A program made the position numbers and the translations under genes. DNA of 64,000 nucleotides from an uncultured Psychroserpens sp. Lineage in GTDB: Bacteria > Bacteroidota > Bacteroidia > Flavobacteriales > Flavobacteriaceae. The first letter of the stretch is position 1; every line of letters begins with the position of its first letter. The notes under the pieces are model-generated. The model was not told where the DNA came from and ran no database searches. It saw only the letters and a list, made by a program, of their open reading frames with translations. Shown piece after piece: positions 1 through 64,000 of this stretch. The stretch spans positions 186,001-250,000 of the forward strand of contig NZ_CANMRL010000005.1 of the NCBI RefSeq assembly GCF_947500255.1. Reading direction: 5' to 3'.

Positions 1-390
1 GGCATCTAACAACGTTCTCTTAGTGCCTGTAGTTTCCAATAAAGGCAGGCCAGCAATAGTGTGGAGTCTATGTGGTACACGAGCTAGTTTTGCAGCTAGC
101 ATACCTAATGTTCCAGCTTTAGGCGTATGCGTATGGACAATAAAGGGTTTTTCAGATTTAAAAAATTTATAGAGTTTATATGTTGCTTTTAGATCTTTTA
201 ATGGTGTAATAGTCCTAGTCATCTCTACGACATGCGTTTTGATACCTTCATTTTGTCTTACCTCTGCTAAAGCGTCACCGTCTCCTGAAACACCAATAAC
301 GTCATAATGATCACTCATAAAGCGCGATTGACCTTTTAAAAGCGTTCTCAATGACGAAGGAACTGTTGTGATGCGAATAATCTTTTGCAT
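1..390 (-). CDS. Glycosyltransferase, GT4-type, N-terminal part (cut by window edge)
   Basis: The reading frame is open from an ATG at 388-390 to the window edge, giving 130 residues beginning MQKIIRITTVPSSLRTLL. The segment has the look of the GT-B N-terminal acceptor domain: a first beta strand, a small glycine-containing loop (VSGDGD), and a HTHTPKAGTLGMLAA stretch typical of GT4 enzymes that act on lipid-linked sugars. The C-terminal donor domain lies outside the window. The next gene upstream in transcription ends one base away, so it is the visible last member of the polysaccharide operon. The acceptor and donor sugars cannot be told from sequence. Confidence 0.85.
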   Translation of the reverse strand, partial: MQKIIRITTVPSSLRTLLKGQSRFMSDHYDVIGVSGDGDALAEVRQNEGIKTHVVEMTRTITPLKDLKATYKLYKFFKSEKPFIVHTHTPKAGTLGMLAAKLARVPHRLHTIAGLPLLETTGTKRTLLDA

Positions 391-391
391 A

Positions 392-1501
392 CTAATTGTT
401 AATTTGATTTAGCATGGTGTTAATAAAACTATCTATTGATCTAGATCTTATATAATCATTAAAATACAATTCTCTTTGGTTATCCGAATTAATCAAACCT
501 TTATTTAGTGCTTCTTTTAAGGCATCTACACTATGCGTTTCACAGGTTATTATCCCTTTTATATTAGAAATTTCACCAGCGCATTTTGTACTTACAACAC
601 TATCATTTTGGGACATCATTTGTAATAATACATTAGGGAAACCTTCAATTCTAGAGGATACCACACACAAACGTGCCTTATTAAAAATAGGATATACATT
701 ATTTACATAACCATATAAAATAACACGTTCCTGCAAATTTAGATGTTCAATTTGATTAATAAGTTTTCGCTCTTCCTCAGTTGTGCCAACACCAAGAATC
801 ACCAATTTCAATGTTATATCTTCAAGTAAATTGAAGGCATCAATAAGAATATCAAAACCTTTTTCGGGAATGAAACGTCCAGCAGCTACCAAGAAATTAT
901 CAATTTCAAAATCTAAGGTTTCCTGTGCCTTTGTTGAGATTTCATCTAAATTGACTGGATTTGGTATTACAACCACTTTGTCATTTTTCTTTAACCAAGG
1001 TAATGCTTCTAAGAGTTGTTCTTTCATCAATGGTGTTTGACAGATAATAAGGTTAGCTTGCTTGTAGCCCATTCGATAAGCCGTTTTGTAGAGTAGGAGT
1101 TTAAATCCTTTAAATCTTAGAAAAATAGAAGTTGATTCTCTTAAAACTAGTTTAGTGTGTTTTAGAATGTTAACATATTTCAAAAAACCAAGTAAACCGT
1201 TTATGAGTGCTTGCGAACTAATGGCATGTTCAATATGAATCGTTTTTTTTAGCCTTCTAATATATTTTGCAGCACTAAAAAAACCTCTGTAAACAGAGTT
1301 ATTATCTAAATATACGATAGAGCACTTGTCTTCGAGGGATTCCCAGCCATGATGCTTTTTATTTACTAAAAAAACAACCATACAGTTTTTTCCTTGTGCT
1401 ATAAAAAAGTTGATAATTGTAAATAACACTTGTTGTGCACCACCACCAATTAAATCATCTGGAAGTACAAAGAGCCAATCTATGGTTTCTTTCTTTTTCA
1501 T
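392..1501 (-). CDS. Glycosyltransferase family 4 (GT-B fold)
   Basis: This is a 369-residue GT-B enzyme expected to add a sugar to a lipid-linked oligosaccharide at the inner face of the inner membrane. The N-terminus carries the glycine-rich acceptor loop (LIGGGAQQV, about residues 18-26). The C-terminal half has a GRFIPEKGFDIL donor-domain start and the nucleotide-sugar motif SRIEGFPNVLLQ, with the EGFPN core. Its start overlaps the stop of the upstream glycosyltransferase by one base (TGATG), so the two are probably translationally coupled. The sugar specificity is unknown. Confidence 0.88.
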   Translation of the reverse strand: MKKKETIDWLFVLPDDLIGGGAQQVLFTIINFFIAQGKNCMVVFLVNKKHHGWESLEDKCSIVYLDNNSVYRGFFSAAKYIRRLKKTIHIEHAISSQALINGLLGFLKYVNILKHTKLVLRESTSIFLRFKGFKLLLYKTAYRMGYKQANLIICQTPLMKEQLLEALPWLKKNDKVVVIPNPVNLDEISTKAQETLDFEIDNFLVAAGRFIPEKGFDILIDAFNLLEDITLKLVILGVGTTEEERKLINQIEHLNLQERVILYGYVNNVYPIFNKARLCVVSSRIEGFPNVLLQMMSQNDSVVSTKCAGEISNIKGIITCETHSVDALKEALNKGLINSDNQRELYFNDYIRSRSIDSFINTMLNQINN

Positions 1502-2577
1502 CAGCTTTTAATTAAGTTAGTGAACACCTTTTCGTATTGCCCAATAATTTGTTCTTTGCTGAATTTGTCGGTCACAGATTTGATGATTTGTAATCTATCC
1601 AAAGGTTGCTTTTTAAGCTGATTTAGCTTTTCTTTTAATTCATTTTCAGAATCCACTAAAAACCCATTAATGCTGTCTACTACAATTTCTGATGTGCCAC
1701 CAGGAGCATTAAAAGCAATAACTGGTGTTCCAACCGCACAACTTTCTAAAAGCGCATTAGGGAACCCTTCTGCATAAGAACCTTGAATAAATACAGTACT
1801 CTGTCTAAGGTGATTTTCTACAGCATTTGTAAAATCTATCCATTTCACTTTTTCAGTGAGGTTTAATTCTTCTACTTTATCCTTAATAAGTTGTTTATGA
1901 GGTCCACTCCCAATTATAGTATACATAAAATCAAAATCCAATACACTCAAGGCATCTAAAATTCTATTATGACCTTTTTCATTGTGTAATCGTCCAACAG
2001 TAATATATTGAGGAAATGGATTGTCATTTGTTTCTATTTCCGAAGACAACACCTTTGTGATAGGATTGTTGATAATATGAACTTTATGTGTAGTTTTTGG
2101 ACGCAACTCTATCAATTCATCTGCCATATCTTTTGATTGACAAATAATTGCGTCTAAAAGTTTATAGCTTATTTTACTTAGTGTTTTGCCAAAAGGTAAA
2201 GTCGTATTATTATGATAAATTTTAGTAATCTTTTTGATATTGGCCTCACGAGCTACAAACTTTGTTTTTCTAAAATATAAAGCTTGTATGGCAGTAACCG
2301 AAGTCAAGTGCGCAATGGAGGTCATTACAATTTGAGGTTTTATGGATCTTAATTTAGAGAAAATTCCAGTAACGCCTTGCAACACGCGATTTTTATTTAA
2401 AAAATGTGTTTCGATACCTGTCACTGAAAATGCTGCATCCTTCTCAAAACCAATGATTAGCAGAATAGGTTCAAATTTAGTTTTGTCGAGATTTTGAGCA
2501 ATGAACGATACAACACGTTCTGCTCCTCCAGCTTTTAATGATGGTAGAATGAATAAGATTTTGATTGTTTTCTCCAT
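1501..2577 (-). CDS. Glycosyltransferase family 4 (GT-B fold)
   Basis: This is a GT4 glycosyltransferase of about 358 residues. The N-terminal loop LKAGGAERVV and the C-terminal EGFPNALLESCAVGTPVIAF segment with its E-x7-E donor-binding pattern are clear. I start it at the ATG at 2577 (MEKTIKIL). An in-frame TTG at 2592 would add five residues and overlap the asnB-like gene by eight bases, but it gives no recognisable extra sequence. It sits in a tight run with the GT4 gene after it and the amidotransferase before it, consistent with one transcription unit. The substrate cannot be inferred. Confidence 0.87.
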   Translation of the reverse strand: MEKTIKILFILPSLKAGGAERVVSFIAQNLDKTKFEPILLIIGFEKDAAFSVTGIETHFLNKNRVLQGVTGIFSKLRSIKPQIVMTSIAHLTSVTAIQALYFRKTKFVAREANIKKITKIYHNNTTLPFGKTLSKISYKLLDAIICQSKDMADELIELRPKTTHKVHIINNPITKVLSSEIETNDNPFPQYITVGRLHNEKGHNRILDALSVLDFDFMYTIIGSGPHKQLIKDKVEELNLTEKVKWIDFTNAVENHLRQSTVFIQGSYAEGFPNALLESCAVGTPVIAFNAPGGTSEIVVDSINGFLVDSENELKEKLNQLKKQPLDRLQIIKSVTDKFSKEQIIGQYEKVFTNLIKS

Positions 2578-2584
2578 CGCGTTA

Positions 2585-4435
2585 TTATACAATAGACAGT
2601 CCTTTACCGTTGTTATTAAGCCATTGCTTTAATACTAACAATTTCCATATTAGGGGATATCTATTCCAGCTCCCATCCATATGTTGCATAATCATAAATT
2701 GCACTTTTTCAATATCAATACAAGGTATGGATTTCAAGGCATCATCATTAAGTTCACTTAATACAAAATCTTTGAGGTCTTCTTTAAACCAACGTGCAAA
2801 TGGCATTGTAAACCCAGATTTTGGTCTATCGAAAATCTCTTTAGGAACAGATTGATATAATACATCTTTGAGAATACGTTTCATGTTTCCTTTTTGGAAT
2901 TTGAATTCAGTTGGAAGAGAATTAGCAAATTCAACAACACGATGGTCTAAGAGAGGTGCGCGCGCTTCTAACGAAAATGCCATGGTCGCTCTGTCTACTT
3001 TAGTGTTAATATCGAAATTAAGATACGTTTTGGTGTCAAAGTTTGAAATACGCTCCATCAAATTTTTATGGTCGTGCATTAAATACTTAAGTTCATCTAC
3101 CTCTCGATTGTTGTAATCTGTTTTGATAAATGATTGATCTACTCCAGTCATGGCACTCAAATAAGCTTCATTAGAATCTTTATATTGGATAGCTTTAGCG
3201 ATTACCTTGAGTTTGTAATACGGAATTAGATTTAATCCCATAGCCGATAATTTTCTAAATGACTGTGGGAGTTTATAAATTTTACTGCCTTTTCGAGTCC
3301 AATTATACCGATGATACCCAATAAAACTCTCATCGCCTGCATCGCCAGAAAGTGCTACTGTTACATGTTTTCTGGTATATTTTGCCAATAGCATTGATGG
3401 GATAGCTGACGAATCTGAGAATGGCTCATCATAAAACTCGTTGAAGTTTTGGATAAGATCAATACCTTCATCATAATTACATTCTATGATATGATGATCG
3501 GTTTGTAAATGATCAGCAACCTGCTGCGCATATGCACTCTCATCAAACCCTTTTTCATTGAATTTAACAGAAAACGTTTTAATTTTTGAAGAAGATGTTT
3601 GTGTTGCTTTTGCTGTAATTAATGAGGAATCGACACCTCCTGAAAGAAATACGCCAACTGGTACATCGGCAAATAATCGTGTAGATACAGCATCTTTCAA
3701 TATGTCATCAAGTTCTTGCTTTGCATCTTCATATGAACCTTTAAATGGTCTTTCGTTTTTATAATCTATATCCCAATAGGGTGTAGAATTAAAATTTCCA
3801 GTGTTTAAATCAAATGTAAATAAATGACCGGCTTTTAGTTTCTTTACTTCGTTAAAAATAGATTGCGGATCTGGAATATTTCCCCATGCTAGGTAATATG
3901 AGATTGCTTTTTCAGAAATAGTAAGGCCGTCCATATGAAGTTGAATAGACGAAATCTGACTTGCAAATTCAAAGTCTTTTCCGTTGTGATAATAATAGAA
4001 CGGTTTTTGTCCTAGACGATCTCTAGCTCCAAAAAAGAGCTGTTTTTTCTCATCATAAATCACAAAGGCAAACATGCCATTGAAATGTTTAACACAATCT
4101 TGACCATATTCTAGATAAGCCGCACATAACACTTCTGTATCGCTGGTCGTTCTAAATGTATATCCTTTTTGAGAAAGCGTTTCCTTTATAGACTGGAAAT
4201 TATATACTTCACCATTAAATACAATATGGATATGTTCATTATAAGTAAATGGTTGATCTGATCTTGGGTCAAGATCGATAATAGATAACCTGTTATGACC
4301 AAATGTGATATTATGGTCACTATGATTATAAAATTGCCAACCCATTTTGTCTGGACCTCTAAACGCTGTACGTTTTAGTTTGTCCTTAACTTGTGATTCA
4401 TTATACTTTAAGGTTGTTCCGTATATTCCACACAT
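2585..4435 (-). CDS. asnB: Asparagine synthetase (glutamine-hydrolysing)-type amidotransferase
   Basis: This 616-residue class II glutamine amidotransferase starts MCGIYG, which exposes the catalytic Cys2 after Met removal. The glutaminase domain covers about residues 2-210 (FRGPD, HNRLSIIDL, FNGEVYN). A synthetase domain follows, with the ATP-pyrophosphatase loop SGGVDSS near residue 268 and a later SGDAGDE motif. The family makes asparagine from aspartate, but paralogues inside polysaccharide clusters are thought to amidate sugar acids. The placement among glycosyltransferases favours that second role, which is inference. Length matches full-length AsnB enzymes. Confidence 0.88.
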   Translation of the reverse strand: MCGIYGTTLKYNESQVKDKLKRTAFRGPDKMGWQFYNHSDHNITFGHNRLSIIDLDPRSDQPFTYNEHIHIVFNGEVYNFQSIKETLSQKGYTFRTTSDTEVLCAAYLEYGQDCVKHFNGMFAFVIYDEKKQLFFGARDRLGQKPFYYYHNGKDFEFASQISSIQLHMDGLTISEKAISYYLAWGNIPDPQSIFNEVKKLKAGHLFTFDLNTGNFNSTPYWDIDYKNERPFKGSYEDAKQELDDILKDAVSTRLFADVPVGVFLSGGVDSSLITAKATQTSSSKIKTFSVKFNEKGFDESAYAQQVADHLQTDHHIIECNYDEGIDLIQNFNEFYDEPFSDSSAIPSMLLAKYTRKHVTVALSGDAGDESFIGYHRYNWTRKGSKIYKLPQSFRKLSAMGLNLIPYYKLKVIAKAIQYKDSNEAYLSAMTGVDQSFIKTDYNNREVDELKYLMHDHKNLMERISNFDTKTYLNFDINTKVDRATMAFSLEARAPLLDHRVVEFANSLPTEFKFQKGNMKRILKDVLYQSVPKEIFDRPKSGFTMPFARWFKEDLKDFVLSELNDDALKSIPCIDIEKVQFMIMQHMDGSWNRYPLIWKLLVLKQWLNNNGKGLSIV

Positions 4436-4552
4436 AAATTTATGCTTGTTTTTGGGTGTTTTATGTTCTGAACAAAAATAGATATTAAATCCACTTCTAC
4501 TTAAAAAAGACTATTAAAAGTCGTTTTAGACTACGAAATGAAAACCTATTTT

Positions 4553-5605
4553 CTAGAGTACTGATTTATATATGTTTAAATGCGCTTTGTAAACGGCATC
4601 TATATCATAACTTGATCTTAGTTCGGTATATAATAATTCGGCTTTTTGTAAGGCTTGCTCATAGTTTTTAAAGCAGTCAATCATAGCATTATGAAATTCA
4701 TCTAAACTAGATACATATGCGTTATTATTATTAAGAAAATCAGGAATACTACCAACAGGAGTGGAGATGATAGGTAATTTAGCTGCAGCAGCTTCAATAA
4801 GTACCATCGGCATACCTTCCCAGTTAGAAGGTAATATCAAGCTATTTGCTGATTGTAAATAAGGCTTGATATTACTTTTAAACCCTAAGAGATTAAAATG
4901 CTTTTCTAAATTCTCAGACTTTATGTTGGCAACTAATTCGTCTTTGAGTCGTCCTTCACCTACAACATCAAAACTAAAATTTGTGACTCCGTTATCAATT
5001 AGCTTCTTTGCGGCACTAATCATATAGAGTGGATTCTTTTCATCACTCAATCGTCCGAGATATAGAAACTTAAATGTTTGATTTGGACCTATTTCTCTAG
5101 AGGAAACCATAGCAAGTTCGTCAAAATCTACACCATTAGGAATTATAGCGCTATTCTTTAAATACCATTGTTTGGCATTAGAACTAAATACAATATCTTT
5201 TCTTCGGAAGGTTCTAGTAGCAAAAAGAATTAGTTTTCTTCTATATAGTTCAATAGTACTTGAGTGCAAAGTAAATACAATAGGTGTTCTTTTATAAAAT
5301 ATGCTGTAGAGTGTAGCAAGAATTGCACTGTGGTATTGGTGACAGTGAAATACAACAGCATCAAGATCTTTGATAATTGTATGAAGTTTACCAATTCCTT
5401 TTTTTAAGCTTAAATTTTTGAAAGAGGTAATATTCAAAAAGTGATATTCAATCTGATGTTCTTGAAATTTAGGTTCGAGTGTATTATCATCAGAAATCGA
5501 AATGACCATTGTTTTTAAGTGAGGATTAGAACACTTTGCTAATTGTAGGACCATTTGTTCGGCACCACCACCACCTAGACTACTTGATATATGAATGATT
5601 GTCAC
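4553..5605 (-). CDS. Glycosyltransferase family 4 (GT-B fold)
   Basis: This is a 350-residue GT4 enzyme. The N-terminus has the short acceptor loop LGGGGAEQMVLQ and the C-terminal domain shows LGRLSDEKNP and SNWEGMPMVLIEAAAAKLP, the E-x7-E donor motif. The start is a GTG at 5605, because no ATG occurs in frame between the upstream stop and the conserved first strand. A 117-base gap separates it from the amidotransferase that follows in transcription, so a weak internal terminator or promoter may lie there. The other polysaccharide genes are adjacent. Sugar specificity is unknown. Confidence 0.86.
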   Translation of the reverse strand: MTIIHISSSLGGGGAEQMVLQLAKCSNPHLKTMVISISDDNTLEPKFQEHQIEYHFLNITSFKNLSLKKGIGKLHTIIKDLDAVVFHCHQYHSAILATLYSIFYKRTPIVFTLHSSTIELYRRKLILFATRTFRRKDIVFSSNAKQWYLKNSAIIPNGVDFDELAMVSSREIGPNQTFKFLYLGRLSDEKNPLYMISAAKKLIDNGVTNFSFDVVGEGRLKDELVANIKSENLEKHFNLLGFKSNIKPYLQSANSLILPSNWEGMPMVLIEAAAAKLPIISTPVGSIPDFLNNNNAYVSSLDEFHNAMIDCFKNYEQALQKAELLYTELRSSYDIDAVYKAHLNIYKSVL

Positions 5606-5620
5606 TAACTTGTTATTGTT

Positions 5621-6550
5621 CTAATTAATAATATTATCTCTTTGTAATTCTTTTTTCAGAAATTCAGTAAAAATGTCGGCCCCTTTAGATGACATGTGTG
5701 TTTTATCTCTCCAATAGCTTAAATCATTACGTTCTAAAAAGAATCCCGAATAGTCTTTATAAGCAACACCTATAGTTTTTAATTCGGTTTCTAAGGTTGT
5801 GTACTGAACTTTACATTCAGGAGCATACGTTGGTGTAGTAAGCATAACCAATGTCTTGTTATTAGCTTTACAAAAATCATTTATTTGATTAAGGTATTTC
5901 CAAACTGTAGGATTTATTTTTTTAGTAGCATCACAATTGTAATTTGATTTTTTTAGTAGCGACTTCTTAAATAATTCTGTTTGAGCATCTGTAATGTGTA
6001 AAGGATCAAATCCATAATATAATTTATGATCATATTTTGGTGATATGTAATTTTTTACGATACCTAAGGCTTTACTATTATAATCTAATGACCACAAAAA
6101 GTGTTGAAGACTATTATCTTGGTTTGCTTCAGAAATAGCTTCTTTTATAATTGGATTACGATTGTATTTTGTAATTAGCCCTTTAATATCTGAAGCATCG
6201 TAGTCATCTACAAAAACTTTGTTTGGGTCGATATTAAAAACAATCACTTGAGCTTTATCTTTTGGTAATAACTGAATTAACGTTGCCGCATAGGCTATAG
6301 CACTACCATCCATACCCACATTATAACTTGCGGACTTCAATTTTTTCACATCTATATGATGGTTTGATCTAGAAGTCCCAAAGGCAATAAGATCTATTGA
6401 GTCTTTAACAGTTATAAACTGATTCAATTTTCCAATGGATTGTCCAGACATTACTTTATCGCTAATTGTATTCAATACCAAATAGACGACCTTGTCTATG
6501 CCATAGGTAAGGAGTAAAATAATTAGAACAAGTTTTAGTGACGATTTCAT
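5621..6550 (-). CDS. Membrane-anchored SGNH-like protein, MBOAT partner
   Basis: The 309-residue protein has one N-terminal hydrophobic segment (about residues 5-28) followed by a periplasmic domain. Around residue 57 it carries AFGTSRSNHHID, which looks like the block I Ser region of SGNH/GDSL-like folds. Near the C-terminus RDKTHMSSKGA gives the D-x-x-H pair of block V. Proteins of this kind commonly stand next to MBOAT acyltransferases and take part in acylating exported polysaccharides, as AlgJ/AlgX do for alginate. The MBOAT gene lies directly upstream with a 15-base gap. Catalysis is an inference from these motifs. Confidence 0.65.
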   Translation of the reverse strand: MKSSLKLVLIILLLTYGIDKVVYLVLNTISDKVMSGQSIGKLNQFITVKDSIDLIAFGTSRSNHHIDVKKLKSASYNVGMDGSAIAYAATLIQLLPKDKAQVIVFNIDPNKVFVDDYDASDIKGLITKYNRNPIIKEAISEANQDNSLQHFLWSLDYNSKALGIVKNYISPKYDHKLYYGFDPLHITDAQTELFKKSLLKKSNYNCDATKKINPTVWKYLNQINDFCKANNKTLVMLTTPTYAPECKVQYTTLETELKTIGVAYKDYSGFFLERNDLSYWRDKTHMSSKGADIFTEFLKKELQRDNIIN

Positions 6551-6565
6551 TGGTTTAGCATGCTT

Positions 6566-7975
6566 TTAAAATTGAAAGTAAATAAAATTATTAGACGTTG
6601 AGTAAAATAAAGTGATAATCATTATAAGAATAGATACAAAAACGGCTAGAGATCCAGTTTTAAGTGAGCTTCCATAATATTCTAATGCTACTTTTTTTCT
6701 GAAAATGAACACATCAAAACTTAGTCCTAAAAACAGCATGAGAATCGCAATAATAACTGTATTCATATTTCCTATGAAAGGCGCTCCAAAATCGAAACTC
6801 AAGATACGTTTGATAATCAACATTGAAGATGATAAGTCTTGTGCTCTAAAAAACACCCATGATAAAAGCACCACAGTAAAAGTCCATATGCCTCCTAGAA
6901 CATTAAAGTTTTTAATGTTCAGTTTTGAAAATGTAAATTTTTCGATGGCTAGAGCAATTCCATGTATAGCTCCCCAAATCACAAAATTCCAGGAACTTCC
7001 ATGCCATAATCCTCCGAGTAACATAGTTATCAATAGATTTCGATACGTGATCTTAATACCTTTTCTATTTCCACCTAAAGAGATGTATAGATAATCTTTA
7101 AGCCATGATGATAATGATATATGCCAACGTCTCCAGAATTCTGTAATTGATTTAGAGAAGTAAGGGAAATTAAAATTTTGGTTAAAATTGAACCCTAATA
7201 GTTTAGCACTACCAATAGCAATATCTGAATACCCAGAAAAATCATAATAAATTTGAAATGCATAAAATAGCGTTGCAATCAACAGCGAAGATCCATTGTG
7301 TAGGTCTGGATTTTCGTATACCGTGTCGACATAAATTGCTAGGTTATCTGCAATCACGATTTTTCTAAACAACCCAACAATGATTTGAAAAATTCCATCA
7401 TTAAACTGAGACGCTTTAAATATCCGTTTGTTTTTTATCTGTGGAATTAAATTAGAAGCACGTTCGATTGGTCCTGCAACAAGTTGCGGAAATAAGCTTA
7501 CATATGTAAAAAAGACGACAATGTCTTTAGTAGGTTTTAATTTATCTCTATAGATATCAATAGTATAGCTCAATGTTTGAAACGTATAAAAGCTAATACC
7601 TACAGGTAATATGATGTTTAAGGTGAGATCATCAACTTGCCATCCTAAACTTGCCATAGATTGTGCAAATGAATCTGCAAAAAAGTTATAATACTTAAAG
7701 ACTGCTAATAGTCCTAAATTAGAGATAAGACTTACTAACAGCCATCTTTTTTTAAGTGTCTTAGAAGGAGAATTTTCAATTTTTAATCCAGTTAAATAAT
7801 CAATAAAAGAGCTATATACAATAAGAGAAAGAAATCGCCAATCCCACCATCCGTAGAACACGTAGCTAGAAATTAACAACAGTATGTTTTGCTTGGAAAC
7901 ACTGTTCTTTAGCATCCAATAGATTGCAAAGACTACTGGAAAAAATATTAAAAATTCAATGGAGTTGAACAGCAT
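6566..7975 (-). CDS. MBOAT family O-acyltransferase (AlgI-like)
   Basis: This 469-residue polytopic membrane protein begins MLFNSIEFLIFFPVVFAIYW, the usual N-terminus of AlgI/DltB-type MBOAT proteins. It contains QLVAGPIERA and the central FWRRWHISLSSWLKDYLYI block. The presumed catalytic His is in GGLWHGSSWNF. These proteins move acyl groups, usually acetyl, across the inner membrane to extracytoplasmic glycans. It is one base away from the O-antigen-ligase-like gene and 15 bases from the SGNH-like gene, making an acylation pair within the polysaccharide operon. The target glycan is inferred to be the product of this cluster. Confidence 0.9.
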   Translation of the reverse strand: MLFNSIEFLIFFPVVFAIYWMLKNSVSKQNILLLISSYVFYGWWDWRFLSLIVYSSFIDYLTGLKIENSPSKTLKKRWLLVSLISNLGLLAVFKYYNFFADSFAQSMASLGWQVDDLTLNIILPVGISFYTFQTLSYTIDIYRDKLKPTKDIVVFFTYVSLFPQLVAGPIERASNLIPQIKNKRIFKASQFNDGIFQIIVGLFRKIVIADNLAIYVDTVYENPDLHNGSSLLIATLFYAFQIYYDFSGYSDIAIGSAKLLGFNFNQNFNFPYFSKSITEFWRRWHISLSSWLKDYLYISLGGNRKGIKITYRNLLITMLLGGLWHGSSWNFVIWGAIHGIALAIEKFTFSKLNIKNFNVLGGIWTFTVVLLSWVFFRAQDLSSSMLIIKRILSFDFGAPFIGNMNTVIIAILMLFLGLSFDVFIFRKKVALEYYGSSLKTGSLAVFVSILIMIITLFYSTSNNFIYFQF

Positions 7976-7976
7976 T

Positions 7977-9101
7977 TTATAGTGGTCTTATTAATGTCGT
8001 ATCTGTATCTACTTCTTCATTCATTATGGTTTGGGTTGAAGTACCTAATTTAACAAGTAACCACATTGAAATAAAGATTAAGAAATCGTTTGAAAAATAA
8101 TTATGAATTACCATGAGCATTCCCACTAAAGAGATTGCCATTAAAGTAAGATGGATTTCAGATTTAAAAAAAGGCAAACTTTTAAAAAACATAGAGACAT
8201 AAATCGCGATGAGCAATAAAAATGGAACGATACCAGATTCACCTATCACCATTAAATAAGTGTTATGTACGCCTTGTCTTCCAGAAGATCCCATAAAACT
8301 CTTATATCCATTTCCAAATATTGGATTATCATATATATCATCGAGATAGGACGTCCATTGTTTTGTTCTAGAGTCTTCGGTAAATGCGGTGGTTTGAATT
8401 TCACTTTCGAATAAACTTTCTATAATTGAAAAACGAGCTGTATTTACTTGAAGAATAGCTGCAACACTAACAAGAAGTAGCAATGCTCCAAAACCAATGA
8501 GAAGGCCTTGTGCATTTTTCCGGTTCGAAAACACGGAAAGAATACTTATAAACAACCACATTATTAAGAAAAACCTTGAAAAAGTGATAACACCAGTAAA
8601 GGTAAAAGCAAATAATAAAATTAATCTAAGTTGTCTATTTTGAAGTTTATAAGTTAAGCAATAACCAATTAAACTTACAAAAGCTGCAGCATTTGGATCC
8701 AAATAAAAGCCGCTATACCTACCATAGCCATCTACAAAGAAGAGTGAATGCACCAATATACTTAGAGATCCAATTAGGAGAATAAAACACAAATCTTTTA
8801 AGCCTGTATCTCGAGCGATTTCAGCACCACCAACGATTAAGATAAGGTATTTAATAAATTCATTAATAAAAGCCTTAGCATCAGGAACTTCAACCAAACC
8901 AGAGATCATGAAATATAAAAGCCCTAAGATGAGAAAAGGAAATAGTAATTTTCGTTTTTTACTAAGGAAATAATAACCAATAAGTAAGATGTTGGCAAGG
9001 TGACTGGTATAACTTCCAGCAGTTTCACCAAAGACCTCTAGTGAGAAACTTGAAATTTCCCACAGTAAAAGCATAAGTATAATGTATCGTAGTAACTTCA
9101 T
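7977..9101 (-). CDS. O-antigen ligase / Wzy-like polymerase
   Basis: This 374-residue integral membrane protein has around ten hydrophobic segments and a large loop in its C-terminal half holding GNGYKSFMGSSGRQGVHNTY followed by LMVIGESG. The HNTY-x-GE pattern is the usual signature of the WaaL/Wzy O-antigen ligase superfamily. Members either polymerise undecaprenyl-linked repeat units or transfer glycans onto an acceptor. Sequence does not separate the two roles. Its ATG overlaps the end of the GT2 gene by four bases (ATGA), so it is in the same operon. Confidence 0.8.
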   Translation of the reverse strand: MKLLRYIILMLLLWEISSFSLEVFGETAGSYTSHLANILLIGYYFLSKKRKLLFPFLILGLLYFMISGLVEVPDAKAFINEFIKYLILIVGGAEIARDTGLKDLCFILLIGSLSILVHSLFFVDGYGRYSGFYLDPNAAAFVSLIGYCLTYKLQNRQLRLILLFAFTFTGVITFSRFFLIMWLFISILSVFSNRKNAQGLLIGFGALLLLVSVAAILQVNTARFSIIESLFESEIQTTAFTEDSRTKQWTSYLDDIYDNPIFGNGYKSFMGSSGRQGVHNTYLMVIGESGIVPFLLLIAIYVSMFFKSLPFFKSEIHLTLMAISLVGMLMVIHNYFSNDFLIFISMWLLVKLGTSTQTIMNEEVDTDTTLIRPL

Positions 9102-9979
9102 ATGAGTTTTTTCACTATACGTTTAGGAAGGCGTGCCAAAAATATGAATCCGCTTGCTATAGATTTCAAGCTGCCAAGTTTTAAATTTTTATCAGAGAAC
9201 AAGAGCCTTGATTTAAAATAATCAAATGCTAAATTACGGTAGTATTTGTGCTTTAAGATTTCAGATACTGAAACATCTTTTAGGCCATAATATCCACCAT
9301 AATAGTAAACCATAGCTAGATCTTTTTTTGATTTTTTAGACGCAATCAAACCGTCTTCAGAGCTAAAATAACATCTGTGAGCTATATTCACACACAAAAA
9401 GTCAAAATTCTTATTTATTGTATTCCAGGTATGACTCTCCTGAATATGACATGTGTCACTAGTATACATTTTTTGCTTTGATAGAATAGAAGTTCTCCAA
9501 CATGCCCATTTTTCACCATCTATATGATGATTTAATACACGTTCTTTAAAGCTAACTTGCCAGTGGTCTTTAGGGAATTTGTCTCCAACTATAGTTCCGT
9601 TTTCATCCTTAGTTAATGTCCAAATAGAGGCTACTTTACTTTCGTTGTCACTAATTGATTCCCATAGTTTTTTTAGATCAGATAATGTATTGTCACTAAA
9701 CGAATCGTCACTATCTGCAATAATGGTGTATGGTTGGTTACAATACTCCAATCCAAAATTCACTGCAGCAGATTTACCTTGATTCTTGTTTAACTTGTGA
9801 TATGCAATGTTTATGCTACCAGAACTCATCCATTGATGCACTAATTCTTGAGTATTATCTGTACTACAATCATCAATAATAATCCAATAAAAATCTTTGA
9901 AATCTTGATTTTTAAGAGATTCATAGACTCTGTTTAGTGTGTGTTCTCTATTATATGTAGGTGTAATAATACTAAACAT
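9098..9979 (-). CDS. Glycosyltransferase family 2 (GT-A fold)
   Basis: The 293-residue protein starts MFSIITPTYNREHTL, the nucleotide-binding first strand of GT2 enzymes, followed by IIDDCSTDNT near residue 36. The metal-binding DxD-type motif appears as IIADSDDSF near residue 90. A basic C-terminal end (RLPKRIVKKLI) could associate with the membrane. It overlaps the flippase gene by eight bases at its start and the ligase/polymerase gene by four bases at its end. It is expected to be a cytosolic enzyme assembling the same glycan; the sugar is unknown. Confidence 0.88.
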   Translation of the reverse strand: MFSIITPTYNREHTLNRVYESLKNQDFKDFYWIIIDDCSTDNTQELVHQWMSSGSINIAYHKLNKNQGKSAAVNFGLEYCNQPYTIIADSDDSFSDNTLSDLKKLWESISDNESKVASIWTLTKDENGTIVGDKFPKDHWQVSFKERVLNHHIDGEKWACWRTSILSKQKMYTSDTCHIQESHTWNTINKNFDFLCVNIAHRCYFSSEDGLIASKKSKKDLAMVYYYGGYYGLKDVSVSEILKHKYYRNLAFDYFKSRLLFSDKNLKLGSLKSIASGFIFLARLPKRIVKKLI

Positions 9980-11309
9980 TCTTTTTATCTAGATGATTGA
10001 TGTAGGTATATAAAATGATACCATTAATTGTGGCAACTATTGAAGTTGCAAGTGCTAATCCATATACACCCATACTTTTAATAAGGATGTAGTTAAGTAC
10101 AATATTAAAAATTAGATTTATTATGGACGTTAAAACCATAAAATTATTCTTATTGATAGAGGTTAAAAACTTCACCATAATAAGACCAGCAATATATGAT
10201 GGGATTTGAAGTAAATACATTTGCTGAATTCGAGAAACAATAAGAGTATCATCACTTTCAAAAGCATTACCTTCAAATATAAGTGTTATTATAGGCTTGG
10301 ATAGAAGAATAACTATAACCATTACAGTACCACTACCAATAATTACAAATTTTAAAATCTTTTTTAGCTTTTTAAACGTTTCTATCTTGTTGTCAACAGC
10401 ATTTTTCGAAAAATAGGGCAGAAGCACATTACCAATGGCAATACCAACAATACTTATCGTAAAAGCAGGGATTTTTATTCCATAATTAAGAGCAGCAATA
10501 GAGCCAACAATAAGTTGAGCCGAAAAGTACTGATCAATTAAAGGGTTTACTCCACTTAATAAACTGGCTGATAGTTTAGCAGGTAGCTGTCCGAATAATG
10601 TTTTTATGTTTTCAGATTTAAAATCTGGACGATTCAAAAAGATAACGCCTCTTTTAAGCGCAATAGATAGTACAAATAAGAACCCGAGAACACTACCGAT
10701 TAAAGTTCCAACGGCTAATACCAATGTATTAAGCTGTTCTCTAAAGAATACGACACAAACTATAATCGAGATAGGTGTAAATATGGCACTCATCGATGAG
10801 TATCTAAACTCGTTATCAATAGTAAGCAACCCATTAATTACTGAGGTAAAGCCCCAAAATAAAATACATGGCGCTACATAATAAAATTGTGTTTTTACTA
10901 ATGTATAGTAGTTTTCGGTGTGACCTTTATATAGTGTTTCAAGATAGACGTCTGTGAATAAAAACGCTATAATCAAAAACACCAGAGCTACACCAATGGT
11001 GACTATAAAACTGGTGCTTTGAAAAGCACCAATACGCTTACCAGTTTTTAATTCACTAACATAATTAGGAATAAATACACTATGAAAAGATCCTAAAAAG
11101 ACACCGCTAATAAAAGCTGGTACTAGTACAGCAATTAAAAATGTATCTATGAGTTCAGATAAACCAAATCTATCTGCAATAACCATTTCCTTAAAGAATC
11201 CCATTCCTGAGACAAGAAATGTTGAGAAACCAGCAACTAGAACATTAACTATGGTAGCATTACCTAATAGTTTGTGTAGAGCTGTCTTTAAATTAAATTT
11301 TGGTTGCAA
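9972..11309 (-). CDS. MurJ/Wzx-like lipid-linked oligosaccharide flippase
   Basis: This 445-residue protein of the MOP/MVF superfamily has many predicted membrane spans. The N-terminal part (GFSTFLVSGMGFFKEMVIAD, then DTFLIAVLVPAFISG) resembles MurJ more than classical Wzx proteins. It is shorter than typical MurJ (about 510 residues). The start is a TTG at 11309, because the frame upstream runs to a stop without an ATG or GTG. It is the first gene of the leftward cluster, so it most likely flips the repeat unit made by the downstream glycosyltransferases. A housekeeping MurJ role is less likely but not excluded. Confidence 0.8.
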   Translation of the reverse strand: MQPKFNLKTALHKLLGNATIVNVLVAGFSTFLVSGMGFFKEMVIADRFGLSELIDTFLIAVLVPAFISGVFLGSFHSVFIPNYVSELKTGKRIGAFQSTSFIVTIGVALVFLIIAFLFTDVYLETLYKGHTENYYTLVKTQFYYVAPCILFWGFTSVINGLLTIDNEFRYSSMSAIFTPISIIVCVVFFREQLNTLVLAVGTLIGSVLGFLFVLSIALKRGVIFLNRPDFKSENIKTLFGQLPAKLSASLLSGVNPLIDQYFSAQLIVGSIAALNYGIKIPAFTISIVGIAIGNVLLPYFSKNAVDNKIETFKKLKKILKFVIIGSGTVMVIVILLSKPIITLIFEGNAFESDDTLIVSRIQQMYLLQIPSYIAGLIMVKFLTSINKNNFMVLTSIINLIFNIVLNYILIKSMGVYGLALATSIVATINGIILYTYINHLDKKNV

Positions 11310-11693
11310 AGGAAAAAATTTATGATCTAGTATGATTTGGTATAAGGCAATAGTACAAATAAATTATATAAAGAAATCAATCAAACGATGTTATGCTTTT
11401 TTTTTGGATGACTTGATATTTCATTTGTAAGTAAATCTGACAAATCTAAGGCAGTAAGTTCCTACAAACGTTAAAGTTTCATAATTAAACATCTTTTATT
11501 TGCTATTCAACCGTATATAAAGAAAAAAATTGCATTTCATCTAACAAAACATACATATTATAGGAATTTTCTGTTTGTTGTAAGTAAATATTTACTTTGA
11601 AAAGCGTTTTAACGAAAAATTAATACTTTAAACGGTTGTACTCAAAAAAAATTATAGATTGCTCTAGCAATTAAGCCCCAAAATTAATAGCAA
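11310..11693. other. Divergent intergenic region with short repeats
   Basis: This 384-base non-coding gap separates the leftward polysaccharide cluster from the rightward pectate-lyase-like gene. It contains the direct repeat TTGTAAGTAAAT at 11425-11436 and 11578-11589. The second copy runs into a 16-base palindrome AAGTAAATATTTACTT at 11582-11597. No open reading frame with a convincing protein was seen. The repeats could be operator sites for a regulator shared by the two divergent units, which is inference. Confidence 0.4.
11356..11385 (-). promoter_or_regulatory. Candidate promoter of the polysaccharide cluster
   Basis: On the minus strand a TTTG (11385-11382) is followed, after 18 bases, by TTTATTTG (11363-11356), close to the Bacteroidota TTTG / TAnnTTTG promoter pattern. 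The implied start would be about 40 bases upstream of the flippase start codon. The -7 box lacks the two-base spacer between TA and TTTG, so the call is tentative. Confidence 0.35.
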
Positions 11694-14600
11694 ATGATAT
11701 CCCCAACTTTTAAATGGGATTCCTATGGAATCTCAACAAAACATTTTTATAGCCTATTTACAACACTACTTTTTATCCTCTCTTTTAATAGTTTTGCCCA
11801 AACTAAAGCATTTCCAACTGCAGAAGGTTTTGGTAAATACGCATCTGGTGGACGAGGTGGTGCAGTGATTAAAGTCACAAATTTAAACAATACTGGGCCA
11901 GGAAGTTTAAGAAACGCCTTGCTAGCGTCTGGACCTAGAACTATTGTTTTCGAAGTAGGTGGTACTATCAATCTTACGAGTAACATTTATGTTACTAACG
12001 GTAATTTCACCTTAGCTGGACAAACAGCTCCTGGTGACGGAATCTTGATTAGAGGAGGAATGGTAGAAATCGAAGCATCCAATGCAATCATTAGATACAT
12101 TAGGTTTAGACCAGGACCATCAGCACCTAATGGAGCAGATGCATTAAACATTACGGCTTGGAGTGGTCAACATCATGAAGACTTAATTATAGATCATTGT
12201 TCTTTGAGTTGGGCTTCAGATGAGAATTTTGATATTAGAGCTTTACCAAATGGAAGTGTAACCAATGTTACTATTCAAAACTCAATCATGGCAGAATGTG
12301 GTTACGGGTCATTAGCTGCTGAGAGAACAACCAACTTAACATACTATAGAAATTTATACGCTCACAACAGTGAAAGAAATACAAGAAAAGGATATCCACT
12401 ACCTAATACATTTGATTTTGAATTAATCAATAATTTAATATATGGATTCCGTTATGCAACTGTACCAAGTATGGGAGCAAAATTTACAGTGCTTAACAAT
12501 AAGTACAAAAAATCAAGTCAAACAACTATTAATGGTGGTGCTGTTGTAGAAGGAACAACTGCAGGAGCTGGTCAGACATCACAAACTTATGCTTACATAA
12601 GTGGTAATATATTGGCACAAGGTACGTCGCTAAATAATTCAGCACTATCCTCTTACCTTCAATCTACACCTTATGCGACGTCTGGTATTCAAGCAATACC
12701 TGCTGATCAATTAGAATCAGAATTGTTAAATAACGTAGGTGCAAGCTTTCCTGCCAGAGATGATGTAGATACGAGATTAATTAATCAATATATCAATGGT
12801 AATGGAGGATTGGCAACTTCTGGTGCTTATCCTACAATTCAAGGAGGTACAGCGCCTTCCGATAGTGATAATGACGGAATGCCAGATTTTTGGGAAAACG
12901 ACAATGGATTAAATCCAAATAATGCATCTGATAGAAATATTGTACAGCCAGATGGTTATACAAATCTTGAATACTACTTAAATGGAATGACTTTAGATGT
13001 TCAAGGTAGTCAAGTGACAGTTAGTGCAAATAACGATACTATATGTGAAGGTGAAGATGTAATATTAACGGCATCTGGAGCAGATTCATATGTATGGAGC
13101 GTTAACGGTGAGACTTCGGCTAGTATTACAGTTACTCCAACTCAAACGACAACTTACACAGTTACAGGTTCACATTCTGATGGAAGTACAACTCAAGCCG
13201 ACATTACAATTACCGTAAATAATATTCCAACAGCAAATGCTGGTAATGATGTAGAAACATGCGAAGGTACAGCTGTAACCTTAACGGCATCAGGCGGAAC
13301 ATCTTATCAATGGAATACAGGAGCTACTAGTGCTTCAATTACTGTAAATCCTAATGTAACCACAACCTATTCAGTAGAAGTTACTCAAAATGGATGTTCT
13401 AGTACTGATACAGTGGTTGTAACTGTAAATCAAGTTCCGAATGTAGATGCAGGAACAGATGAAACCATTTTTATGGGTGAAAGCGTTACATTAACAGCAA
13501 CTGGAGCCGACTCTTATTTATGGAGTACAGGAGAAACAACACAATCAATAACAGTTACGCCTACATTGGATACCTCATATTCAGTTACTGGTACTACTAA
13601 TACTTGTGAAAGTACAGATACAGTTACTGTTTTTTTGCAAGATGACAGTGTCGATGCCAATGCTGGAAACGACATGGAGATTTGTAATGGAGAATCTGTT
13701 ACACTTACAGCAACGGGAGGAACAACTTATTTATGGAATACAGGTGCTACTACTGCTAGTATAGATGTATCACCAACGACTACTACAACATATACAGTAA
13801 CAGCATACAGTGCTTCTGGAAATAATACAAGTGACGATAGTGTCGTTGTTACAGTTAATGATTTACCAGTTGCAAATGCTGGAAATGATACTGCAATTTG
13901 CTTCGGAAATGCAACAACATTAACCGCTTCGGGCGGAACATCATACTTGTGGAATACAGGAGCAACGACTTCAAGCATTACTGTAAGTCCAAATGCAACA
14001 ACAACATATTCAGTAGAAGTATTTGAAAATAATTGTTCTAGTACAGATGAAGTTATTGTAACTGTTAATCCGTTACCAAACGTAGATGCAGGAAACAATG
14101 TAACAATAAATGAAGGAGAGACAACAACATTAACAGCTACAGGAGCAGACACCTATTTATGGGAGACAGGAGAAACGACTTCAAGTATTGATGTAACTCC
14201 TAATGTGACTACAACTTATACTGTGACAGGTTATTCTAACGGATGTGAAGCCTCTGCAAATGTTACTGTATCTGTGCAATCTGAGACAGTTACAGCTAAT
14301 GCCGGAAATGATATAGAGATTTGTAATGGCGAAACGACTACCTTAACAGCCTCTGGAGGTACGTCATATCTTTGGAATACAGGTGAAACTACAGCTAGTA
14401 TTGATGTGTCTCCAAATACGACAACAGTGTATACTGTAACTGCTTATAATGATGCAGGAACAATTTCAGATGATGATAGTGTTATTGTAACTGTTAATCC
14501 GTTACCAAACGTAGATGCAGGAAACAATGTAGTGATAAATGAAGGAGAAACAACAACATTAACAGCTACAGGAGCAGACACCTATTTATGGAGTACAGGA

Positions 14601-16082
14601 GAAACGACATCAAGTATTGATGTAACTCCTAATGTGACCACAACTTATACTGTGACAGGTTATTCTAATGGATGTGAAGCCTCTGCAAATGTCACTGTAT
14701 CTGTACAATCTGAGACAGTTACAGCTAACGCCGGAAATGATATAGAGATTTGTAATGGTGAAACGACTACATTAACGGCCTCTGGAGGTACGACATATCT
14801 TTGGAATACGGGTGAAAGCACTGCTAGTATTGATGTGTCTCCAAATGCGACAACAGTGTATACTGTAACAGCTTATAATGTGAATCAAACTGTATCAGAT
14901 GATGATAGTGTTATAGTTACGGTAAATGAGTTGCCAAACACTAATGCTGGAAATGATAGTACGATAATAGAAGGTGAATCTACTACATTAACTGCTTCAG
15001 GAGCAGAAACATATGTATGGAGTACAGGAGAAACTACTGCAAGTATTTCGGTTTCGCCTATACTTACAACAACCTATTCAGTTACAGGGTTTTCTAATGG
15101 ATGTGAATTTACAGATGAGGTAATCGTTACGGTTGAGCCTTTCGAATTTATAGCAAGTGCAGGAGCCGATCAATCTATTTGTCAAGGTTATGAAACAACC
15201 TTAACAGCCTCTGAAGGTGATAGTTATTTATGGAGTACTGGTGAAACTACACAAAGTATTACAGTTAACCCTGCAAATACGCAAACATATACAGTAACTG
15301 TTTTTATTGGTAATTATTCTGATGAAGCAGATGTAATGGTGTCTGTAAACCCAAATCCGAATGTAGTGATATCAAATGGTGATGATGTAACAATTCTAGA
15401 AGGCGAATTTATTACACTTTCAGCTTCAGGAGCTAATTCTTATCTATGGAATAACGGAGCAACACAACCTAATATTGCCGTTAGTCCAACAGTGACAACC
15501 ACTTATGAAGTAACAGGTTTTATTAATAATTGTGAAGACACAAAAGCTGTTGTAGTGAACGTGGTAGAAACAGTGGAAGCCTTTGCTGGTGAAGACTTAA
15601 CAATTTGTTCAGAAGAAACAGTAACGTTAACAGCTAGTGGTGGAGATGAATACTTATGGAGTACAGGAGAAACAACGCAAAGTATAGAAGTATCTCCAAC
15701 TGAAGATACAGAGTATTCTGTTTTGGTGTATAATGTATTGGATAGTGATGAAGCCACAGTCATGGTTTTTGTTGAAGAGTGTAATACCACTATCGAAATA
15801 CCTGGAGAATCTGATGATTTCGAATTTATAGTATTTCAAGATCCAATAAATGATATATTAAAAGTTAAAATTGATGGTTTAAATTCTGTTAATGCTACAG
15901 GTATTCTATTATATGATTTATCAGGTAAAGTGCTTTACAATGAAACATTTAATGCGTCAGAATTACAAAATCAATCTCAAATGACAAGAGGAATTAATAC
16001 GGCCTCTTATGCAAGAGGTATATATATAGTTAAATTGATTTATGATGATACTAGCTTGACAAAGAAAGTACCAATCAGATAA
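11694..16082 (+). CDS. Secreted pectate-lyase-like protein with 13 Ig-like repeats and T9SS sorting domain
   Basis: This 1462-residue modular protein has an N-terminal signal peptide ending near residue 35 (FNSFAQ). A right-handed beta-helix region similar to family PL1 pectate lyases covers about residues 38-380; TLAGQTAPGDGILIRGG and LIIDHCSLSWASDEN are characteristic. At residue 390 a DSDNDGMPDFWE calcium-binding-type motif leads into 13 repeats of about 71 residues (444-1362), each with an NAGND...C.G...TLTASG...YLWNTG core. Residues 1376-1462 form a T9SS type A C-terminal sorting domain ending KKVPIR. It should be exported through the outer membrane and anchored or released. The substrate need not be pectin. 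A strong terminator follows. Confidence 0.88.
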   Translation: MISPTFKWDSYGISTKHFYSLFTTLLFILSFNSFAQTKAFPTAEGFGKYASGGRGGAVIKVTNLNNTGPGSLRNALLASGPRTIVFEVGGTINLTSNIYVTNGNFTLAGQTAPGDGILIRGGMVEIEASNAIIRYIRFRPGPSAPNGADALNITAWSGQHHEDLIIDHCSLSWASDENFDIRALPNGSVTNVTIQNSIMAECGYGSLAAERTTNLTYYRNLYAHNSERNTRKGYPLPNTFDFELINNLIYGFRYATVPSMGAKFTVLNNKYKKSSQTTINGGAVVEGTTAGAGQTSQTYAYISGNILAQGTSLNNSALSSYLQSTPYATSGIQAIPADQLESELLNNVGASFPARDDVDTRLINQYINGNGGLATSGAYPTIQGGTAPSDSDNDGMPDFWENDNGLNPNNASDRNIVQPDGYTNLEYYLNGMTLDVQGSQVTVSANNDTICEGEDVILTASGADSYVWSVNGETSASITVTPTQTTTYTVTGSHSDGSTTQADITITVNNIPTANAGNDVETCEGTAVTLTASGGTSYQWNTGATSASITVNPNVTTTYSVEVTQNGCSSTDTVVVTVNQVPNVDAGTDETIFMGESVTLTATGADSYLWSTGETTQSITVTPTLDTSYSVTGTTNTCESTDTVTVFLQDDSVDANAGNDMEICNGESVTLTATGGTTYLWNTGATTASIDVSPTTTTTYTVTAYSASGNNTSDDSVVVTVNDLPVANAGNDTAICFGNATTLTASGGTSYLWNTGATTSSITVSPNATTTYSVEVFENNCSSTDEVIVTVNPLPNVDAGNNVTINEGETTTLTATGADTYLWETGETTSSIDVTPNVTTTYTVTGYSNGCEASANVTVSVQSETVTANAGNDIEICNGETTTLTASGGTSYLWNTGETTASIDVSPNTTTVYTVTAYNDAGTISDDDSVIVTVNPLPNVDAGNNVVINEGETTTLTATGADTYLWSTGETTSSIDVTPNVTTTYTVTGYSNGCEASANVTVSVQSETVTANAGNDIEICNGETTTLTASGGTTYLWNTGESTASIDVSPNATTVYTVTAYNVNQTVSDDDSVIVTVNELPNTNAGNDSTIIEGESTTLTASGAETYVWSTGETTASISVSPILTTTYSVTGFSNGCEFTDEVIVTVEPFEFIASAGADQSICQGYETTLTASEGDSYLWSTGETTQSITVNPANTQTYTVTVFIGNYSDEADVMVSVNPNPNVVISNGDDVTILEGEFITLSASGANSYLWNNGATQPNIAVSPTVTTTYEVTGFINNCEDTKAVVVNVVETVEAFAGEDLTICSEETVTLTASGGDEYLWSTGETTQSIEVSPTEDTEYSVLVYNVLDSDEATVMVFVEECNTTIEIPGESDDFEFIVFQDPINDILKVKIDGLNSVNATGILLYDLSGKVLYNETFNASELQNQSQMTRGINTASYARGIYIVKLIYDDTSLTKKVPIR
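13023..15779 (+). repeat. Thirteen tandem Ig/PKD-like repeats of about 212 bp
   Basis: The coding sequence of the pectate-lyase-like protein holds 13 consecutive repeats of 70-73 residues. Two sub-types tend to alternate: one with two Cys residues and a C-G-x-x-T/V-T-L motif (NAGNDIEICNGE), another lacking the first Cys (VDAGNNVTINEGE). Each encodes a small beta-sandwich probably acting as a stalk between the catalytic domain and the T9SS domain. The outer repeats have diverged, while the inner ones are very alike. Confidence 0.85.
14061..14918 (+). repeat. Near-identical 429-bp tandem duplication
   Basis: Bases 14061-14489 and 14490-14918 are two adjacent copies of a two-repeat module (143 codons each). 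Both begin actgttaatccgttaccaaa and differ by scattered substitutions, while the other repeats of the gene differ much more at DNA level. This indicates a recent unequal-crossover or slippage duplication. Confidence 0.8.
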
Positions 16083-16113
16083 ATCAGTTAGTTTTTTGAA
16101 TTTAATTAATAGC

Positions 16114-16147
16114 AACCATTGTTAGTATTTACTGGCAATGGTTTTTT
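16114..16147 (+). terminator. Intrinsic terminator of the pectate-lyase-like gene
   Basis: AACCATTG (16114-16121) pairs with CAATGGTT (16136-16143). The stem continues inward through two wobble pairs and AGT/ACT to a four-base loop (16127-16130). A run of T follows. It lies 31 bases after the stop codon and before a convergent gene, so it may serve both directions. Confidence 0.8.
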
Positions 16148-16520
16148 ATTTGATTATTAACGATTGGATGGTTGCAGAAGAATCACAATTTTTAATCATT
16201 AACTCTACAGTTTTATCTTCTAATTCGTTTTCGATGAGATAGGTTTTACAACCTTTTGCTTTGGTATCGCTTTCAGAAAAATTGACATCTCCAGTTTTTA
16301 TCAAATTAGAAATATCAAGTGAGTCAAGATCATGACTTTTCATGACACTTTTAGTAGTTTCTGAGTAGAGCCGGTACTTTTTCTCACTAATATTCTTTAT
16401 GGTTCTTGCATTAGGACCATAAGCACAAGATGTTTTCTTTCCGCTTAAAAAGAAAGCTAATAAAATAAGACCAATTGAGAAACCTCCCAAATAGTAGCCT
16501 ATTCGATGAATTAATTTCAT
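16146..16520 (-). CDS. Small membrane-anchored protein, possibly DUF4258-like
   Basis: The 124-residue protein has one N-terminal membrane segment (about residues 9-26, YYLGGFSIGLILLAFFLSG), then a short basic loop with CAYGPNAR. A soluble domain with three further Cys/Asp-rich segments (GCKTYL, KNCDSSATI) follows. It resembles small proteins found beside alanine dehydrogenase in other Flavobacteriia, some annotated with DUF4258; I am unsure of that family name. It starts 21 bases after the ald stop and probably shares its transcript. No function can be assigned. Confidence 0.6.
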   Translation of the reverse strand: MKLIHRIGYYLGGFSIGLILLAFFLSGKKTSCAYGPNARTIKNISEKKYRLYSETTKSVMKSHDLDSLDISNLIKTGDVNFSESDTKAKGCKTYLIENELEDKTVELMIKNCDSSATIQSLIIK

Positions 16521-16541
16521 AAGTAACTAACTGAATTGTTT

Positions 16542-17741
16542 TTAGAAAATTAGCAAGTTTACATCGCTGCAGTCAAGGTCAAACCAATCTGCAACTGATT
16601 TATTGGTTAAAATTCCGTGGTAAAAATACAACCCATTTTTTAATCCACGGTCAAAACGGATAGCATTTTCTATTCCACCATCTTCAGCAATCTTTAAAAG
16701 GTAAGGTGTAAAGATGTTACTAATTGATACTGAGGCCGATCGTGAATATCTTGCAGGAATGTTTGGTACGCAATAATGTATAACACCATTATGCACAAAT
16801 GTTGGCTTATCGTGGTTCGTGACCTCACTGGTCTCAAAACATCCACCCATATCGATACTTACATCAATAACAACGGCACCAGCTTTCATAGTATTCACCA
16901 TAGCTTCAGTAACGATAATAGGAGATCTATTTTTTCCTCTAATAGCGCCAATAGCCACATCACAACGTTTTAGGGCCTTAACTAGATTCTTGGGTTGCAT
17001 AGTAGAGGTATAGATGGTTCGCCCCAAATTAGATTGTACACAACGTAATTTTGTAATTGAATTATCAAATATTTTTACATTAGCGCCGAGTCCAATAGCA
17101 GATCTAGCTGCAAACTCACCAACAGTACCTGCACCAATAATAAGCACTTCAGTAGGAGGGACGCCACTGATGTTTCCAAACATGAGTCCGTTACCTCCAT
17201 TCACATTAGATAATAGCTCAGAAGCTATTAAAATGGATGCTGTTCCAGCAATTTCACTAAGTGAGCGAACAGCAGGATAAGCGCCATCATCATCTTTTAT
17301 AAATTCAAAGGCTAAAGCTGTAATTCGCTTGGAAGCTAGTGCTTCAAAATATTTTTTGTTTTGTGTTTTTAATTGTAGTGCAGAGATTAAAATGGTCTGC
17401 GGATTTATTAGTTTTATTTCATCTAGAGAAGGTGGTTCTACTTTTAGCAAAATAGGGCAGGAGAACACCTTTGCAGTATCGTTAGTAACTTCTGCACCAG
17501 CATCACTATAGGTTTTGTCTTTAAAATTGGCACCTTCACCTGCACCAGATTCGATCATAACACGATGACCATTAGATACCAAAGCAGAGACTGCATCTGG
17601 TGTTAAACACACTCGTTTTTCTTGAAAATGGGTTTCTTTTGGGATTCCTATAAATAAATCGCCTTTCTTTTTGAAGACTTCAAGGGTTTCTTCTTGAGGT
17701 AATAATTGGGCCTTTGTAAAAGGAGATAATGATTTGCTCAT
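16542..17741 (-). CDS. ald: Alanine dehydrogenase
   Basis: This 399-residue enzyme of the alanine dehydrogenase/PNT family interconverts L-alanine with pyruvate and ammonia using NAD. It has IGIPKETHFQEKRVCLTPDAV in the substrate domain and the Rossmann loop LIIGAGTVGEFAA near residue 205. A DVSIDMGGCFETS segment lies further on. The protein carries about 30 extra N-terminal residues relative to the shorter Bacillus-type enzymes, as is usual in Bacteroidota. The neighbouring small membrane protein follows in the same orientation. Conservation of the catalytic segments makes the call firm. Confidence 0.93.
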   Translation of the reverse strand: MSKSLSPFTKAQLLPQEETLEVFKKKGDLFIGIPKETHFQEKRVCLTPDAVSALVSNGHRVMIESGAGEGANFKDKTYSDAGAEVTNDTAKVFSCPILLKVEPPSLDEIKLINPQTILISALQLKTQNKKYFEALASKRITALAFEFIKDDDGAYPAVRSLSEIAGTASILIASELLSNVNGGNGLMFGNISGVPPTEVLIIGAGTVGEFAARSAIGLGANVKIFDNSITKLRCVQSNLGRTIYTSTMQPKNLVKALKRCDVAIGAIRGKNRSPIIVTEAMVNTMKAGAVVIDVSIDMGGCFETSEVTNHDKPTFVHNGVIHYCVPNIPARYSRSASVSISNIFTPYLLKIAEDGGIENAIRFDRGLKNGLYFYHGILTNKSVADWFDLDCSDVNLLIF

Positions 17742-17829
17742 TGTGTTTATTAAGTTGGAAATTCAAATTACAAATAAAAATCGATTTTTTACAAAATTAG
17801 TTTTATATTCGTTATAGATAATTTTCTAT

Positions 17830-18417
17830 ATGATAAATCGTTTTAAAAATTTTAAATTAAAAGAACTCCTAATTATAGTACTCATTTTAGGTTTTACTTT
17901 TGGATATTATTTAGATTCTTTTGTTTTTGATTTGGATGATGGTGAAGAGCTAGATTTCTATAGTATAGAAGGGATATTTCATTATTCGAAAATGAAGATC
18001 TTAATTATTGCGTTTTGTTTGATATGGTATTTTACATCAAAAAACTGGTGGAGATATTCTATATTGGTAATTATTACAATTGAGCTTATGAAGCTGTTTA
18101 GTACATTTAATCCAAATCAAAGTAATGTAGATGATTTTGAATACTTTATAACTTTACCAATTACACTTCCAATTATTCTTATAATGATTTTTATTTCTCA
18201 TAAAATAAATCAATATAACTTAGCCAAGCAGGTTAGATCTGAAATAGATAATGAGATTAATGAAGCGTTTTTTACTATGAATAAAGGCAAAAAGCAAGAG
18301 TTAGATAATTTACAGAAGAAATTTATTGAACTAAAAAGTGAAAATTTTTCAGAAGAAGAATCAATAGAATATTTAAGAAACCTTATTAAGTTAAGAGACG
18401 AATTTTATGAAATTTAA
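17830..18417 (+). CDS. Membrane protein of unknown function, paralogue A
   Basis: The 195-residue protein has about four hydrophobic segments and a C-terminal charged, likely coiled-coil tail (about residues 135-195) ending EYLRNLIKLRDEFYEI. The central pattern IWYFTSKNWWRYSILVI followed by an LPI-rich span recurs in the proteins at 18429-19040 and 19552-20103. It starts at an ATG 88 bases from the divergent ald start. I do not recognise the family. The related neighbours suggest local gene duplication, and the XRE gene next door suggests an accessory role. Confidence 0.65.
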   Translation: MINRFKNFKLKELLIIVLILGFTFGYYLDSFVFDLDDGEELDFYSIEGIFHYSKMKILIIAFCLIWYFTSKNWWRYSILVIITIELMKLFSTFNPNQSNVDDFEYFITLPITLPIILIMIFISHKINQYNLAKQVRSEIDNEINEAFFTMNKGKKQELDNLQKKFIELKSENFSEEESIEYLRNLIKLRDEFYEI

Positions 18418-18428
18418 TTAGTGTAATT

Positions 18429-19040
18429 TTGAAAAGCATATCAACAAACAAATTATATTTGAGGGATATAGTAGTACTTTTTACTATTATAATTTTACCA
18501 TTTTTGTTTTTTACATATAAGTTGGTTCCATTAGATTACAATATTTGGTCTTCAGAGTTTTTGTCATTGGATGCTGAAGTCATAATGGATGTTGATTATT
18601 GTATTTGGATATTTTATATTAAAGTCCTAACACTTTTAATTTTATCTATTTGGTTTGTTACTAATCCGTACGAATGGCGTTTCATTATTGTTTTGCCTAT
18701 TATCATTGAGATGTATAAAGTTTATGTACTAATAGTAAGCCTGAAATGGGGATATGATTATGAAATATTTTTTTTTGAAAGCTTACTTTTATCATTTCCT
18801 TACATACTCATTTTGTATTTTTTTTCTAGATGGACTGGTTTCTATATAAAAAAAGAAACATTTAAAATAAAGATTAATGAGGAGATTAATGCTGAACTAA
18901 ATAAAATATCATCATTCAATTCGGAAAGTTATAAAGCAGTTAAGAAAGATTTGTCGTTAATAGTAAAGCAAAAAGAAATGATGAATAATAAAGAATATCT
19001 TACTAAGCTTATAGAATTAAGGGATAAATTGACTCTTTAA
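18429..19040 (+). CDS. Membrane protein of unknown function, paralogue B
   Basis: The 203-residue protein is related to the preceding one. It has four hydrophobic segments, IWFVTNPYEWRFIIVLPIIIEM in the middle, and a tail with NEEINAELNK and EYLTKLIELRDKL that matches the tail of paralogue A. The start is a TTG at 18429; the next in-frame Met is more than 50 residues on and would remove the first membrane segment. The gap to paralogue A is 11 bases, so they are likely cotranscribed. The last four bases overlap the convergent XRE gene. Function unknown. Confidence 0.6.
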   Translation: MKSISTNKLYLRDIVVLFTIIILPFLFFTYKLVPLDYNIWSSEFLSLDAEVIMDVDYCIWIFYIKVLTLLILSIWFVTNPYEWRFIIVLPIIIEMYKVYVLIVSLKWGYDYEIFFFESLLLSFPYILILYFFSRWTGFYIKKETFKIKINEEINAELNKISSFNSESYKAVKKDLSLIVKQKEMMNNKEYLTKLIELRDKLTL

Positions 19041-19396
19041 TTCTTTTTAGCGTTTTCAATTTCCAATAATATTTCATCTAAAAGCGCTTTCTTTTCATCT
19101 GACCATTGCGCTTTAAGCTTTGTATCTATGTATGCTTCAATTTCTTTTTTGCTGCGCACTTTTGGTTTGGGTTGCTCCTCAATAAACATATCACCTTTAC
19201 CAGTAATCAACCAAATCAAATTTACTTGAGGGTATTCTTTAACAATACGCTCAATGACGTCGCTGCCAACCGAGGCATTATTTTTTTCCATACGTAATAT
19301 GTAGCCATTTGCAGTGCCAATTGAAATATCAAATTGCCTCGCACTCATGTTTAAAGCAGAAATTACTTTCATGATGCGGTGTATAGTTTTACTCAT
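19037..19396 (-). CDS. XRE-type helix-turn-helix regulator
   Basis: The 119-residue protein has an N-terminal lambda-repressor-like helix-turn-helix (about residues 5-65), recognisable by SARQFDISIGTANGYILRME and the closing NLIWLITGKGDMF. A charged helical tail (residues 75-119) follows. It is probably a DNA-binding repressor acting on nearby promoters. The gene is convergent with the two membrane-protein genes on its left and follows the third paralogue in the same direction. A candidate promoter and a spaced inverted repeat lie just upstream. Its target is inferred, not shown. Confidence 0.8.
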   Translation of the reverse strand: MSKTIHRIMKVISALNMSARQFDISIGTANGYILRMEKNNASVGSDVIERIVKEYPQVNLIWLITGKGDMFIEEQPKPKVRSKKEIEAYIDTKLKAQWSDEKKALLDEILLEIENAKKN

Positions 19397-19425
19397 AATT
19401 ATAAAGGGGTTAGAGTAGTTAGATA

Positions 19426-19500
19426 TTGTTTACACAAATGTAATTTTTTTTATTTAAATATTTCAATTATCGAATTTTTTCTATATTAAGTTGTAAACAA
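19426..19500. repeat. Spaced 9-bp inverted repeat around the XRE promoter
   Basis: TTGTTTACA (19426-19434) and TGTAAACAA (19492-19500) are exact inverted copies separated by 57 bases. They bracket the candidate -7 and -33 elements of the XRE gene. They could be operator half-sites bound by the regulator, which is inference. Confidence 0.4.
19435..19466 (-). promoter_or_regulatory. Candidate promoter of the XRE gene
   Basis: On the minus strand TACATTTG (19442-19435) matches the TAnnTTTG -7 consensus exactly. A TTG lies 21 bases upstream (19466-19464). The implied transcription start is about 35 bases before the ATG at 19396. Confidence 0.45.
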
Positions 19501-19551
19501 AAAAACATAAGTGAGTTGCTCAAATATGCTTTAAATTATATAATATGCAAA

Positions 19552-20103
19552 TTAAAAATATTGTTTGACTTTTCCCCAAAGCCCTTTAGGTTTTATCATA
19601 AACTCTTCTTCTAGTTCTTGCATGGTTTTGCCCGCATCATTAATTTTATTAAACATTTTAGCTCTAATTAAATAAATTGAAGGAATGACAATAGCCATTA
19701 TTGGAAGCATATATACAATTTGGAATTCATCAAAATATTTAACGTCTGCACTTAGTGTTACAATTATTTGAAAAATATACATAGCGATAGGAACAAGTAA
19801 AGCGTGATACCACCAATTTCTATTTGTGAAGAACCAAATAAATAATAACATTAGCGGAATAAATTTTCCAGTAAAGACCCACATAGCATACTGAGCACTC
19901 TCCCAAAGACTACTATCGTATGTAAACAAAAAAGTGCTCCAGATTTTTTCATCTGGAACACTTTCGTGTAAAGAAAATAATATAGGAGTCGATGCTATTA
20001 AGGTACCAATAATAGTTCCCGTAACAGCACTCCTAGATATACTTCTATCCGTTTTTAACGAGTTTTCGCTTTTTCTTTTCCATTTCGGTTTTAACTTGTC
20101 CAT
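19552..20103 (-). CDS. Membrane protein of unknown function, paralogue C
   Basis: The 183-residue protein has a basic, Ser-rich N-terminal 25 residues, then about four membrane segments and a short charged tail. The middle part IWFFTNRNWWYHALLVPI followed by an LPI-containing span matches paralogues A and B, but the coiled-coil tail is shorter. The start is the ATG at 20103, because a stop codon directly precedes it in frame. Its first 59 bases overlap the small secreted-peptide gene in another frame, which suggests translational coupling. Function unknown. Confidence 0.65.
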   Translation of the reverse strand: MDKLKPKWKRKSENSLKTDRSISRSAVTGTIIGTLIASTPILFSLHESVPDEKIWSTFLFTYDSSLWESAQYAMWVFTGKFIPLMLLFIWFFTNRNWWYHALLVPIAMYIFQIIVTLSADVKYFDEFQIVYMLPIMAIVIPSIYLIRAKMFNKINDAGKTMQELEEEFMIKPKGLWGKVKQYF

Positions 20104-20188
20104 CTAAGTTGATTAAATCAGTTGCTTGAGCTGTGAACAACATTCCACCGAAAATTGCGATTGCTAGTACGTACTTTTTAGTCTTCAT
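20045..20188 (-). CDS. Small secreted peptide (47 aa)
   Basis: An ATG at 20188 opens a 47-codon frame. The peptide begins MKTKKYVLAIAIFGGMLF and continues TAQA, a textbook Sec signal peptide with a likely cut after AQA near residue 22. The mature part is about 25 residues, strongly basic (KTEMEKKKRKLVKNG at the end). Its stop lies inside the paralogue C gene in a different frame, an overlap of 59 bases. The signal peptide is too regular for chance. No family is recognised. An ancestral single gene split by a frameshift is an alternative. Confidence 0.6.
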   Translation of the reverse strand: MKTKKYVLAIAIFGGMLFTAQATDLINLDGQVKTEMEKKKRKLVKNG

Positions 20189-20346
20189 AATATAAGGGAT
20201 TAAATTAATTAATTACTCAAATATAAGCAGCACTTACATTTTGAATAGTTAAACCGACTGTTAAAAACAGCTCTAATAATCACCTATAGTTACGGTTTTT
20301 CCGTAATATCTAACAATAACGTGGTGTTAGGTTGTCAATTTATTTT

Positions 20347-20811
20347 CTAAATTTTGTACTGCTCCATAGCGTTTTTCTGGGTTAAAGTTGTGTTTTGGCT
20401 CAATTTGAGGGATCTTGAGGTCTTGTTTTTATGTGTAATTTCAATACTATTTACATCTTCTGGTAACAAATTTTTAGCGTTCTCTGGCCATTCAATTAAC
20501 ACCCAATTTTGGGTATATAAATAATCTTCAAAACCAAAATTTAAGGCCTCTTCTTCATCATTAATTCTGTACAAATCAAAATGATAAATGGAACAACCTT
20601 TAGCGGCATATTCGTTAACAATCGAAAATGTTGGGCTGCTTACTTCATCTTCACTACCTATGGCTTTTACCAAAGCTTTTATAAGAGTAGTTTTGCCAAC
20701 ACCCATATCACCATAAAACAGAATAGTCTTAGAACTGCATTGCTCTAAAATTTGCCGCGCTACAGCGTTAATGTCTTCAATTTGATATGTTATTTCTAAT
20801 AGTTTTGACAT
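20347..20811 (-). CDS. tsaE: tRNA t6A biosynthesis ATPase TsaE
   Basis: The 154-residue P-loop protein carries the Walker A motif GDMGVGKTTLIKAL near residue 34, and SSPTFSIVNEY and HFDLYRI typical of TsaE (YjeE). TsaE binds the TsaB-TsaD complex and its ATPase activity is needed for threonylcarbamoyladenosine formation at A37 of tRNA. TsaD, its partner, is encoded at 48627-49649. It lies downstream of porX in the same direction with a 151-base gap. The length is normal for the family. Confidence 0.92.
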   Translation of the reverse strand: MSKLLEITYQIEDINAVARQILEQCSSKTILFYGDMGVGKTTLIKALVKAIGSEDEVSSPTFSIVNEYAAKGCSIYHFDLYRINDEEEALNFGFEDYLYTQNWVLIEWPENAKNLLPEDVNSIEITHKNKTSRSLKLSQNTTLTQKNAMEQYKI

Positions 20812-20962
20812 GATAAAAGGGTGTCAAAAAAGTATTCAGCCTAATTTGATGAGCAATAATAAGAAATATTAATGAAAAAAACTAGAAAAAAGTGTATTTC
20901 ATCGGATTTTTATGCAATACATGGATTTATTAACATATGTACTACTTCAAAAAAACTTACGC

Positions 20963-22516
20963 CTATTTTGGATTCATTACCACAAACGGGATTATCATTT
21001 CCTCCAAGGAAACACCACCATGTTGGTACGTATTTCTATAATAACTTACATAGTGATTATAGTTATTTGGGTAAGCTAAAAAGTAATCACTTTTAGCAAA
21101 AATAAATGAACTACTCATAGTAATTGCAGGTAAATGAATAGCTTTGGGATCTTTTGCAACCAAGACTTCTCTGTCTTCATAAGTTAAACTACGTCCAGTT
21201 TTATAGCGCAAGTTCAAACTCGTATCTCGATCGCCAATTACCTTTGAAGGGTTCTTCACATTTATGGTACCATGATCTGTAGTTAAAATAAGCTTGAACC
21301 CCAAATTTTGAGCTTGTTGTATCATTTCTAATAAAGGGGAATTTTTAAACCAACTCACAGTAAGAGAGCGGTAAGCTTTATCATTTGAAGCCAATTCTTT
21401 TACCACATCCATCTCTGTTTTAGAATGTGATAGCATGTCTACAAAGTTGTATACTATAACCGATAAATCATTATCCTTTAAAGTTTTGAAATTCTCAACA
21501 AGCTTTTTACCCGATTTGAGATTGGTAATTTTATGATATTCAGTTTTGAGATGTTGCAAGCCTAAACGTTTTAATTGTCCTTCGAGGAATTCGGCTTCAT
21601 GCATGTTTTTTCCACCTTCATCAATGTCATTTTTCCACAAATTCGGATGTAGTTTTTCCATATCAGCAGGCATTAAACCTGAAAAAATTGCATTTCTTGC
21701 ATATTGTGTAGCTGTTGGCAGTATACTATAAAATGGGACTTCAGAATCTTTCTTATAGTAATTATTTACTATAGGTTCAAAGGCTTTCCATTGGTCATAA
21801 CGCAAATTATCAATAACAATTAAAAGTGTTGGTTGGTTCTTACTTAATTCAGGAACAACTTTATCTTTAAAGAGGTTGTGTGATAATGTAGGAGCATCAG
21901 CTTTATGATCAAACCAAGTTGGATAATTTTTATCAATGAACTTTCCAAACTGAACATTGGCCTCATTTTTTTGAGATTCTAGTATTTCTGTCATTCCTAC
22001 ATCTTCAATGTCTTCCAGTTGTAATTCCCAGTATATCAACTTTTGATATAGATCACTCCATTCTTCAAAAGTATTTACCATAGATAGATCCATAGCAATC
22101 TTTCTAAACTCTTGCTGATAATTAGATGTCGTTTTTTCCGAAATAAGTCTTGAGTGGTCTAGATTCTTTTTTAAACTCAGTAAGATTTGATTCGGATTTA
22201 CTGGCTTAATTAGATAATCGGCAATTTTATTTCCAATAGCCTCTTCCATAATATATTCTTCCTCACTTTTAGTAATCATTACCACAGGAAGGTTGGCACG
22301 CTTTTCTTTAATCTCATTTAGTGTTTCAAGACCTGTTAACCCAGGCATGTTTTCATCTAGAAAGACAATATCAAAGTTGGTATCATCAATAATCTCGATA
22401 GCTTCGGTACCGCTTTGACAGGTCGTAACTTTATATTGTTTTTGTTCTAAAAAGATGATATGAGGTTTTAGAAGATCAATTTCGTCATCAACCCAAAGAA
22501 TATTTATAGTGTTCAT
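20963..22516 (-). CDS. porX: T9SS regulator PorX (response regulator with PglZ domain)
   Basis: This 517-residue protein has an N-terminal CheY-like receiver (residues 1-120) beginning MNTINILWVDDEIDLLKPH, with FLDENMPG holding the phospho-acceptor Asp and a conserved Lys in YLIKPVN. After a helical linker, a PglZ domain of the alkaline-phosphatase superfamily runs from about residue 200 to the end (LLIVIDNLRYDQWK, LTTDHGTINVKNPS). PorX controls T9SS function. I start at the ATG at 22516; an upstream extension would overlap the divergent HD gene. The T9SS substrate at 11694 is a possible downstream client. Confidence 0.92.
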   Translation of the reverse strand: MNTINILWVDDEIDLLKPHIIFLEQKQYKVTTCQSGTEAIEIIDDTNFDIVFLDENMPGLTGLETLNEIKEKRANLPVVMITKSEEEYIMEEAIGNKIADYLIKPVNPNQILLSLKKNLDHSRLISEKTTSNYQQEFRKIAMDLSMVNTFEEWSDLYQKLIYWELQLEDIEDVGMTEILESQKNEANVQFGKFIDKNYPTWFDHKADAPTLSHNLFKDKVVPELSKNQPTLLIVIDNLRYDQWKAFEPIVNNYYKKDSEVPFYSILPTATQYARNAIFSGLMPADMEKLHPNLWKNDIDEGGKNMHEAEFLEGQLKRLGLQHLKTEYHKITNLKSGKKLVENFKTLKDNDLSVIVYNFVDMLSHSKTEMDVVKELASNDKAYRSLTVSWFKNSPLLEMIQQAQNLGFKLILTTDHGTINVKNPSKVIGDRDTSLNLRYKTGRSLTYEDREVLVAKDPKAIHLPAITMSSSFIFAKSDYFLAYPNNYNHYVSYYRNTYQHGGVSLEEMIIPFVVMNPK

Positions 22517-22551
22517 GTATATTTGTTTAATATTAATGTAAAAGTCACAGT

Positions 22552-23772
22552 TTGAAGACAAACAACAAACTCAAAATCTTTAACGACCCAATTTACGGAT
22601 TTATTACTATTCCGAACTCGGATATTTTCGATTTAATTGAACATAAATATTTTCAGAGGCTCAGACGAATTTCTCAAATGGGTTTGTCATATTTGGTATA
22701 TCCAGGAGCTCACCATACACGTTTTCATCATGCTATGGGTTGCATGCATCTAATGCAAAAAGCGGTTAATGTACTTCGTTTTAAGGGAGTTGTGATTTCT
22801 GAAGAAGAAGAAAAAGCGCTTTATATAGCTATTCTATTGCACGATATTGGTCATGGACCATTCTCGCATGCTATGGAACATAGTATAGTAAATGGGATTT
22901 CACATGAAGATATTTCGAAACATTTTATGCGAAAACTCAATGAAGAATTTAACGGAAGTTTAACGCTGGCGATTAAAATATTTGAAGGAAAGCATCATCG
23001 TCCATTTTTATGTGAATTGATTTCTAGCCAATTTGATATGGATAGGGCAGATTATTTAAAACGGGATAGTTTTTATACTGGAGTTGCAGAAGGGAATATA
23101 AATAGTGAACGCCTTATCACGATGCTTAATGTTGTTGATGATAGACTTGTTGTTGAAGAAAAAGGAATCTATAGCGTTGAGAAATTTTTGGTTGCTAGAC
23201 GTTTTATGTATTGGCAAGTATATCTCCATAAAACCGGCTTGGTAGCCGAACAATTGTTGGTACGTGTTTTAAAGCGGGCGAAAGAACTTAGCAATTCTGG
23301 AGTACAACTTAAGTCAAGTGAAGCTTTGTCTTATTTTCTTAATAATGAAATAACAGCTAAAAACTTTACTGATGATACATTGGAAACATTCTCTCATTTA
23401 GATGATTCAGATATCGTTTGGGCAATGAAACAATGGCAGTATCATGATGATTTTATCTTAAAAAACCTCTGTGACATGATTATTAATAGAGACTTGCTAA
23501 AGATTAAATTAAAGAACAAGCCAATTAAACCATCTACATTAAATAAGCATATTGATGATTTAATTAAAAAGTATAATATATCTAGGGATGATGCTAAATA
23601 CTTTGTTTTTATTGATGAAATATCTAACCAAGCATATCAGTCAGAAAACCAAAATATAAAGATTTTGCAAAAGACTGGTAAAGTTGTAGATATCACAAAA
23701 GCTTCAGATCAATTTAGCATTAAAGCTTTATCAAAACCAGTAACTAAATATTATATCTGTTATCCTAAATAA
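22552..23772 (+). CDS. HD-domain phosphohydrolase
   Basis: This 406-residue protein begins with KIFNDPIYGFITIPN, usual for the COG1078 group (YdhJ/dGTPase-like). The HD motif metal ligands are in HHTRFHHAMGCMHLM and LLHDIGHGPFSHAME (about residues 50-110), followed by a GHHRPFLCELISSQFDMDRADYL-like segment. The substrate may be dNTPs or a nucleotide second messenger; sequence does not decide. The start is a TTG at 22552, which leaves only 35 bases to the divergent porX start. Confidence 0.85.
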   Translation: MKTNNKLKIFNDPIYGFITIPNSDIFDLIEHKYFQRLRRISQMGLSYLVYPGAHHTRFHHAMGCMHLMQKAVNVLRFKGVVISEEEEKALYIAILLHDIGHGPFSHAMEHSIVNGISHEDISKHFMRKLNEEFNGSLTLAIKIFEGKHHRPFLCELISSQFDMDRADYLKRDSFYTGVAEGNINSERLITMLNVVDDRLVVEEKGIYSVEKFLVARRFMYWQVYLHKTGLVAEQLLVRVLKRAKELSNSGVQLKSSEALSYFLNNEITAKNFTDDTLETFSHLDDSDIVWAMKQWQYHDDFILKNLCDMIINRDLLKIKLKNKPIKPSTLNKHIDDLIKKYNISRDDAKYFVFIDEISNQAYQSENQNIKILQKTGKVVDITKASDQFSIKALSKPVTKYYICYPK

Positions 23773-23790
23773 ACTTTGAGACATTTTTCA

Positions 23791-23798
23791 TATTTTTG
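23791..23798 (+). promoter_or_regulatory. Candidate -7 element of lpxD
   Basis: TATTTTTG at 23791-23798 matches TAnnTTTG exactly. It ends five bases before the lpxD ATG (23804), so the transcript would start at or next to the start codon. A well-spaced -33 TTTG is not evident; the TTTG at 23775 is too close. Confidence 0.35.
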
Positions 23799-23803
23799 CG
23801 AGA

Positions 23804-24832
23804 ATGAACTTTACAGCACAACAAATAGCTGGAATTTTAGAAGGTGATATCGTAGGAGATCCTGAGGTAGAAGTTTCTAAACTTTCAAAAATTGAAGAAG
23901 GCACAGAAGGCTCTTTGACCTTTTTGGCAAACCCTAAGTATAAATCGTATATATATTCTACTAAAGCGTCAATTACTATTGTAAATAAAACGTTTGAGCC
24001 AGAAAATGATATTACGACAACACTTATAAAGGTTGAAGATGCCTATAAATCTTTTTCAAAACTTTTAGAATACTATAATCAGGTAAAACTCAATAAGCAT
24101 GGAATTGAACAACCATCATTTATATCTGAATCAGCAACATTAGGTGAAGATATATATGTTGGAGCATTCACTTACATAGGTGATAATGTTAGTATTGGAA
24201 AAAATGTAAAGATTTTTCCAAATACTTATATAGGCGATAATGTTACTATTGGAGACAATACGGTTATATTTTCTGGCGCTAAAATCTATTCAGAATCCGT
24301 AATCGGTAATCATTGCGTGATTAATGCAGGCGTTATTATTGGCGCAGATGGTTTTGGTTTTGTTCCTGATGAAAATGGTGAATACAGCAAAGTACCACAA
24401 ACAGGAAATGTTATTATCGAAGATCATGTTGATGTTGGAGCAGCCACAACTATAGATAGAGCTACTCTAGGTTCTACAATAATTCGAAGAGGTGTAAAAT
24501 TGGATAACCAAATCCAAATTGCTCATAATGTAGAAATAGGAAAAAATACTGTAATAGCTGCTCAAACAGGTATTGCTGGTTCATCTAAGATTGGAGAAAA
24601 TTGTCAAATAGGTGGTCAAGTTGGTATTGCTGGTCATATAACTATAGGTAATAATGTAAAAGTTCAAGCGCAATCCGGAATAGGAAGACATGTAAAGGAT
24701 AATGAAGTCCTTCAAGGATCTCCGTCATTCAATTATGGCGATTGGAACAAGTCTTATGTGTACTTCAAAAATTTACCTAAGATCGTTAAAACTATAAATG
24801 AAATAGAAAAAAAAGTAGATGGCAATTATTAA
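23804..24832 (+). CDS. lpxD: UDP-3-O-(3-hydroxyacyl)glucosamine N-acyltransferase
   Basis: This 342-residue lipid A enzyme adds the second 3-hydroxyacyl chain, carried on ACP, to UDP-3-O-acyl-glucosamine. The N-terminal uridine-binding domain (residues 1-100, LTFLANPKY) is followed by left-handed beta-helix hexapeptide repeats (about 105-310). The catalytic His is in [12 protein letters not shown]. It overlaps the lpxC-fabZ fusion by 14 bases. The order lpxD-lpxC/fabZ-lpxA is a standard Bacteroidota arrangement. A second LpxD-like gene occurs at 27606. Confidence 0.94.
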
Positions 24833-26225
24833 AACAGACGTTAAGCAAAGAACTATAGAGAAAGAGGTGTCTCTTAAAGGAGTTGGCTTACATACTGGAA
24901 AAGATGTAACACTAACCTTTTCTCCAGCACCTGTAAATAACGGATTTTCATTTAAAAGAGTAGACCTTGAAGGTGCTCCAGTTATTGAAGCAGATGCTAA
25001 TTATGTAACAAATACACAGCGAGGAACTTGCTTAGAAAAAAATGGTGTGACTATCCAAACTTCAGAGCATGTGCTAGCTGCTTTGGTAGGTTTAGATATT
25101 GACAATGCAATTATTGAACTCAACGCATCTGAACCACCTATTATGGATGGCTCATCCAAATTTTTTGTTGAAGCACTAGAAAAAGCAGGTATTACAGAAC
25201 AAGATGATTTTAGAGAAGAGTACGTAGTGTCTGACGTTATATCTTATTCAGATGAAGAATCTGGAAGTGAAGTCATTGTTATGCCAGCTAAAGAATATCA
25301 AGTGACAACTATGGTTGACTTTGGTACTAAAGTTCTAGGAACTCAAAATGCCACGCTTAATCATATTTCAGATTTTAAAGAAGATATCTCAGATTCAAGA
25401 ACTTTTAGTTTCTTACATGAATTGGAAATGCTGTTAGAGCACGGACTTATAAAAGGAGGCGATCTCAATAATGCTATTGTGTATGTAGATAAAGAATTAT
25501 CTGCGGAAACAACCGAAAAACTAAAAGTTGCGTTTAATAAAGATTCTTTATCCATCAAACCTAATGGGATATTAGATAATCTTACACTTCATCATCCTAA
25601 TGAGGCTGCTAGACATAAACTTCTTGATGTTGTAGGAGATTTAGCACTAGTAGGAACAAGAATAAGAGGAAAAGTTATCGCTAATAAGCCTGGTCATTTT
25701 ATCAATACCCAGTTCGCAAAGAAGTTATCTAAAATTATAAAGAATGAACGTCGTAATAATGTTCCACAAATAGATTTGAATCAAGAGCCATTAATGGATG
25801 TGATTCAAATTATGGACATGCTACCTCACAGACAACCATTTTTATTATTAGATAAGGTTTTTGAATTGTCAGATTCTCACGTGATTGGTATGAAAAATGT
25901 AACCATGAACGAAGAATTCTTTAAAGGTCATTTTCCTGGAGCTCCAGTAATGCCTGGTGTTTTGATTGTTGAAGCCATGGCTCAAACAGGAGGGATTTTA
26001 GTGCTGAGTACTGTTCCTGATCCTGAAAATTATCTAACATTCTTTATGAAAATAGATAAAGTAAAATTTAAGCAAAAAGTAGTTCCTGGCGATACTTTAA
26101 TTTTTAAATGTGACCTAATCACACCTATACGTCGTGGGATATGTCATATGCAAGGATATGCCTATGCCAATGGTAAACTCTGTGCAGAAGCAGAATTAAT
26201 GGCGCAAATTTCAAAAGTAAAATAA
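24819..26225 (+). CDS. lpxC-fabZ: Bifunctional LpxC deacetylase / FabZ dehydratase
   Basis: This 468-residue fusion has the zinc-dependent UDP-3-O-acyl-GlcNAc deacetylase LpxC in residues 1-310, with [16 protein letters not shown] and [20 protein letters not shown] supplying zinc and catalytic His residues. The 3-hydroxyacyl-ACP dehydratase FabZ fills residues 320-468, with [13 protein letters not shown] and [20 protein letters not shown]. The fused form is typical of Bacteroidota and couples the committed lipid A step with hydroxyacyl-ACP turnover. The start lies inside the end of lpxD, implying coupled translation. Confidence 0.95.
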
Positions 26226-26226
26226 A

Positions 26227-27012
26227 ATGAACCAACCTTTAGCATACGTACATCCTGGAGCAAAAATTGCCAAGAATGTAGTTATCGAACCTTTTACAAC
26301 CATTTATAGTAATGTTACTATTGGTGAAGGAACCTGGATTGGAAGTAATGTGACCATTATGGAAGGTGCTCGTATCGGAAAGAACTGTAATATTTTCCCA
26401 GGTTCTGTGATTTCAGCAGTGCCTCAAGATCTAAAATATAACGATGAAGATACACTTACAATAATAGGTGATAATGTTACTATAAGAGAGTGTGTTACAA
26501 TTAATAGAGGAACTACAGATAGAATGAAAACGGTTATTGGTAATAACTGTTTGATTATGGCGTATTGCCATGTAGCACATGATTGTGTAGTTGGAAATAA
26601 TTGTATCTTTTCAAACAATAGCACATTAGCTGGCCATATTACTGTTGGAGACTATGTGGTACTCGCTGGAATGACAGCTGTACATCAATTTTGTTCTATA
26701 GGAAATCACGCTTTTGTAACTGGAGGTTCTTTAGTTAGAAAAGATGTACCACCATTTGTAAAAGCTGCACGAGAACCTTTATCTTATGTAGGTATTAACT
26801 CTGTAGGTTTGCGTAGACGTGGTTTTTCAACTGAAAAAATTAGAGAGATTCAAGATATTTATCGTATTCTTTATCAAAAAAATTATAACAACTCGCAGGC
26901 ATCAGACTTAATTGAGGCCGAAATGCAAGCAACACCCGAAAGAGATGAAATTCTTCAGTTTATTAAGAATTCGCATCGCGGAATTATGAAAGGGTATTTC
27001 AAATCAAATTAA
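26227..27012 (+). CDS. lpxA: UDP-N-acetylglucosamine acyltransferase
   Basis: This 261-residue LpxA performs the first lipid A step, 3-O-acylation of UDP-GlcNAc. Hexapeptide repeats of a left-handed beta-helix occupy about residues 1-190 (YVHPGAKIAKNVVIEPF). The catalytic His is in MAYCHVAHDCVVGNN near residue 120. A helical C-terminal domain (RRGFSTEKIREIQDIYRIL) follows. It begins one base after the lpxC-fabZ stop. Length matches the E. coli enzyme (262 residues). Confidence 0.96.
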   Translation: MNQPLAYVHPGAKIAKNVVIEPFTTIYSNVTIGEGTWIGSNVTIMEGARIGKNCNIFPGSVISAVPQDLKYNDEDTLTIIGDNVTIRECVTINRGTTDRMKTVIGNNCLIMAYCHVAHDCVVGNNCIFSNNSTLAGHITVGDYVVLAGMTAVHQFCSIGNHAFVTGGSLVRKDVPPFVKAAREPLSYVGINSVGLRRRGFSTEKIREIQDIYRILYQKNYNNSQASDLIEAEMQATPERDEILQFIKNSHRGIMKGYFKSN

Positions 27013-27035
27013 TATAAAATTATACAACATAAATT

Positions 27036-27602
27036 ATGGCAAGTACATCAGATATACGAAACGGATTATGCATTAGATATAATCACGATATCTTCAAAAT
27101 TATAGAGTTCTTACATGTGAAACCTGGAAAAGGACCTGCATTTGTTAGAACAAAGCTTAAAAGTGTGACTACAGGAAAAGTGATAGATAACACGTTTTCA
27201 GCAGGACATAAAATTGATGATGTACGTGTTGAAACACATAAATTTCAGTACCTCTACAATGATGGTGAGTTTTATCATTTTATGAATGAATCAGATTATA
27301 CGCAAATACGTTTGCTAGAAGCTGCGCTTGATAGACCAGATCTAATGAAAGAAGGTGAAGTTGTAACGGTATTAATTAATACCGAAGATAATTTGCCGCT
27401 CTCAGTTGATATGCCAGCAAGTGTGATTTTAGAGGTGACTCATACAGAGCCTGGTGTTAAAGGTAATACAGCAACAAACGCAACAAAACCAGCAACAGTA
27501 GAAACTGGAGCCATAGTTAATGTACCTTTATTTATCAATGAAGGTGATAAAATTAAAGTTGAAACTGAAAAAGGGACTTATAAAGAACGTATCAAGGAAT
27601 AA
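27036..27602 (+). CDS. efp: Translation elongation factor P
   Basis: This 188-residue EF-P relieves ribosome stalling at polyproline stretches. It shows the N-terminal KOW-like domain with the loop KPGKGPAFVRTKLK, where Lys32 is at the tip that is modified in many bacteria. Two OB domains follow. The modifying enzymes are not in the window. It sits inside the lipid A operon, three bases before the second LpxD-like gene, an arrangement common in Bacteroidota. The length is normal. Confidence 0.96.
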   Translation: MASTSDIRNGLCIRYNHDIFKIIEFLHVKPGKGPAFVRTKLKSVTTGKVIDNTFSAGHKIDDVRVETHKFQYLYNDGEFYHFMNESDYTQIRLLEAALDRPDLMKEGEVVTVLINTEDNLPLSVDMPASVILEVTHTEPGVKGNTATNATKPATVETGAIVNVPLFINEGDKIKVETEKGTYKERIKE

Positions 27603-27605
27603 CGA

Positions 27606-28541
27606 ATGAAATTTCCTAAACCGTATACACTTAAAGAAATTGCCAATATTATAACATCAGAATATGTTGGCGCAGATGATTTTCCAGTTTTGGGAATGAA
27701 CGAAATTCATGTGGTTGAATCTGGTGATATTGTTTTTGTCGATCATCCAAAATATTACGACAAAGCACTAGAGTCTGCAGCAACAGTTGTTTTAATTAAT
27801 AAAAAGGTAGAATGCCCTGAAGGTAAAGCGCTTCTCATTAGTGATGACCCGTTTAGAGATTTTAACGCCTTGACATCGCATTTTAAACCATTCAAATCGG
27901 CTAATGTCTTAATTTCTGAAACAGCTAAGATTGGTGAGAATACAGTGATTCAACCCAATTGCTTTATTGGCCATAATGTAACTATTGGTAATAACTGTAC
28001 CATTCATTCTAATGTGAGTATCTACGATGATACAGTTATTGGAAATAATGTTACAATTCACGCGGGAGCTATACTTGGAGCAAGTGCATTCTACTACAAA
28101 AACCGCCCTGAAGGCTTTGATAAGTTGCGTTCTGGCGGTAGAGTTGTTATAGAAGATAATGTCGATATAGGTGCATTGTGTACAATAGATAAAGGTGTAA
28201 CAGCAGACACTACTATAGGTGAAGGTTCAAAATTGGATAATCAAATTCAGGTTGGACATGATACTGTTATTGGTAAAAAATGCCTTATTGCATCTCAAGT
28301 TGGTATCGCTGGTTGTGTGGTTATTGAAGATGAAGTGACTATTTGGGGACAAGTAGGTATTACTAGTGGAATTACCATAGGTACAAAAGCGGTTATTTCT
28401 GCAAAAGCAGGTGTAAGTAAATCATTAGAAGGACATAAAAGTTATTTTGGAGTGCCAGCTGATGACTTTAGAAGCAAGTATAAGGAAATTGCTGCAATAA
28501 GAAAGATTCCTGAAATTTTAGAAAAATTAAAAAACATATAA
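27606..28541 (+). CDS. LpxD-like hexapeptide acyltransferase (second copy)
   Basis: This 311-residue protein has an LpxD-like N-terminal domain (ESGDIVFVDHPKYYDKAL) and hexapeptide beta-helix repeats (about residues 100-270), with the His-containing NQIQVGHDTVIG. It differs from the upstream lpxD in an insertion (YKNRPEGFDKLRSGG) and in overall sequence. It may act on another UDP-sugar or with another acyl chain. It is immediately downstream of efp and upstream of an NTF2-like gene with no gap. An orthodox LpxD role cannot be excluded. Confidence 0.8.
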   Translation: MKFPKPYTLKEIANIITSEYVGADDFPVLGMNEIHVVESGDIVFVDHPKYYDKALESAATVVLINKKVECPEGKALLISDDPFRDFNALTSHFKPFKSANVLISETAKIGENTVIQPNCFIGHNVTIGNNCTIHSNVSIYDDTVIGNNVTIHAGAILGASAFYYKNRPEGFDKLRSGGRVVIEDNVDIGALCTIDKGVTADTTIGEGSKLDNQIQVGHDTVIGKKCLIASQVGIAGCVVIEDEVTIWGQVGITSGITIGTKAVISAKAGVSKSLEGHKSYFGVPADDFRSKYKEIAAIRKIPEILEKLKNI

Positions 28542-28946
28542 ATGACTGCAAAAGAAATCGTCAAATCATTTTACGATTTGGATTTAGCAAAATCTGAAAA
28601 TGCAATAGATTTAATTCATAAAGACTGCAAATTGCTTTGGAATAGTAGTAACGGATTTACATCATTGGATTACGACGGAATTAAAAACATGATTGATGGT
28701 TTAAGAAAAGCATTTATATCGTTCAATTATAGAGTGAGTCACTTACTTGAGGATCAAAACACGATTACTGCACGATATACGATATATGTAACTTCTATTG
28801 AAAGACCAGAAAAAGAAGATGCTTTAGCGCATTTTATTTCTATTTGGGAAGTTAAAGATGGTAAACTCTTTAAGGGGTATGAAATTAGTCAACTGGCCGA
28901 CGATAGTTCTGATAGTTTAAATTCATATGCTGAAATAAAAGTTTAA
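28542..28946 (+). CDS. NTF2-like (SnoaL-type) small protein
   Basis: The 134-residue protein has the cone-shaped alpha+beta pattern of the NTF2-like superfamily: an N-terminal helix (TAKEIVKSFYDLDLAKSEN) and closing strands with ISIWEVKDGKLFKGYEIS. Members bind small ligands or act as isomerases and hydrolases; no catalytic residues can be assigned. It follows the LpxD-like gene without spacing and is probably the last gene of the lpxD operon. The next gene has its own candidate promoter. Confidence 0.75.
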   Translation: MTAKEIVKSFYDLDLAKSENAIDLIHKDCKLLWNSSNGFTSLDYDGIKNMIDGLRKAFISFNYRVSHLLEDQNTITARYTIYVTSIERPEKEDALAHFISIWEVKDGKLFKGYEISQLADDSSDSLNSYAEIKV

Positions 28947-28951
28947 AAAGG

Positions 28952-28982
28952 TTTAATAATCATAAGCAAAAACTTATTTTTG
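28952..28982 (+). promoter_or_regulatory. Candidate promoter of sucD
   Basis: TATTTTTG at 28975-28982 matches TAnnTTTG exactly. TTTA at 28952-28955, 19 bases upstream, stands in for the -33 TTTG. The implied 5' leader is about 60-65 bases. Confidence 0.45.
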
Positions 28983-29050
28983 CACTGCGAATTTTTCTTT
29001 TTAAAATTCATTAAGAAATAACAAACACAAATCATATAAAACAAACACAA

Positions 29051-29923
29051 ATGAGCGTTTTAGTTAATAAAGATTCAAAAATAATTGTACAAGGTTTTAC
29101 TGGTAGTGAAGGAACTTTTCACGCTGGTCAAATGATTGAATACGGAACAAATGTTGTAGGAGGCGTAACTCCAGGTAAAGGAGGTCAAACTCATTTAGAT
29201 AAACCTGTATTTAATACAGTTGAAGAAGCTGTTACTAAAGTAGGAGCAGATACTACTATCATTTTTGTACCGCCTGCATTTGCTGCCGATGCTATTATGG
29301 AAGCTGCTGATGCCGGAATTAAAGTAATCATTACAATTACTGAAGGTATTCCAGTGGCAGATATGATTAAAGCCTCAAATTATATTAAAGATAGAGATTG
29401 CAGATTAGTTGGTCCTAATTGTCCTGGTGTAATTACTCCAGACGAAGCTAAAGTTGGTATCATGCCAGGATTTGTTTTCAAAAAAGGAAAAGTTGGCATC
29501 GTGTCTAAATCTGGTACCTTAACATATGAAGCTGCAGATCAAGTGGTGAAACAAGGTTTGGGTATAACAACAGCTATTGGTATTGGTGGAGATCCAATTA
29601 TAGGAACAACAACTAAGGAAGCTGTAGAATTATTAATCAACGATCCAGAAACTGAATGTGTTGTAATGATTGGAGAAATTGGTGGTCAGTTAGAAGCAGA
29701 TGCTGCTAAATGGTATCAAAATAGTAAAAGCAAAAAGCCAGTTGTTGGATTTATTGCTGGTGAAACTGCTCCAGCCGGACGTACAATGGGTCATGCAGGT
29801 GCTATTGTTGGAGGAAGTGATGATACAGCTCAAGCAAAAAAGGCAATCATGAGAGATTGTGGTATTCATGTCGTAGACTCTCCTGCCGAAATTGGTAAAA
29901 AAGTAGCAGAAGTTATTGGATAA
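29051..29923 (+). CDS. sucD: Succinyl-CoA ligase, alpha subunit
   Basis: This 290-residue alpha subunit of the citric acid cycle enzyme converts succinyl-CoA to succinate with substrate-level phosphorylation. The CoA-binding Rossmann domain (residues 1-130) begins with [20 protein letters not shown]. The phospho-histidine is in [13 protein letters not shown] near residue 247. The beta subunit gene is not in the window. The gene is monocistronic: it has its own candidate promoter, and a perfect hairpin terminator follows it. Confidence 0.96.
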
Positions 29924-29967
29924 TAGTCCGTAACTTGTTAAAATAAATATAAAACACAATCGTTATT

Positions 29968-30006
29968 ATTCCGTTGACTTTAACTTAGTCAACGGAATTT
30001 TTTTTT
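29968..30006 (+). terminator. Intrinsic terminator after sucD
   Basis: ATTCCGTTGACT (29968-29979) and AGTCAACGGAAT (29987-29998) form a perfect 12-bp stem with a seven-base loop. A run of eight T follows at 29999-30006. Confidence 0.9.
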
Positions 30007-30024
30007 AAACTAATCTATATAAAA

Positions 30025-32994
30025 ATGAAAAAGATCAAACTATGCATAATGCTTTTTGTAATTGCATTAGCTTACAATTGCAAAACTGAAAGCAAAACAG
30101 ACTTGGCCTACGCAGTCGAATCTAAAACAGACACCAATGGACTTTCTTATGAGTCTGTAGTAAATGACCCAACTGGTCTGCGCCTATATACATTGGACAA
30201 TGGCTTAAAAGTATATTTAAGTAAAAATATTGATGAGCCTAAAATTCAAACTTATATAGCAGTTAGAGCTGGCTCAAATTATGACCCAAAAGAATCTACA
30301 GGGTTAGCACATTATTTAGAGCATATGGTTTTTAAAGGTACTGACGAAATTGGTACTGCCGATTGGGATAAAGAAAAAGCATATTTAGATCAAATTTCAG
30401 ATTTATATGAGCAGCATAGAGCTGAAACTGATCCAGAAAAGAAAAAAGAGATTTATAAAAAAATAGATGAAGTGTCTTTAGAGGCTTCTAACTTTAGTAT
30501 TGCAAACGAATATGATAAGATGTTATCTTCTCTTGGTGCTACTGGAACAAATGCTTATACATGGTTTGAGCAAACGGTCTATGTGAATAAGATACCAGCA
30601 AACGAATTAAATAAATGGTTAAAAGTTGAAAGCGAACGTTTTAGCCAATTAGTTTTACGATTATTCCATACAGAATTAGAAGCTGTATTTGAAGAATTTA
30701 ATAGAGGTCAGGATAATGATTTTAGAAAACGCTATGCAGCAATGTTAGATGGCTTATTTCCAAATCATCCTTATGGACAACAAACTACTATTGGAACAGG
30801 AGAGCATTTAAAAAACCCATCTATGGTAGATATTCATAATTATTTCGATAAATATTATGTGCCAAATAATATGGCAATGGTTTTAGTTGGTGATATAGAT
30901 TTTGAAGAAACAATTAAAGAAGTAAATGATGCCTTTGGTAAGTTTGAACGAAAAGAATTATCTCACCCAAAACTTCCAAAAGAAGATCCTATTACATCTC
31001 CTGTAATTAAAGAGGTATTTGGACCAACTGCTGAAAATATTTCTTTGGCATTTAGAACAGATGCTATAGGTACTAAAGAAGAGAAATTTGTTACAATGGC
31101 TGATATGATACTAGCAAATGGTACTGCTGGATTAATTGATTTAAATCTAAACCAACAACAATTGGTTCAAAATGCTGGTTGTACAACAACATTCTTAAAA
31201 GAATATGGATATCATACATTTACAGGTACACCAAAGGAAGGTCAAACTTTGGATGAAGTTAAATTATTATTATTAGCTCAAATTGAAAAACTGAAAAATG
31301 GTGAGTTTGATGAATGGATGATGGATGCCGTAATTAATGATTTAAAGCTTAGCCAAACACAGACTTATGAAAACAATTCTGGTTTAGCAAATATGTATGT
31401 TGATGCATTTATTAAGAATCAAGATTGGAAAAACAGAGTACAGTTTTTAGAAGATCTAAGAGGAATAACTAAGCAAGATTTAGTCGATTTTGCCAATTCA
31501 TTTTATAAAGATAATTACGTGGTTACTTATAAAAGACAAGGCGAAGATAAATCAATAGTTAAAGTTGAAAACCCGGGAATAACTCCTGTGAATCTTAATA
31601 GAGACAAAACCTCAGATTATTTGGCAAGTTTTAATGAAATAGAGTCAAAACCGTTACAGCCTAAGTTTATTGATTATAAAAAAGCTATAAAAGAAACCAA
31701 AACAGATAATGGTATTAAAGTCTCTTATATTGTAAATGAACAAAATGATCTATTTAATATGAATATCATTTTTGATATGGGAAGTGATAATGATAAGAAA
31801 TTAGGTCTTGCTGCTGGCTATATGGAATACTTAGGTACAGATAAATATTCTGCTGAAGAACTAAAAAAGGAATTCTACAAGTTAGGTGTTAATTACTATG
31901 TGAGTGCTGGAGCAGAAACCACCTATGTAGGTCTAAGCGGGATTAAAGAAAATTTACCTAAAGGACTTGAGTTGTTAGAGCATTTATGGAATAATGCGGT
32001 TCCAGATCAAGAGGCCTATGACAAATATGTAGAGTCAATCGCTAAAGGAAGAAAAGATAACAAAACACAAAAAGGAAGTATTCTATGGAATGGTTTGATG
32101 AATTATGGAAAATATGGTGAAAATTCTCGTTTAAGAAATATTTTTCAAGTTAGCGAACTCCAAGACATGGATCCAGCAGAATTAGTTGAGATTGTCAAAG
32201 GAATGAAAAACTATGAACAACGAGTATTTTATTATGGTAAAGATGTTGAAGCTGCAGTTGTTGCATTAAATGAAAATCATAAAGTAGCAGATGAACTAAA
32301 TCAATATCCAGAAGCTATGGCATATTTAGAAAAGGAAACTGGCGGAAATGTATACTTCGTCGATTTTGATATGGTACAATCTGAAATGTTGTTTTTAGCA
32401 AAAGGAGATCCTTTTAAAGCTGAAAATATGGCTGCTTCGACCTTGTTTAATACGTACTTTGGAAGTGGGTTATCTTCTATTGTTTTTCAAGAAATTAGAG
32501 AATCAAAATCATTAGCGTATTCAGCATTTTCTGGTTATAGTAATGCCAATAAAAAAGATGATTCTAATTATATCATGGCTTATATTGGAACACAAGCCAA
32601 TAAAATGCCACAAGCTGTTGATGCTATGATGGAATTGATGACCAATATGCCAGAAGCCGAAAAACAGTTTAATGCGGCCAAAGAGTCTACACTTAAAAAA
32701 CTAGCGGCACAACGCATTACGAAATCTAATGTATTTTGGAGTTATGAGCGTCTCAAAAAATTAGGAATCGATAATGATAATCGTGAAGAGATCTATAACA
32801 CTATTAAAAATATGACTATGGATGATCTTCGTGATTTCTTTAATAAAAATATTAAAGGAGAGCACTATAACGTTATGGTGATTGGTAATAAAAAAGACAT
32901 AGACTTCAAGGCATTAAGTAAATTAGGTAAGCTTCATGAGATGGATATTGATTATCTATTTAATTATGAACAACCTGAAGAATTAAAGATGTAA
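30025..32994 (+). CDS. M16 family zinc metallopeptidase lipoprotein
   Basis: This 989-residue protein has a signal peptide with a lipobox-like LAYNC (Cys19), so it is probably a lipoprotein. The first M16 domain carries the inverted zinc motif HYLEH (His96, Glu99, His100) and a downstream HTELEAVFEEF with the third ligand. A second, inactive M16 half spans about residues 540-970 (RESKSLAYSAFSGY). The length fits pitrilysin-like peptidases. It likely degrades peptides in the periplasm. Terminators precede and follow it, so it is its own unit. Confidence 0.9.
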   Translation: MKKIKLCIMLFVIALAYNCKTESKTDLAYAVESKTDTNGLSYESVVNDPTGLRLYTLDNGLKVYLSKNIDEPKIQTYIAVRAGSNYDPKESTGLAHYLEHMVFKGTDEIGTADWDKEKAYLDQISDLYEQHRAETDPEKKKEIYKKIDEVSLEASNFSIANEYDKMLSSLGATGTNAYTWFEQTVYVNKIPANELNKWLKVESERFSQLVLRLFHTELEAVFEEFNRGQDNDFRKRYAAMLDGLFPNHPYGQQTTIGTGEHLKNPSMVDIHNYFDKYYVPNNMAMVLVGDIDFEETIKEVNDAFGKFERKELSHPKLPKEDPITSPVIKEVFGPTAENISLAFRTDAIGTKEEKFVTMADMILANGTAGLIDLNLNQQQLVQNAGCTTTFLKEYGYHTFTGTPKEGQTLDEVKLLLLAQIEKLKNGEFDEWMMDAVINDLKLSQTQTYENNSGLANMYVDAFIKNQDWKNRVQFLEDLRGITKQDLVDFANSFYKDNYVVTYKRQGEDKSIVKVENPGITPVNLNRDKTSDYLASFNEIESKPLQPKFIDYKKAIKETKTDNGIKVSYIVNEQNDLFNMNIIFDMGSDNDKKLGLAAGYMEYLGTDKYSAEELKKEFYKLGVNYYVSAGAETTYVGLSGIKENLPKGLELLEHLWNNAVPDQEAYDKYVESIAKGRKDNKTQKGSILWNGLMNYGKYGENSRLRNIFQVSELQDMDPAELVEIVKGMKNYEQRVFYYGKDVEAAVVALNENHKVADELNQYPEAMAYLEKETGGNVYFVDFDMVQSEMLFLAKGDPFKAENMAASTLFNTYFGSGLSSIVFQEIRESKSLAYSAFSGYSNANKKDDSNYIMAYIGTQANKMPQAVDAMMELMTNMPEAEKQFNAAKESTLKKLAAQRITKSNVFWSYERLKKLGIDNDNREEIYNTIKNMTMDDLRDFFNKNIKGEHYNVMVIGNKKDIDFKALSKLGKLHEMDIDYLFNYEQPEELKM

Positions 32995-33014
32995 TTACTA
33001 CCTCAAATATTGTT

Positions 33015-33046
33015 AAAAACCTCACAAGATTTTGTGAGGTTTTTTT
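33015..33046 (+). terminator. Intrinsic terminator after the M16 peptidase
   Basis: AAAAACCTCACAA (33015-33027) pairs with TTGTGAGGTTTTT (33032-33044), 13 bp with a four-base loop, and further T residues follow. Confidence 0.9.
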
Positions 33047-33068
33047 ATTTCTTGCAACTTGTAATTGC

Positions 33069-33076
33069 TATATTTG
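33069..33076 (+). promoter_or_regulatory. Candidate -7 element of fabG
   Basis: TATATTTG matches the TAnnTTTG consensus exactly and lies 25 bases upstream of the fabG ATG. The nearest upstream TTG (33052-33054) is spaced more closely than the consensus. Confidence 0.35.
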
Positions 33077-33101
33077 ACTACCAACTATTAAAAATTTAAA
33101 T

Positions 33102-33848
33102 ATGAAGTTACTCGAAGGAAAAACAGCAATTATTACTGGCGCTAGTCGAGGTATTGGTAAGGGAATTGCAGAAGTTTTTGCACAACATGGAGCCAATGTG
33201 GCATTTACATACAGTTCTTCGGTTGAAGCAGCAAATGCTTTAGAAAAAGAATTAAACACCCAGGGCATTAAGGCTAAAGGGTACCAAAGTAATGCAGCTA
33301 ATTTTGAAGACGCTCAAAAACTAGCCGAAGATGTGCTAGCCGAATTTGGAAGTATAGATATTTTAGTAAACAATGCAGGAATCACAAAAGATAATCTGCT
33401 CATGAGAATGGGAGAGGATGACTTTGATAAAGTGATTGAAGTGAATTTGAAGTCAGTTTTTAACATGACCAAAGCAGTTCAGCGCACAATGCTAAAACAA
33501 CGTAAAGGATCTATTATAAATATGAGTTCTGTTGTTGGCGTTAAAGGTAATGCAGGACAAACAAATTATGCAGCCTCAAAAGCTGGTATCATTGGGTTCT
33601 CAAAATCTGTCGCTTTAGAGTTAGGTTCTAGAAATATTAGAAGTAATGTCATCGCTCCAGGTTTTATTGAAACAGAAATGACGGCAAAATTAGATGAAGA
33701 AACAGTAAAAGGGTGGAGAGCTGCTATACCTCTAAAACGTGGTGGTAATCCAGAAGATATAGCTAATGCTTGTGTGTTTTTAGCAAGTGATATGAGTGCT
33801 TATGTTACTGGACAAACCTTAAATGTTGATGGTGGAATGCTTACTTAA
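33102..33848 (+). CDS. fabG: 3-oxoacyl-[acyl-carrier-protein] reductase
   Basis: This 248-residue classical short-chain dehydrogenase/reductase reduces 3-oxoacyl-ACP with NADPH in fatty acid elongation. It has the [13 protein letters not shown] cofactor loop near residue 12, NNAGIT near residue 88, a catalytic Ser in NMSSVVG and the YAASKAG catalytic Tyr/Lys pair near residue 152. The C-terminus [13 protein letters not shown] is typical of FabG. The VWA gene follows after 16 bases and could be cotranscribed. Other SDR roles are possible, but the overall match to FabG is strong. Confidence 0.9.
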
Positions 33849-33864
33849 TATAGATGTGTAATAC

Positions 33865-35898
33865 TTGCAAACAGAAACAATAACTTATATCATCATATCT
33901 GGAATTATAGCGCTATTACTAGCGCTATTTCAGTATGCTTATAAATCCAAGATCAAAGGACCTCGTTCTTGGTTATTATCAGCCTTGAGATTTATAACAT
34001 TGTTCTCTGTTTTTTTGTTACTTATTAATCCAAAATTTGATCAGGTTAGTTATTACAACGAAAAACCAAATCTTGTTGTAGCTGTTGATAATTCTGAATC
34101 TGTGAGCTATCTTGAACAGTCACAAAATACTTCGCAACTCATAAATTCGTTAAAAGCGAATGAGGCCTTAAATGAAAATTTTAATATTGAATTTTATAGC
34201 TTCGGAAAAGAAGTAAACGCAACAGATTCGTTGTCATTTGATGAAAAACAATCTAATCTAGCTTTAGTGTTTGAACGTTTAGCTGAAGTATATAATAGTT
34301 CCATATCACCAACGCTTCTTATTTCCGATGGAAACCAAACCTACGGAAACGATTATGCCTATCTGACAAAGCGTTATAAACAAGCTGTATTTCCTATTAT
34401 TTTAGGTGATACAACAACATATACAGATGTCAAAATTCAGCAATTAAATGTGAATCGCTATGCGTATTTGAAAAATAAATTTCCTGTTGAAGTCATAGCA
34501 ACATATAATGGCAATTCAACTGTAAATACCCAACTCAAAATTACATCTGGTGCAACTACAGTATTTTCAAAGCCTATCACGTTTAGTAAAACGATAACCT
34601 CACAAATTGTAAATTTGACGCTACCAGCAAATAGAGTAGGAGTCACAAGTTATAGAGCACAAGTTGTACCGTTAAATAACGAGAAGAATACCATAAATAA
34701 TGTAAAGAATTTTGCTGTTGAAGTTATAGATCAAAAGACAAATGTGGCTATTGTTTCTGATGTGTTGCATCCAGATCTTGGTGCACTTAAAAAATCGATA
34801 GAAAGTAACGAACAACGAAATGCGGAGATTTTATCAACGACTGAGTTTTTAAATAAAGCAAATGATTTTCAACTCGTAATTGTATATCAGCCCACCAATA
34901 ATTTTAGAGCGCTATTCAAAGAAATTGATCGCTTGAAACTAAACAAGATTGTTGTAGCTGGAACCAAAACCAACTGGTCGCTTTTAAATCAATTGCAGGC
35001 TAATTATAAACAACAACTCACCAATCAAACTGAAGAATATCAGCCTACACTAAATCAGAATTATGCCACATTTATAGTTGATAATTTAAATTTTGGTGAA
35101 TTTCCGCCTTTAAAAGCAGAGTTTGGTGAAACGATATTTTCGATTCCATTTGAAACCATTTTGTACAAGACTATAAACGGGACACAAATAGAAGAGCCTC
35201 TTATTTCTACGTTTGAAATTAATGATAGACGCGAGGCTCTAATTTTAGGTGAAGGTATTTGGAGGTGGAGAGCTCAGGCTTTTCTCAATGAAAATTCATT
35301 TAATTCGTTTGATAATTTTATAGGAAAATTGGTTCAATACCTTAGTACAAGTCAGCGTCGTACAAGATTGAATGTAAATTATGAATCATTTTATAACGGA
35401 AATGATAATGTCAAAATCACAGCGCAATTCTTTAATAAGAATTATGAATTTGAAGACAATGCCAGTTTAAATATTACGCTTAAAAGTAAAGACACAGACA
35501 GCACTAGATCGTTTCCATTTGTACTAAAGAATACAAATTATGAAGTGGATTTAAGTGGATTAGAAGCTGGAAATTATTCATTTATAGTAAGCGTTAATAA
35601 CGAAAATATTTCTAAATCCGGTGAACTCAAAATATTAGATTATAACGTCGAGCAACAGTTTTTAAATGCCAATGTAACAAAGCTTCAAAGTCTGGCAAAT
35701 AGTAGTGATGGCCAATCCTATTTTATTGATAATACTGCTGCAATAGCAAATGACTTGCTAAACGATTCTAGATTTGCAACCATTCAAAAAAGCACCAAAA
35801 AAGTCGTACCTTTGATTGATTGGAAATATCTTCTCGCACTCATTGCATTAAGTCTAGCAGCTGAGTGGTTTATTAGAAAATATAACGGACTTATTTAA
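33865..35898 (+). CDS. VWA-domain-like membrane protein
   Basis: This 677-residue protein has two N-terminal membrane segments (about 8-26 and 36-55), a large extracytoplasmic part and a C-terminal membrane helix (WKYLLALIALSLAAEWFI). Residues 75-79, DNSES, match the DxSxS metal-ion-dependent adhesion site that opens a von Willebrand A fold. The layout resembles the BatA-type or uncharacterised VWA proteins of Bacteroidota. The start is a TTG at 33865, as no ATG is in frame. It is followed by an SPFH protein after 11 bases. The biological role is unknown. Confidence 0.7.
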   Translation: MQTETITYIIISGIIALLLALFQYAYKSKIKGPRSWLLSALRFITLFSVFLLLINPKFDQVSYYNEKPNLVVAVDNSESVSYLEQSQNTSQLINSLKANEALNENFNIEFYSFGKEVNATDSLSFDEKQSNLALVFERLAEVYNSSISPTLLISDGNQTYGNDYAYLTKRYKQAVFPIILGDTTTYTDVKIQQLNVNRYAYLKNKFPVEVIATYNGNSTVNTQLKITSGATTVFSKPITFSKTITSQIVNLTLPANRVGVTSYRAQVVPLNNEKNTINNVKNFAVEVIDQKTNVAIVSDVLHPDLGALKKSIESNEQRNAEILSTTEFLNKANDFQLVIVYQPTNNFRALFKEIDRLKLNKIVVAGTKTNWSLLNQLQANYKQQLTNQTEEYQPTLNQNYATFIVDNLNFGEFPPLKAEFGETIFSIPFETILYKTINGTQIEEPLISTFEINDRREALILGEGIWRWRAQAFLNENSFNSFDNFIGKLVQYLSTSQRRTRLNVNYESFYNGNDNVKITAQFFNKNYEFEDNASLNITLKSKDTDSTRSFPFVLKNTNYEVDLSGLEAGNYSFIVSVNNENISKSGELKILDYNVEQQFLNANVTKLQSLANSSDGQSYFIDNTAAIANDLLNDSRFATIQKSTKKVVPLIDWKYLLALIALSLAAEWFIRKYNGLI

Positions 35899-35909
35899 AA
35901 ACTATAATT

Positions 35910-36725
35910 ATGGAAAAATTACCAAAAGTTGCACTACCAGTTATGTTTGGTATTGTGGTGCTTATCATACTTTTTGCAAAATCTGCAGTCACAATCGATT
36001 CAGGAGAAGGTGGTGTATTATACAAACAATTTTCTGGAGGTGTTGACTTAGAAAACACTTATGGTGAAGGGTTTCACATTGTAGCACCTTGGAATAGTAT
36101 GATTAAATATGAAGTAAGAGATCAGTCTGTGCAAGAACAATTACCTGCATTACTGTCTGTTGATGGTTTACCTATTGAAGTGGATTTGACTATTCAATAC
36201 AAACCTAATTATTCAAATCTAGGTCGACTACATCAAACTGTAGGTGTTGATTACTACATCAGAAAAGTTAAGCCAGCTATAAATTCTGTTGCAAGAAGTA
36301 TTATTGGTCAGTATACTGCAGAAGAACTGTATTCGTCTAAAAAGAATTCTATTCAAAATGAAATTCAAGAACAGACCAAAAAGGATTTATCTGCTGTTTA
36401 TATAGATTTACTTCAAGTCCTTGTTGAGAAAATAGAATTACCAGAAAAGATTACGGCAGCAATTGAAGATAAAAAAACGAAAGAACAAGAATTGGAAAAG
36501 TATAAATACCTATTGCAAACTGCTGAAAAAGAAGCCGAAAGACAACGTGTTGAAGCCGATGGAAAAGCGATTGCCAATAAAATCTTAAGTGCTTCTCTAA
36601 CTGATAAAATATTACAAGAAAAAGGTATTGAAGCGACATTAAAACTCTCCGAATCGCCTAATAGTAAAGTTATTGTAATTGGTTCTGGAGATTCTGGGAT
36701 GCCTATAATTTTAGGAAATCAATAA
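35910..36725 (+). CDS. SPFH/prohibitin-domain protein
   Basis: This 271-residue protein has one N-terminal membrane helix (about residues 8-28), then a prohibitin-type SPFH domain (YKQFSGGVDLENTYGEGFHIVAPW, about residues 40-200). A charged coiled coil (IEDKKTKEQELEKYKYLL...EAERQRVEADGKAIA) and a small C-terminal segment follow. Such proteins form ring or cage assemblies in membranes and often work with membrane proteases. It is encoded between the VWA protein and an SH3-like protein with minimal spacing. No protease partner is adjacent. Confidence 0.88.
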   Translation: MEKLPKVALPVMFGIVVLIILFAKSAVTIDSGEGGVLYKQFSGGVDLENTYGEGFHIVAPWNSMIKYEVRDQSVQEQLPALLSVDGLPIEVDLTIQYKPNYSNLGRLHQTVGVDYYIRKVKPAINSVARSIIGQYTAEELYSSKKNSIQNEIQEQTKKDLSAVYIDLLQVLVEKIELPEKITAAIEDKKTKEQELEKYKYLLQTAEKEAERQRVEADGKAIANKILSASLTDKILQEKGIEATLKLSESPNSKVIVIGSGDSGMPIILGNQ

Positions 36726-37268
36726 ATGAAAACGATTATCATCTCTTTATTATGTTGCTTGAGTTTCCTAATTCATGGTGACAACAACTTACTATCAAAT
36801 AGTTATGTAGAATGCTATTATGATAAAGAGGTGAAACGACCAATATTAGTATATGATAGTATCAATGGAAAGATTGTTGACTCACTTTATAATATTGATG
36901 ATAAATACGCATGGTATAAATTAACCATTTTAGAGAGTGAGTATGGCTGGTTTAAAATTAAAAAGATTTCACGTTTGCCGTCTTCTCATATAGATTATAA
37001 TTATGAGAATTATTGGGTAAAGAATATTGGTTTTTTAATTAATGCAGATAATTATAGTGATAAACATCATGTGTATTTATACGATTTACCATCAGTAACA
37101 TCTAATAAGATTCACAGGTTAGATAACTTTCAAAAAGTAAATGTGATTGAAGTTGATGACCTATGGGCAAAAGTAAAATTTACCGTTGGTAAAAAGCAAA
37201 TCGAGGGTTGGTTAGGATATAACGACCAATGTGGATTGCCATGGACAACATGCCCAAAATCGGATTAG
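36726..37268 (+). CDS. Exported SH3-like protein
   Basis: The 180-residue protein has an N-terminal signal peptide (IIISLLCCLSFLIHG). Two short beta-rich regions with the spacing of bacterial SH3 domains follow: one near residues 30-75 (WYKLTILESEYGWFKI) and one near 115-165 (DLPSVTSNKIHRL, LWAKVKFTVGKKQIEGWLGY). The second has the W-x-K-V...G-W pattern. These domains often bind peptidoglycan or peptides. It begins directly after the SPFH stop. Function is otherwise unknown. Confidence 0.65.
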   Translation: MKTIIISLLCCLSFLIHGDNNLLSNSYVECYYDKEVKRPILVYDSINGKIVDSLYNIDDKYAWYKLTILESEYGWFKIKKISRLPSSHIDYNYENYWVKNIGFLINADNYSDKHHVYLYDLPSVTSNKIHRLDNFQKVNVIEVDDLWAKVKFTVGKKQIEGWLGYNDQCGLPWTTCPKSD

Positions 37269-37349
37269 TATTAAATAAATCATAATAATTAAAAAAGGAT
37301 TTGGAATTGTAGATAAAAATTTGCAACCTTTGTTCAAACAAAACAACAA

Positions 37350-37406
37350 ATGACTTTTATTCAACTACATCATCATCATTTTCACTCTAGCACTCAAGCG
37401 AGCTGA
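37350..37406 (+). CDS. hisL: Histidine operon leader peptide
   Basis: An ATG at 37350 opens an 18-residue peptide, MTFIQLHHHHFHSSTQAS, ending in TGA at 37404-37406. Five of seven consecutive codons (37368-37385) are His. The gene lies 123 bases upstream of hisG and in front of a terminator hairpin. A ribosome stalled at the His codons would leave 37392-37400 free to form the antiterminator. The peptide has no other recognisable feature and is the sensor of an attenuation control. Confidence 0.88.
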   Translation: MTFIQLHHHHFHSSTQAS

Positions 37407-37449
37407 AGATGTATTGAATAAAATCAACATATTTAAAAACCGTTTGAGT
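37392..37449 (+). promoter_or_regulatory. Predicted antiterminator stem of the his attenuator
   Basis: ACTCAAGCG (37392-37400) can pair with CGTTTGAGT (37441-37449): nine base pairs with one G-U wobble. The distal arm overlaps the 5' arm of the terminator (37435-37447), so the two structures exclude each other. The proximal arm lies inside the end of the leader peptide frame, where a ribosome reaching the stop codon would cover it. An upstream pairing of TACATC (37366-37371) with GATGTA (37408-37413) may act as the pause stem. Confidence 0.7.
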
Positions 37450-37468
37450 AAGTCAAACGGTTTTTTTT
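37435..37468 (+). terminator. Attenuator terminator in front of hisG
   Basis: AAAAACCGTTTGA (37435-37447) and TCAAACGGTTTTT (37453-37465) form a perfect 13-bp stem with a five-base loop, followed by T residues to 37468. It lies between the His-rich leader peptide and hisG. Confidence 0.9.
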
Positions 37469-37528
37469 ATTTCCATAATTTAAATTACCAAAAGCGATTT
37501 ACTCAAACTGAAACATTAAAATCAAAAA

Positions 37529-38386
37529 ATGAGTAAATTAAAAATTGCAGTACAAAAATCAGGTAGACTTCACGACGATTCTATGAAGCTATTGAAAGAC
37601 GTTGGAATCTCTATTGATAATGGAAAAGACCAACTCAAGGCATCTGCCAAGAATTTCCCTTTGGAAGTTTTTTATTTAAGAAATGGTGATATACCTCAAT
37701 ATTTAAAAGATGGTGTAGTAGATGCAGCAATCATAGGAGAAAATGTTTTAGTAGAAAAAGGCAATGGTATTTCGATTTTAGAAAAACTTGGGTTCTCATC
37801 ATGTAAAGTGTCTATAGCTATCCCGAAGTCTAAAAACTATAACTCAATTAAAGATCTTGAAGGCAAGCGCATTGCAACATCGTATCCAAATACGGTGAAC
37901 CTGTTCTTAGAACGAAATAATGTCAATGCCAACTTACACATTATTAACGGTTCTGTTGAAATTGCTCCAAATATTGGATTGGCAGATGCAATTGTTGATA
38001 TTGTCTCTAGTGGAAGTACATTGTTTAAAAACGGACTAAAAGAAGCAGAAATCCTATTGAAATCTGAAGCTGTACTTGCAGTTTCACCTTTAATTACCTC
38101 GGAAAATGAGAGTACTTTAAATAAACTTCGGTTTCGCTTACAATCAGTTCTAAAAGGAAGACAGAGTAAATATGTATTGCTTAACGCACCTAATGATAAG
38201 TTAGAAGCTATTGTCAATATTTTACCTGGTATGAATAGTCCAACTATTTTGCCGTTAGCAAAAGAGGGATGGAGCTCTCTACACTCAGTGATTAATAAAA
38301 ATGAATTTTGGGAAATTATTGATGAACTTAAGCAGAATGGTGCAGAAGGAATTTTAGTGTGTCCAATCGAAAATATGGTACTGTAA
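37529..38386 (+). CDS. hisG: ATP phosphoribosyltransferase (long form)
   Basis: This 285-residue HisG joins ATP with PRPP in the first committed step of histidine synthesis. It is the long form with a C-terminal ACT-like regulatory domain (about residues 210-285), so no HisZ partner is needed and allosteric inhibition by histidine is expected. The catalytic part starts KIAVQKSGRLHDDSM, with the PRPP-binding DAIVDIVSSGSTLFKNGL near residue 155. The stop overlaps the hisD ATG by one base (TAATG). It is the first structural gene after the attenuator. Confidence 0.95.
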   Translation: MSKLKIAVQKSGRLHDDSMKLLKDVGISIDNGKDQLKASAKNFPLEVFYLRNGDIPQYLKDGVVDAAIIGENVLVEKGNGISILEKLGFSSCKVSIAIPKSKNYNSIKDLEGKRIATSYPNTVNLFLERNNVNANLHIINGSVEIAPNIGLADAIVDIVSSGSTLFKNGLKEAEILLKSEAVLAVSPLITSENESTLNKLRFRLQSVLKGRQSKYVLLNAPNDKLEAIVNILPGMNSPTILPLAKEGWSSLHSVINKNEFWEIIDELKQNGAEGILVCPIENMVL

Positions 38387-39672
38387 TGAAAACGATAATA
38401 AACCCAAAACGATCAGATTGGTCTAGTATTTTAAAGCGACCAACACAAACTGTAGAGACTATTGAAAATACGGTTAATGAGATATTTAATGATGTACAAC
38501 GTAATGGTGATAAGGCTATTTCTAAATACACAGAATTATTTGATGGTGCAAAATTTGAGTCGGCAATTGTATCTAAAAAAGAAATAGAAGGGGCTTCTGA
38601 GTTCATTTCTGAAGACTTAAAAGCTGCTATAAAAACAGCAAAGCTTAACATAGAGATTTTTCATAAAGCTCAAAAAACAGAACGCATTACTGTAGAAACC
38701 AGTCAAGGTATAAATTGTTGGCAAGAAAAGCGCCCAATTCAAAAAGTTGGATTATATATTCCAGGAGGAACTGCTCCTTTGTTTTCTACAGTTTTGATGC
38801 TAGCTGTTCCAGCTCAAATTGCTGGGTGTAATGATGTTGTATTGTGTTCACCACCAAATAGTAAAGGAAAAATTGCTAATGAAATTTTATATACCGCTCA
38901 GTTATGTGGTGTTACCAAGATCATTAAAGTTGGTGGTATACAGGCTATTGCTGGATTAACATTTGGCACAGAACACATTCCACAGGTTTATAAGATCTTC
39001 GGTCCTGGAAATCAATTCGTGACAGTAGCGAAACAATTAGCAACAAAATATGGTGTTGCTATTGATATGCCTGCTGGTCCAAGTGAATTGTTAGTGGTCG
39101 CAGATGATACTGCAAAAGCAAATTATGTGGCCTCAGATTTATTGAGTCAAGCCGAACATGGTGCAGATAGCCAAGTGATTTTAGTATCTACATCTAAAGG
39201 GTTTATTAACGAGGTTAAATTTGAGATAGAGCAACAGATGCTAAAGCTTCCTCGTAGAGATATGGCACAAAAAGCTATCGATAATTCTAAACTAATATAT
39301 GTTGAAACTCATGAAGTAGCTTTGGATGTTATCAATGAATATGCACCAGAACACTTTATCATATGTACATCTAATGAGGATTTTTATATTGATAATATTT
39401 CTAATGCTGGCTCTGTATTTATTGGAAATTATACGCCAGAAAGCGCAGGTGATTATGCTTCTGGAACTAACCATACGTTGCCTACAAATGGATTTAGTAA
39501 AGCGTATTCTGGTGTCAACCTAGACAGTTTTACCAAGAGTATTACATTTCAGAAGATATCAAAAGAAGGGATTCTAAACATTGGAAAAACTATCGAACTA
39601 ATGGCAGAAGCTGAAGGCTTACAAGCACATAAGAATGCCGTAACATTACGATTAAAAGATTTGAAAGAATGA
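38386..39672 (+). CDS. hisD: Histidinol dehydrogenase
   Basis: This 428-residue enzyme performs the last two steps, L-histidinol to L-histidine, with NAD and zinc. Signatures include GGTAPLFSTVLMLAVPAQIAG, FGPGNQFVTVAKQ, DMPAGPSELLVVAD and the zinc/base His residues in SQAEHGADSQV and YAPEHFI. I start at the ATG at 38386 (MKTIINPKRSD), which overlaps the hisG stop and gives the usual family length. A longer in-frame start inside hisG adds nine residues without homology. It overlaps hisC by four bases. Confidence 0.95.
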   Translation: MKTIINPKRSDWSSILKRPTQTVETIENTVNEIFNDVQRNGDKAISKYTELFDGAKFESAIVSKKEIEGASEFISEDLKAAIKTAKLNIEIFHKAQKTERITVETSQGINCWQEKRPIQKVGLYIPGGTAPLFSTVLMLAVPAQIAGCNDVVLCSPPNSKGKIANEILYTAQLCGVTKIIKVGGIQAIAGLTFGTEHIPQVYKIFGPGNQFVTVAKQLATKYGVAIDMPAGPSELLVVADDTAKANYVASDLLSQAEHGADSQVILVSTSKGFINEVKFEIEQQMLKLPRRDMAQKAIDNSKLIYVETHEVALDVINEYAPEHFIICTSNEDFYIDNISNAGSVFIGNYTPESAGDYASGTNHTLPTNGFSKAYSGVNLDSFTKSITFQKISKEGILNIGKTIELMAEAEGLQAHKNAVTLRLKDLKE

Positions 39673-40703
39673 AAATAACTAGCTTAATTAGAAATAATAT
39701 TAAATCCTTGAAACCTTATTCGTCTGCTCGAGATGAATTTAAGGAACTGTCTAGTGATTTCGTATTTATTGACGCTAATGAAAACCCATTTGAAAATGGT
39801 GTTAATCGATATCCTGACCCGCAACAATCGCTAGTTAAAACGCATCTTTCTGATATAAAAAAGATACCTGTAGAAAATATATTGTTAGGAAATGGTAGCG
39901 ATGAAGTTTTAGACTTAATTTTTAGAGTGTTTTGTGAGCCAAACAAGGACAATATAATTACATTGCCACCAACGTATGGAATGTATGAAGTGCTAGCTCA
40001 GACCAATGCAATTGAAGTACAAAAAATTGAGTTAGATCATAACTTTCAGCCTAGAACTAAAGACATTTTAGATGTAGTAAATCCCTTTACAAAGCTACTG
40101 TTTTTATGCTCTCCAAATAATCCTACGGCTAATAGTTTTGAATCTAAAACCATAGAACAGTTATTACATAATTTTAATGGTATTGTAGTTATTGACGAGG
40201 CGTACATCGATTTTTCTAATACCGAAAGTTGGTTGAGTCGTTTAGATGAGTTTCCAAATTTAATTGTGACACAAACACTCTCTAAAGCCTACGGTATGGC
40301 AGGCATTCGATTGGGTGTTTGTTATGCTTCCGTCGAAATTATATCTGTGCTAAATAGAATAAAACCACCATATAATATCAATGAACTTACTCAACGAAAA
40401 GCTTTAGAGCGATTGTCAGATTATAAATTGGTTTTTGCCGAAATTCAAAAAATCCTAGAACAGCGCAAGTGGTTAAGAACCGAACTAGAAATGATAGCAT
40501 TCGTAGATACTATTTATCCATCTGATGCCAATTTCTTATTGGTAAAAGTTGATAATGCAACTATGCGATACAACCAACTAATAGAAAAGGGAATAGTTGT
40601 AAGAAATAGAACCAATGAGCCAGGTTGTACCAATTGTCTAAGATTTTCAGTGGGTACACAAATGGAAAATATAAAACTAATTAAAGAACTGAACACATTA
40701 TAA
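39669..40703 (+). CDS. hisC: Histidinol-phosphate aminotransferase
   Basis: This 344-residue fold-type I PLP enzyme transfers an amino group from glutamate to imidazole acetol phosphate. It has [19 protein letters not shown], the [14 protein letters not shown] cofactor-phosphate segment, [19 protein letters not shown] and the PLP Lys in [16 protein letters not shown]. It is linked by an ATGA overlap to hisD and a one-base overlap to hisB. Length is that of normal HisC. Confidence 0.95.
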
Positions 40704-41836
40704 TGAAACGCGTATTATTTATAGATCGAGATGGAACCATTATTAAAGAACCAGCAGATGAACAGATTGATTCATTTGAAAAGTTAGAGTTCTATCCTAA
40801 AGTATTTCAATATCTAAGTAAGATTGCGAACGAGTTAGACTTTGAAATTGTTATGATTACCAATCAAGATGGTTTGGGTACAGATGTATATCCTGAGAAC
40901 ACCTTTTGGCCAGTACATAACTTTATTTTAAAAACCTTTGAAGCTGAAGGTGTCATATTTAAAGAGCAATATATCGATCGAACATTCGCAAAAGATAATG
41001 CTCCAACACGAAAGCCTAATACAGGTTTATTGACCAAGTATTTTTCTACGGAATACGATTTGGATAACTCTTTTGTTATTGGTGACCGCTTAACAGATAT
41101 CGAATTAGCTAAGAACCTAGGATCAAAAGGTATTTTTATTAATGATGACACCAATCTTGGAACTGATGAAATTACTGTTAAACGAGAAGCCTTAAATAAA
41201 TTCATTGCTTTGGAAAGTAATGATTGGGAAAGGATTTACACTTTTTTAAAAGCTGATGCTAGAACTAAAAGTATTGAGCGAAACACCAATGAAACAGAGA
41301 TTAAAATAGATTTAAACCTTGATGGAACTGGTCAAAGTGACATTGATACTGGAATTGCTTTTTTTGATCATATGCTAGATCAAATTGCGCGTCACGGACA
41401 ATTAAACCTAACGATTAAAGTTGATGGTGATTTAGAGGTCGATGAGCACCACACAATTGAAGATACTGCCATTGCTCTAGGTGAAGTATTTGCAATTACC
41501 TTAGGCAATAAGCTTGGTATTGAACGCTACGGATTTTCATTGCCTATGGATGATTGTTTTGCGCAGGCCGCTATAGACTTTGGTGGACGGAACTGGTTGG
41601 TTTGGGAGGCTGAATTCAAACGCGAAATGATAGGAAAAATGCCAACAGAAATGTTCTATCACTTTTTTAAATCGTTTACAGATGGTGCCAAATGCAACTT
41701 GAATATAAAGGCTGAAGGCACGAATGAACATCATAAGATTGAGGCGATTTTCAAGGCTTTTGCAAAAGCTATCAAAATGGCCGTTAAACGCGATGTAGAA
41801 AAAATGATATTGCCATCAACAAAAGGTCTTTTGTAA
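40703..41836 (+). CDS. hisB: Bifunctional histidinol-phosphatase / imidazoleglycerol-phosphate dehydratase
   Basis: This 377-residue two-domain enzyme has an N-terminal HAD-type phosphatase (residues 1-165) with the nucleophile loop [12 protein letters not shown] and [15 protein letters not shown]. The C-terminal dehydratase (about 180-377) holds the metal-binding [29 protein letters not shown] and [17 protein letters not shown] segments. The fused form resembles the enteric HisB. It catalyses steps 6 and 8 of the pathway. It overlaps both hisC and hisH by one base. Confidence 0.95.
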
Positions 41837-42417
41837 TGAGTGTAGTTATTGTAGATTATGGCGCAGGAAATATAAAAAGTATACAGTTTGCTTTTAAACG
41901 TTTAGGAGTTGAGGCTAAACTTTCTAATGATCCAGCTATCATAAAGGCAGCAGATCGAGTGATCTTTCCTGGAGTAGGAGAAGCAAGCTCTGCAATGAAA
42001 ATGCTTAAGCAAACTGGTTTGGATGATGTCATACCAAAATTAAAGCAGCCAGTACTTGGAATCTGCTTAGGAATGCAGCTTATGTGTAATGGTTCTGAAG
42101 AAGGAGATACTGAAGGACTAGGGATTTTCAATGCTGAAGTTAAGCGTTTTTCTAATAAAGTGAAAGTGCCTCAGATGGGGTGGAATACCATTACTAATTT
42201 AAAATCTGAATTATTCAATGGTATAAAAGAGAATGAATTCATGTACCTTGTGCATAGTTATTATGCAGAGCAATGTGAAGAAAGTATCGCCTCTACCTAT
42301 TATGAATTTAGTTATGCCTCTGCATTACAAAAAGAGAATTTTTATGGTGTTCAATTTCACCCTGAAAAGAGTAGTACAGCAGGAGAACAATTATTAAAAA
42401 ACTTTTTAGAATTATGA
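41836..42417 (+). CDS. hisH: Imidazole glycerol phosphate synthase, glutaminase subunit
   Basis: This 193-residue class I glutamine amidotransferase supplies ammonia to HisF. It shows [17 protein letters not shown] at the start, the nucleophile Cys in [10 protein letters not shown] near residue 78 and the His-Glu pair in [10 protein letters not shown] near residue 173. It works with HisF, encoded two genes downstream. Overlap with hisA is ATGA. Length is normal. Confidence 0.95.
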
Positions 42418-43130
42418 GAATTATACCAGCAATAGATATCATAGATGGCAAATGTGTACGTCTTACTAAAGGTGATTATGATACTAAAAAAGTATATAAT
42501 GAGAACCCTGTTGAAGTGGCTAAAGAATTTGAATCTTATGGGATTCAATATTTGCATTTAGTAGACTTAGATGGTGCTAAGGCCAAGCATATTGTAAACT
42601 ATAAAATTTTAGAACAAATTGCTTCAAAAACCAATTTAAAGATTGATTTTGGAGGAGGTTTAAAGTCTAATGAGGATTTACACATTGCTTTTAATTCTGG
42701 TGCTAGACAGGTTACAGGTGGAAGTATTGCTGTTAAAGACCCTACAACCTTTGAAGGTTGGCTTAATACCTATGGTGGAATAAAAATTATGCTTGGAGCC
42801 GATTGTAATAATGAAAAAATTGCTGTGAGTGGCTGGCAAGAAGAAAGCGATATGAATGTGATTCCTTTTATTAAAGCTTATGAAAGCAAAGGTGTAAAGT
42901 ATGTCATCTGTACAGATATAGCTAAAGATGGAATGCTTGAAGGTCCGTCATTTGATCTTTATAAACGCATACTTAACGAAACAAAAGAGGTTAGGTTGAT
43001 AGCCTCTGGAGGTGTGACATCAATTGATGATTTAAACGCCTTGGAAGATTTAGGCTGTGAAGGCGCCATCATAGGAAAAGCTATTTATGAAGGCCATATT
43101 TTATTAAGAGACTTAGAAACACACTTATAG
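42414..43130 (+). CDS. hisA: ProFAR isomerase
   Basis: This 238-residue TIM-barrel enzyme isomerises the aminoaldose ProFAR to the aminoketose PRFAR. The first catalytic Asp is in [19 protein letters not shown] and the second in [15 protein letters not shown] near residue 168. Phosphate is bound by DFGGGLKS and [11 protein letters not shown]. It is closely related to the adjacent HisF, as expected for these duplicated barrels. It starts inside the hisH stop and ends one base before hisF. Confidence 0.95.
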
Positions 43131-43131
43131 T

Positions 43132-43887
43132 ATGCTAACAAAACGAATTATTCCTTGTTTAGATATCAAAAACGGTAGGACAGTTAAAGGTGTCAATTTT
43201 GTGGACTTGCGTGATGCTGGCGACCCTGTTGAGTTGGCAAAGCAATATGCAAACCTTGGAGCAGATGAATTGGTGTTTTTAGATATTTCGGCCACATTAG
43301 AAAGAAGGAAAACTATGCACGATATGGTATTGAAAGTTGCAGAGCAGGTTAATATTCCATTTACGGTAGGAGGCGGGATTTCTTCTATTGAAGATGTTGA
43401 TGATTTACTGCACTGTGGAGCAGATAAGATCTCTATAAATTCGAGTGCTGTAAAACGTCCAGAATTAATTAACGAGTTATCTCGAAAGTTTGGTAGCCAA
43501 TGTGTGGTAGTAGCAATTGATGCGAAGCAAATAGAAGATAAATGGATGGTGCATTTAGCTGGAGGCACTATTCCTACTGATCTCAATTTGTTTGATTGGG
43601 CTAAAGAGGTTGAACTGCGAGGTGCTGGAGAAATTTTATTTACATCAATGAATAACGATGGTACTAAAGCCGGTTTTGCAAATGATGCCTTAGCCAAGCT
43701 TTCTGAAATTGTAAATATTCCAATTATTGCATCTGGAGGTGCTGGGTCTACACAACATTTTATTGATGCTTTTGAAAATGGAAATGCCGATGCTGCTTTG
43801 GCTGCTAGTGTATTTCACTTTGGTGAAATAGATATTTTAGATTTAAAAAGAGAATTGAAGAATAACAATATTGAAGTGCGGCTATGA
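43132..43887 (+). CDS. hisF: Imidazole glycerol phosphate synthase, cyclase subunit
   Basis: This 251-residue TIM-barrel enzyme cyclises PRFAR with ammonia from HisH to IGP and AICAR. The catalytic Asp residues are in [18 protein letters not shown] and [14 protein letters not shown]. Phosphate-binding glycines are in [13 protein letters not shown] and [11 protein letters not shown]. It follows hisA by one base. A 42-base gap with a small hairpin separates it from hisIE. Confidence 0.96.
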
Positions 43888-43893
43888 GTCGCT

Positions 43894-43914
43894 ATGTTGA
43901 ACTAATTTCAACAT
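43894..43914 (+). other. Hairpin between hisF and hisIE
   Basis: ATGTTGAA (43894-43901) pairs with TTCAACAT (43907-43914) around a five-base loop, directly after the hisF stop. There is no T run, so it is unlikely to terminate. It might mark a processing or stability site. Confidence 0.35.
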
Positions 43915-43929
43915 CTATAATAAACAACA

Positions 43930-44526
43930 ATGAATATAGATTATAATAAAAACAACGGACTCGTACCTGCAATAATACAAGATGCTGCAACAAACAAAGT
44001 GTTGATGTTAGGATACATGAATGATGAAGCTTTAAAGAAAACATTAGAGACGAAACAGGTGACTTTTTTTAGTAGAACCAAACAACGTTTGTGGACTAAA
44101 GGAGAAGAGAGTGGAAATGTGCTTAGTCTGGTTGATGTCAAATTGGATTGTGATAATGATACGCTATTAATCAAGGTAAAACCTAAAGGTCCGACATGCC
44201 ATAAAGGTTCAGATACGTGCTGGAATGAAGATAATACTCAAGACTTTGGATTTCTTTCAGAATTAGAAACGGTTATAGAAAGCAGAAAACATAATGCACA
44301 AGAGGATACGTCTTATGTAGCGTCTTTATTTTCTAAAGGGATTAATAAAATAGCACAGAAAGTGGGAGAGGAGGCCGTAGAAACGGTTATTGAAGCCAAA
44401 GACTCTAATGATGAGTTGTTTTTAAATGAAAGTGCAGATTTGTTATTTCATTACTTGATCCTTTTACAAGCTAAAGGTTTTAAATTGAATGATATTGTTA
44501 ATATCCTTAAGAATAGAAAAAAATAA
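43930..44526 (+). CDS. hisIE: Bifunctional PR-AMP cyclohydrolase / PR-ATP pyrophosphatase
   Basis: This 198-residue fusion carries out steps 2 and 3 of the pathway. The N-terminal cyclohydrolase (residues 1-105) has MLGYMNDEALKKTL, LWTKGEESGN and metal-binding Cys residues in LDCDNDTLL and GPTCHKGSDTCW. The C-terminal pyrophosphatase (about 110-198) has KVGEEAVETVIEAK with the metal-binding Glu residues. It is the last gene of the operon. Confidence 0.95.
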   Translation: MNIDYNKNNGLVPAIIQDAATNKVLMLGYMNDEALKKTLETKQVTFFSRTKQRLWTKGEESGNVLSLVDVKLDCDNDTLLIKVKPKGPTCHKGSDTCWNEDNTQDFGFLSELETVIESRKHNAQEDTSYVASLFSKGINKIAQKVGEEAVETVIEAKDSNDELFLNESADLLFHYLILLQAKGFKLNDIVNILKNRKK

Positions 44527-44553
44527 ACTGCCGCTAAGCTATTAGCGACAGTT
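44526..44553 (+). other. Imperfect hairpin after the his operon
   Basis: AACTG-CGCTAA (44526-44537, with one unpaired C) pairs with TTAGCG-CAGTT (44542-44553, with one unpaired A) around GCTA. No T run follows, so termination by it is uncertain. Confidence 0.35.
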
Positions 44554-44613
44554 ACTCTAATGTATAACAGAAAGTTTAATCGCGCATTAGAAACACTTAA
44601 ATTGTTGTTACTA

Positions 44614-45858
44614 TTAGCTGTTACTCTCTATAATTTCCAATGTTTGTTCTATCCAATCACGATCAAAATCTAATTTGATATCTGGAGTAATTCCATGACC
44701 TTCATAGTTAAAGAATCGATGAAAATTCATATCGGTAGGAACAACTCTAAAATGCCCAGATGGCATATCGTAACTTGTTCCATAATTGATCCCATAAGCA
44801 AGTGAACCATAAGTGGTTTGTCCTAAATGTATAGCCCCTTTTATCTTTTTAAGCTTTGTTGTAAATTGCTCTGCATTACTCCCAGTATAACAGTTGGTTA
44901 ACACATATATTTTTGCTCTACTTTTTCTAAGTAATTTTATAAAAGGATCAGAGAGTTTTTTATTTCCACCACCATTACTTCTCAGATCAATTATGATATG
45001 TTTAGCCGTAAAGGAGTTTTTATGTTTTTTATAGAAATTTTTAAATGCTTTTCTGTTGTCAGTTGTGAAAGAACTAAACTCACCAAAGTACACGTATTGT
45101 ACATCATCATTAATTTGCTTAAAATCCCAATTCGATTTGTTATTGATGCGTGTTTCAAAATTTAAAGTATTGCCAACCTTTTTATAACTCCATAACCTTT
45201 CATTTTCAAAAGTTAAATTTTTGACCATTAATAATTGTCGACTTCTATTGTGATAGGTAAACATGTCATACTTTCCAAACTGATTTTTTTTAGCAATGAA
45301 TTGTATTTGACCAGGTTCCCATATCTTAATGGCACTAGATAATATGACTCCAACAATAGTATTTTCATCAGATTTGTAAATTCCAGATACTATTTGTGTC
45401 CCATAGTTATAGACTCCTTCAATACTATGTTTTGGTTTATTCTTAAGTTCGTTTTCCAAATTAGTAAGTTCTAATGTAGTTCTTGGGTGTTTTATAAAAG
45501 TATCAGAATTTAAAAATACTTGCTGTTTGTCTTCATCATAGTAGTTCTCTTCTGAAAGATAGGAATCGTTAGCTCTTACTTTTGCATGAAAATCGGTAAC
45601 AACCATAAGTTGTTGGTTTAGCATTCTAAAACATTCTGAAACAGAAACTGGCGATATCATTTTACTAGACAATTCATTGTAGGTGTTTTGAAATTCCACA
45701 AGTTTTTGCCCTTTGATCTGCTTTTTATAGGATGGCATGTCTTTCATTTTTTCAACTAAGAAATCTAAATCCGATTTACAATCACAAGGTTGAGACTGTG
45801 CAAAGGTAGATGTGATAGAGAAAATAAGATAAAGGCTAAATGTGATTAAATTTTTCAT
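44614..45858 (-). CDS. S41 family peptidase
   Basis: This 414-residue exported protein has a signal peptide ending near FAQSQ (residue 21). Its C-terminal part is an S41/tail-specific protease domain: IIDLRSNGGGNKKL near residue 290 and the nucleophile region LTNCYTGSNAEQF near residue 330, then GQTTYGSLAYG. No PDZ domain is evident. Such proteins are often surface or periplasmic. It is downstream of the LytTR-type regulator gene in the same direction, with a 96-base gap. The substrate is unknown. Confidence 0.85.
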   Translation of the reverse strand: MKNLITFSLYLIFSITSTFAQSQPCDCKSDLDFLVEKMKDMPSYKKQIKGQKLVEFQNTYNELSSKMISPVSVSECFRMLNQQLMVVTDFHAKVRANDSYLSEENYYDEDKQQVFLNSDTFIKHPRTTLELTNLENELKNKPKHSIEGVYNYGTQIVSGIYKSDENTIVGVILSSAIKIWEPGQIQFIAKKNQFGKYDMFTYHNRSRQLLMVKNLTFENERLWSYKKVGNTLNFETRINNKSNWDFKQINDDVQYVYFGEFSSFTTDNRKAFKNFYKKHKNSFTAKHIIIDLRSNGGGNKKLSDPFIKLLRKSRAKIYVLTNCYTGSNAEQFTTKLKKIKGAIHLGQTTYGSLAYGINYGTSYDMPSGHFRVVPTDMNFHRFFNYEGHGITPDIKLDFDRDWIEQTLEIIESNS

Positions 45859-45954
45859 TGTAAACTAATTGTATGTGATTAAACTTTCTGAAACAAATGT
45901 ATTTTAGAAATCACATATTACTCAATAATAACGCGTATTTGGGGTGAAATGTAT

Positions 45955-46755
45955 CTAGACTGTGGTGAATAATTGGGTTTTGATGTTCTCTAAATACGTT
46001 TTAGAAATTGGAACTTCAATTTGGTAGGATAATGCTAAAAAATGCTTACTTTTCTCTGTTTTCCAGTTTTGAAAATGGAAAGGGTTGATTATAAAACTTC
46101 GATGTGTTCTTAGTAGTTCTGGAAAGGATTTTTCAATAACTGATAACTTATTTCTAATGAGTGTTTTTTTGAGTTGGTTACCATTACTATAAAATATTTC
46201 AATGTAATTATCGGATGATTGGATACAAATCAAATCCTTCAATAGTAAACGCAAGCCTTCATAATTACCTTCTCCTTTTATTTCTATTTTCTGTTCCTCA
46301 AGTTTCTTGTTTTTATACTTTCCAAAAGCAAAACGTCCTATAATTACTATAGGCAAAATTGTCAATATAGCTGGTAGCATGATTGCTTTTAAATGATACC
46401 AGAACTCATAAGCATTGGGATGCCATTCAACAATAAAATACAAGTAAAACAAGCGCAAAGTGATAATGGCTATGCAAATAAAAACGGTTATTAAGAGTAA
46501 CTCGTTTGATAGTTTCCAAGTCGCACCATTTTTTTTATATAACCATATCTGCATTGGTAATATAACAACATACAACAAGGCACCAATCAATCCGTAGAGG
46601 GGTAAATAAATAAGCTTTTCTGTATCTCCAAATTCATTTACGTCCAGCGGTTCTGTGAAATATAGGAAGACAAAAATCCAAATCGCTAAACCTAAAGCAA
46701 TGATAAGATGATGTTTAATTGAAGGGTCAAATGGATATTTCGTATTCACTAGCAC
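45955..46755 (-). CDS. Membrane-bound LytTR-type DNA-binding protein
   Basis: This 266-residue protein has four N-terminal hydrophobic segments (about residues 15-150) and a C-terminal LytTR DNA-binding domain (about 160-266), seen in LICIQSSDNYIEIFYSNG, LIRNKLSVIEKSF and LLRTHRSFIINP. This layout is common in Bacteroidota, where the membrane part may sense an envelope signal. No receiver domain is present. The start appears to be a GTG at 46755, or another GTG two codons later. It precedes the S41 gene and may regulate it, which is inference. Confidence 0.85.
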   Translation of the reverse strand: MLVNTKYPFDPSIKHHLIIALGLAIWIFVFLYFTEPLDVNEFGDTEKLIYLPLYGLIGALLYVVILPMQIWLYKKNGATWKLSNELLLITVFICIAIITLRLFYLYFIVEWHPNAYEFWYHLKAIMLPAILTILPIVIIGRFAFGKYKNKKLEEQKIEIKGEGNYEGLRLLLKDLICIQSSDNYIEIFYSNGNQLKKTLIRNKLSVIEKSFPELLRTHRSFIINPFHFQNWKTEKSKHFLALSYQIEVPISKTYLENIKTQLFTTV

Positions 46756-46850
46756 ATTTTATGCTTAAAAATAAAACTTCAATAGATAATTACCAATAAC
46801 ATTAGCTGCAAAAATTTTGTAAAAACTCACAAATTAGCGTTCTTGCCTTT

Positions 46851-47633
46851 ATGTTCAACAAACGCTTTTACTATTTAATAAAGATTCAATACTTAGGCTA
46901 TCGTTTTCATGGTTGGCAAAAGCAACCTAAACTCAAAACGATCCATTTAATGATCGATAGAACACTTAATTTTATTCTCGACGGAAAGCAATTTAAAACC
47001 TTAGGCTCAGGACGTACAGATGCTATGGTATCTGCTAATGAAACAGCATTTGAACTCTTTATCTACGAGAAAATTGAAGATGAAGAGGCTTTTTTGGCAT
47101 TATTCAACCATAACTTGCCTCAGGATTTAAGAGCCTTAGCAATAGAGGAAGTAGATGCCGACTTTAATATTATTCAGCATTCGAAAATAAAAGAATATGT
47201 GTACCTGTTTACTTATGGTCAAAAATGCCATCCGTTTTGTGCGCCAATAATGACTACCATTCTTCATGATTTAGATATTGAACTCATGAAAAAAGGTGCT
47301 CAATTGTTTCAAGGCACGCATAACTTTAAGCCGTATTGTTTTAGAGCGACAGATAATGGTTTGTATGAAAGAACAATAGATAGTTGCAGTCTCGTTGAAA
47401 ATGATTTGTTTACAGCTAATTTTTTTCCGAAGAAAACCTATACACTTATTGTCAAGGGAAAAGGCTTTGGTCGAAATCAAATCCGTTTAATGATGGGAAC
47501 ACTTATTAAACTAGGTCGAGGTGAAGTAGATCTATCTTATATTGAAAATTCCTTGAAACCAGAAAGCACAGCTGTTATGGATTTTATTGCGCCAGCTTCT
47601 GGGTTGATATTGAATTCAGTAGAATTTGAATAA
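46851..47633 (+). CDS. TruA-like pseudouridine synthase, divergent
   Basis: This 260-residue protein matches the TruA fold, with RFHGWQKQPKLKTIHLMID and the catalytic Asp in GSGRTDAMVSANET near residue 55. Classical TruA reads GAGRTDxGVHA, so the active-site loop is altered at several positions. The later FQGTHNFKPYC (usually F.G.HDF..F) is also changed. It probably isomerises uridines in tRNA or another RNA, but the target site may differ from positions 38-40. It is divergent from the LytTR gene. Confidence 0.8.
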   Translation: MFNKRFYYLIKIQYLGYRFHGWQKQPKLKTIHLMIDRTLNFILDGKQFKTLGSGRTDAMVSANETAFELFIYEKIEDEEAFLALFNHNLPQDLRALAIEEVDADFNIIQHSKIKEYVYLFTYGQKCHPFCAPIMTTILHDLDIELMKKGAQLFQGTHNFKPYCFRATDNGLYERTIDSCSLVENDLFTANFFPKKTYTLIVKGKGFGRNQIRLMMGTLIKLGRGEVDLSYIENSLKPESTAVMDFIAPASGLILNSVEFE

Positions 47634-47634
47634 A

Positions 47635-48222
47635 CTACTTAAGTTTTGGTTCGCGTCTAATTGCCCAACTTATAAAAACTAAAGCGCAAAATAATATGCA
47701 TGTTTCTATAATGTGTGATGCAACAATTAATAACATCTCTGATTCAAATTGAGAATCTTCAGAGAAGACACTTCGGTGATAGGATGAATTTATAATCACC
47801 AGTTTTTCAAACATAGCACCCGAAAACAATGTTGCTATTGAAATTGGTATCATCAATAAACCAACGTAACGCATCTTTGACCGTACATTTTTTAACCAGA
47901 ATAACTGTATCAATCCGCAAAATATAAATGGTCGTAGTAACATTAACCAATAGGCCCAAGCATAAGGACCTGTAGCTCTTTTACTAAAAAACTCAAAATC
48001 ACTAGAATGATAATAAGATATCGTCGAGACCAGATACAAAATTAAATAAATAATGGCCAAAACTCTTGCAACTCTAATTGAGTGGTATATAAAATTATAA
48101 ATCAGTTTAGTTTTAAAGAACAAATACGTAATTAATGCAAAAATGGTTGTTAATGCAAAACCAAAAAATAAGTTGTCTAGAAATTGGTTGAGTAGTCTTG
48201 AGATGACATGAAATTCGCTCAT
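47635..48222 (-). CDS. Polytopic membrane protein of unknown function
   Basis: The 195-residue protein has about five hydrophobic spans (near residues 18-36, 50-70, 88-105, 120-138, 165-187) and a short polar loop with HRSVFSEDSQFESE between the last two. No motif points to a function. It starts directly next to the TfoX-like gene on the same strand, so the two are probably cotranscribed. Its end is two bases from the convergent TruA-like gene. Confidence 0.6.
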   Translation of the reverse strand: MSEFHVISRLLNQFLDNLFFGFALTTIFALITYLFFKTKLIYNFIYHSIRVARVLAIIYLILYLVSTISYYHSSDFEFFSKRATGPYAWAYWLMLLRPFIFCGLIQLFWLKNVRSKMRYVGLLMIPISIATLFSGAMFEKLVIINSSYHRSVFSEDSQFESEMLLIVASHIIETCILFCALVFISWAIRREPKLK

Positions 48223-48549
48223 CTATAATTTACTTTTAGCATGTTCTAACCCTAATTCGATATAGTTCAATAATTCGGTTTCTGTTTTAATACCTTCGTT
48301 AGACACATAGACAAACTCTTTCATTGGTCTTTTTGTGAAATCCATTGGTCTAACTGTAGGTTTGGCTAATTCGATTTCCATTTTATCTGAAACAATGCGT
48401 ACAGCTAATTCCTGTTTAATGATGCCTACTGTCATTTTTCCTTTATATAGAAATGAGAGCCCTCCAAACATTCTTTTTTCAGTAAATGTTTCGGGAAAAA
48501 ACTTGAGTTGTTCTCTAATGCGATTGGCGAGTTGCTCGTTGAATGCCAT
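48223..48549 (-). CDS. TfoX N-terminal-domain protein
   Basis: The 108-residue protein shows the TfoX-N pattern: RIREQLKFFPETFTEKRMFGGLSFLYKGKM, then strands leading to RPMDFTKRPMKEFVYV. The full-length competence regulator Sxy/TfoX has a C-terminal domain that is absent here. Stand-alone TfoX-N proteins are widespread and uncharacterised. The downstream membrane-protein gene abuts it. A role in competence should not be assumed. Confidence 0.85.
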   Translation of the reverse strand: MAFNEQLANRIREQLKFFPETFTEKRMFGGLSFLYKGKMTVGIIKQELAVRIVSDKMEIELAKPTVRPMDFTKRPMKEFVYVSNEGIKTETELLNYIELGLEHAKSKL

Positions 48550-48626
48550 ATTTTATTTGCTTATGATGATATTGACAATAAATATAATTTGACTTATTAC
48601 AGTTACCAAAATAATTATTGTTTCAA

Positions 48627-49649
48627 TCAAATTTTTAATCGAGCCGAAGCCATCACACTTTGATCTGCATAATTACCTTCGAGGTATTTTAAATGACCAA
48701 CAATAGCGATCATAGCTGCATTGTCTGTTGTATATTCAAACTTTGGTACATAGGTCGTCCAACCAAATTTATGCTCACCATCTTTTAATGCTTGACGTAT
48801 TCCAGAGTTTGCTGAAACGCCTCCACCAATGGCAATATGTTTAATTCCAGTTTGTTTGGTCGCGAGTTTGAGCTTGTCAATTAGTATCCCAATTATTGTA
48901 TACTGAATAGAGGCACAAACATCATTTAAATGCTCTTCGATAAAGTTGGGATTGGCTTTTACTTGTTTTTGAACAAAATAAAGTATAGCCGTTTTTAATC
49001 CAGAGAAACTAAAATTAAGTCCGTCAACTTTTGGCTTGGTGAATGCATAGGCTTTTGGATTACCCAATTTAGCACGACGGTCTATTTCGGGTCCTGCAGG
49101 ATATCCTAATCCTAATATTTTTCCACTTTTATCAAAGGCCTCTCCAACAGCATCATCAATAGTTTCTCCAATAACTTCCATATCAAAATACGAATTCACT
49201 TTCACGATTTGGGTATGCCCTCCAGATATGGTCATTGCTAAAAACGGAAAAGGAGGTTTTTCAAAATCGGCCTCATCAATAAAATGAGCCAAAATATGTG
49301 CTTGCATATGATTGACATCAATAAGTGGAATATTCAAACCATAAGCCAACGATTTTGCAAATGAAGTTCCAACCAATAAAGAGCCCATTAATCCAGGACC
49401 TCTTGTAAAAGCAATGGCACTTAGCTGATCTTTGTTAATGCCTGCTTTTTTTAATGCTTGATCAACCACAGGAACGATATTTTGTTGGTGTGCTCTTGAG
49501 GCTAATTCTGGAACTACACCACCATAGGCTTCATGTATTTTTTGATTAGCTACAATGTTACTTAAAATCTTTCCGTTATGCATTACAGAAGCTGCTGTAT
49601 CATCGCATGATGACTCTATAGCAAGAATATATATATTTTGTGATGTCAT
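48627..49649 (-). CDS. tsaD: tRNA t6A threonylcarbamoyltransferase TsaD
   Basis: This 340-residue ASKHA-fold protein transfers the threonylcarbamoyl group to A37 of ANN-decoding tRNAs. It has AIESSCDDTAASV, the metal-binding His pair in VNHMQAHILAHF and AMTISGGHTQIV, followed by IGETIDDAVGEAFDK. The C-terminal GGGVSANSGIR is also typical. It works with TsaE (20347-20811) and TsaB (not in the window). It is divergent from tamB. Length is normal. Confidence 0.96.
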   Translation of the reverse strand: MTSQNIYILAIESSCDDTAASVMHNGKILSNIVANQKIHEAYGGVVPELASRAHQQNIVPVVDQALKKAGINKDQLSAIAFTRGPGLMGSLLVGTSFAKSLAYGLNIPLIDVNHMQAHILAHFIDEADFEKPPFPFLAMTISGGHTQIVKVNSYFDMEVIGETIDDAVGEAFDKSGKILGLGYPAGPEIDRRAKLGNPKAYAFTKPKVDGLNFSFSGLKTAILYFVQKQVKANPNFIEEHLNDVCASIQYTIIGILIDKLKLATKQTGIKHIAIGGGVSANSGIRQALKDGEHKFGWTTYVPKFEYTTDNAAMIAIVGHLKYLEGNYADQSVMASARLKI

Positions 49650-49755
49650 TAATATAAATTAGGCACAATAATTGTTAATTTTGAGGTCAAAGTTATAACT
49701 TTCATAGCGTATCAAGAAATTCCTGAAAATAGTATCAAAAATATTAGCAATTATT

Positions 49756-52700
49756 TTGCTATTATTCATCATTTTGGTGTTGGTGTTTTCTATACCTGCA
49801 GTTCAAACAAGTGTAGGGAAATATGTGACGAAACGAGTTAATGATGATTTCGGCACGAATATCAATATTGGTAAGGTCGGACTTCAATTTAATGGTGATG
49901 TAGAACTTAAAGAAATTTACATTGAAGATTACAAAAAAGATACACTAATTGCTATTGACGAGCTTAATACGTCCATCTTAAATTATCGTAATATTTCCAA
50001 CGGCAAATTAAATTTTGGTGATATTGATATCATGAACCTGACCTTTAATGTTAAAACCTATGAAGGCGCCAATGATACTAATCTAGATATTTTTGTTGCA
50101 AAATTTGATGAAGATAACCCGAGGGAGGAGAAAAGTGAATTTTTGTTATCCTCTAGCGATGTGTCTATATATGATGGCACATTCAGACTCATTGATGAAA
50201 ACAGAGATACGCATAAAGTTTTAGAGTTTAACGACCTTAATATCAACGCGACCAATTTTGTTATAGCAGGAAGTGATGTCAATGCTCGAATAAATACATT
50301 AAACTTTAAAGATAGTCGTGGTGCTTATGTCAAGAATATGTCTACCGATTTCGAGTACACACTAACACATATGACTTTTGATAATCTTAGTATCAAAACA
50401 GACAACTCTAGTCTTATTGGAAATGTGCGTTTCGATTACAATCGAGAAGATTTCAAAGAATTTGAAGACAAGGTTAAGGTAACGGCAAATTTTAGAAACT
50501 CAGAAGTGTTCTTAAATGACCTTAATACTTTCTATGATGAGTTTGGTAAGAACCAAAAAGCAAAATTGAGTGTTAACCTTACAGGAACTCTTAATGATTT
50601 AAATGCTGAAGATCTTCAGCTTAATGCGAGTGGAAGAAGTAAAATCTATGGTGACATAAATTTTAAAAACCTGTTTAGTAAAGCCGAAGGTGATTTTTCT
50701 ATGAATGGACGTTTTGATAATTTGTCATCAAACTACTACGATTTAAGAGCGTTGCTTCCCAACATATTGGGAGAATCTATCCCTAGCGTATTTTCAAAAC
50801 TTGGTAATTTTACCATTACCGGAACATCTTTTATTACAGATACTAGAATTGATGCAGATTTAAACATCAATACAGAACTAGGTTTGATTGTATCTGATAT
50901 GGAGATGAATCGTGTTGATGATATTGATAATGCGAGTTATAAAGGAAATGTTGTTTTTGATGAATTTAATATAGGTGCTTTATTAAATGATCCAAAAGTA
51001 AAGACCACTTCATTTAATTTGGATGTAGATGGTCAAGGATTTACTCTTGATAATTTAAGCACACAAATCACTGGTAAAGTATTTCATATTGAATACAATG
51101 ATTATGATTATAAAGATGTTGATGTTTCAGGTAAATTAGGAAATCAAATTTTTAACGGATTATTACAATCTAATGATCAAAATTTCAAATTTAAATTTAA
51201 CGGATTAGCAGATCTTTCAAAAGAAGTAAAGACATTCGACTTTAATGCCAACGTTGAATATGCCAACTTAAAAGCACTTAATTTTATTACCAAGGACAGT
51301 ACCTCTGTGTTTCGTGGAAATGTGACTACTTCGATGAAAGGTTCTACAATTGATGATGCCTACGGAACTCTAAATTTCAAGAATACAACCTATGTTAATC
51401 AAAATGACGAATACTATTTTAAAGATTTTAAAATTGAATCTAAGTTTGATAATCAAAAACGAATCTTAACTATAAATTCTCCAGACATTATTCAAGGAAC
51501 AATGAGTGGTGATTTTAAATTTAAAGATATTGGTAAACTGGTAGAAAATTCGGTGGGTAGTATTTACACCAATTATATTCCGAATGAAATTGAAACAGAT
51601 CAATACCTAGAGTTTGATTTCAAAGTTTATAACAAAATTGTTGAAGTGTTCTATAACGATGTGCAACTCGGACCAAACACTACAGTAAAAGGACGAATAG
51701 AAACTGATGAGAAACAGTTTAATTTAACATTTAAATCGCCACAAATAAAGCTATTCGATTATTTCGCTAATGACATTTCATTGCTTATTGATAATAGTAA
51801 CCCATTGTTTAATACCTATGTTGAAATTGATACTTTAAGTACCAAGTATTATGATGTATCGAAGTTCAATTTGATTAACGTTACCCAACGTGATACATTA
51901 TTTATTAAATCAGAATTTAAAGGTGGAAAACGAAATGCTGATGATTTTAATCTCAGTATGTTTTATACTATTGATGAGAATAATAAATCGGTTGTAGGGT
52001 TTAGAAAATCAGACGTTACCTTTAAAGGAAATACCTGGACAATAAATGAAGAAAAGAACAACCTTCATAAAATAGCGTTTACAAGAGATTTCAAAAATTT
52101 TGATATTGGCCAAATGGTAATGAATCATTTTGATGAACGAATTGAATTGTCTGGTGTACTCCAAGGCGGTAATTACAAAGATTTAAAATTAGATTTTACA
52201 GATGTAGATCTTACCAAGATCACACCTAGAGTGGATAGTTTAGAACTTGAAGGACGAGTTAATGGAAAGTTAGAGGTTCTCCAAAAAGAGGGTGTCTATT
52301 TACCTAATTCTACTGTTGTGATTAGTGATTTAAAAGCCAATGATTATGAGCTGGGTGAGTTAAATGCATTGATAAAAGGAAATCAATCCTTAACCAATTA
52401 TGATGTAGATGTAACGCTTACAAATGACAATTTAAAATCGCTTGATGCCAAAGGAACCATTGATGTAGATTCTAATGATATTGATCTCAATGTTGTTTTT
52501 GAAGAATTTCTTTTAGATCCTTTAGATCCTTTTGGTGAAGGAGTAATTACCAATATAAGAGGTTTAGTTTCAGGAAATGCAAAAGTGTCTGGTAGTTTAA
52601 AAAAACCACAATTTGATGGCGATTTATTGTTAGATAATGCTGGATTGACTATTCCATATCTCAATGTGGATTATAGTTTCGATTTTGATTCTCAAGTCAA

Positions 52701-54156
52701 ATTAGAATCGCAAAAGTTTATATTTCAAGATGTAGAGATTACCGATTCTGAGTTTTTCTCTAAGGCGACTTTAAATGGATTTATTGGACACCAGAATTTT
52801 TCAGATTGGCGATTAGGCTTAAAAATTGAAACCGATCGCTTATTGGTTCTTGATACCGAATATGATGAAGAAGAGTTGTATTATGGAACAGCATTTGTTA
52901 ATGGTACTGCTGATATTGTTGGTCCAACAAATGAATTAAAAATTGAATTTAATGGTAGTACTGCTGAAGGGACAATCTTTAAAATCCCTTTAAATGACTA
53001 TGAAACCTACGGAGAAAACTCTTATATACGCTTTATTAGTCCAGAAGAAAAAGAAGCCCGTGAAAAAGGTGAAGTAGCTACAGCTAAAGAAGTAAAAGGC
53101 TTAGAGTTAGAGTTTAACTTATTTGTTAATCCGTATGCTGATATTGAAATTGTAATTGATAGAAATCAAGGAAGTACCATTCAAGGAAAAGGAAACGGAA
53201 ATTTACTATTTGATATCAATACCAATGGAAAGTTTCAGATGTTTGGAGACTTCCAAGTGGTTGAAGGGAATTATAATTTTGCTTATGGAGGATTGGTACA
53301 AAAGAAATTACAGGTTGTTCCAGGCGGAAGTATACGTTGGGAAGGTGACCCTCTAAAAGCGAATATAGACTTAACTGCTGTTTACCAAACCGAAGCGAAT
53401 CCATCAGTACTACTTGATAACCCAATTAATCGAAGTATTGATGTTGAAGTAGAGATAAATCTTATCGGACAATTAGAACAGCCAGAATCTGATTTTACGT
53501 TTAATTTCCCAACAGTGAATTCTACCATTAAATCTGAGCTTGATTATCGTTTAGAAACTAAAGAAAGTCGTTTTACACAAGGAACATTCTTACTTGTTAC
53601 TGGTTCGTTTCAAAGTGATATTGGTCTAGGTCAGCAAGCTTATGGGACGGTTGCCGATAGGGTGAATGGATTAATAAACAGCATATTGTCAACAGGAAAT
53701 GATAAGGTGCAAGCATCTTTTGGGTATAAACCAGGTGAACAAACAGCCGATTATCAAACTGGTGATCGATTAGATCTTACCTTAAGTACTAAAATTAGTG
53801 ATCGTGTTCTTATTAATGGTAAAGTTGGTGTGCCTATTGGAGGTGTTGAAGAAACCGTTATTGCAGGAGATGTTAGAATTGATGTGTTACTTAATGAAGA
53901 TGGTACACTAAAAGCTTCATTTTTTAACAGAGAAAATAGCATTAGAAATTTTGGAGAAGAAATTGGCTATACTCAAGGAGCTGGTATTACTTATAATGTC
54001 GAATTTGATACGTTCAAAGAATTACTACAGATTATATTTTCTGGTAAGAATAAAAAGGATAAAGAAAAACCTGTAAAGAAAAAAGAAGAAAACCTTGAAA
54101 AATTAACTCCAGACTTTATCAATATCAAATCAAAAAATGACTCAAAAAGTAATTAA
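49756..54156 (+). CDS. tamB: TamB-like translocation and assembly module / AsmA-type lipid transport protein
   Basis: This 1466-residue protein has one N-terminal membrane anchor, a very long periplasmic beta-rich region, and the TamB/DUF490 C-terminal domain (about residues 1030-1420; GNGNLLFDINTNGKFQMFGDF, VVEGNYNFAYGG, IRWEGDPLKANIDLTA). Such proteins bridge the envelope and are implicated in phospholipid transport or outer-membrane protein assembly. The TTG at 49756 falls inside the membrane helix. The frame stays open 48 bases upstream (from about 49708) with hydrophobic, basic codons (RIKKFLKIVSKILAI) but no ATG, GTG or TTG, so an unusual start such as CTG may be used. Confidence 0.9.
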   Translation: MLLFIILVLVFSIPAVQTSVGKYVTKRVNDDFGTNINIGKVGLQFNGDVELKEIYIEDYKKDTLIAIDELNTSILNYRNISNGKLNFGDIDIMNLTFNVKTYEGANDTNLDIFVAKFDEDNPREEKSEFLLSSSDVSIYDGTFRLIDENRDTHKVLEFNDLNINATNFVIAGSDVNARINTLNFKDSRGAYVKNMSTDFEYTLTHMTFDNLSIKTDNSSLIGNVRFDYNREDFKEFEDKVKVTANFRNSEVFLNDLNTFYDEFGKNQKAKLSVNLTGTLNDLNAEDLQLNASGRSKIYGDINFKNLFSKAEGDFSMNGRFDNLSSNYYDLRALLPNILGESIPSVFSKLGNFTITGTSFITDTRIDADLNINTELGLIVSDMEMNRVDDIDNASYKGNVVFDEFNIGALLNDPKVKTTSFNLDVDGQGFTLDNLSTQITGKVFHIEYNDYDYKDVDVSGKLGNQIFNGLLQSNDQNFKFKFNGLADLSKEVKTFDFNANVEYANLKALNFITKDSTSVFRGNVTTSMKGSTIDDAYGTLNFKNTTYVNQNDEYYFKDFKIESKFDNQKRILTINSPDIIQGTMSGDFKFKDIGKLVENSVGSIYTNYIPNEIETDQYLEFDFKVYNKIVEVFYNDVQLGPNTTVKGRIETDEKQFNLTFKSPQIKLFDYFANDISLLIDNSNPLFNTYVEIDTLSTKYYDVSKFNLINVTQRDTLFIKSEFKGGKRNADDFNLSMFYTIDENNKSVVGFRKSDVTFKGNTWTINEEKNNLHKIAFTRDFKNFDIGQMVMNHFDERIELSGVLQGGNYKDLKLDFTDVDLTKITPRVDSLELEGRVNGKLEVLQKEGVYLPNSTVVISDLKANDYELGELNALIKGNQSLTNYDVDVTLTNDNLKSLDAKGTIDVDSNDIDLNVVFEEFLLDPLDPFGEGVITNIRGLVSGNAKVSGSLKKPQFDGDLLLDNAGLTIPYLNVDYSFDFDSQVKLESQKFIFQDVEITDSEFFSKATLNGFIGHQNFSDWRLGLKIETDRLLVLDTEYDEEELYYGTAFVNGTADIVGPTNELKIEFNGSTAEGTIFKIPLNDYETYGENSYIRFISPEEKEAREKGEVATAKEVKGLELEFNLFVNPYADIEIVIDRNQGSTIQGKGNGNLLFDINTNGKFQMFGDFQVVEGNYNFAYGGLVQKKLQVVPGGSIRWEGDPLKANIDLTAVYQTEANPSVLLDNPINRSIDVEVEINLIGQLEQPESDFTFNFPTVNSTIKSELDYRLETKESRFTQGTFLLVTGSFQSDIGLGQQAYGTVADRVNGLINSILSTGNDKVQASFGYKPGEQTADYQTGDRLDLTLSTKISDRVLINGKVGVPIGGVEETVIAGDVRIDVLLNEDGTLKASFFNRENSIRNFGEEIGYTQGAGITYNVEFDTFKELLQIIFSGKNKKDKEKPVKKKEENLEKLTPDFINIKSKNDSKSN

Positions 54157-54293
54157 TCTCTCTCATTTTTAACATTTTTTCTTTTTTTTATTAACGAAAA
54201 CGTTTGAGTTTTTGTCACCTTGTTAAATAAACTCCAATTCCATTTTTATTGTAGTTTTTGTTTACTAGCTTTACTTTTTGAAATAGAAATTAT

Positions 54294-55280
54294 ATGTCAA
54301 AAAAGATAAAAAAAGTTGGTGTAATGACCTCTGGAGGAGACTCTCCAGGAATGAATGCTGCCATAAGATCTGTGGTGAGAACCTGTGCATTTCATAATAT
54401 CGAATGTGTTGGTATTTACAGAGGCTATGAAGGTATGATCGAAGGTGACTTCAAATCTATGGATGCTCGAAGTGTAAAAGGGATCATAAATAAAGGTGGT
54501 ACTGTTTTGAAATCGGCACGATCTCATGAGTTTAGAACTGCTGAAGGTAGAAAGCAAGCCTATGAAAAATTGACAGAAGCTAATATTGATGCGTTGGTCA
54601 CAATTGGAGGAGATGGAACATTCACAGGCGCCATGATCTTTAACAAGGAGTTTAATTTTCCTGTTATAGGAATACCTGGAACCATTGATAATGATATCTA
54701 CGGGACGTCACATACCTTGGGATATGATACAGCACTAAATACTGTAGTAGATGCTATAGATAAAATTAGAGATACTGCAAGTTCTCATAATCGATTGTTC
54801 TTTATAGAAGTTATGGGACGAGATGCAGGTCACATTGCATTAAACGTCGGTATAGGAGCAGGAGCAGAAGAAATTTTAATTCCAGAAGAAGATCTAGGTT
54901 TAGATCGATTACTAGAATCCTTAAGACGCAGTAAGCAATCTGGAAAATCATCAAGCATTGTTGTTGTAGCCGAAGGTGATAAAATTGGTAAAAATGTGTT
55001 TGAACTTAAAGATTATGTCGAAGAGCATATGATCGAGTATGATGTTCGTGTATCAGTATTAGGACACATGCAACGTGGCGGATCGCCTTCTTGTTTTGAT
55101 CGTGTTTTGGCAAGTAGAATGGGCGTTAAGGCTGTAGAAGCTTTAATAGAAGGAAAAACCAATTTAATGGTTGGCCTTTTAAATGATAAAATAGCATTAA
55201 CACCTCTAGATAAAGCCGTAAAAGGTAAATCTGAAATCAATATGGAATTGTTACGCGTCTCTGATATTATGACTGTATAA
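54294..55280 (+). CDS. pfkA: 6-phosphofructokinase (ATP type)
   Basis: This 328-residue group A phosphofructokinase commits fructose 6-phosphate to glycolysis. It has the ATP loop VMTSGGDSPGMNAAIRSV, TIGGDGTFTGAMIF, the catalytic PGTIDNDIYGT and GYDTALNTVVDAID. It also has VMGRDAGHIAL and the C-terminal VLGHMQRGGSPSCFDR. Length matches bacterial ATP-PFK (about 320). It sits 51 bases before gapA on the same strand, giving a glycolytic gene pair. Confidence 0.96.
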   Translation: MSKKIKKVGVMTSGGDSPGMNAAIRSVVRTCAFHNIECVGIYRGYEGMIEGDFKSMDARSVKGIINKGGTVLKSARSHEFRTAEGRKQAYEKLTEANIDALVTIGGDGTFTGAMIFNKEFNFPVIGIPGTIDNDIYGTSHTLGYDTALNTVVDAIDKIRDTASSHNRLFFIEVMGRDAGHIALNVGIGAGAEEILIPEEDLGLDRLLESLRRSKQSGKSSSIVVVAEGDKIGKNVFELKDYVEEHMIEYDVRVSVLGHMQRGGSPSCFDRVLASRMGVKAVEALIEGKTNLMVGLLNDKIALTPLDKAVKGKSEINMELLRVSDIMTV

Positions 55281-55319
55281 TTTCGACTAAGAAATCAAAT
55301 AATAACATAATAAAAATAA

Positions 55320-56333
<1,014 letters not shown>

Positions 56334-56342
56334 TATTCATTT

Positions 56343-56380
56343 AAATCCGCAGCTATTTATAAACTGCGGATTTATTTTTT
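56343..56380 (+). terminator. Intrinsic terminator after gapA
   Basis: AAATCCGCAG (56343-56352) and CTGCGGATTT (56364-56373) form a perfect 10-bp stem with an 11-base loop, followed by ATTTTTT. Confidence 0.88.
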
Positions 56381-56391
56381 ATACCTAGCTC

Positions 56392-57252
56392 ATGATTTTA
56401 ATTACTGATAGTGGCTCTACAAAATGCGATTGGATCGCCGTTGATAAAAATGGGGAACAACTTCATGAAAAAATCCGTACCAAAGGACTTAATCCAGCAA
56501 TTTTAAAAGAGAAAAAACTTAATAAGATTATAAAGAAGAGTGACGAACTCATGCAATTTAAAGATCAGGTCACTCACATCTTTTTTTATGGTGCAGGTTG
56601 CGGAACAACGAATCCAAAATTAATTCTTACAGGTATATTAGAATCTATTTTCACTAATGCTGTCGTTGATGTGCAAGAAGACACTATGGCTGCTGTAAGA
56701 GCAACACTTAATCATAACGATGAAGCTGCAGTTGTTTGTATTTTGGGGACGGGTTCTAATTGTAGTTATTTTGATGGTCATAAGTTGCATCAACGTGTAG
56801 TGTCATTGGGTTACACAATTATGGATGATGCGTCTGGTAATTACTTCGGAAAAGAGCTCATCAAAGATTATTACTATAATAATATGCCAGAAGATATTAA
56901 AGTGGCTTTTGAGCATAAATTTAATTTGGATGCAGATTATATAAAATATAATTTATATAAGCAGCCAAATCCAAATGCATATTTAGCTAGCTTTGCTGAG
57001 TTTATGTTTTTGAATAAAGATTCAGAATATATAAAAATACTTATCAAAAACGGGATTAGAGTATTTACAAATAATATGATATTTCAATATAAGGAAGAAC
57101 TCAAAACAGTGCCTGTGCATTTTGCAGGTTCTATAGCGTTCTTTTCTGAAACAGAAATACGTGAAGTTGCTGATGAACTAGGATTTATAGTAGGAAATTT
57201 TGAAAGACGCCCTATTGAAGGTCTAGTCGCTTATCACATTAAAAATATGTGA
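56392..57252 (+). CDS. BadF/BadG-type N-acetylglucosamine kinase-like ATPase
   Basis: This 286-residue ASKHA-fold kinase has the phosphate-1 loop LITDSGSTKCDWIAVD at the start, GCGTTNPK and VVDVQEDTMAAVRA in the middle. The phosphate-2 loop ILGTGSNCSYFDG and the adenosine region HFAGSIAFFSE near residue 243 follow. Homologues in Bacteroidota are annotated as N-acetylglucosamine kinases. The gene starts 58 bases after gapA, beyond its terminator. It may act in amino sugar recycling; the substrate is inferred from family. Confidence 0.8.
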   Translation: MILITDSGSTKCDWIAVDKNGEQLHEKIRTKGLNPAILKEKKLNKIIKKSDELMQFKDQVTHIFFYGAGCGTTNPKLILTGILESIFTNAVVDVQEDTMAAVRATLNHNDEAAVVCILGTGSNCSYFDGHKLHQRVVSLGYTIMDDASGNYFGKELIKDYYYNNMPEDIKVAFEHKFNLDADYIKYNLYKQPNPNAYLASFAEFMFLNKDSEYIKILIKNGIRVFTNNMIFQYKEELKTVPVHFAGSIAFFSETEIREVADELGFIVGNFERRPIEGLVAYHIKNM

Positions 57253-57279
57253 TGTATGAGTTAAAACAATATGAAAACA

Positions 57280-57311
57280 AAAAAGGCATTAGAATTTTCT
57301 AATGCCTTTTT
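57280..57311. terminator. Bidirectional terminator between convergent genes
   Basis: AAAAAGGCATTAGA (57280-57293) pairs with TCTAATGCCTTTTT (57298-57311), 14 bp with a four-base loop. A-rich and T-rich sides on the two strands let it serve the kinase gene on the plus strand and the membrane-protein gene on the minus strand. Confidence 0.88.
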
Positions 57312-57336
57312 AGGATAAAATAGGTTGGTTAGATTG

Positions 57337-57759
57337 TTATTTTATCCAAGTTTTTGATGTTGCCATTTTTGAGAACCATATCAAAAATAGACATACAATG
57401 ACAATCATTATTGGCATTACTTTATCTGTACCTTCTACTTCCATTACATAATAGATTTGTTGTGCTGTAGCACATAAAAATGATATTATAAAGAGTACAT
57501 AGGCCCATTTTTTTCTTAGTAATAAGCCTAAGCAGCCTAACACTCCTCCAAATACGGCAATAGCAAATATAGCCGTATACCAAGCTGGATGCTCATAAGC
57601 CATTTCAAATTGTAATTGTGGTTCTAACTCGGCTATCATTTCATCTGTCATAAAATGTCGTGATAAATAAGCTCCAACACCAAGAAGGTTCCAAATTAGA
57701 GCTAACACGCTTACGATCCAAAACCAAACAGGTGGTTTATTAGTTGAATTATCTGTCAT
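57337..57759 (-). CDS. Small polytopic membrane protein
   Basis: The 140-residue protein has four hydrophobic segments (about 11-30, 60-82, 85-104 and 115-131) and a loop with HFMTDEMIAELEPQLQFEMAYEHPAWY between the first two. Homologues in Flavobacteriia are hypothetical or called sugar transporter without evidence. No active-site motif is visible. It has no same-strand neighbour nearby. Function unknown. Confidence 0.65.
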   Translation of the reverse strand: MTDNSTNKPPVWFWIVSVLALIWNLLGVGAYLSRHFMTDEMIAELEPQLQFEMAYEHPAWYTAIFAIAVFGGVLGCLGLLLRKKWAYVLFIISFLCATAQQIYYVMEVEGTDKVMPIMIVIVCLFLIWFSKMATSKTWIK

Positions 57760-57890
57760 AATTAAGTGATTTTAGTTAGTTAAACACAACAATTTATAAA
57801 AATTAATGCTATAACATGAAAAAACTCAACTCAATTTTATAATAATTATAAAACTAAGTTGAGTTTGTAACACTTAAATTTATGTGTACT

Positions 57891-58115
57891 TTAATCTTCT
57901 ACAACATGAAGTACAGGTGTTTTATTAACCCATTTTCCATTTTTAGATTCACCTAAAATAAGGACATCTTTGGAATGCTCATATTCTTTTATAGTTCGCA
58001 TCATCTGTTCCTTGGTGTCTCTGTGTAATTTAATTCCAGTACTTTTACCTTTATTTCGTATTTCTAAATAGAATCCATCTCTGAATTTTATTGGTCTTGT
58101 TGGAGGTCTTCCCAT
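57891..58115 (-). CDS. Small conserved basic protein (74 aa)
   Basis: The 74-residue protein begins MGRPPTRPIKFRDGFYLEI and continues with a GKSTGIKLHRDTKEQMM segment and KDVLILGESKNGKW. It looks like a single small beta/alpha domain with high positive charge. I start at the ATG at 58115. A longer frame to 58262 would add a hydrophobic, low-information extension. I recall similar short proteins in related Flavobacteriaceae but no function. A DNA- or RNA-binding role is possible from charge only. Confidence 0.65.
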   Translation of the reverse strand: MGRPPTRPIKFRDGFYLEIRNKGKSTGIKLHRDTKEQMMRTIKEYEHSKDVLILGESKNGKWVNKTPVLHVVED

Positions 58116-58466
58116 GTATATATATTTGTAGTAATAGTCTCGCATATTAGTAAAAAAAACACCAATATGCAAGCTATTTATTAATAATTCAAAGGTAATG
58201 ATTTTAAATCCTGTAAACCAGTCATTTACATAGATATAACTTATTGCCTTATAGATGGTCATTATGCCTAAAAGATGTTATACTTTCAAATATTTGTTTT
58301 TTTAATAAATGGCATGGAACAAAATATTAAAGGTTTAATATTATACGCATGATTTATTCTTTTTTATGCTAACGTACTTTATACGAAAGCATTAGTTTTA
58401 GTATGTATTTTACTGTTTATTACAATCAATACTTTTTCGTATTTTTAAACTGAAAAAACAGATCAA
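58116..58466. other. Non-coding gap before the DUF2461 gene
   Basis: About 350 bases without a convincing gene. A spaced inverted repeat GCATATT (58142-58148) / AATATGC (58164-58170) lies just upstream of the small basic protein gene. No tRNA, leader peptide or terminator was recognised. The AT-rich remainder presumably holds promoters for the two divergent genes. Confidence 0.4.
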
Positions 58467-59147
58467 ATGGCAACTCCAAAATTCTCAAAAGAGATTCTAG
58501 ACTTCTTTAAAAAATTAGAAAAAAATAATGATCGTGATTGGTTCAACGAGCATAAAAAAGAATTTAAAACCAATGAGGCAAAAGCAAAAGAGGCATATCA
58601 ATTTATCTACGATACTTTAAATAAACATGACGTTGTTGATGAATTTAAATTATTCAGAATTTATAGAGATGTACGATTTTCAAAAAATAAGTTGCCATAT
58701 AAAACGCACTTTGGTGGATCTTTCCACAGAAAAAAACCAGAACTACGAGGAGGATATTATGTTCATATTCAACCCAATAATGAATCCTTTATCGCGACTG
58801 GTTTTTGGGAACCCAATAAAGATGACTTATTAAGAATACGTCGAGAGTTTGAACAGGATGATGAAGAGATACGCAAAATTATAGGTCAGAAAAAATTTAA
58901 GTCAGTTTGGGGAGATTTTGTTGGAGATGAACTAAAAACTGCGCCAAGAGATTTTGATAAAGATCATCCAGCTATAGATCTTATTAGGAAAAAACAATAC
59001 ATTTTTACAAAAAAATATACGGATAAAGAGGTGACAAGTGATGACTTTATAGGTGATGTTAATTCTTCATTTAAAGTCATTAGACCATTTTTTGATTATA
59101 TGAGCGATGTGCTAACAACCAATTTGAATGGAGAATCTATTATTTAA
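58467..59147 (+). CDS. DUF2461 domain protein
   Basis: The 226-residue protein fits DUF2461 (TIGR02453): it starts KFSKEILDFFKKLEKNNDRDWFNEHKKEF, has FRIYRDVRFSKNKLPYKTHFGG, and a GGYYVHIQPNNESFIATGFW core. The family is widespread in Bacteroidota and biochemically unknown. It overlaps the convergent small gene by four bases. The length and the domain borders are normal. Confidence 0.88.
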   Translation: MATPKFSKEILDFFKKLEKNNDRDWFNEHKKEFKTNEAKAKEAYQFIYDTLNKHDVVDEFKLFRIYRDVRFSKNKLPYKTHFGGSFHRKKPELRGGYYVHIQPNNESFIATGFWEPNKDDLLRIRREFEQDDEEIRKIIGQKKFKSVWGDFVGDELKTAPRDFDKDHPAIDLIRKKQYIFTKKYTDKEVTSDDFIGDVNSSFKVIRPFFDYMSDVLTTNLNGESII

Positions 59148-59557
59148 ATAGCTTTTGCCAATGGTTGTGTAAATAATTGAATATTACTAACTAGGCGTTC
59201 TTTGACAATATTCATCATACGCTTATTTAATGCTGAAGAATTTTGAATATATAGCTCATATTCTTCGACGGTGAATTGTCCGATGATCATTCCCTTTACT
59301 GAATTTCTAAACTTCATGTCTTTATGAATAGCATTTTCTATATAAGCTAATTGTTTAGTCAAGGATAGATCATAAAATACATTTTTCCGTTTTTCTATAT
59401 AGTTTCTAAACACGAGAATCAATAGGTGGTTTTGCATTTTTATTATAGGACGTAAGGTCGCATTTTGAAAGCACTCATCAGTGGTCATTGAATCATTAAC
59501 TTGTGCTGAAGCTATTATAGGGCGTATAGATTTTAAGTTAGTAGATCGATCATTCAT
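59144..59557 (-). CDS. Conserved Flavobacteriia protein of unknown function
   Basis: The 137-residue protein is mostly helical. It contains FQNATLRPIIKMQNHLLILVFRNYI and a run LSLTKQLAYIENAIHKDMKFRNS, followed by GMIIGQFTVEEYELYIQNSSALNKRMMNIV. Similar proteins occur throughout Flavobacteriaceae, sometimes labelled glyoxalase without cause; no VOC metal ligands are visible. No operon partners are on the same strand. Function unknown. Confidence 0.65.
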   Translation of the reverse strand: MNDRSTNLKSIRPIIASAQVNDSMTTDECFQNATLRPIIKMQNHLLILVFRNYIEKRKNVFYDLSLTKQLAYIENAIHKDMKFRNSVKGMIIGQFTVEEYELYIQNSSALNKRMMNIVKERLVSNIQLFTQPLAKAI

Positions 59558-59638
59558 GGCTTTAATTTTTATTAAATATAGACATTAAGCATTCTAAATA
59601 TTTAGACTGTTTTATATGTTGTCAACGGTGTTATTAAC

Positions 59639-59673
59639 AAAAAGCGCAATGTTACAATTACACTACGCTTTTT
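59639..59673. terminator. Probable terminator after the SDR gene
   Basis: AAAAAGCG (59639-59646) pairs with CGCTTTTT (59666-59673). The inner part adds a short imperfect stem. Placed downstream of the SDR stop on the minus strand, it can terminate that unit, and its symmetric A/T ends would also work on the plus strand. Confidence 0.65.
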
Positions 59674-59704
59674 GAAACCAATCTAATCAATCTATCAATT
59701 TTAT

Positions 59705-60454
59705 TTATATCTGGCTCAAACCTCCATCAACCTCAAGTTCGATACCATTAATATATGATGCGGCATCTGAAGCTAAGAATAATGCAGTTTTGGCAACCTC
59801 TTCAGACGTTCCAAAACGACCTAAAGGGACTTGTTGAGCAAACCCTTTTCCCATCTCTTCAACAACATCTTCGGGCAATCCCATTTTCCCATAAATTGGT
59901 GTGTTAATTGGTCCTGGTGCTATAGAATTTACTCGAATTCCTCTTGATTTTACTTCTGAAGTAAGTACTCTGGCAAAAGATCTAAGTGCACCTTTACTTG
60001 CAGAGTAAACCCCTAATCCGTCAAATCCCTTTTGGTTTACTATAGAACTAGTAAACAAAATAGTTCCACCATCATTTATATGAGGAAGTGCTTCTTTAGT
60101 AGTTAATATTGGACCTTTTACATTGATGTTAAATATTTCATCGTAATGCGCTTCAGTGATATCTGTAGTTGGAGTAGGTGGTGCAACTCCAGCATTTAGA
60201 AAAAGAATGTCGATATTTCCGTATGTATTCTTGGCCTTTTGAATTAAATCTATATTATCTGATGGTTTAGCTACATCTGCAACCACAGTTATAAATTCAC
60301 CATCCAAATCCTTAGCAACCTCTTCAAGAGCTTCTTTTCGTCTTCCTGCTAGAACAACTTTTGCTCCTTCTTTTAAATAAAGTTTTGCTGTTGCTAAACC
60401 TATTCCGCTATTTGCACCTGTAATCACGGCGACTTTATTTTGTAATGTATTCAT
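59705..60454 (-). CDS. Short-chain dehydrogenase/reductase
   Basis: This 249-residue classical SDR has TGANSGIGLATAKLY near residue 13, LNAGVA near residue 88, a catalytic Ser in LFTSSIVNQ and the YSASKGALRSF Tyr/Lys pair. The C-terminus INGIELEVDGGLSQI is usual for the family. The cofactor loop ending VVLAGRRKEAL suggests NADP. It lies just downstream of a TetR gene and its promoter carries the same palindrome, so it is likely the TetR target. The substrate is unknown; quinone or aldehyde detoxification is a guess. Confidence 0.87.
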   Translation of the reverse strand: MNTLQNKVAVITGANSGIGLATAKLYLKEGAKVVLAGRRKEALEEVAKDLDGEFITVVADVAKPSDNIDLIQKAKNTYGNIDILFLNAGVAPPTPTTDITEAHYDEIFNINVKGPILTTKEALPHINDGGTILFTSSIVNQKGFDGLGVYSASKGALRSFARVLTSEVKSRGIRVNSIAPGPINTPIYGKMGLPEDVVEEMGKGFAQQVPLGRFGTSEEVAKTALFLASDAASYINGIELEVDGGLSQI

Positions 60455-60471
60455 AAAATGTAATTATTGTT

Positions 60472-60493
60472 ATTTGAAACAATCGTTTCAAAT
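60472..60493. promoter_or_regulatory. Palindromic TetR operator in front of the SDR gene
   Basis: ATTTGAAAC-AATC-GTTTCAAAT is a 22-base inverted repeat with nine-base perfect arms. It lies 18 bases upstream of the SDR ATG and 14 bases after the tetR stop. A near-identical site precedes tetR. Confidence 0.75.
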
Positions 60494-60507
60494 TGGGTTA
60501 AAAAAAA

Positions 60508-61089
60508 TTAAATTAATGTTTGAAGTATTGTTTTAATAATACCTTTTAAATGATCTTTATCTTGAACCAAAATACCAGTCATTCTAAATCCCTGAAGAGA
60601 ACTAAAAAGATACAATGCATATTCGCTCGCTATTTTATTAGTATTAATGTCACCTTGATTTTGACCTCTAGAAACCAAATCTTCCAGAAAGTCTAAAGTG
60701 TTTTTTTGGTCTCGATTTAAAAACGATGTTATTTTGTCATCATGATTAGCCATTTCAGACTTACAATTAGTAATAAAACAGCCTTTGTCATTACTATCAC
60801 TGATCATTTCTTCCAAATACATATTGAATAATAATTCAATGGCTTCAATAGCATTTTTTGCATCCAACAACACATTAGAATTTTTCTTTTGATACTTATA
60901 CTGATAGGCTTTTAGACAATCTAAATATAAATGTAGTTTGCATCCAAAAGAATTGTAAATACTTGATCTATTTAGACCAGTTGCATCAACTAAATCTTGC
61001 ATGGAGGTCGCGTTGTAACCTTTGTCATGAAACACTTCTGTGGCTTGCGCTACAACTAAATCTCTATTAAAGGTTTCTACTTTTGGCAT
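60508..61089 (-). CDS. TetR/AcrR family transcriptional regulator
   Basis: The 193-residue regulator has an N-terminal helix-turn-helix (about residues 8-52): AQATEVFHDKGYNATSMQDLV followed by GLNRSSIYNSFGCKLHLY. The C-terminal ligand domain is variable. I start at the ATG at 61089 (MPKVETFNRD), because an operator palindrome lies at 61095-61114. A TTG start at 61113 would put the operator inside the gene. It is followed by the SDR gene on the same strand. Autoregulation and SDR repression are inferred. Confidence 0.88.
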   Translation of the reverse strand: MPKVETFNRDLVVAQATEVFHDKGYNATSMQDLVDATGLNRSSIYNSFGCKLHLYLDCLKAYQYKYQKKNSNVLLDAKNAIEAIELLFNMYLEEMISDSNDKGCFITNCKSEMANHDDKITSFLNRDQKNTLDFLEDLVSRGQNQGDINTNKIASEYALYLFSSLQGFRMTGILVQDKDHLKGIIKTILQTLI

Positions 61090-61094
61090 ATCTA

Positions 61095-61114
61095 TTTGAA
61101 ATGAACGTTTCAAA
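61095..61114. promoter_or_regulatory. TetR operator in front of tetR
   Basis: TTTGAAAT-GAAC-GTTTCAAA has the same arms and spacing as the palindrome at 60472-60493, with one mismatch. It lies five bases upstream of the tetR ATG at 61089, fitting autorepression. Confidence 0.7.
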
Positions 61115-61208
61115 ATTAAGTATTATTTTTTTATCTAACTGTTAAAGTTTTGTTATACTGAAATTTCTTAAAATTGGATAATGCATTATCTTTGATAAAA
61201 ACAGTAAC

Positions 61209-62093
61209 ATGAAATTTGGAAGTGTGGAGAACCCTCAGGATTTAGACCTTAGTTTACCTCAAGATCATATCGATACAGCTGGAGTTTTGAGCAAGTTTAA
61301 AGATGATAATATTCCTGAGATCTATGTTGGATGTGCTAAATGGAATAGAGCCGATTTAAAAGGGTTTTATCCTAGAGGAACTAAAGATGAATTGGTTTAT
61401 TATTCAAACCAGTTTAACTCTATAGAGCTCAATGCAACGTTCTACCGCATTTTTCCGCCTGAACAATTTTCAAAATGGTATGACAAAACACCTAAAGGAT
61501 TTAAGTTTTTTCCTAAATTAAATCAAGAAATTAGTCATTGGAAACGTCTAAATGAAGTAAGTGCAGTTGTTGATAGTTACTTAGATAGTGCCATCAACCT
61601 CAAAGAAAAACTTGGAACTATTTTTTTACAAATGCATTCTAATTTTGCGCCGAAAGATTTCAATAGAGTAGTGCACTTTATTGAGAGCTGGCCCAAAGAA
61701 ATAGATTTGGCCGTTGAGTTTAGACATACAAATTGGTATAATGATGAAGCTGTGGCAAATCAGTTGTATGATTTGTTAGAGAGCAATACTGTTTCTAATG
61801 TGATTGTAGATACTGCTGGAAGACGAGATTTAATGCATATGAGACTAACAAATGCAACGGCTTTTGTACGTTATGTTGGTGCAAATCATGCAAGCGATTA
61901 TACGCGATTGGATGATTGGGTTATTCGTTTAAAGGAATGGAAAGCGCAAGGTATAAAGGAAATAGATTTCTTTATTCATCAAAACATTGAAAAAGAATCC
62001 CCATTATTATCTGCTTATTTTATTAAAAAGCTAAATGCAGAACTAGGTTACGATTTAAAAGTTCCAAATGAGGACAATGGCACCTTATTTTAG
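61209..62093 (+). CDS. DUF72 family protein
   Basis: The 294-residue protein fits the DUF72 (YecE-like) TIM-barrel family: VGCAKWNRADLKGFYPRGTKDELVYYSNQFNSIELNATFY in the N-terminal third, then FKFFPKLNQEISHWKRL and LAVEFRHTNWYNDE. A C-terminal region IKEIDFFIHQNIEKESPLLSAYFIKKLN completes the barrel. The biochemical role is unknown. It is divergent from tetR, with the tetR operator 95 bases upstream. Length is normal. Confidence 0.88.
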   Translation: MKFGSVENPQDLDLSLPQDHIDTAGVLSKFKDDNIPEIYVGCAKWNRADLKGFYPRGTKDELVYYSNQFNSIELNATFYRIFPPEQFSKWYDKTPKGFKFFPKLNQEISHWKRLNEVSAVVDSYLDSAINLKEKLGTIFLQMHSNFAPKDFNRVVHFIESWPKEIDLAVEFRHTNWYNDEAVANQLYDLLESNTVSNVIVDTAGRRDLMHMRLTNATAFVRYVGANHASDYTRLDDWVIRLKEWKAQGIKEIDFFIHQNIEKESPLLSAYFIKKLNAELGYDLKVPNEDNGTLF

Positions 62094-62096
62094 GCT

Positions 62097-62711
62097 CTAA
62101 TAGTTTGGAATATTCAATCCTAATATAATATCCCTGTTAGCCGATTTAATCGCTCCATTACCTTTTAATGTTATAACTCCTGATCCGCCTCTAGGCTTCT
62201 TTCTGTTTAAAATGTTTGATGTAATATTTGGATCATCAGAAAAGTAAAAATCCTCAACGTAATAGGCATTAATGTCTTGTTCTTTCACTGTTATGTGTAT
62301 ATGTTGCGGCACAGTAGAGTTTGGGTATGAAGCTGGACGTGTTGTGTAAAACTCATAGCGCCCATTTTTATCTGTCTTTAGCCATGTTCTTAAATAGCCA
62401 TGATCTTTTCCCCAGCCTTTTGATGACGCATTTGTTGGATAACGACCATTTTGATCGGTGTGATACACATATAAAATAACATCCTTAGCTGATGTTTTTG
62501 CATCTTTTTTATAAACGGTACCACTAACCTTAATCTTATTCGGCATGGTGTCAAAACCATAAATTGTATCAACAGATTTTAATGTTCTTTGTCCATATTC
62601 ATTAACAGCTTCACAGCCTTGACATGGTCCTCCAACTTCAGTGTTTTGTGATTGAGCGCAAGCACTTACAAGTAATACTATGCAAACTACTAGTGTGATT
62701 AAATGTTTCAT
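62097..62711 (-). CDS. Intradiol ring-cleavage dioxygenase-like lipoprotein
   Basis: The 204-residue protein has a lipoprotein signal (LLVSACAQSQ, Cys20) and an intradiol-dioxygenase-like beta-sandwich. Candidate iron ligands are Tyr in YVYHTDQNGRYP, Tyr in YEFYTTRPASYP and the His pair in VPQHIHITV. Cytosolic catechol dioxygenases lack such anchors, so the substrate is unlikely to be an ordinary catechol pathway intermediate. I start at the ATG at 62711 (MKHLITLVV); a longer frame adds 13 residues ahead of the signal. Neighbours do not suggest a pathway. Confidence 0.8.
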   Translation of the reverse strand: MKHLITLVVCIVLLVSACAQSQNTEVGGPCQGCEAVNEYGQRTLKSVDTIYGFDTMPNKIKVSGTVYKKDAKTSAKDVILYVYHTDQNGRYPTNASSKGWGKDHGYLRTWLKTDKNGRYEFYTTRPASYPNSTVPQHIHITVKEQDINAYYVEDFYFSDDPNITSNILNRKKPRGGSGVITLKGNGAIKSANRDIILGLNIPNY

Positions 62712-62841
62712 TTTGATTGATTTAGCCTTATAAAAATAATATTCCCACAATATTTGAAGGTTTGATTAAGAAAAGTTTAGAAAAAGATTAACAACAGATT
62801 ATGTGTTTTGCCAATAAATGCCAATCTTTACATAAAAAAGT

Positions 62842-63231
62842 ATGAGATTTCACACACGTAAATGGGTAAAACCTGAAGACTTAAACCCTAACCATACCTT
62901 ATTTGGAGGACAGCTACTAGCATGGATCGACGAAGAAGCAGCCTTATATACGATCATTCAGTTGGAAAACTCAAAAATAGTCACAAAGTATATGTCTGAA
63001 ATCAACTTTATGGCTTCTGCCAAGCAAGGTGATATTATAGAAATTGGTATAGAAGTTATTAAGTTTGGTCGCTCATCTTTAACTATGAAATGTGAGGTTC
63101 GGAATAAAATGACTAGAGAAACCATACTCACTGTAGACAATATCATTATGGTTAACCTAGGTGATGATGGAAAACCAGCACCTCATGGTAAAACTGAAGT
63201 GGAGTTTGTAAAAGATAGGTTAGAGGAGTAA
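62842..63231 (+). CDS. Acyl-CoA thioesterase, hotdog fold
   Basis: The 129-residue protein is a single hotdog domain of the YciA/ACOT type. NPNHTLFGGQLLAWIDEEAAL holds the usual active-site Asp and Gly-rich helix start, and VTKYMSEINFMASAKQGDIIEIG matches the following strands. Such enzymes hydrolyse medium or long acyl-CoA. It abuts the convergent MscS-like gene. Length is normal. Confidence 0.85.
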   Translation: MRFHTRKWVKPEDLNPNHTLFGGQLLAWIDEEAALYTIIQLENSKIVTKYMSEINFMASAKQGDIIEIGIEVIKFGRSSLTMKCEVRNKMTRETILTVDNIIMVNLGDDGKPAPHGKTEVEFVKDRLEE

Positions 63232-64000
63232 CTATGCTGTTATTCCTGTTGTCAATTCATAAACCTCTAATTCAAAATATGGGACAGCAGCTAGAGCATG
63301 ATCGAAGATATCTGACATGATATACTCATAATTTTCCCAACGTTTGTCACTACTAAAACAGTAGATTTCTAAAGGCAATCCTTGTGGTGTTGGTGCTAAT
63401 TGACGCGTCATAATTGTCATGTCTTTATTAATCGCTGAGTGATTTTCAATATAGGTTTGAATGTACTTTCTAAATACGCCTATGTTGGTAAAATTTCTAC
63501 CGTTAATGAGTATAGACTTATCCACATTTTTTTCCTCATTAGATGCTCTTATAACAGTTTGTCCATGATTTAAATAATCACTGATCAACTCTATTTTTTT
63601 CAATTTTTCTATCGACTGGTCATCTAAATATTTAACGCTAGTTGCCTTTAAAATAATAGAACGTTTAATACGTCTGCCACCAGACTGACTCATACCTCTC
63701 CAATTTTTAAAAGAATCAGAGATTAATGCATAAGTTGGAATTGTAGTTATCGTTTTATCAAAATTTTGAACTTTCACTGTTGCCAAATTGATCTCGATAA
63801 CGTCGCCATCTGCACCATATTTTTCAAAAGTAATCCAATCACCAATGCGAACCATATCATTTATCGATACCTGAATACTAGCAACAAAACCAAGAATAGT
63901 ATCTCTAAATACTAAAATAATTACTGCTGAGGCAGCTCCTAAAGTCGTCACGAACTTCCAAAATGAAATACCACTAATAATGGCAAAAGATGAAAATATA
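63232..64000 (-). CDS. Mechanosensitive ion channel, MscS type (5' end outside window)
   Basis: The frame is open to the window edge without a stop, so the true start lies beyond 64000; the GTG at 63951 is internal. The visible part has the pore-lining TM3 region (WKFVTTLGAASAVIILVF), RDTILGFVASIQVSINDMVRIGDWI and the MscS beta domain (GDVIEINLATVKVQNFDKTITTIPTYALISDSFKNW). The C-terminal cytosolic part ends FELEVYELTTGITA. It should open on membrane tension in hypo-osmotic shock. The sensor part is missing from view. Confidence 0.88.
   Translation of the reverse strand, partial: IFSSFAIISGISFWKFVTTLGAASAVIILVFRDTILGFVASIQVSINDMVRIGDWITFEKYGADGDVIEINLATVKVQNFDKTITTIPTYALISDSFKNWRGMSQSGGRRIKRSIILKATSVKYLDDQSIEKLKKIELISDYLNHGQTVIRASNEEKNVDKSILINGRNFTNIGVFRKYIQTYIENHSAINKDMTIMTRQLAPTPQGLPLEIYCFSSDKRWENYEYIMSDIFDHALAAVPYFELEVYELTTGITA

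Follow-up and report, generated by a model that had tools for sequence, protein, structure and literature searches.

A putative his attenuator of a Psychroserpens species and a covarying element between its terminator and hisG

The his operon in a 64,000-nucleotide stretch of DNA from an uncultured Psychroserpens sp. (the window, whose positions are used throughout) very probably lies behind a ribosome-mediated transcription attenuator, to which is added a genuine further pairing between the 5′ arm of the terminator and an element transcribed after it. Classical his attenuation is a known kind of control, and control by leader peptides is already known in Bacteroidota; the covarying helix formed by the post-terminator element is what is added here. 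Comparison among relatives shows that this pairing of element and terminator arm is selected. The conservation and covariation of the parts can be read directly from alignments, and from them we infer that read-through into hisG responds to histidine. The features are collected in Table 1.

The first-pass annotation of the window described an 18-residue leader peptide with five His codons upstream of hisG, a his operon behind it, a perfect 13-bp terminator with a T-run and, inside the 5′ arm of that terminator, a stretch able to pair over nine positions with the end of the leader. These claims bear up. Direct reading of the leader ORF gives 18 residues and five His codons, base for base as described, with 122 nt between the ORF and hisG. 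NCBIfam names all eight products of the operon, from hisG to hisIE. The terminator is present as claimed, and the helix of ACTCAAGCG with CGTTTGAGT consists of nine pairs, eight Watson-Crick and one G-U. The geometry proposed for ribosome stalling also holds with a ribosome footprint of the usual size: the antiterminator arm ends 3 nt before the leader stop codon, a ribosome at that codon would cover the arm, and one stalled on the first four His codons would leave it free.

Table 1. Coordinates of the leader region and of the his operon in the window
Feature	Position	Strand	Details
Candidate promoter of Bacteroidota type, TTTG-N21-AACCTTTG	37300-37332	+	TTTG 37300-37303; 21-bp spacer; AACCTTTG 37325-37332
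His leader peptide ORF MTFIQLHHHHFHSSTQAS	37350-37406	+	ATG 37350-37352; TGA 37404-37406; conserved
Leader stem, 5′ arm	37351-37371	+	5′ half of leader ORF; predicted to pair with 37408-37426
Putative regulatory His codons, CAT x4, TTT, CAC	37368-37385	+	CAT x4 37368-37379; CAC 37383-37385
Antiterminator arm ACTCAAGCG	37392-37400	+	predicted to pair with CGTTTGAGT at 37441-37449
Leader stem, 3′ arm	37408-37426	+	stretch past the stop codon; from the minimum-free-energy fold
Intrinsic terminator	37435-37468	+	13-bp stem, 5-nt loop, T-run; AAAAACCGTTTGA-GTAAG-TCAAACGGTTTTT 37435-37465, T-run to 37468
Partner of the element, GTTTGAGTAAGTC	37442-37454	+	upper 5′ arm of the terminator plus loop; 13-nt complementarity
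Post-terminator element (DSE) GATTTACTCAAAC	37496-37508	+	ends 20 nt before the hisG ATG
hisG, ATP phosphoribosyltransferase	37529-38386	+	first gene of the operon; NCBIfam TIGR00070, TIGR03455
hisG start region TGAGTAAATT	37530-37539	+	can pair with 37496-37505, covering part of the start codon; predicted in the fold to hisG+40
hisD, hisC, hisB (bifunctional), hisH, hisA, hisF, hisIE	38389-44526	+	NCBIfam over cut-off for all seven; ORF spacing

The promoter consensus of Bacteroidota is TTTG-N(18-23)-TANNTTTG, and the candidate promoter matches nine of its ten specified positions. Promoter scores of at least 9 are found in 115 of 178 leader-bearing relatives and in 18 of 178 shuffles. Transcription from this candidate would begin ∼10–15 nt 5′ of the leader ATG. 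The hisG product shares 98% identity with its Psychroserpens luteolus counterpart, which places the genome in Psychroserpens or near it. Immediately 5′ of the leader, 36726-37268 encodes a 180-residue protein with no match in NCBIfam; in many of the relatives aligned, this place is taken by the end of the gene that corresponds to window gene 35910-36725.

When His-tRNA is short, a ribosome would stall on the CAT run and leave the antiterminator arm free; the freed arm would capture the 5′ arm of the terminator, and RNA polymerase would read into hisG. With His-tRNA in good supply, the ribosome would reach the stop codon and cover the antiterminator arm, and the terminator would form. A leader that carries no ribosome would fold on itself, again with formation of the terminator. 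In read-through mRNA, the terminator 5′ arm plus loop could pair instead with the post-terminator element. This element is transcribed after the termination decision and hence can act on read-through mRNA only.

Conservation of the leader was assessed by a simple criterion, a short ORF upstream of hisG with at least three His within seven residues, in samples of increasing breadth. The close relatives are the best 80 hisG loci of a longer contig match list, some of whose records are common to other samples. The family sample drew on 120 genomes, 103 with hisG, of which three had already been sampled, leaving 100 loci; the class sample drew on 149 genomes, 66 with hisG including the source genome, leaving 65 loci. 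A His leader precedes hisG in all 80 of the best close relatives listed, in 98 of the 100 family loci and in 58 of the 65 class loci. On the opposite strand, the same criterion finds 0/80, 2/100 and 7/65, respectively, and dinucleotide shuffles contain three or more such His in 4–7% of cases. Leaders with at least four His are present in 73 of the best 80 close relatives listed, 71 of the 100 family loci and 50 of the 65 class loci, compared with at most 0.5% of shuffles.

An order-wide sample found hisG in 61 of 98 genomes, and 44 upstream regions were analysed; of the other 17 loci, six had already been sampled and 11 were left out, ten of them from 0.6-Mb genomes of a single group (f76). 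A His leader is present in 40 of the 44 regions, 39 by script and one (L304) by eye. The four loci with no His leader (L322, L332, L333 and L334) belong to genomes of ∼0.6 Mb that keep hisG, and they look as if the switch had been lost with a reduced lifestyle. The putative His-leader switch is thus widespread in the class of the source organism. The first-pass annotation had named two observations that would speak against its reading, loss of the His run in relatives and loss of the alternative pairings; the run is conserved near hisG in the close, family and class samples, and the pairings covary, modestly so for the antiterminator.

A script found the terminator in 80 of 81 close regions (the best 80 listed and the window). 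In an alignment of 62 sequences, 95.3% of the cells of the terminator helix are paired and 29 are double-change cells, a measure that counts sequences and not evolutionary events. The antiterminator was examined in 66 leaders, nearly all from the family, that were aligned without regard to structure. Its helix is paired in 88.2% of cells with 28 double changes; sliding the arm by one to three columns leaves at most 46.5% paired and at most seven double-change cells, and shuffled controls have a mean of 86.3% paired and 12.8 double-change cells. Seventeen of the 28 double-change cells stem from the pair at the outer end of the helix, and 33 of the 66 leaders have that pair open, so the covariation of the antiterminator is real but modest. 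The leader peptide ends in QA[S/R/N/K] (37395-37403) in most close relatives; the simplest account is that this end is kept because of the RNA arm encoded there, rather than for the peptide.

The minimum-free-energy fold of the leader is dominated by a long stem that the first-pass annotation did not describe, in which the 5′ half of the leader ORF pairs with the stretch past its stop codon. This stem is paired in 62.4% of cells, against 35–45% in slid controls; its 104 double-change cells are close to the 102 of one slid control, so it is partly supported. The antiterminator arm sits in the loop of the leader stem and not within the stem itself. The leader folds 6.6 standard deviations below dinucleotide shuffles (z-score −6.6). 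In equilibrium models the antiterminator stays at or below 0.001, also with a stalled ribosome masked, and is thus never favoured. The antiterminator would therefore have to win kinetically, by timing, which is how attenuator antiterminators usually win.

The post-terminator element, absent from the first-pass annotation, was first seen as a second conserved block 3′ of the terminator in the alignment of relatives. It is complementary to the upper terminator 5′ arm plus loop over 13 nt, with one G-U pair. Allowing Y at position 3, the 13-mer matches the 4.0-Mb source genome exactly only at this site and, on the other strand, at its partner. The distance from the end of the element to the hisG ATG has a median of 16 nt and lies between 13 and 20 nt in 94 of 127 loci. 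In 81 close regions (the best 80 listed and the window), elements paired with their own loop reach a mean duplex score of 25.1, compared with 17.3 for the loops of other species and 12.9 for shuffled regions.

Covariation of the element helix was measured in 62 sequences, picked for having the element at the usual distance and aligned with MAFFT. In this element-selected set, 92.8% of the helix cells are paired and 78 are double-change cells; the covariation score is 0.404. Slid controls reach at most 23 double-change cells and a covariation of at most 0.105, and shuffled controls 23.0 cells; the terminator itself scores 0.200. Independence of events was addressed with a hisG tree of 106 distinct sequences, from which 18 pairs with differing loops could be drawn on non-overlapping paths. 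In these phylogenetically independent pairs, own pairing was compared with crossed pairing and won in 13, lost in 2 and tied in 3 (p 0.007). For a binary sister test of loop type against element type, the pairs were too few for a decision.

The element was also scored by a shuffle test in unselected loci with leader and terminator, where it is present in 63 of the best 80 close relatives listed, 57 of 98 family loci and 6 of 57 class loci. In the order-wide sample, it is present in 13 of 13 loci of one group (f2), 3 of 6 of a second (f67) and 7 of 12 of the window's own family. In group f75, both of the leader-bearing loci read by script have it, and in L304 of the same group His leader, terminator and element are all present by eye. 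The single locus of f65 (L305) carries the element with wholly different letters. No element is found in f69 (0/3), and the single loci of f64 and f74 narrowly fail (p 0.025 and 0.03). The predicted element recurs, then, in several families of the order and is not found in most other Bacteroidia loci. Its presence differs by loop: 46 of 46 loci with GTAAA have it, against 4 of 20 with a tetraloop of GNRA type (GCAA or GAAA). For roughly one in four of the best 80 close relatives listed, the best match lies at least 29 nt from the start codon, and a small hairpin is often inserted in between. Such a hairpin, of the CCCGCTTTCTCGGG type, sits between element and hisG in L010, L029, L033, L041 and L061 and lengthens the spacing by ∼20–30 nt.

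Folding models describe how the competing helices may share the read-through RNA. In stepwise folding of the window, a transcript ending at the T-run forms the terminator at 96%, one ending just past the element forms the element helix over the terminator at 98–99%, and one that includes hisG again favours the terminator at 95–96%, because the element then pairs with the hisG start region TGAGTAAATT. At the end of the element, element helix and terminator stand at 0.49 and 0.49 in 61 GUA-loop loci, 0.50 and 0.47 in 27 GAC-loop loci, and 0.27 and 0.67 in 39 loci with other loops (127 loci). With hisG included, enforcing the element helix costs a mean of 4.1 kcal/mol across 120 sequences, and the helix is part of the minimum-energy fold of six.

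What the element does on read-through mRNA can be explained in several ways. One account holds that, where the terminator has folded and the polymerase has escaped it, the free element would cover the hisG start codon and silence the leaky mRNA; where the leader arm holds the 5′ arm, the element would capture the latter through a toehold in the loop, and the start codon would stay open. The two pairings of the element are indeed mutually exclusive, the window's element pairs with the start region when the terminator is folded, terminator and element helix are near balance ahead of hisG in GUA- and GAC-loop loci, and of 48 GTAAA-loop loci, 46 show significant pairing with the start codon. Yet none of 21 GACAA-loop loci does, although these keep the element. 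In the 22 of 127 loci whose hisG starts with letters other than ATGAGT or ATGAGC, the element scores 9.7 with the start it actually precedes and 12.5 with the common one, so it does not follow the variant starts. Start-codon pairing modelled with the element helix or the terminator enforced (0.73 and 0.67 for GUA loops, 0.71 and 0.85 for GAC loops, 0.64 and 0.64 for others) shifts in no consistent direction across the 127 loci. We regard this account, a bolder form of translational gating, as doubtful. Covering of the start codon is rejected as the only reason why the element exists, as GACAA-loop loci lack it and changes in the hisG start are not matched by it. Without acting directly on translation, the element might form an RNA structure behind the polymerase that pauses or shields it where hisG begins, or one that keeps the mRNA from being degraded; transcription just ahead of hisG at a spacing of mostly 13–20 nt would suit this. 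The spacing is kept relative to the start codon, which neither pausing nor decay needs, and such a role is unlikely.

Several other explanations concern the element or the hairpin. The complementarity could be an inherited accident with no function, as the failure to detect the element in 41 of 98 family loci might suggest; covariation beyond the slid and shuffled controls, the outcome of the 18 independent pairs and recurrence in other families with different letters make this improbable. The element could also be the target of terminated leader RNA acting in trans, as it is complementary to the terminator loop and the trp leader RNA of Sinorhizobium reportedly acts in trans. The trp leader peptide of that organism acts in trans as well (PMC7298713). 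For the element, a partner identical to the one in trans is present in cis only 41 nt off and would win the competition, and no further exact copy of the 13-mer occurs in the genome, which renders this reading highly improbable. It is barely credible that the hairpin serves only to end transcription of the gene upstream and that the His peptide arose by accident: a gene does end at 37268, but leader and antiterminator are conserved while the end of the upstream gene varies among relatives. The two copies were also considered as half-sites of a DNA-binding protein, and this candidate was rejected because from one relative to another the copies change in step and lie at irregular distances.

The reading preferred here starts from timing and place. 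The element is made too late to affect termination and lies near the hisG start, so it most likely makes translation of hisG, or stability of the mRNA, depend on the earlier state of the 5′ arm. A role at the level of translation, such as gating of hisG translation, is plausible if a little short of probable; translational gating is held likeliest on position alone, as folding gave no consistent support. If the element is functional, control by this leader-peptide attenuator would extend to the translation of its first gene. Members of the Bacteroidetes are described as naturally lacking Shine-Dalgarno sequences, and in F. johnsoniae structure around the start codon tunes initiation (both PMC6847099). 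A wider proposal, put forward tentatively, is that the terminator 5′ arm plus loop is contested by the leader arm, the terminator 3′ arm and the element, and that this contest would control both read-through and hisG translation with neither a protein nor a small-molecule ligand; the arrangement would be ancestral to much of the order and repeatedly lost, notably at GNRA tetraloops.

Covariance models of known leaders were searched for matches up to an E value of 1 in window positions 36000-40000, and neither the Rfam His_leader (RF00514) nor the T-box model has one there. Across 99 Bacteroidia genomes, none has a His_leader match over the cut-off and 16 have weaker matches; in another set, of 16 sources, the best score is 33.1 bits (L239) against a cut-off of 49. 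Among 14 control genomes two match (E. coli and C. glutamicum), one of them over the cut-off. The his attenuator of E. coli and Salmonella (RF00514) shares with the present leader a His-rich leader peptide, an intrinsic terminator, a competing antiterminator and a his operon, whereas the present leader escapes the Rfam model and carries the post-terminator element. We know of no such element in the enteric his attenuator. The trp leader of B. subtilis is governed by the RNA-binding protein TRAP, which exerts termination control and, in the read-through mRNA, translational control. The present proposal likewise joins termination control to a second, translational control in read-through mRNA, but the agent is a protein there and would be a stalled ribosome here, and the structures differ.

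Vitreschak and colleagues are said to have predicted attenuators in Bacteroidetes/Chlorobi in 2004. A report of 2010 states that no such attenuator was known outside Proteobacteria and Actinobacteria, its own Firmicutes finding excepted (PMC2965389). Firmicutes his attenuators also combine terminator and antiterminator, with leader peptides of three to five consecutive His codons; they belong to another phylum, and the sections describing them mention no post-terminator pairing (PMC9413887). A survey of his genes across the superphylum in 2021 has no occurrence of "leader" in its main text and names attenuation once, for enterics (PMC8305728). Within the family of the source organism, transcriptome data of Flavobacterium psychrophilum gave strong indications of attenuation by leader peptides upstream of amino-acid operons, in statements that name neither an operon nor a post-terminator element (PMC9723704). 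Short ORFs reminiscent of such leaders are mentioned in Bacteroides thetaiotaomicron (PMC7366714). Among the matches listed in a literature search, no title or abstract opening mentions a his leader in Flavobacteriaceae, or an element placed after the terminator of any amino-acid leader, and subscription literature lies mostly outside this set.

A classical attenuator conserved at 58 of the 65 Bacteroidia hisG loci sampled would imply that ribosomes initiate early on the leader mRNA and keep pace with RNA polymerase. The coupling of transcription and translation in the phylum thereby becomes directly testable through a conserved his attenuator.

The Bacteroid-trp leader (RF01692), listed in PMC2864571, is likewise a leader-peptide attenuator in Bacteroidota, but with Trp codons in place of His. 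The source genome has such a leader, with a WWW run and a terminator at L248:766-899 (contig C4), a trpE-like (chorismate-binding) gene at L248:901 and an RF01692 score of 64.2 bits. There the terminator directly precedes the first gene, which leaves no room for a downstream element. As a negative control, 18 hairpins with T-rich ends in 30 ilvD upstream regions of the family were searched, and no element follows any of them (all p at least 0.145); this control scans longer stretches and so has less power. The data do not bear out the element as a general trait of flavobacterial attenuators, since the search of ilvD leaders did not find it and the trp terminator lies directly against its gene.

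Other amino-acid genes of these genomes offer further observations. In the source genome, inspection by eye of ∼190 nt upstream of thrA finds neither a leader with a Thr/Ile run nor a terminator. The nearly complete source genome has no match to ilvD (PF00920), as is the case for 8 of 40 family genomes searched, and the source organism is possibly a branched-chain amino-acid auxotroph. In the family genomes with ilvD (L254-L283), Ile/Val-rich short ORFs precede most of the ilvD hairpins, for example in L255, L269, L277, L279 and L280.
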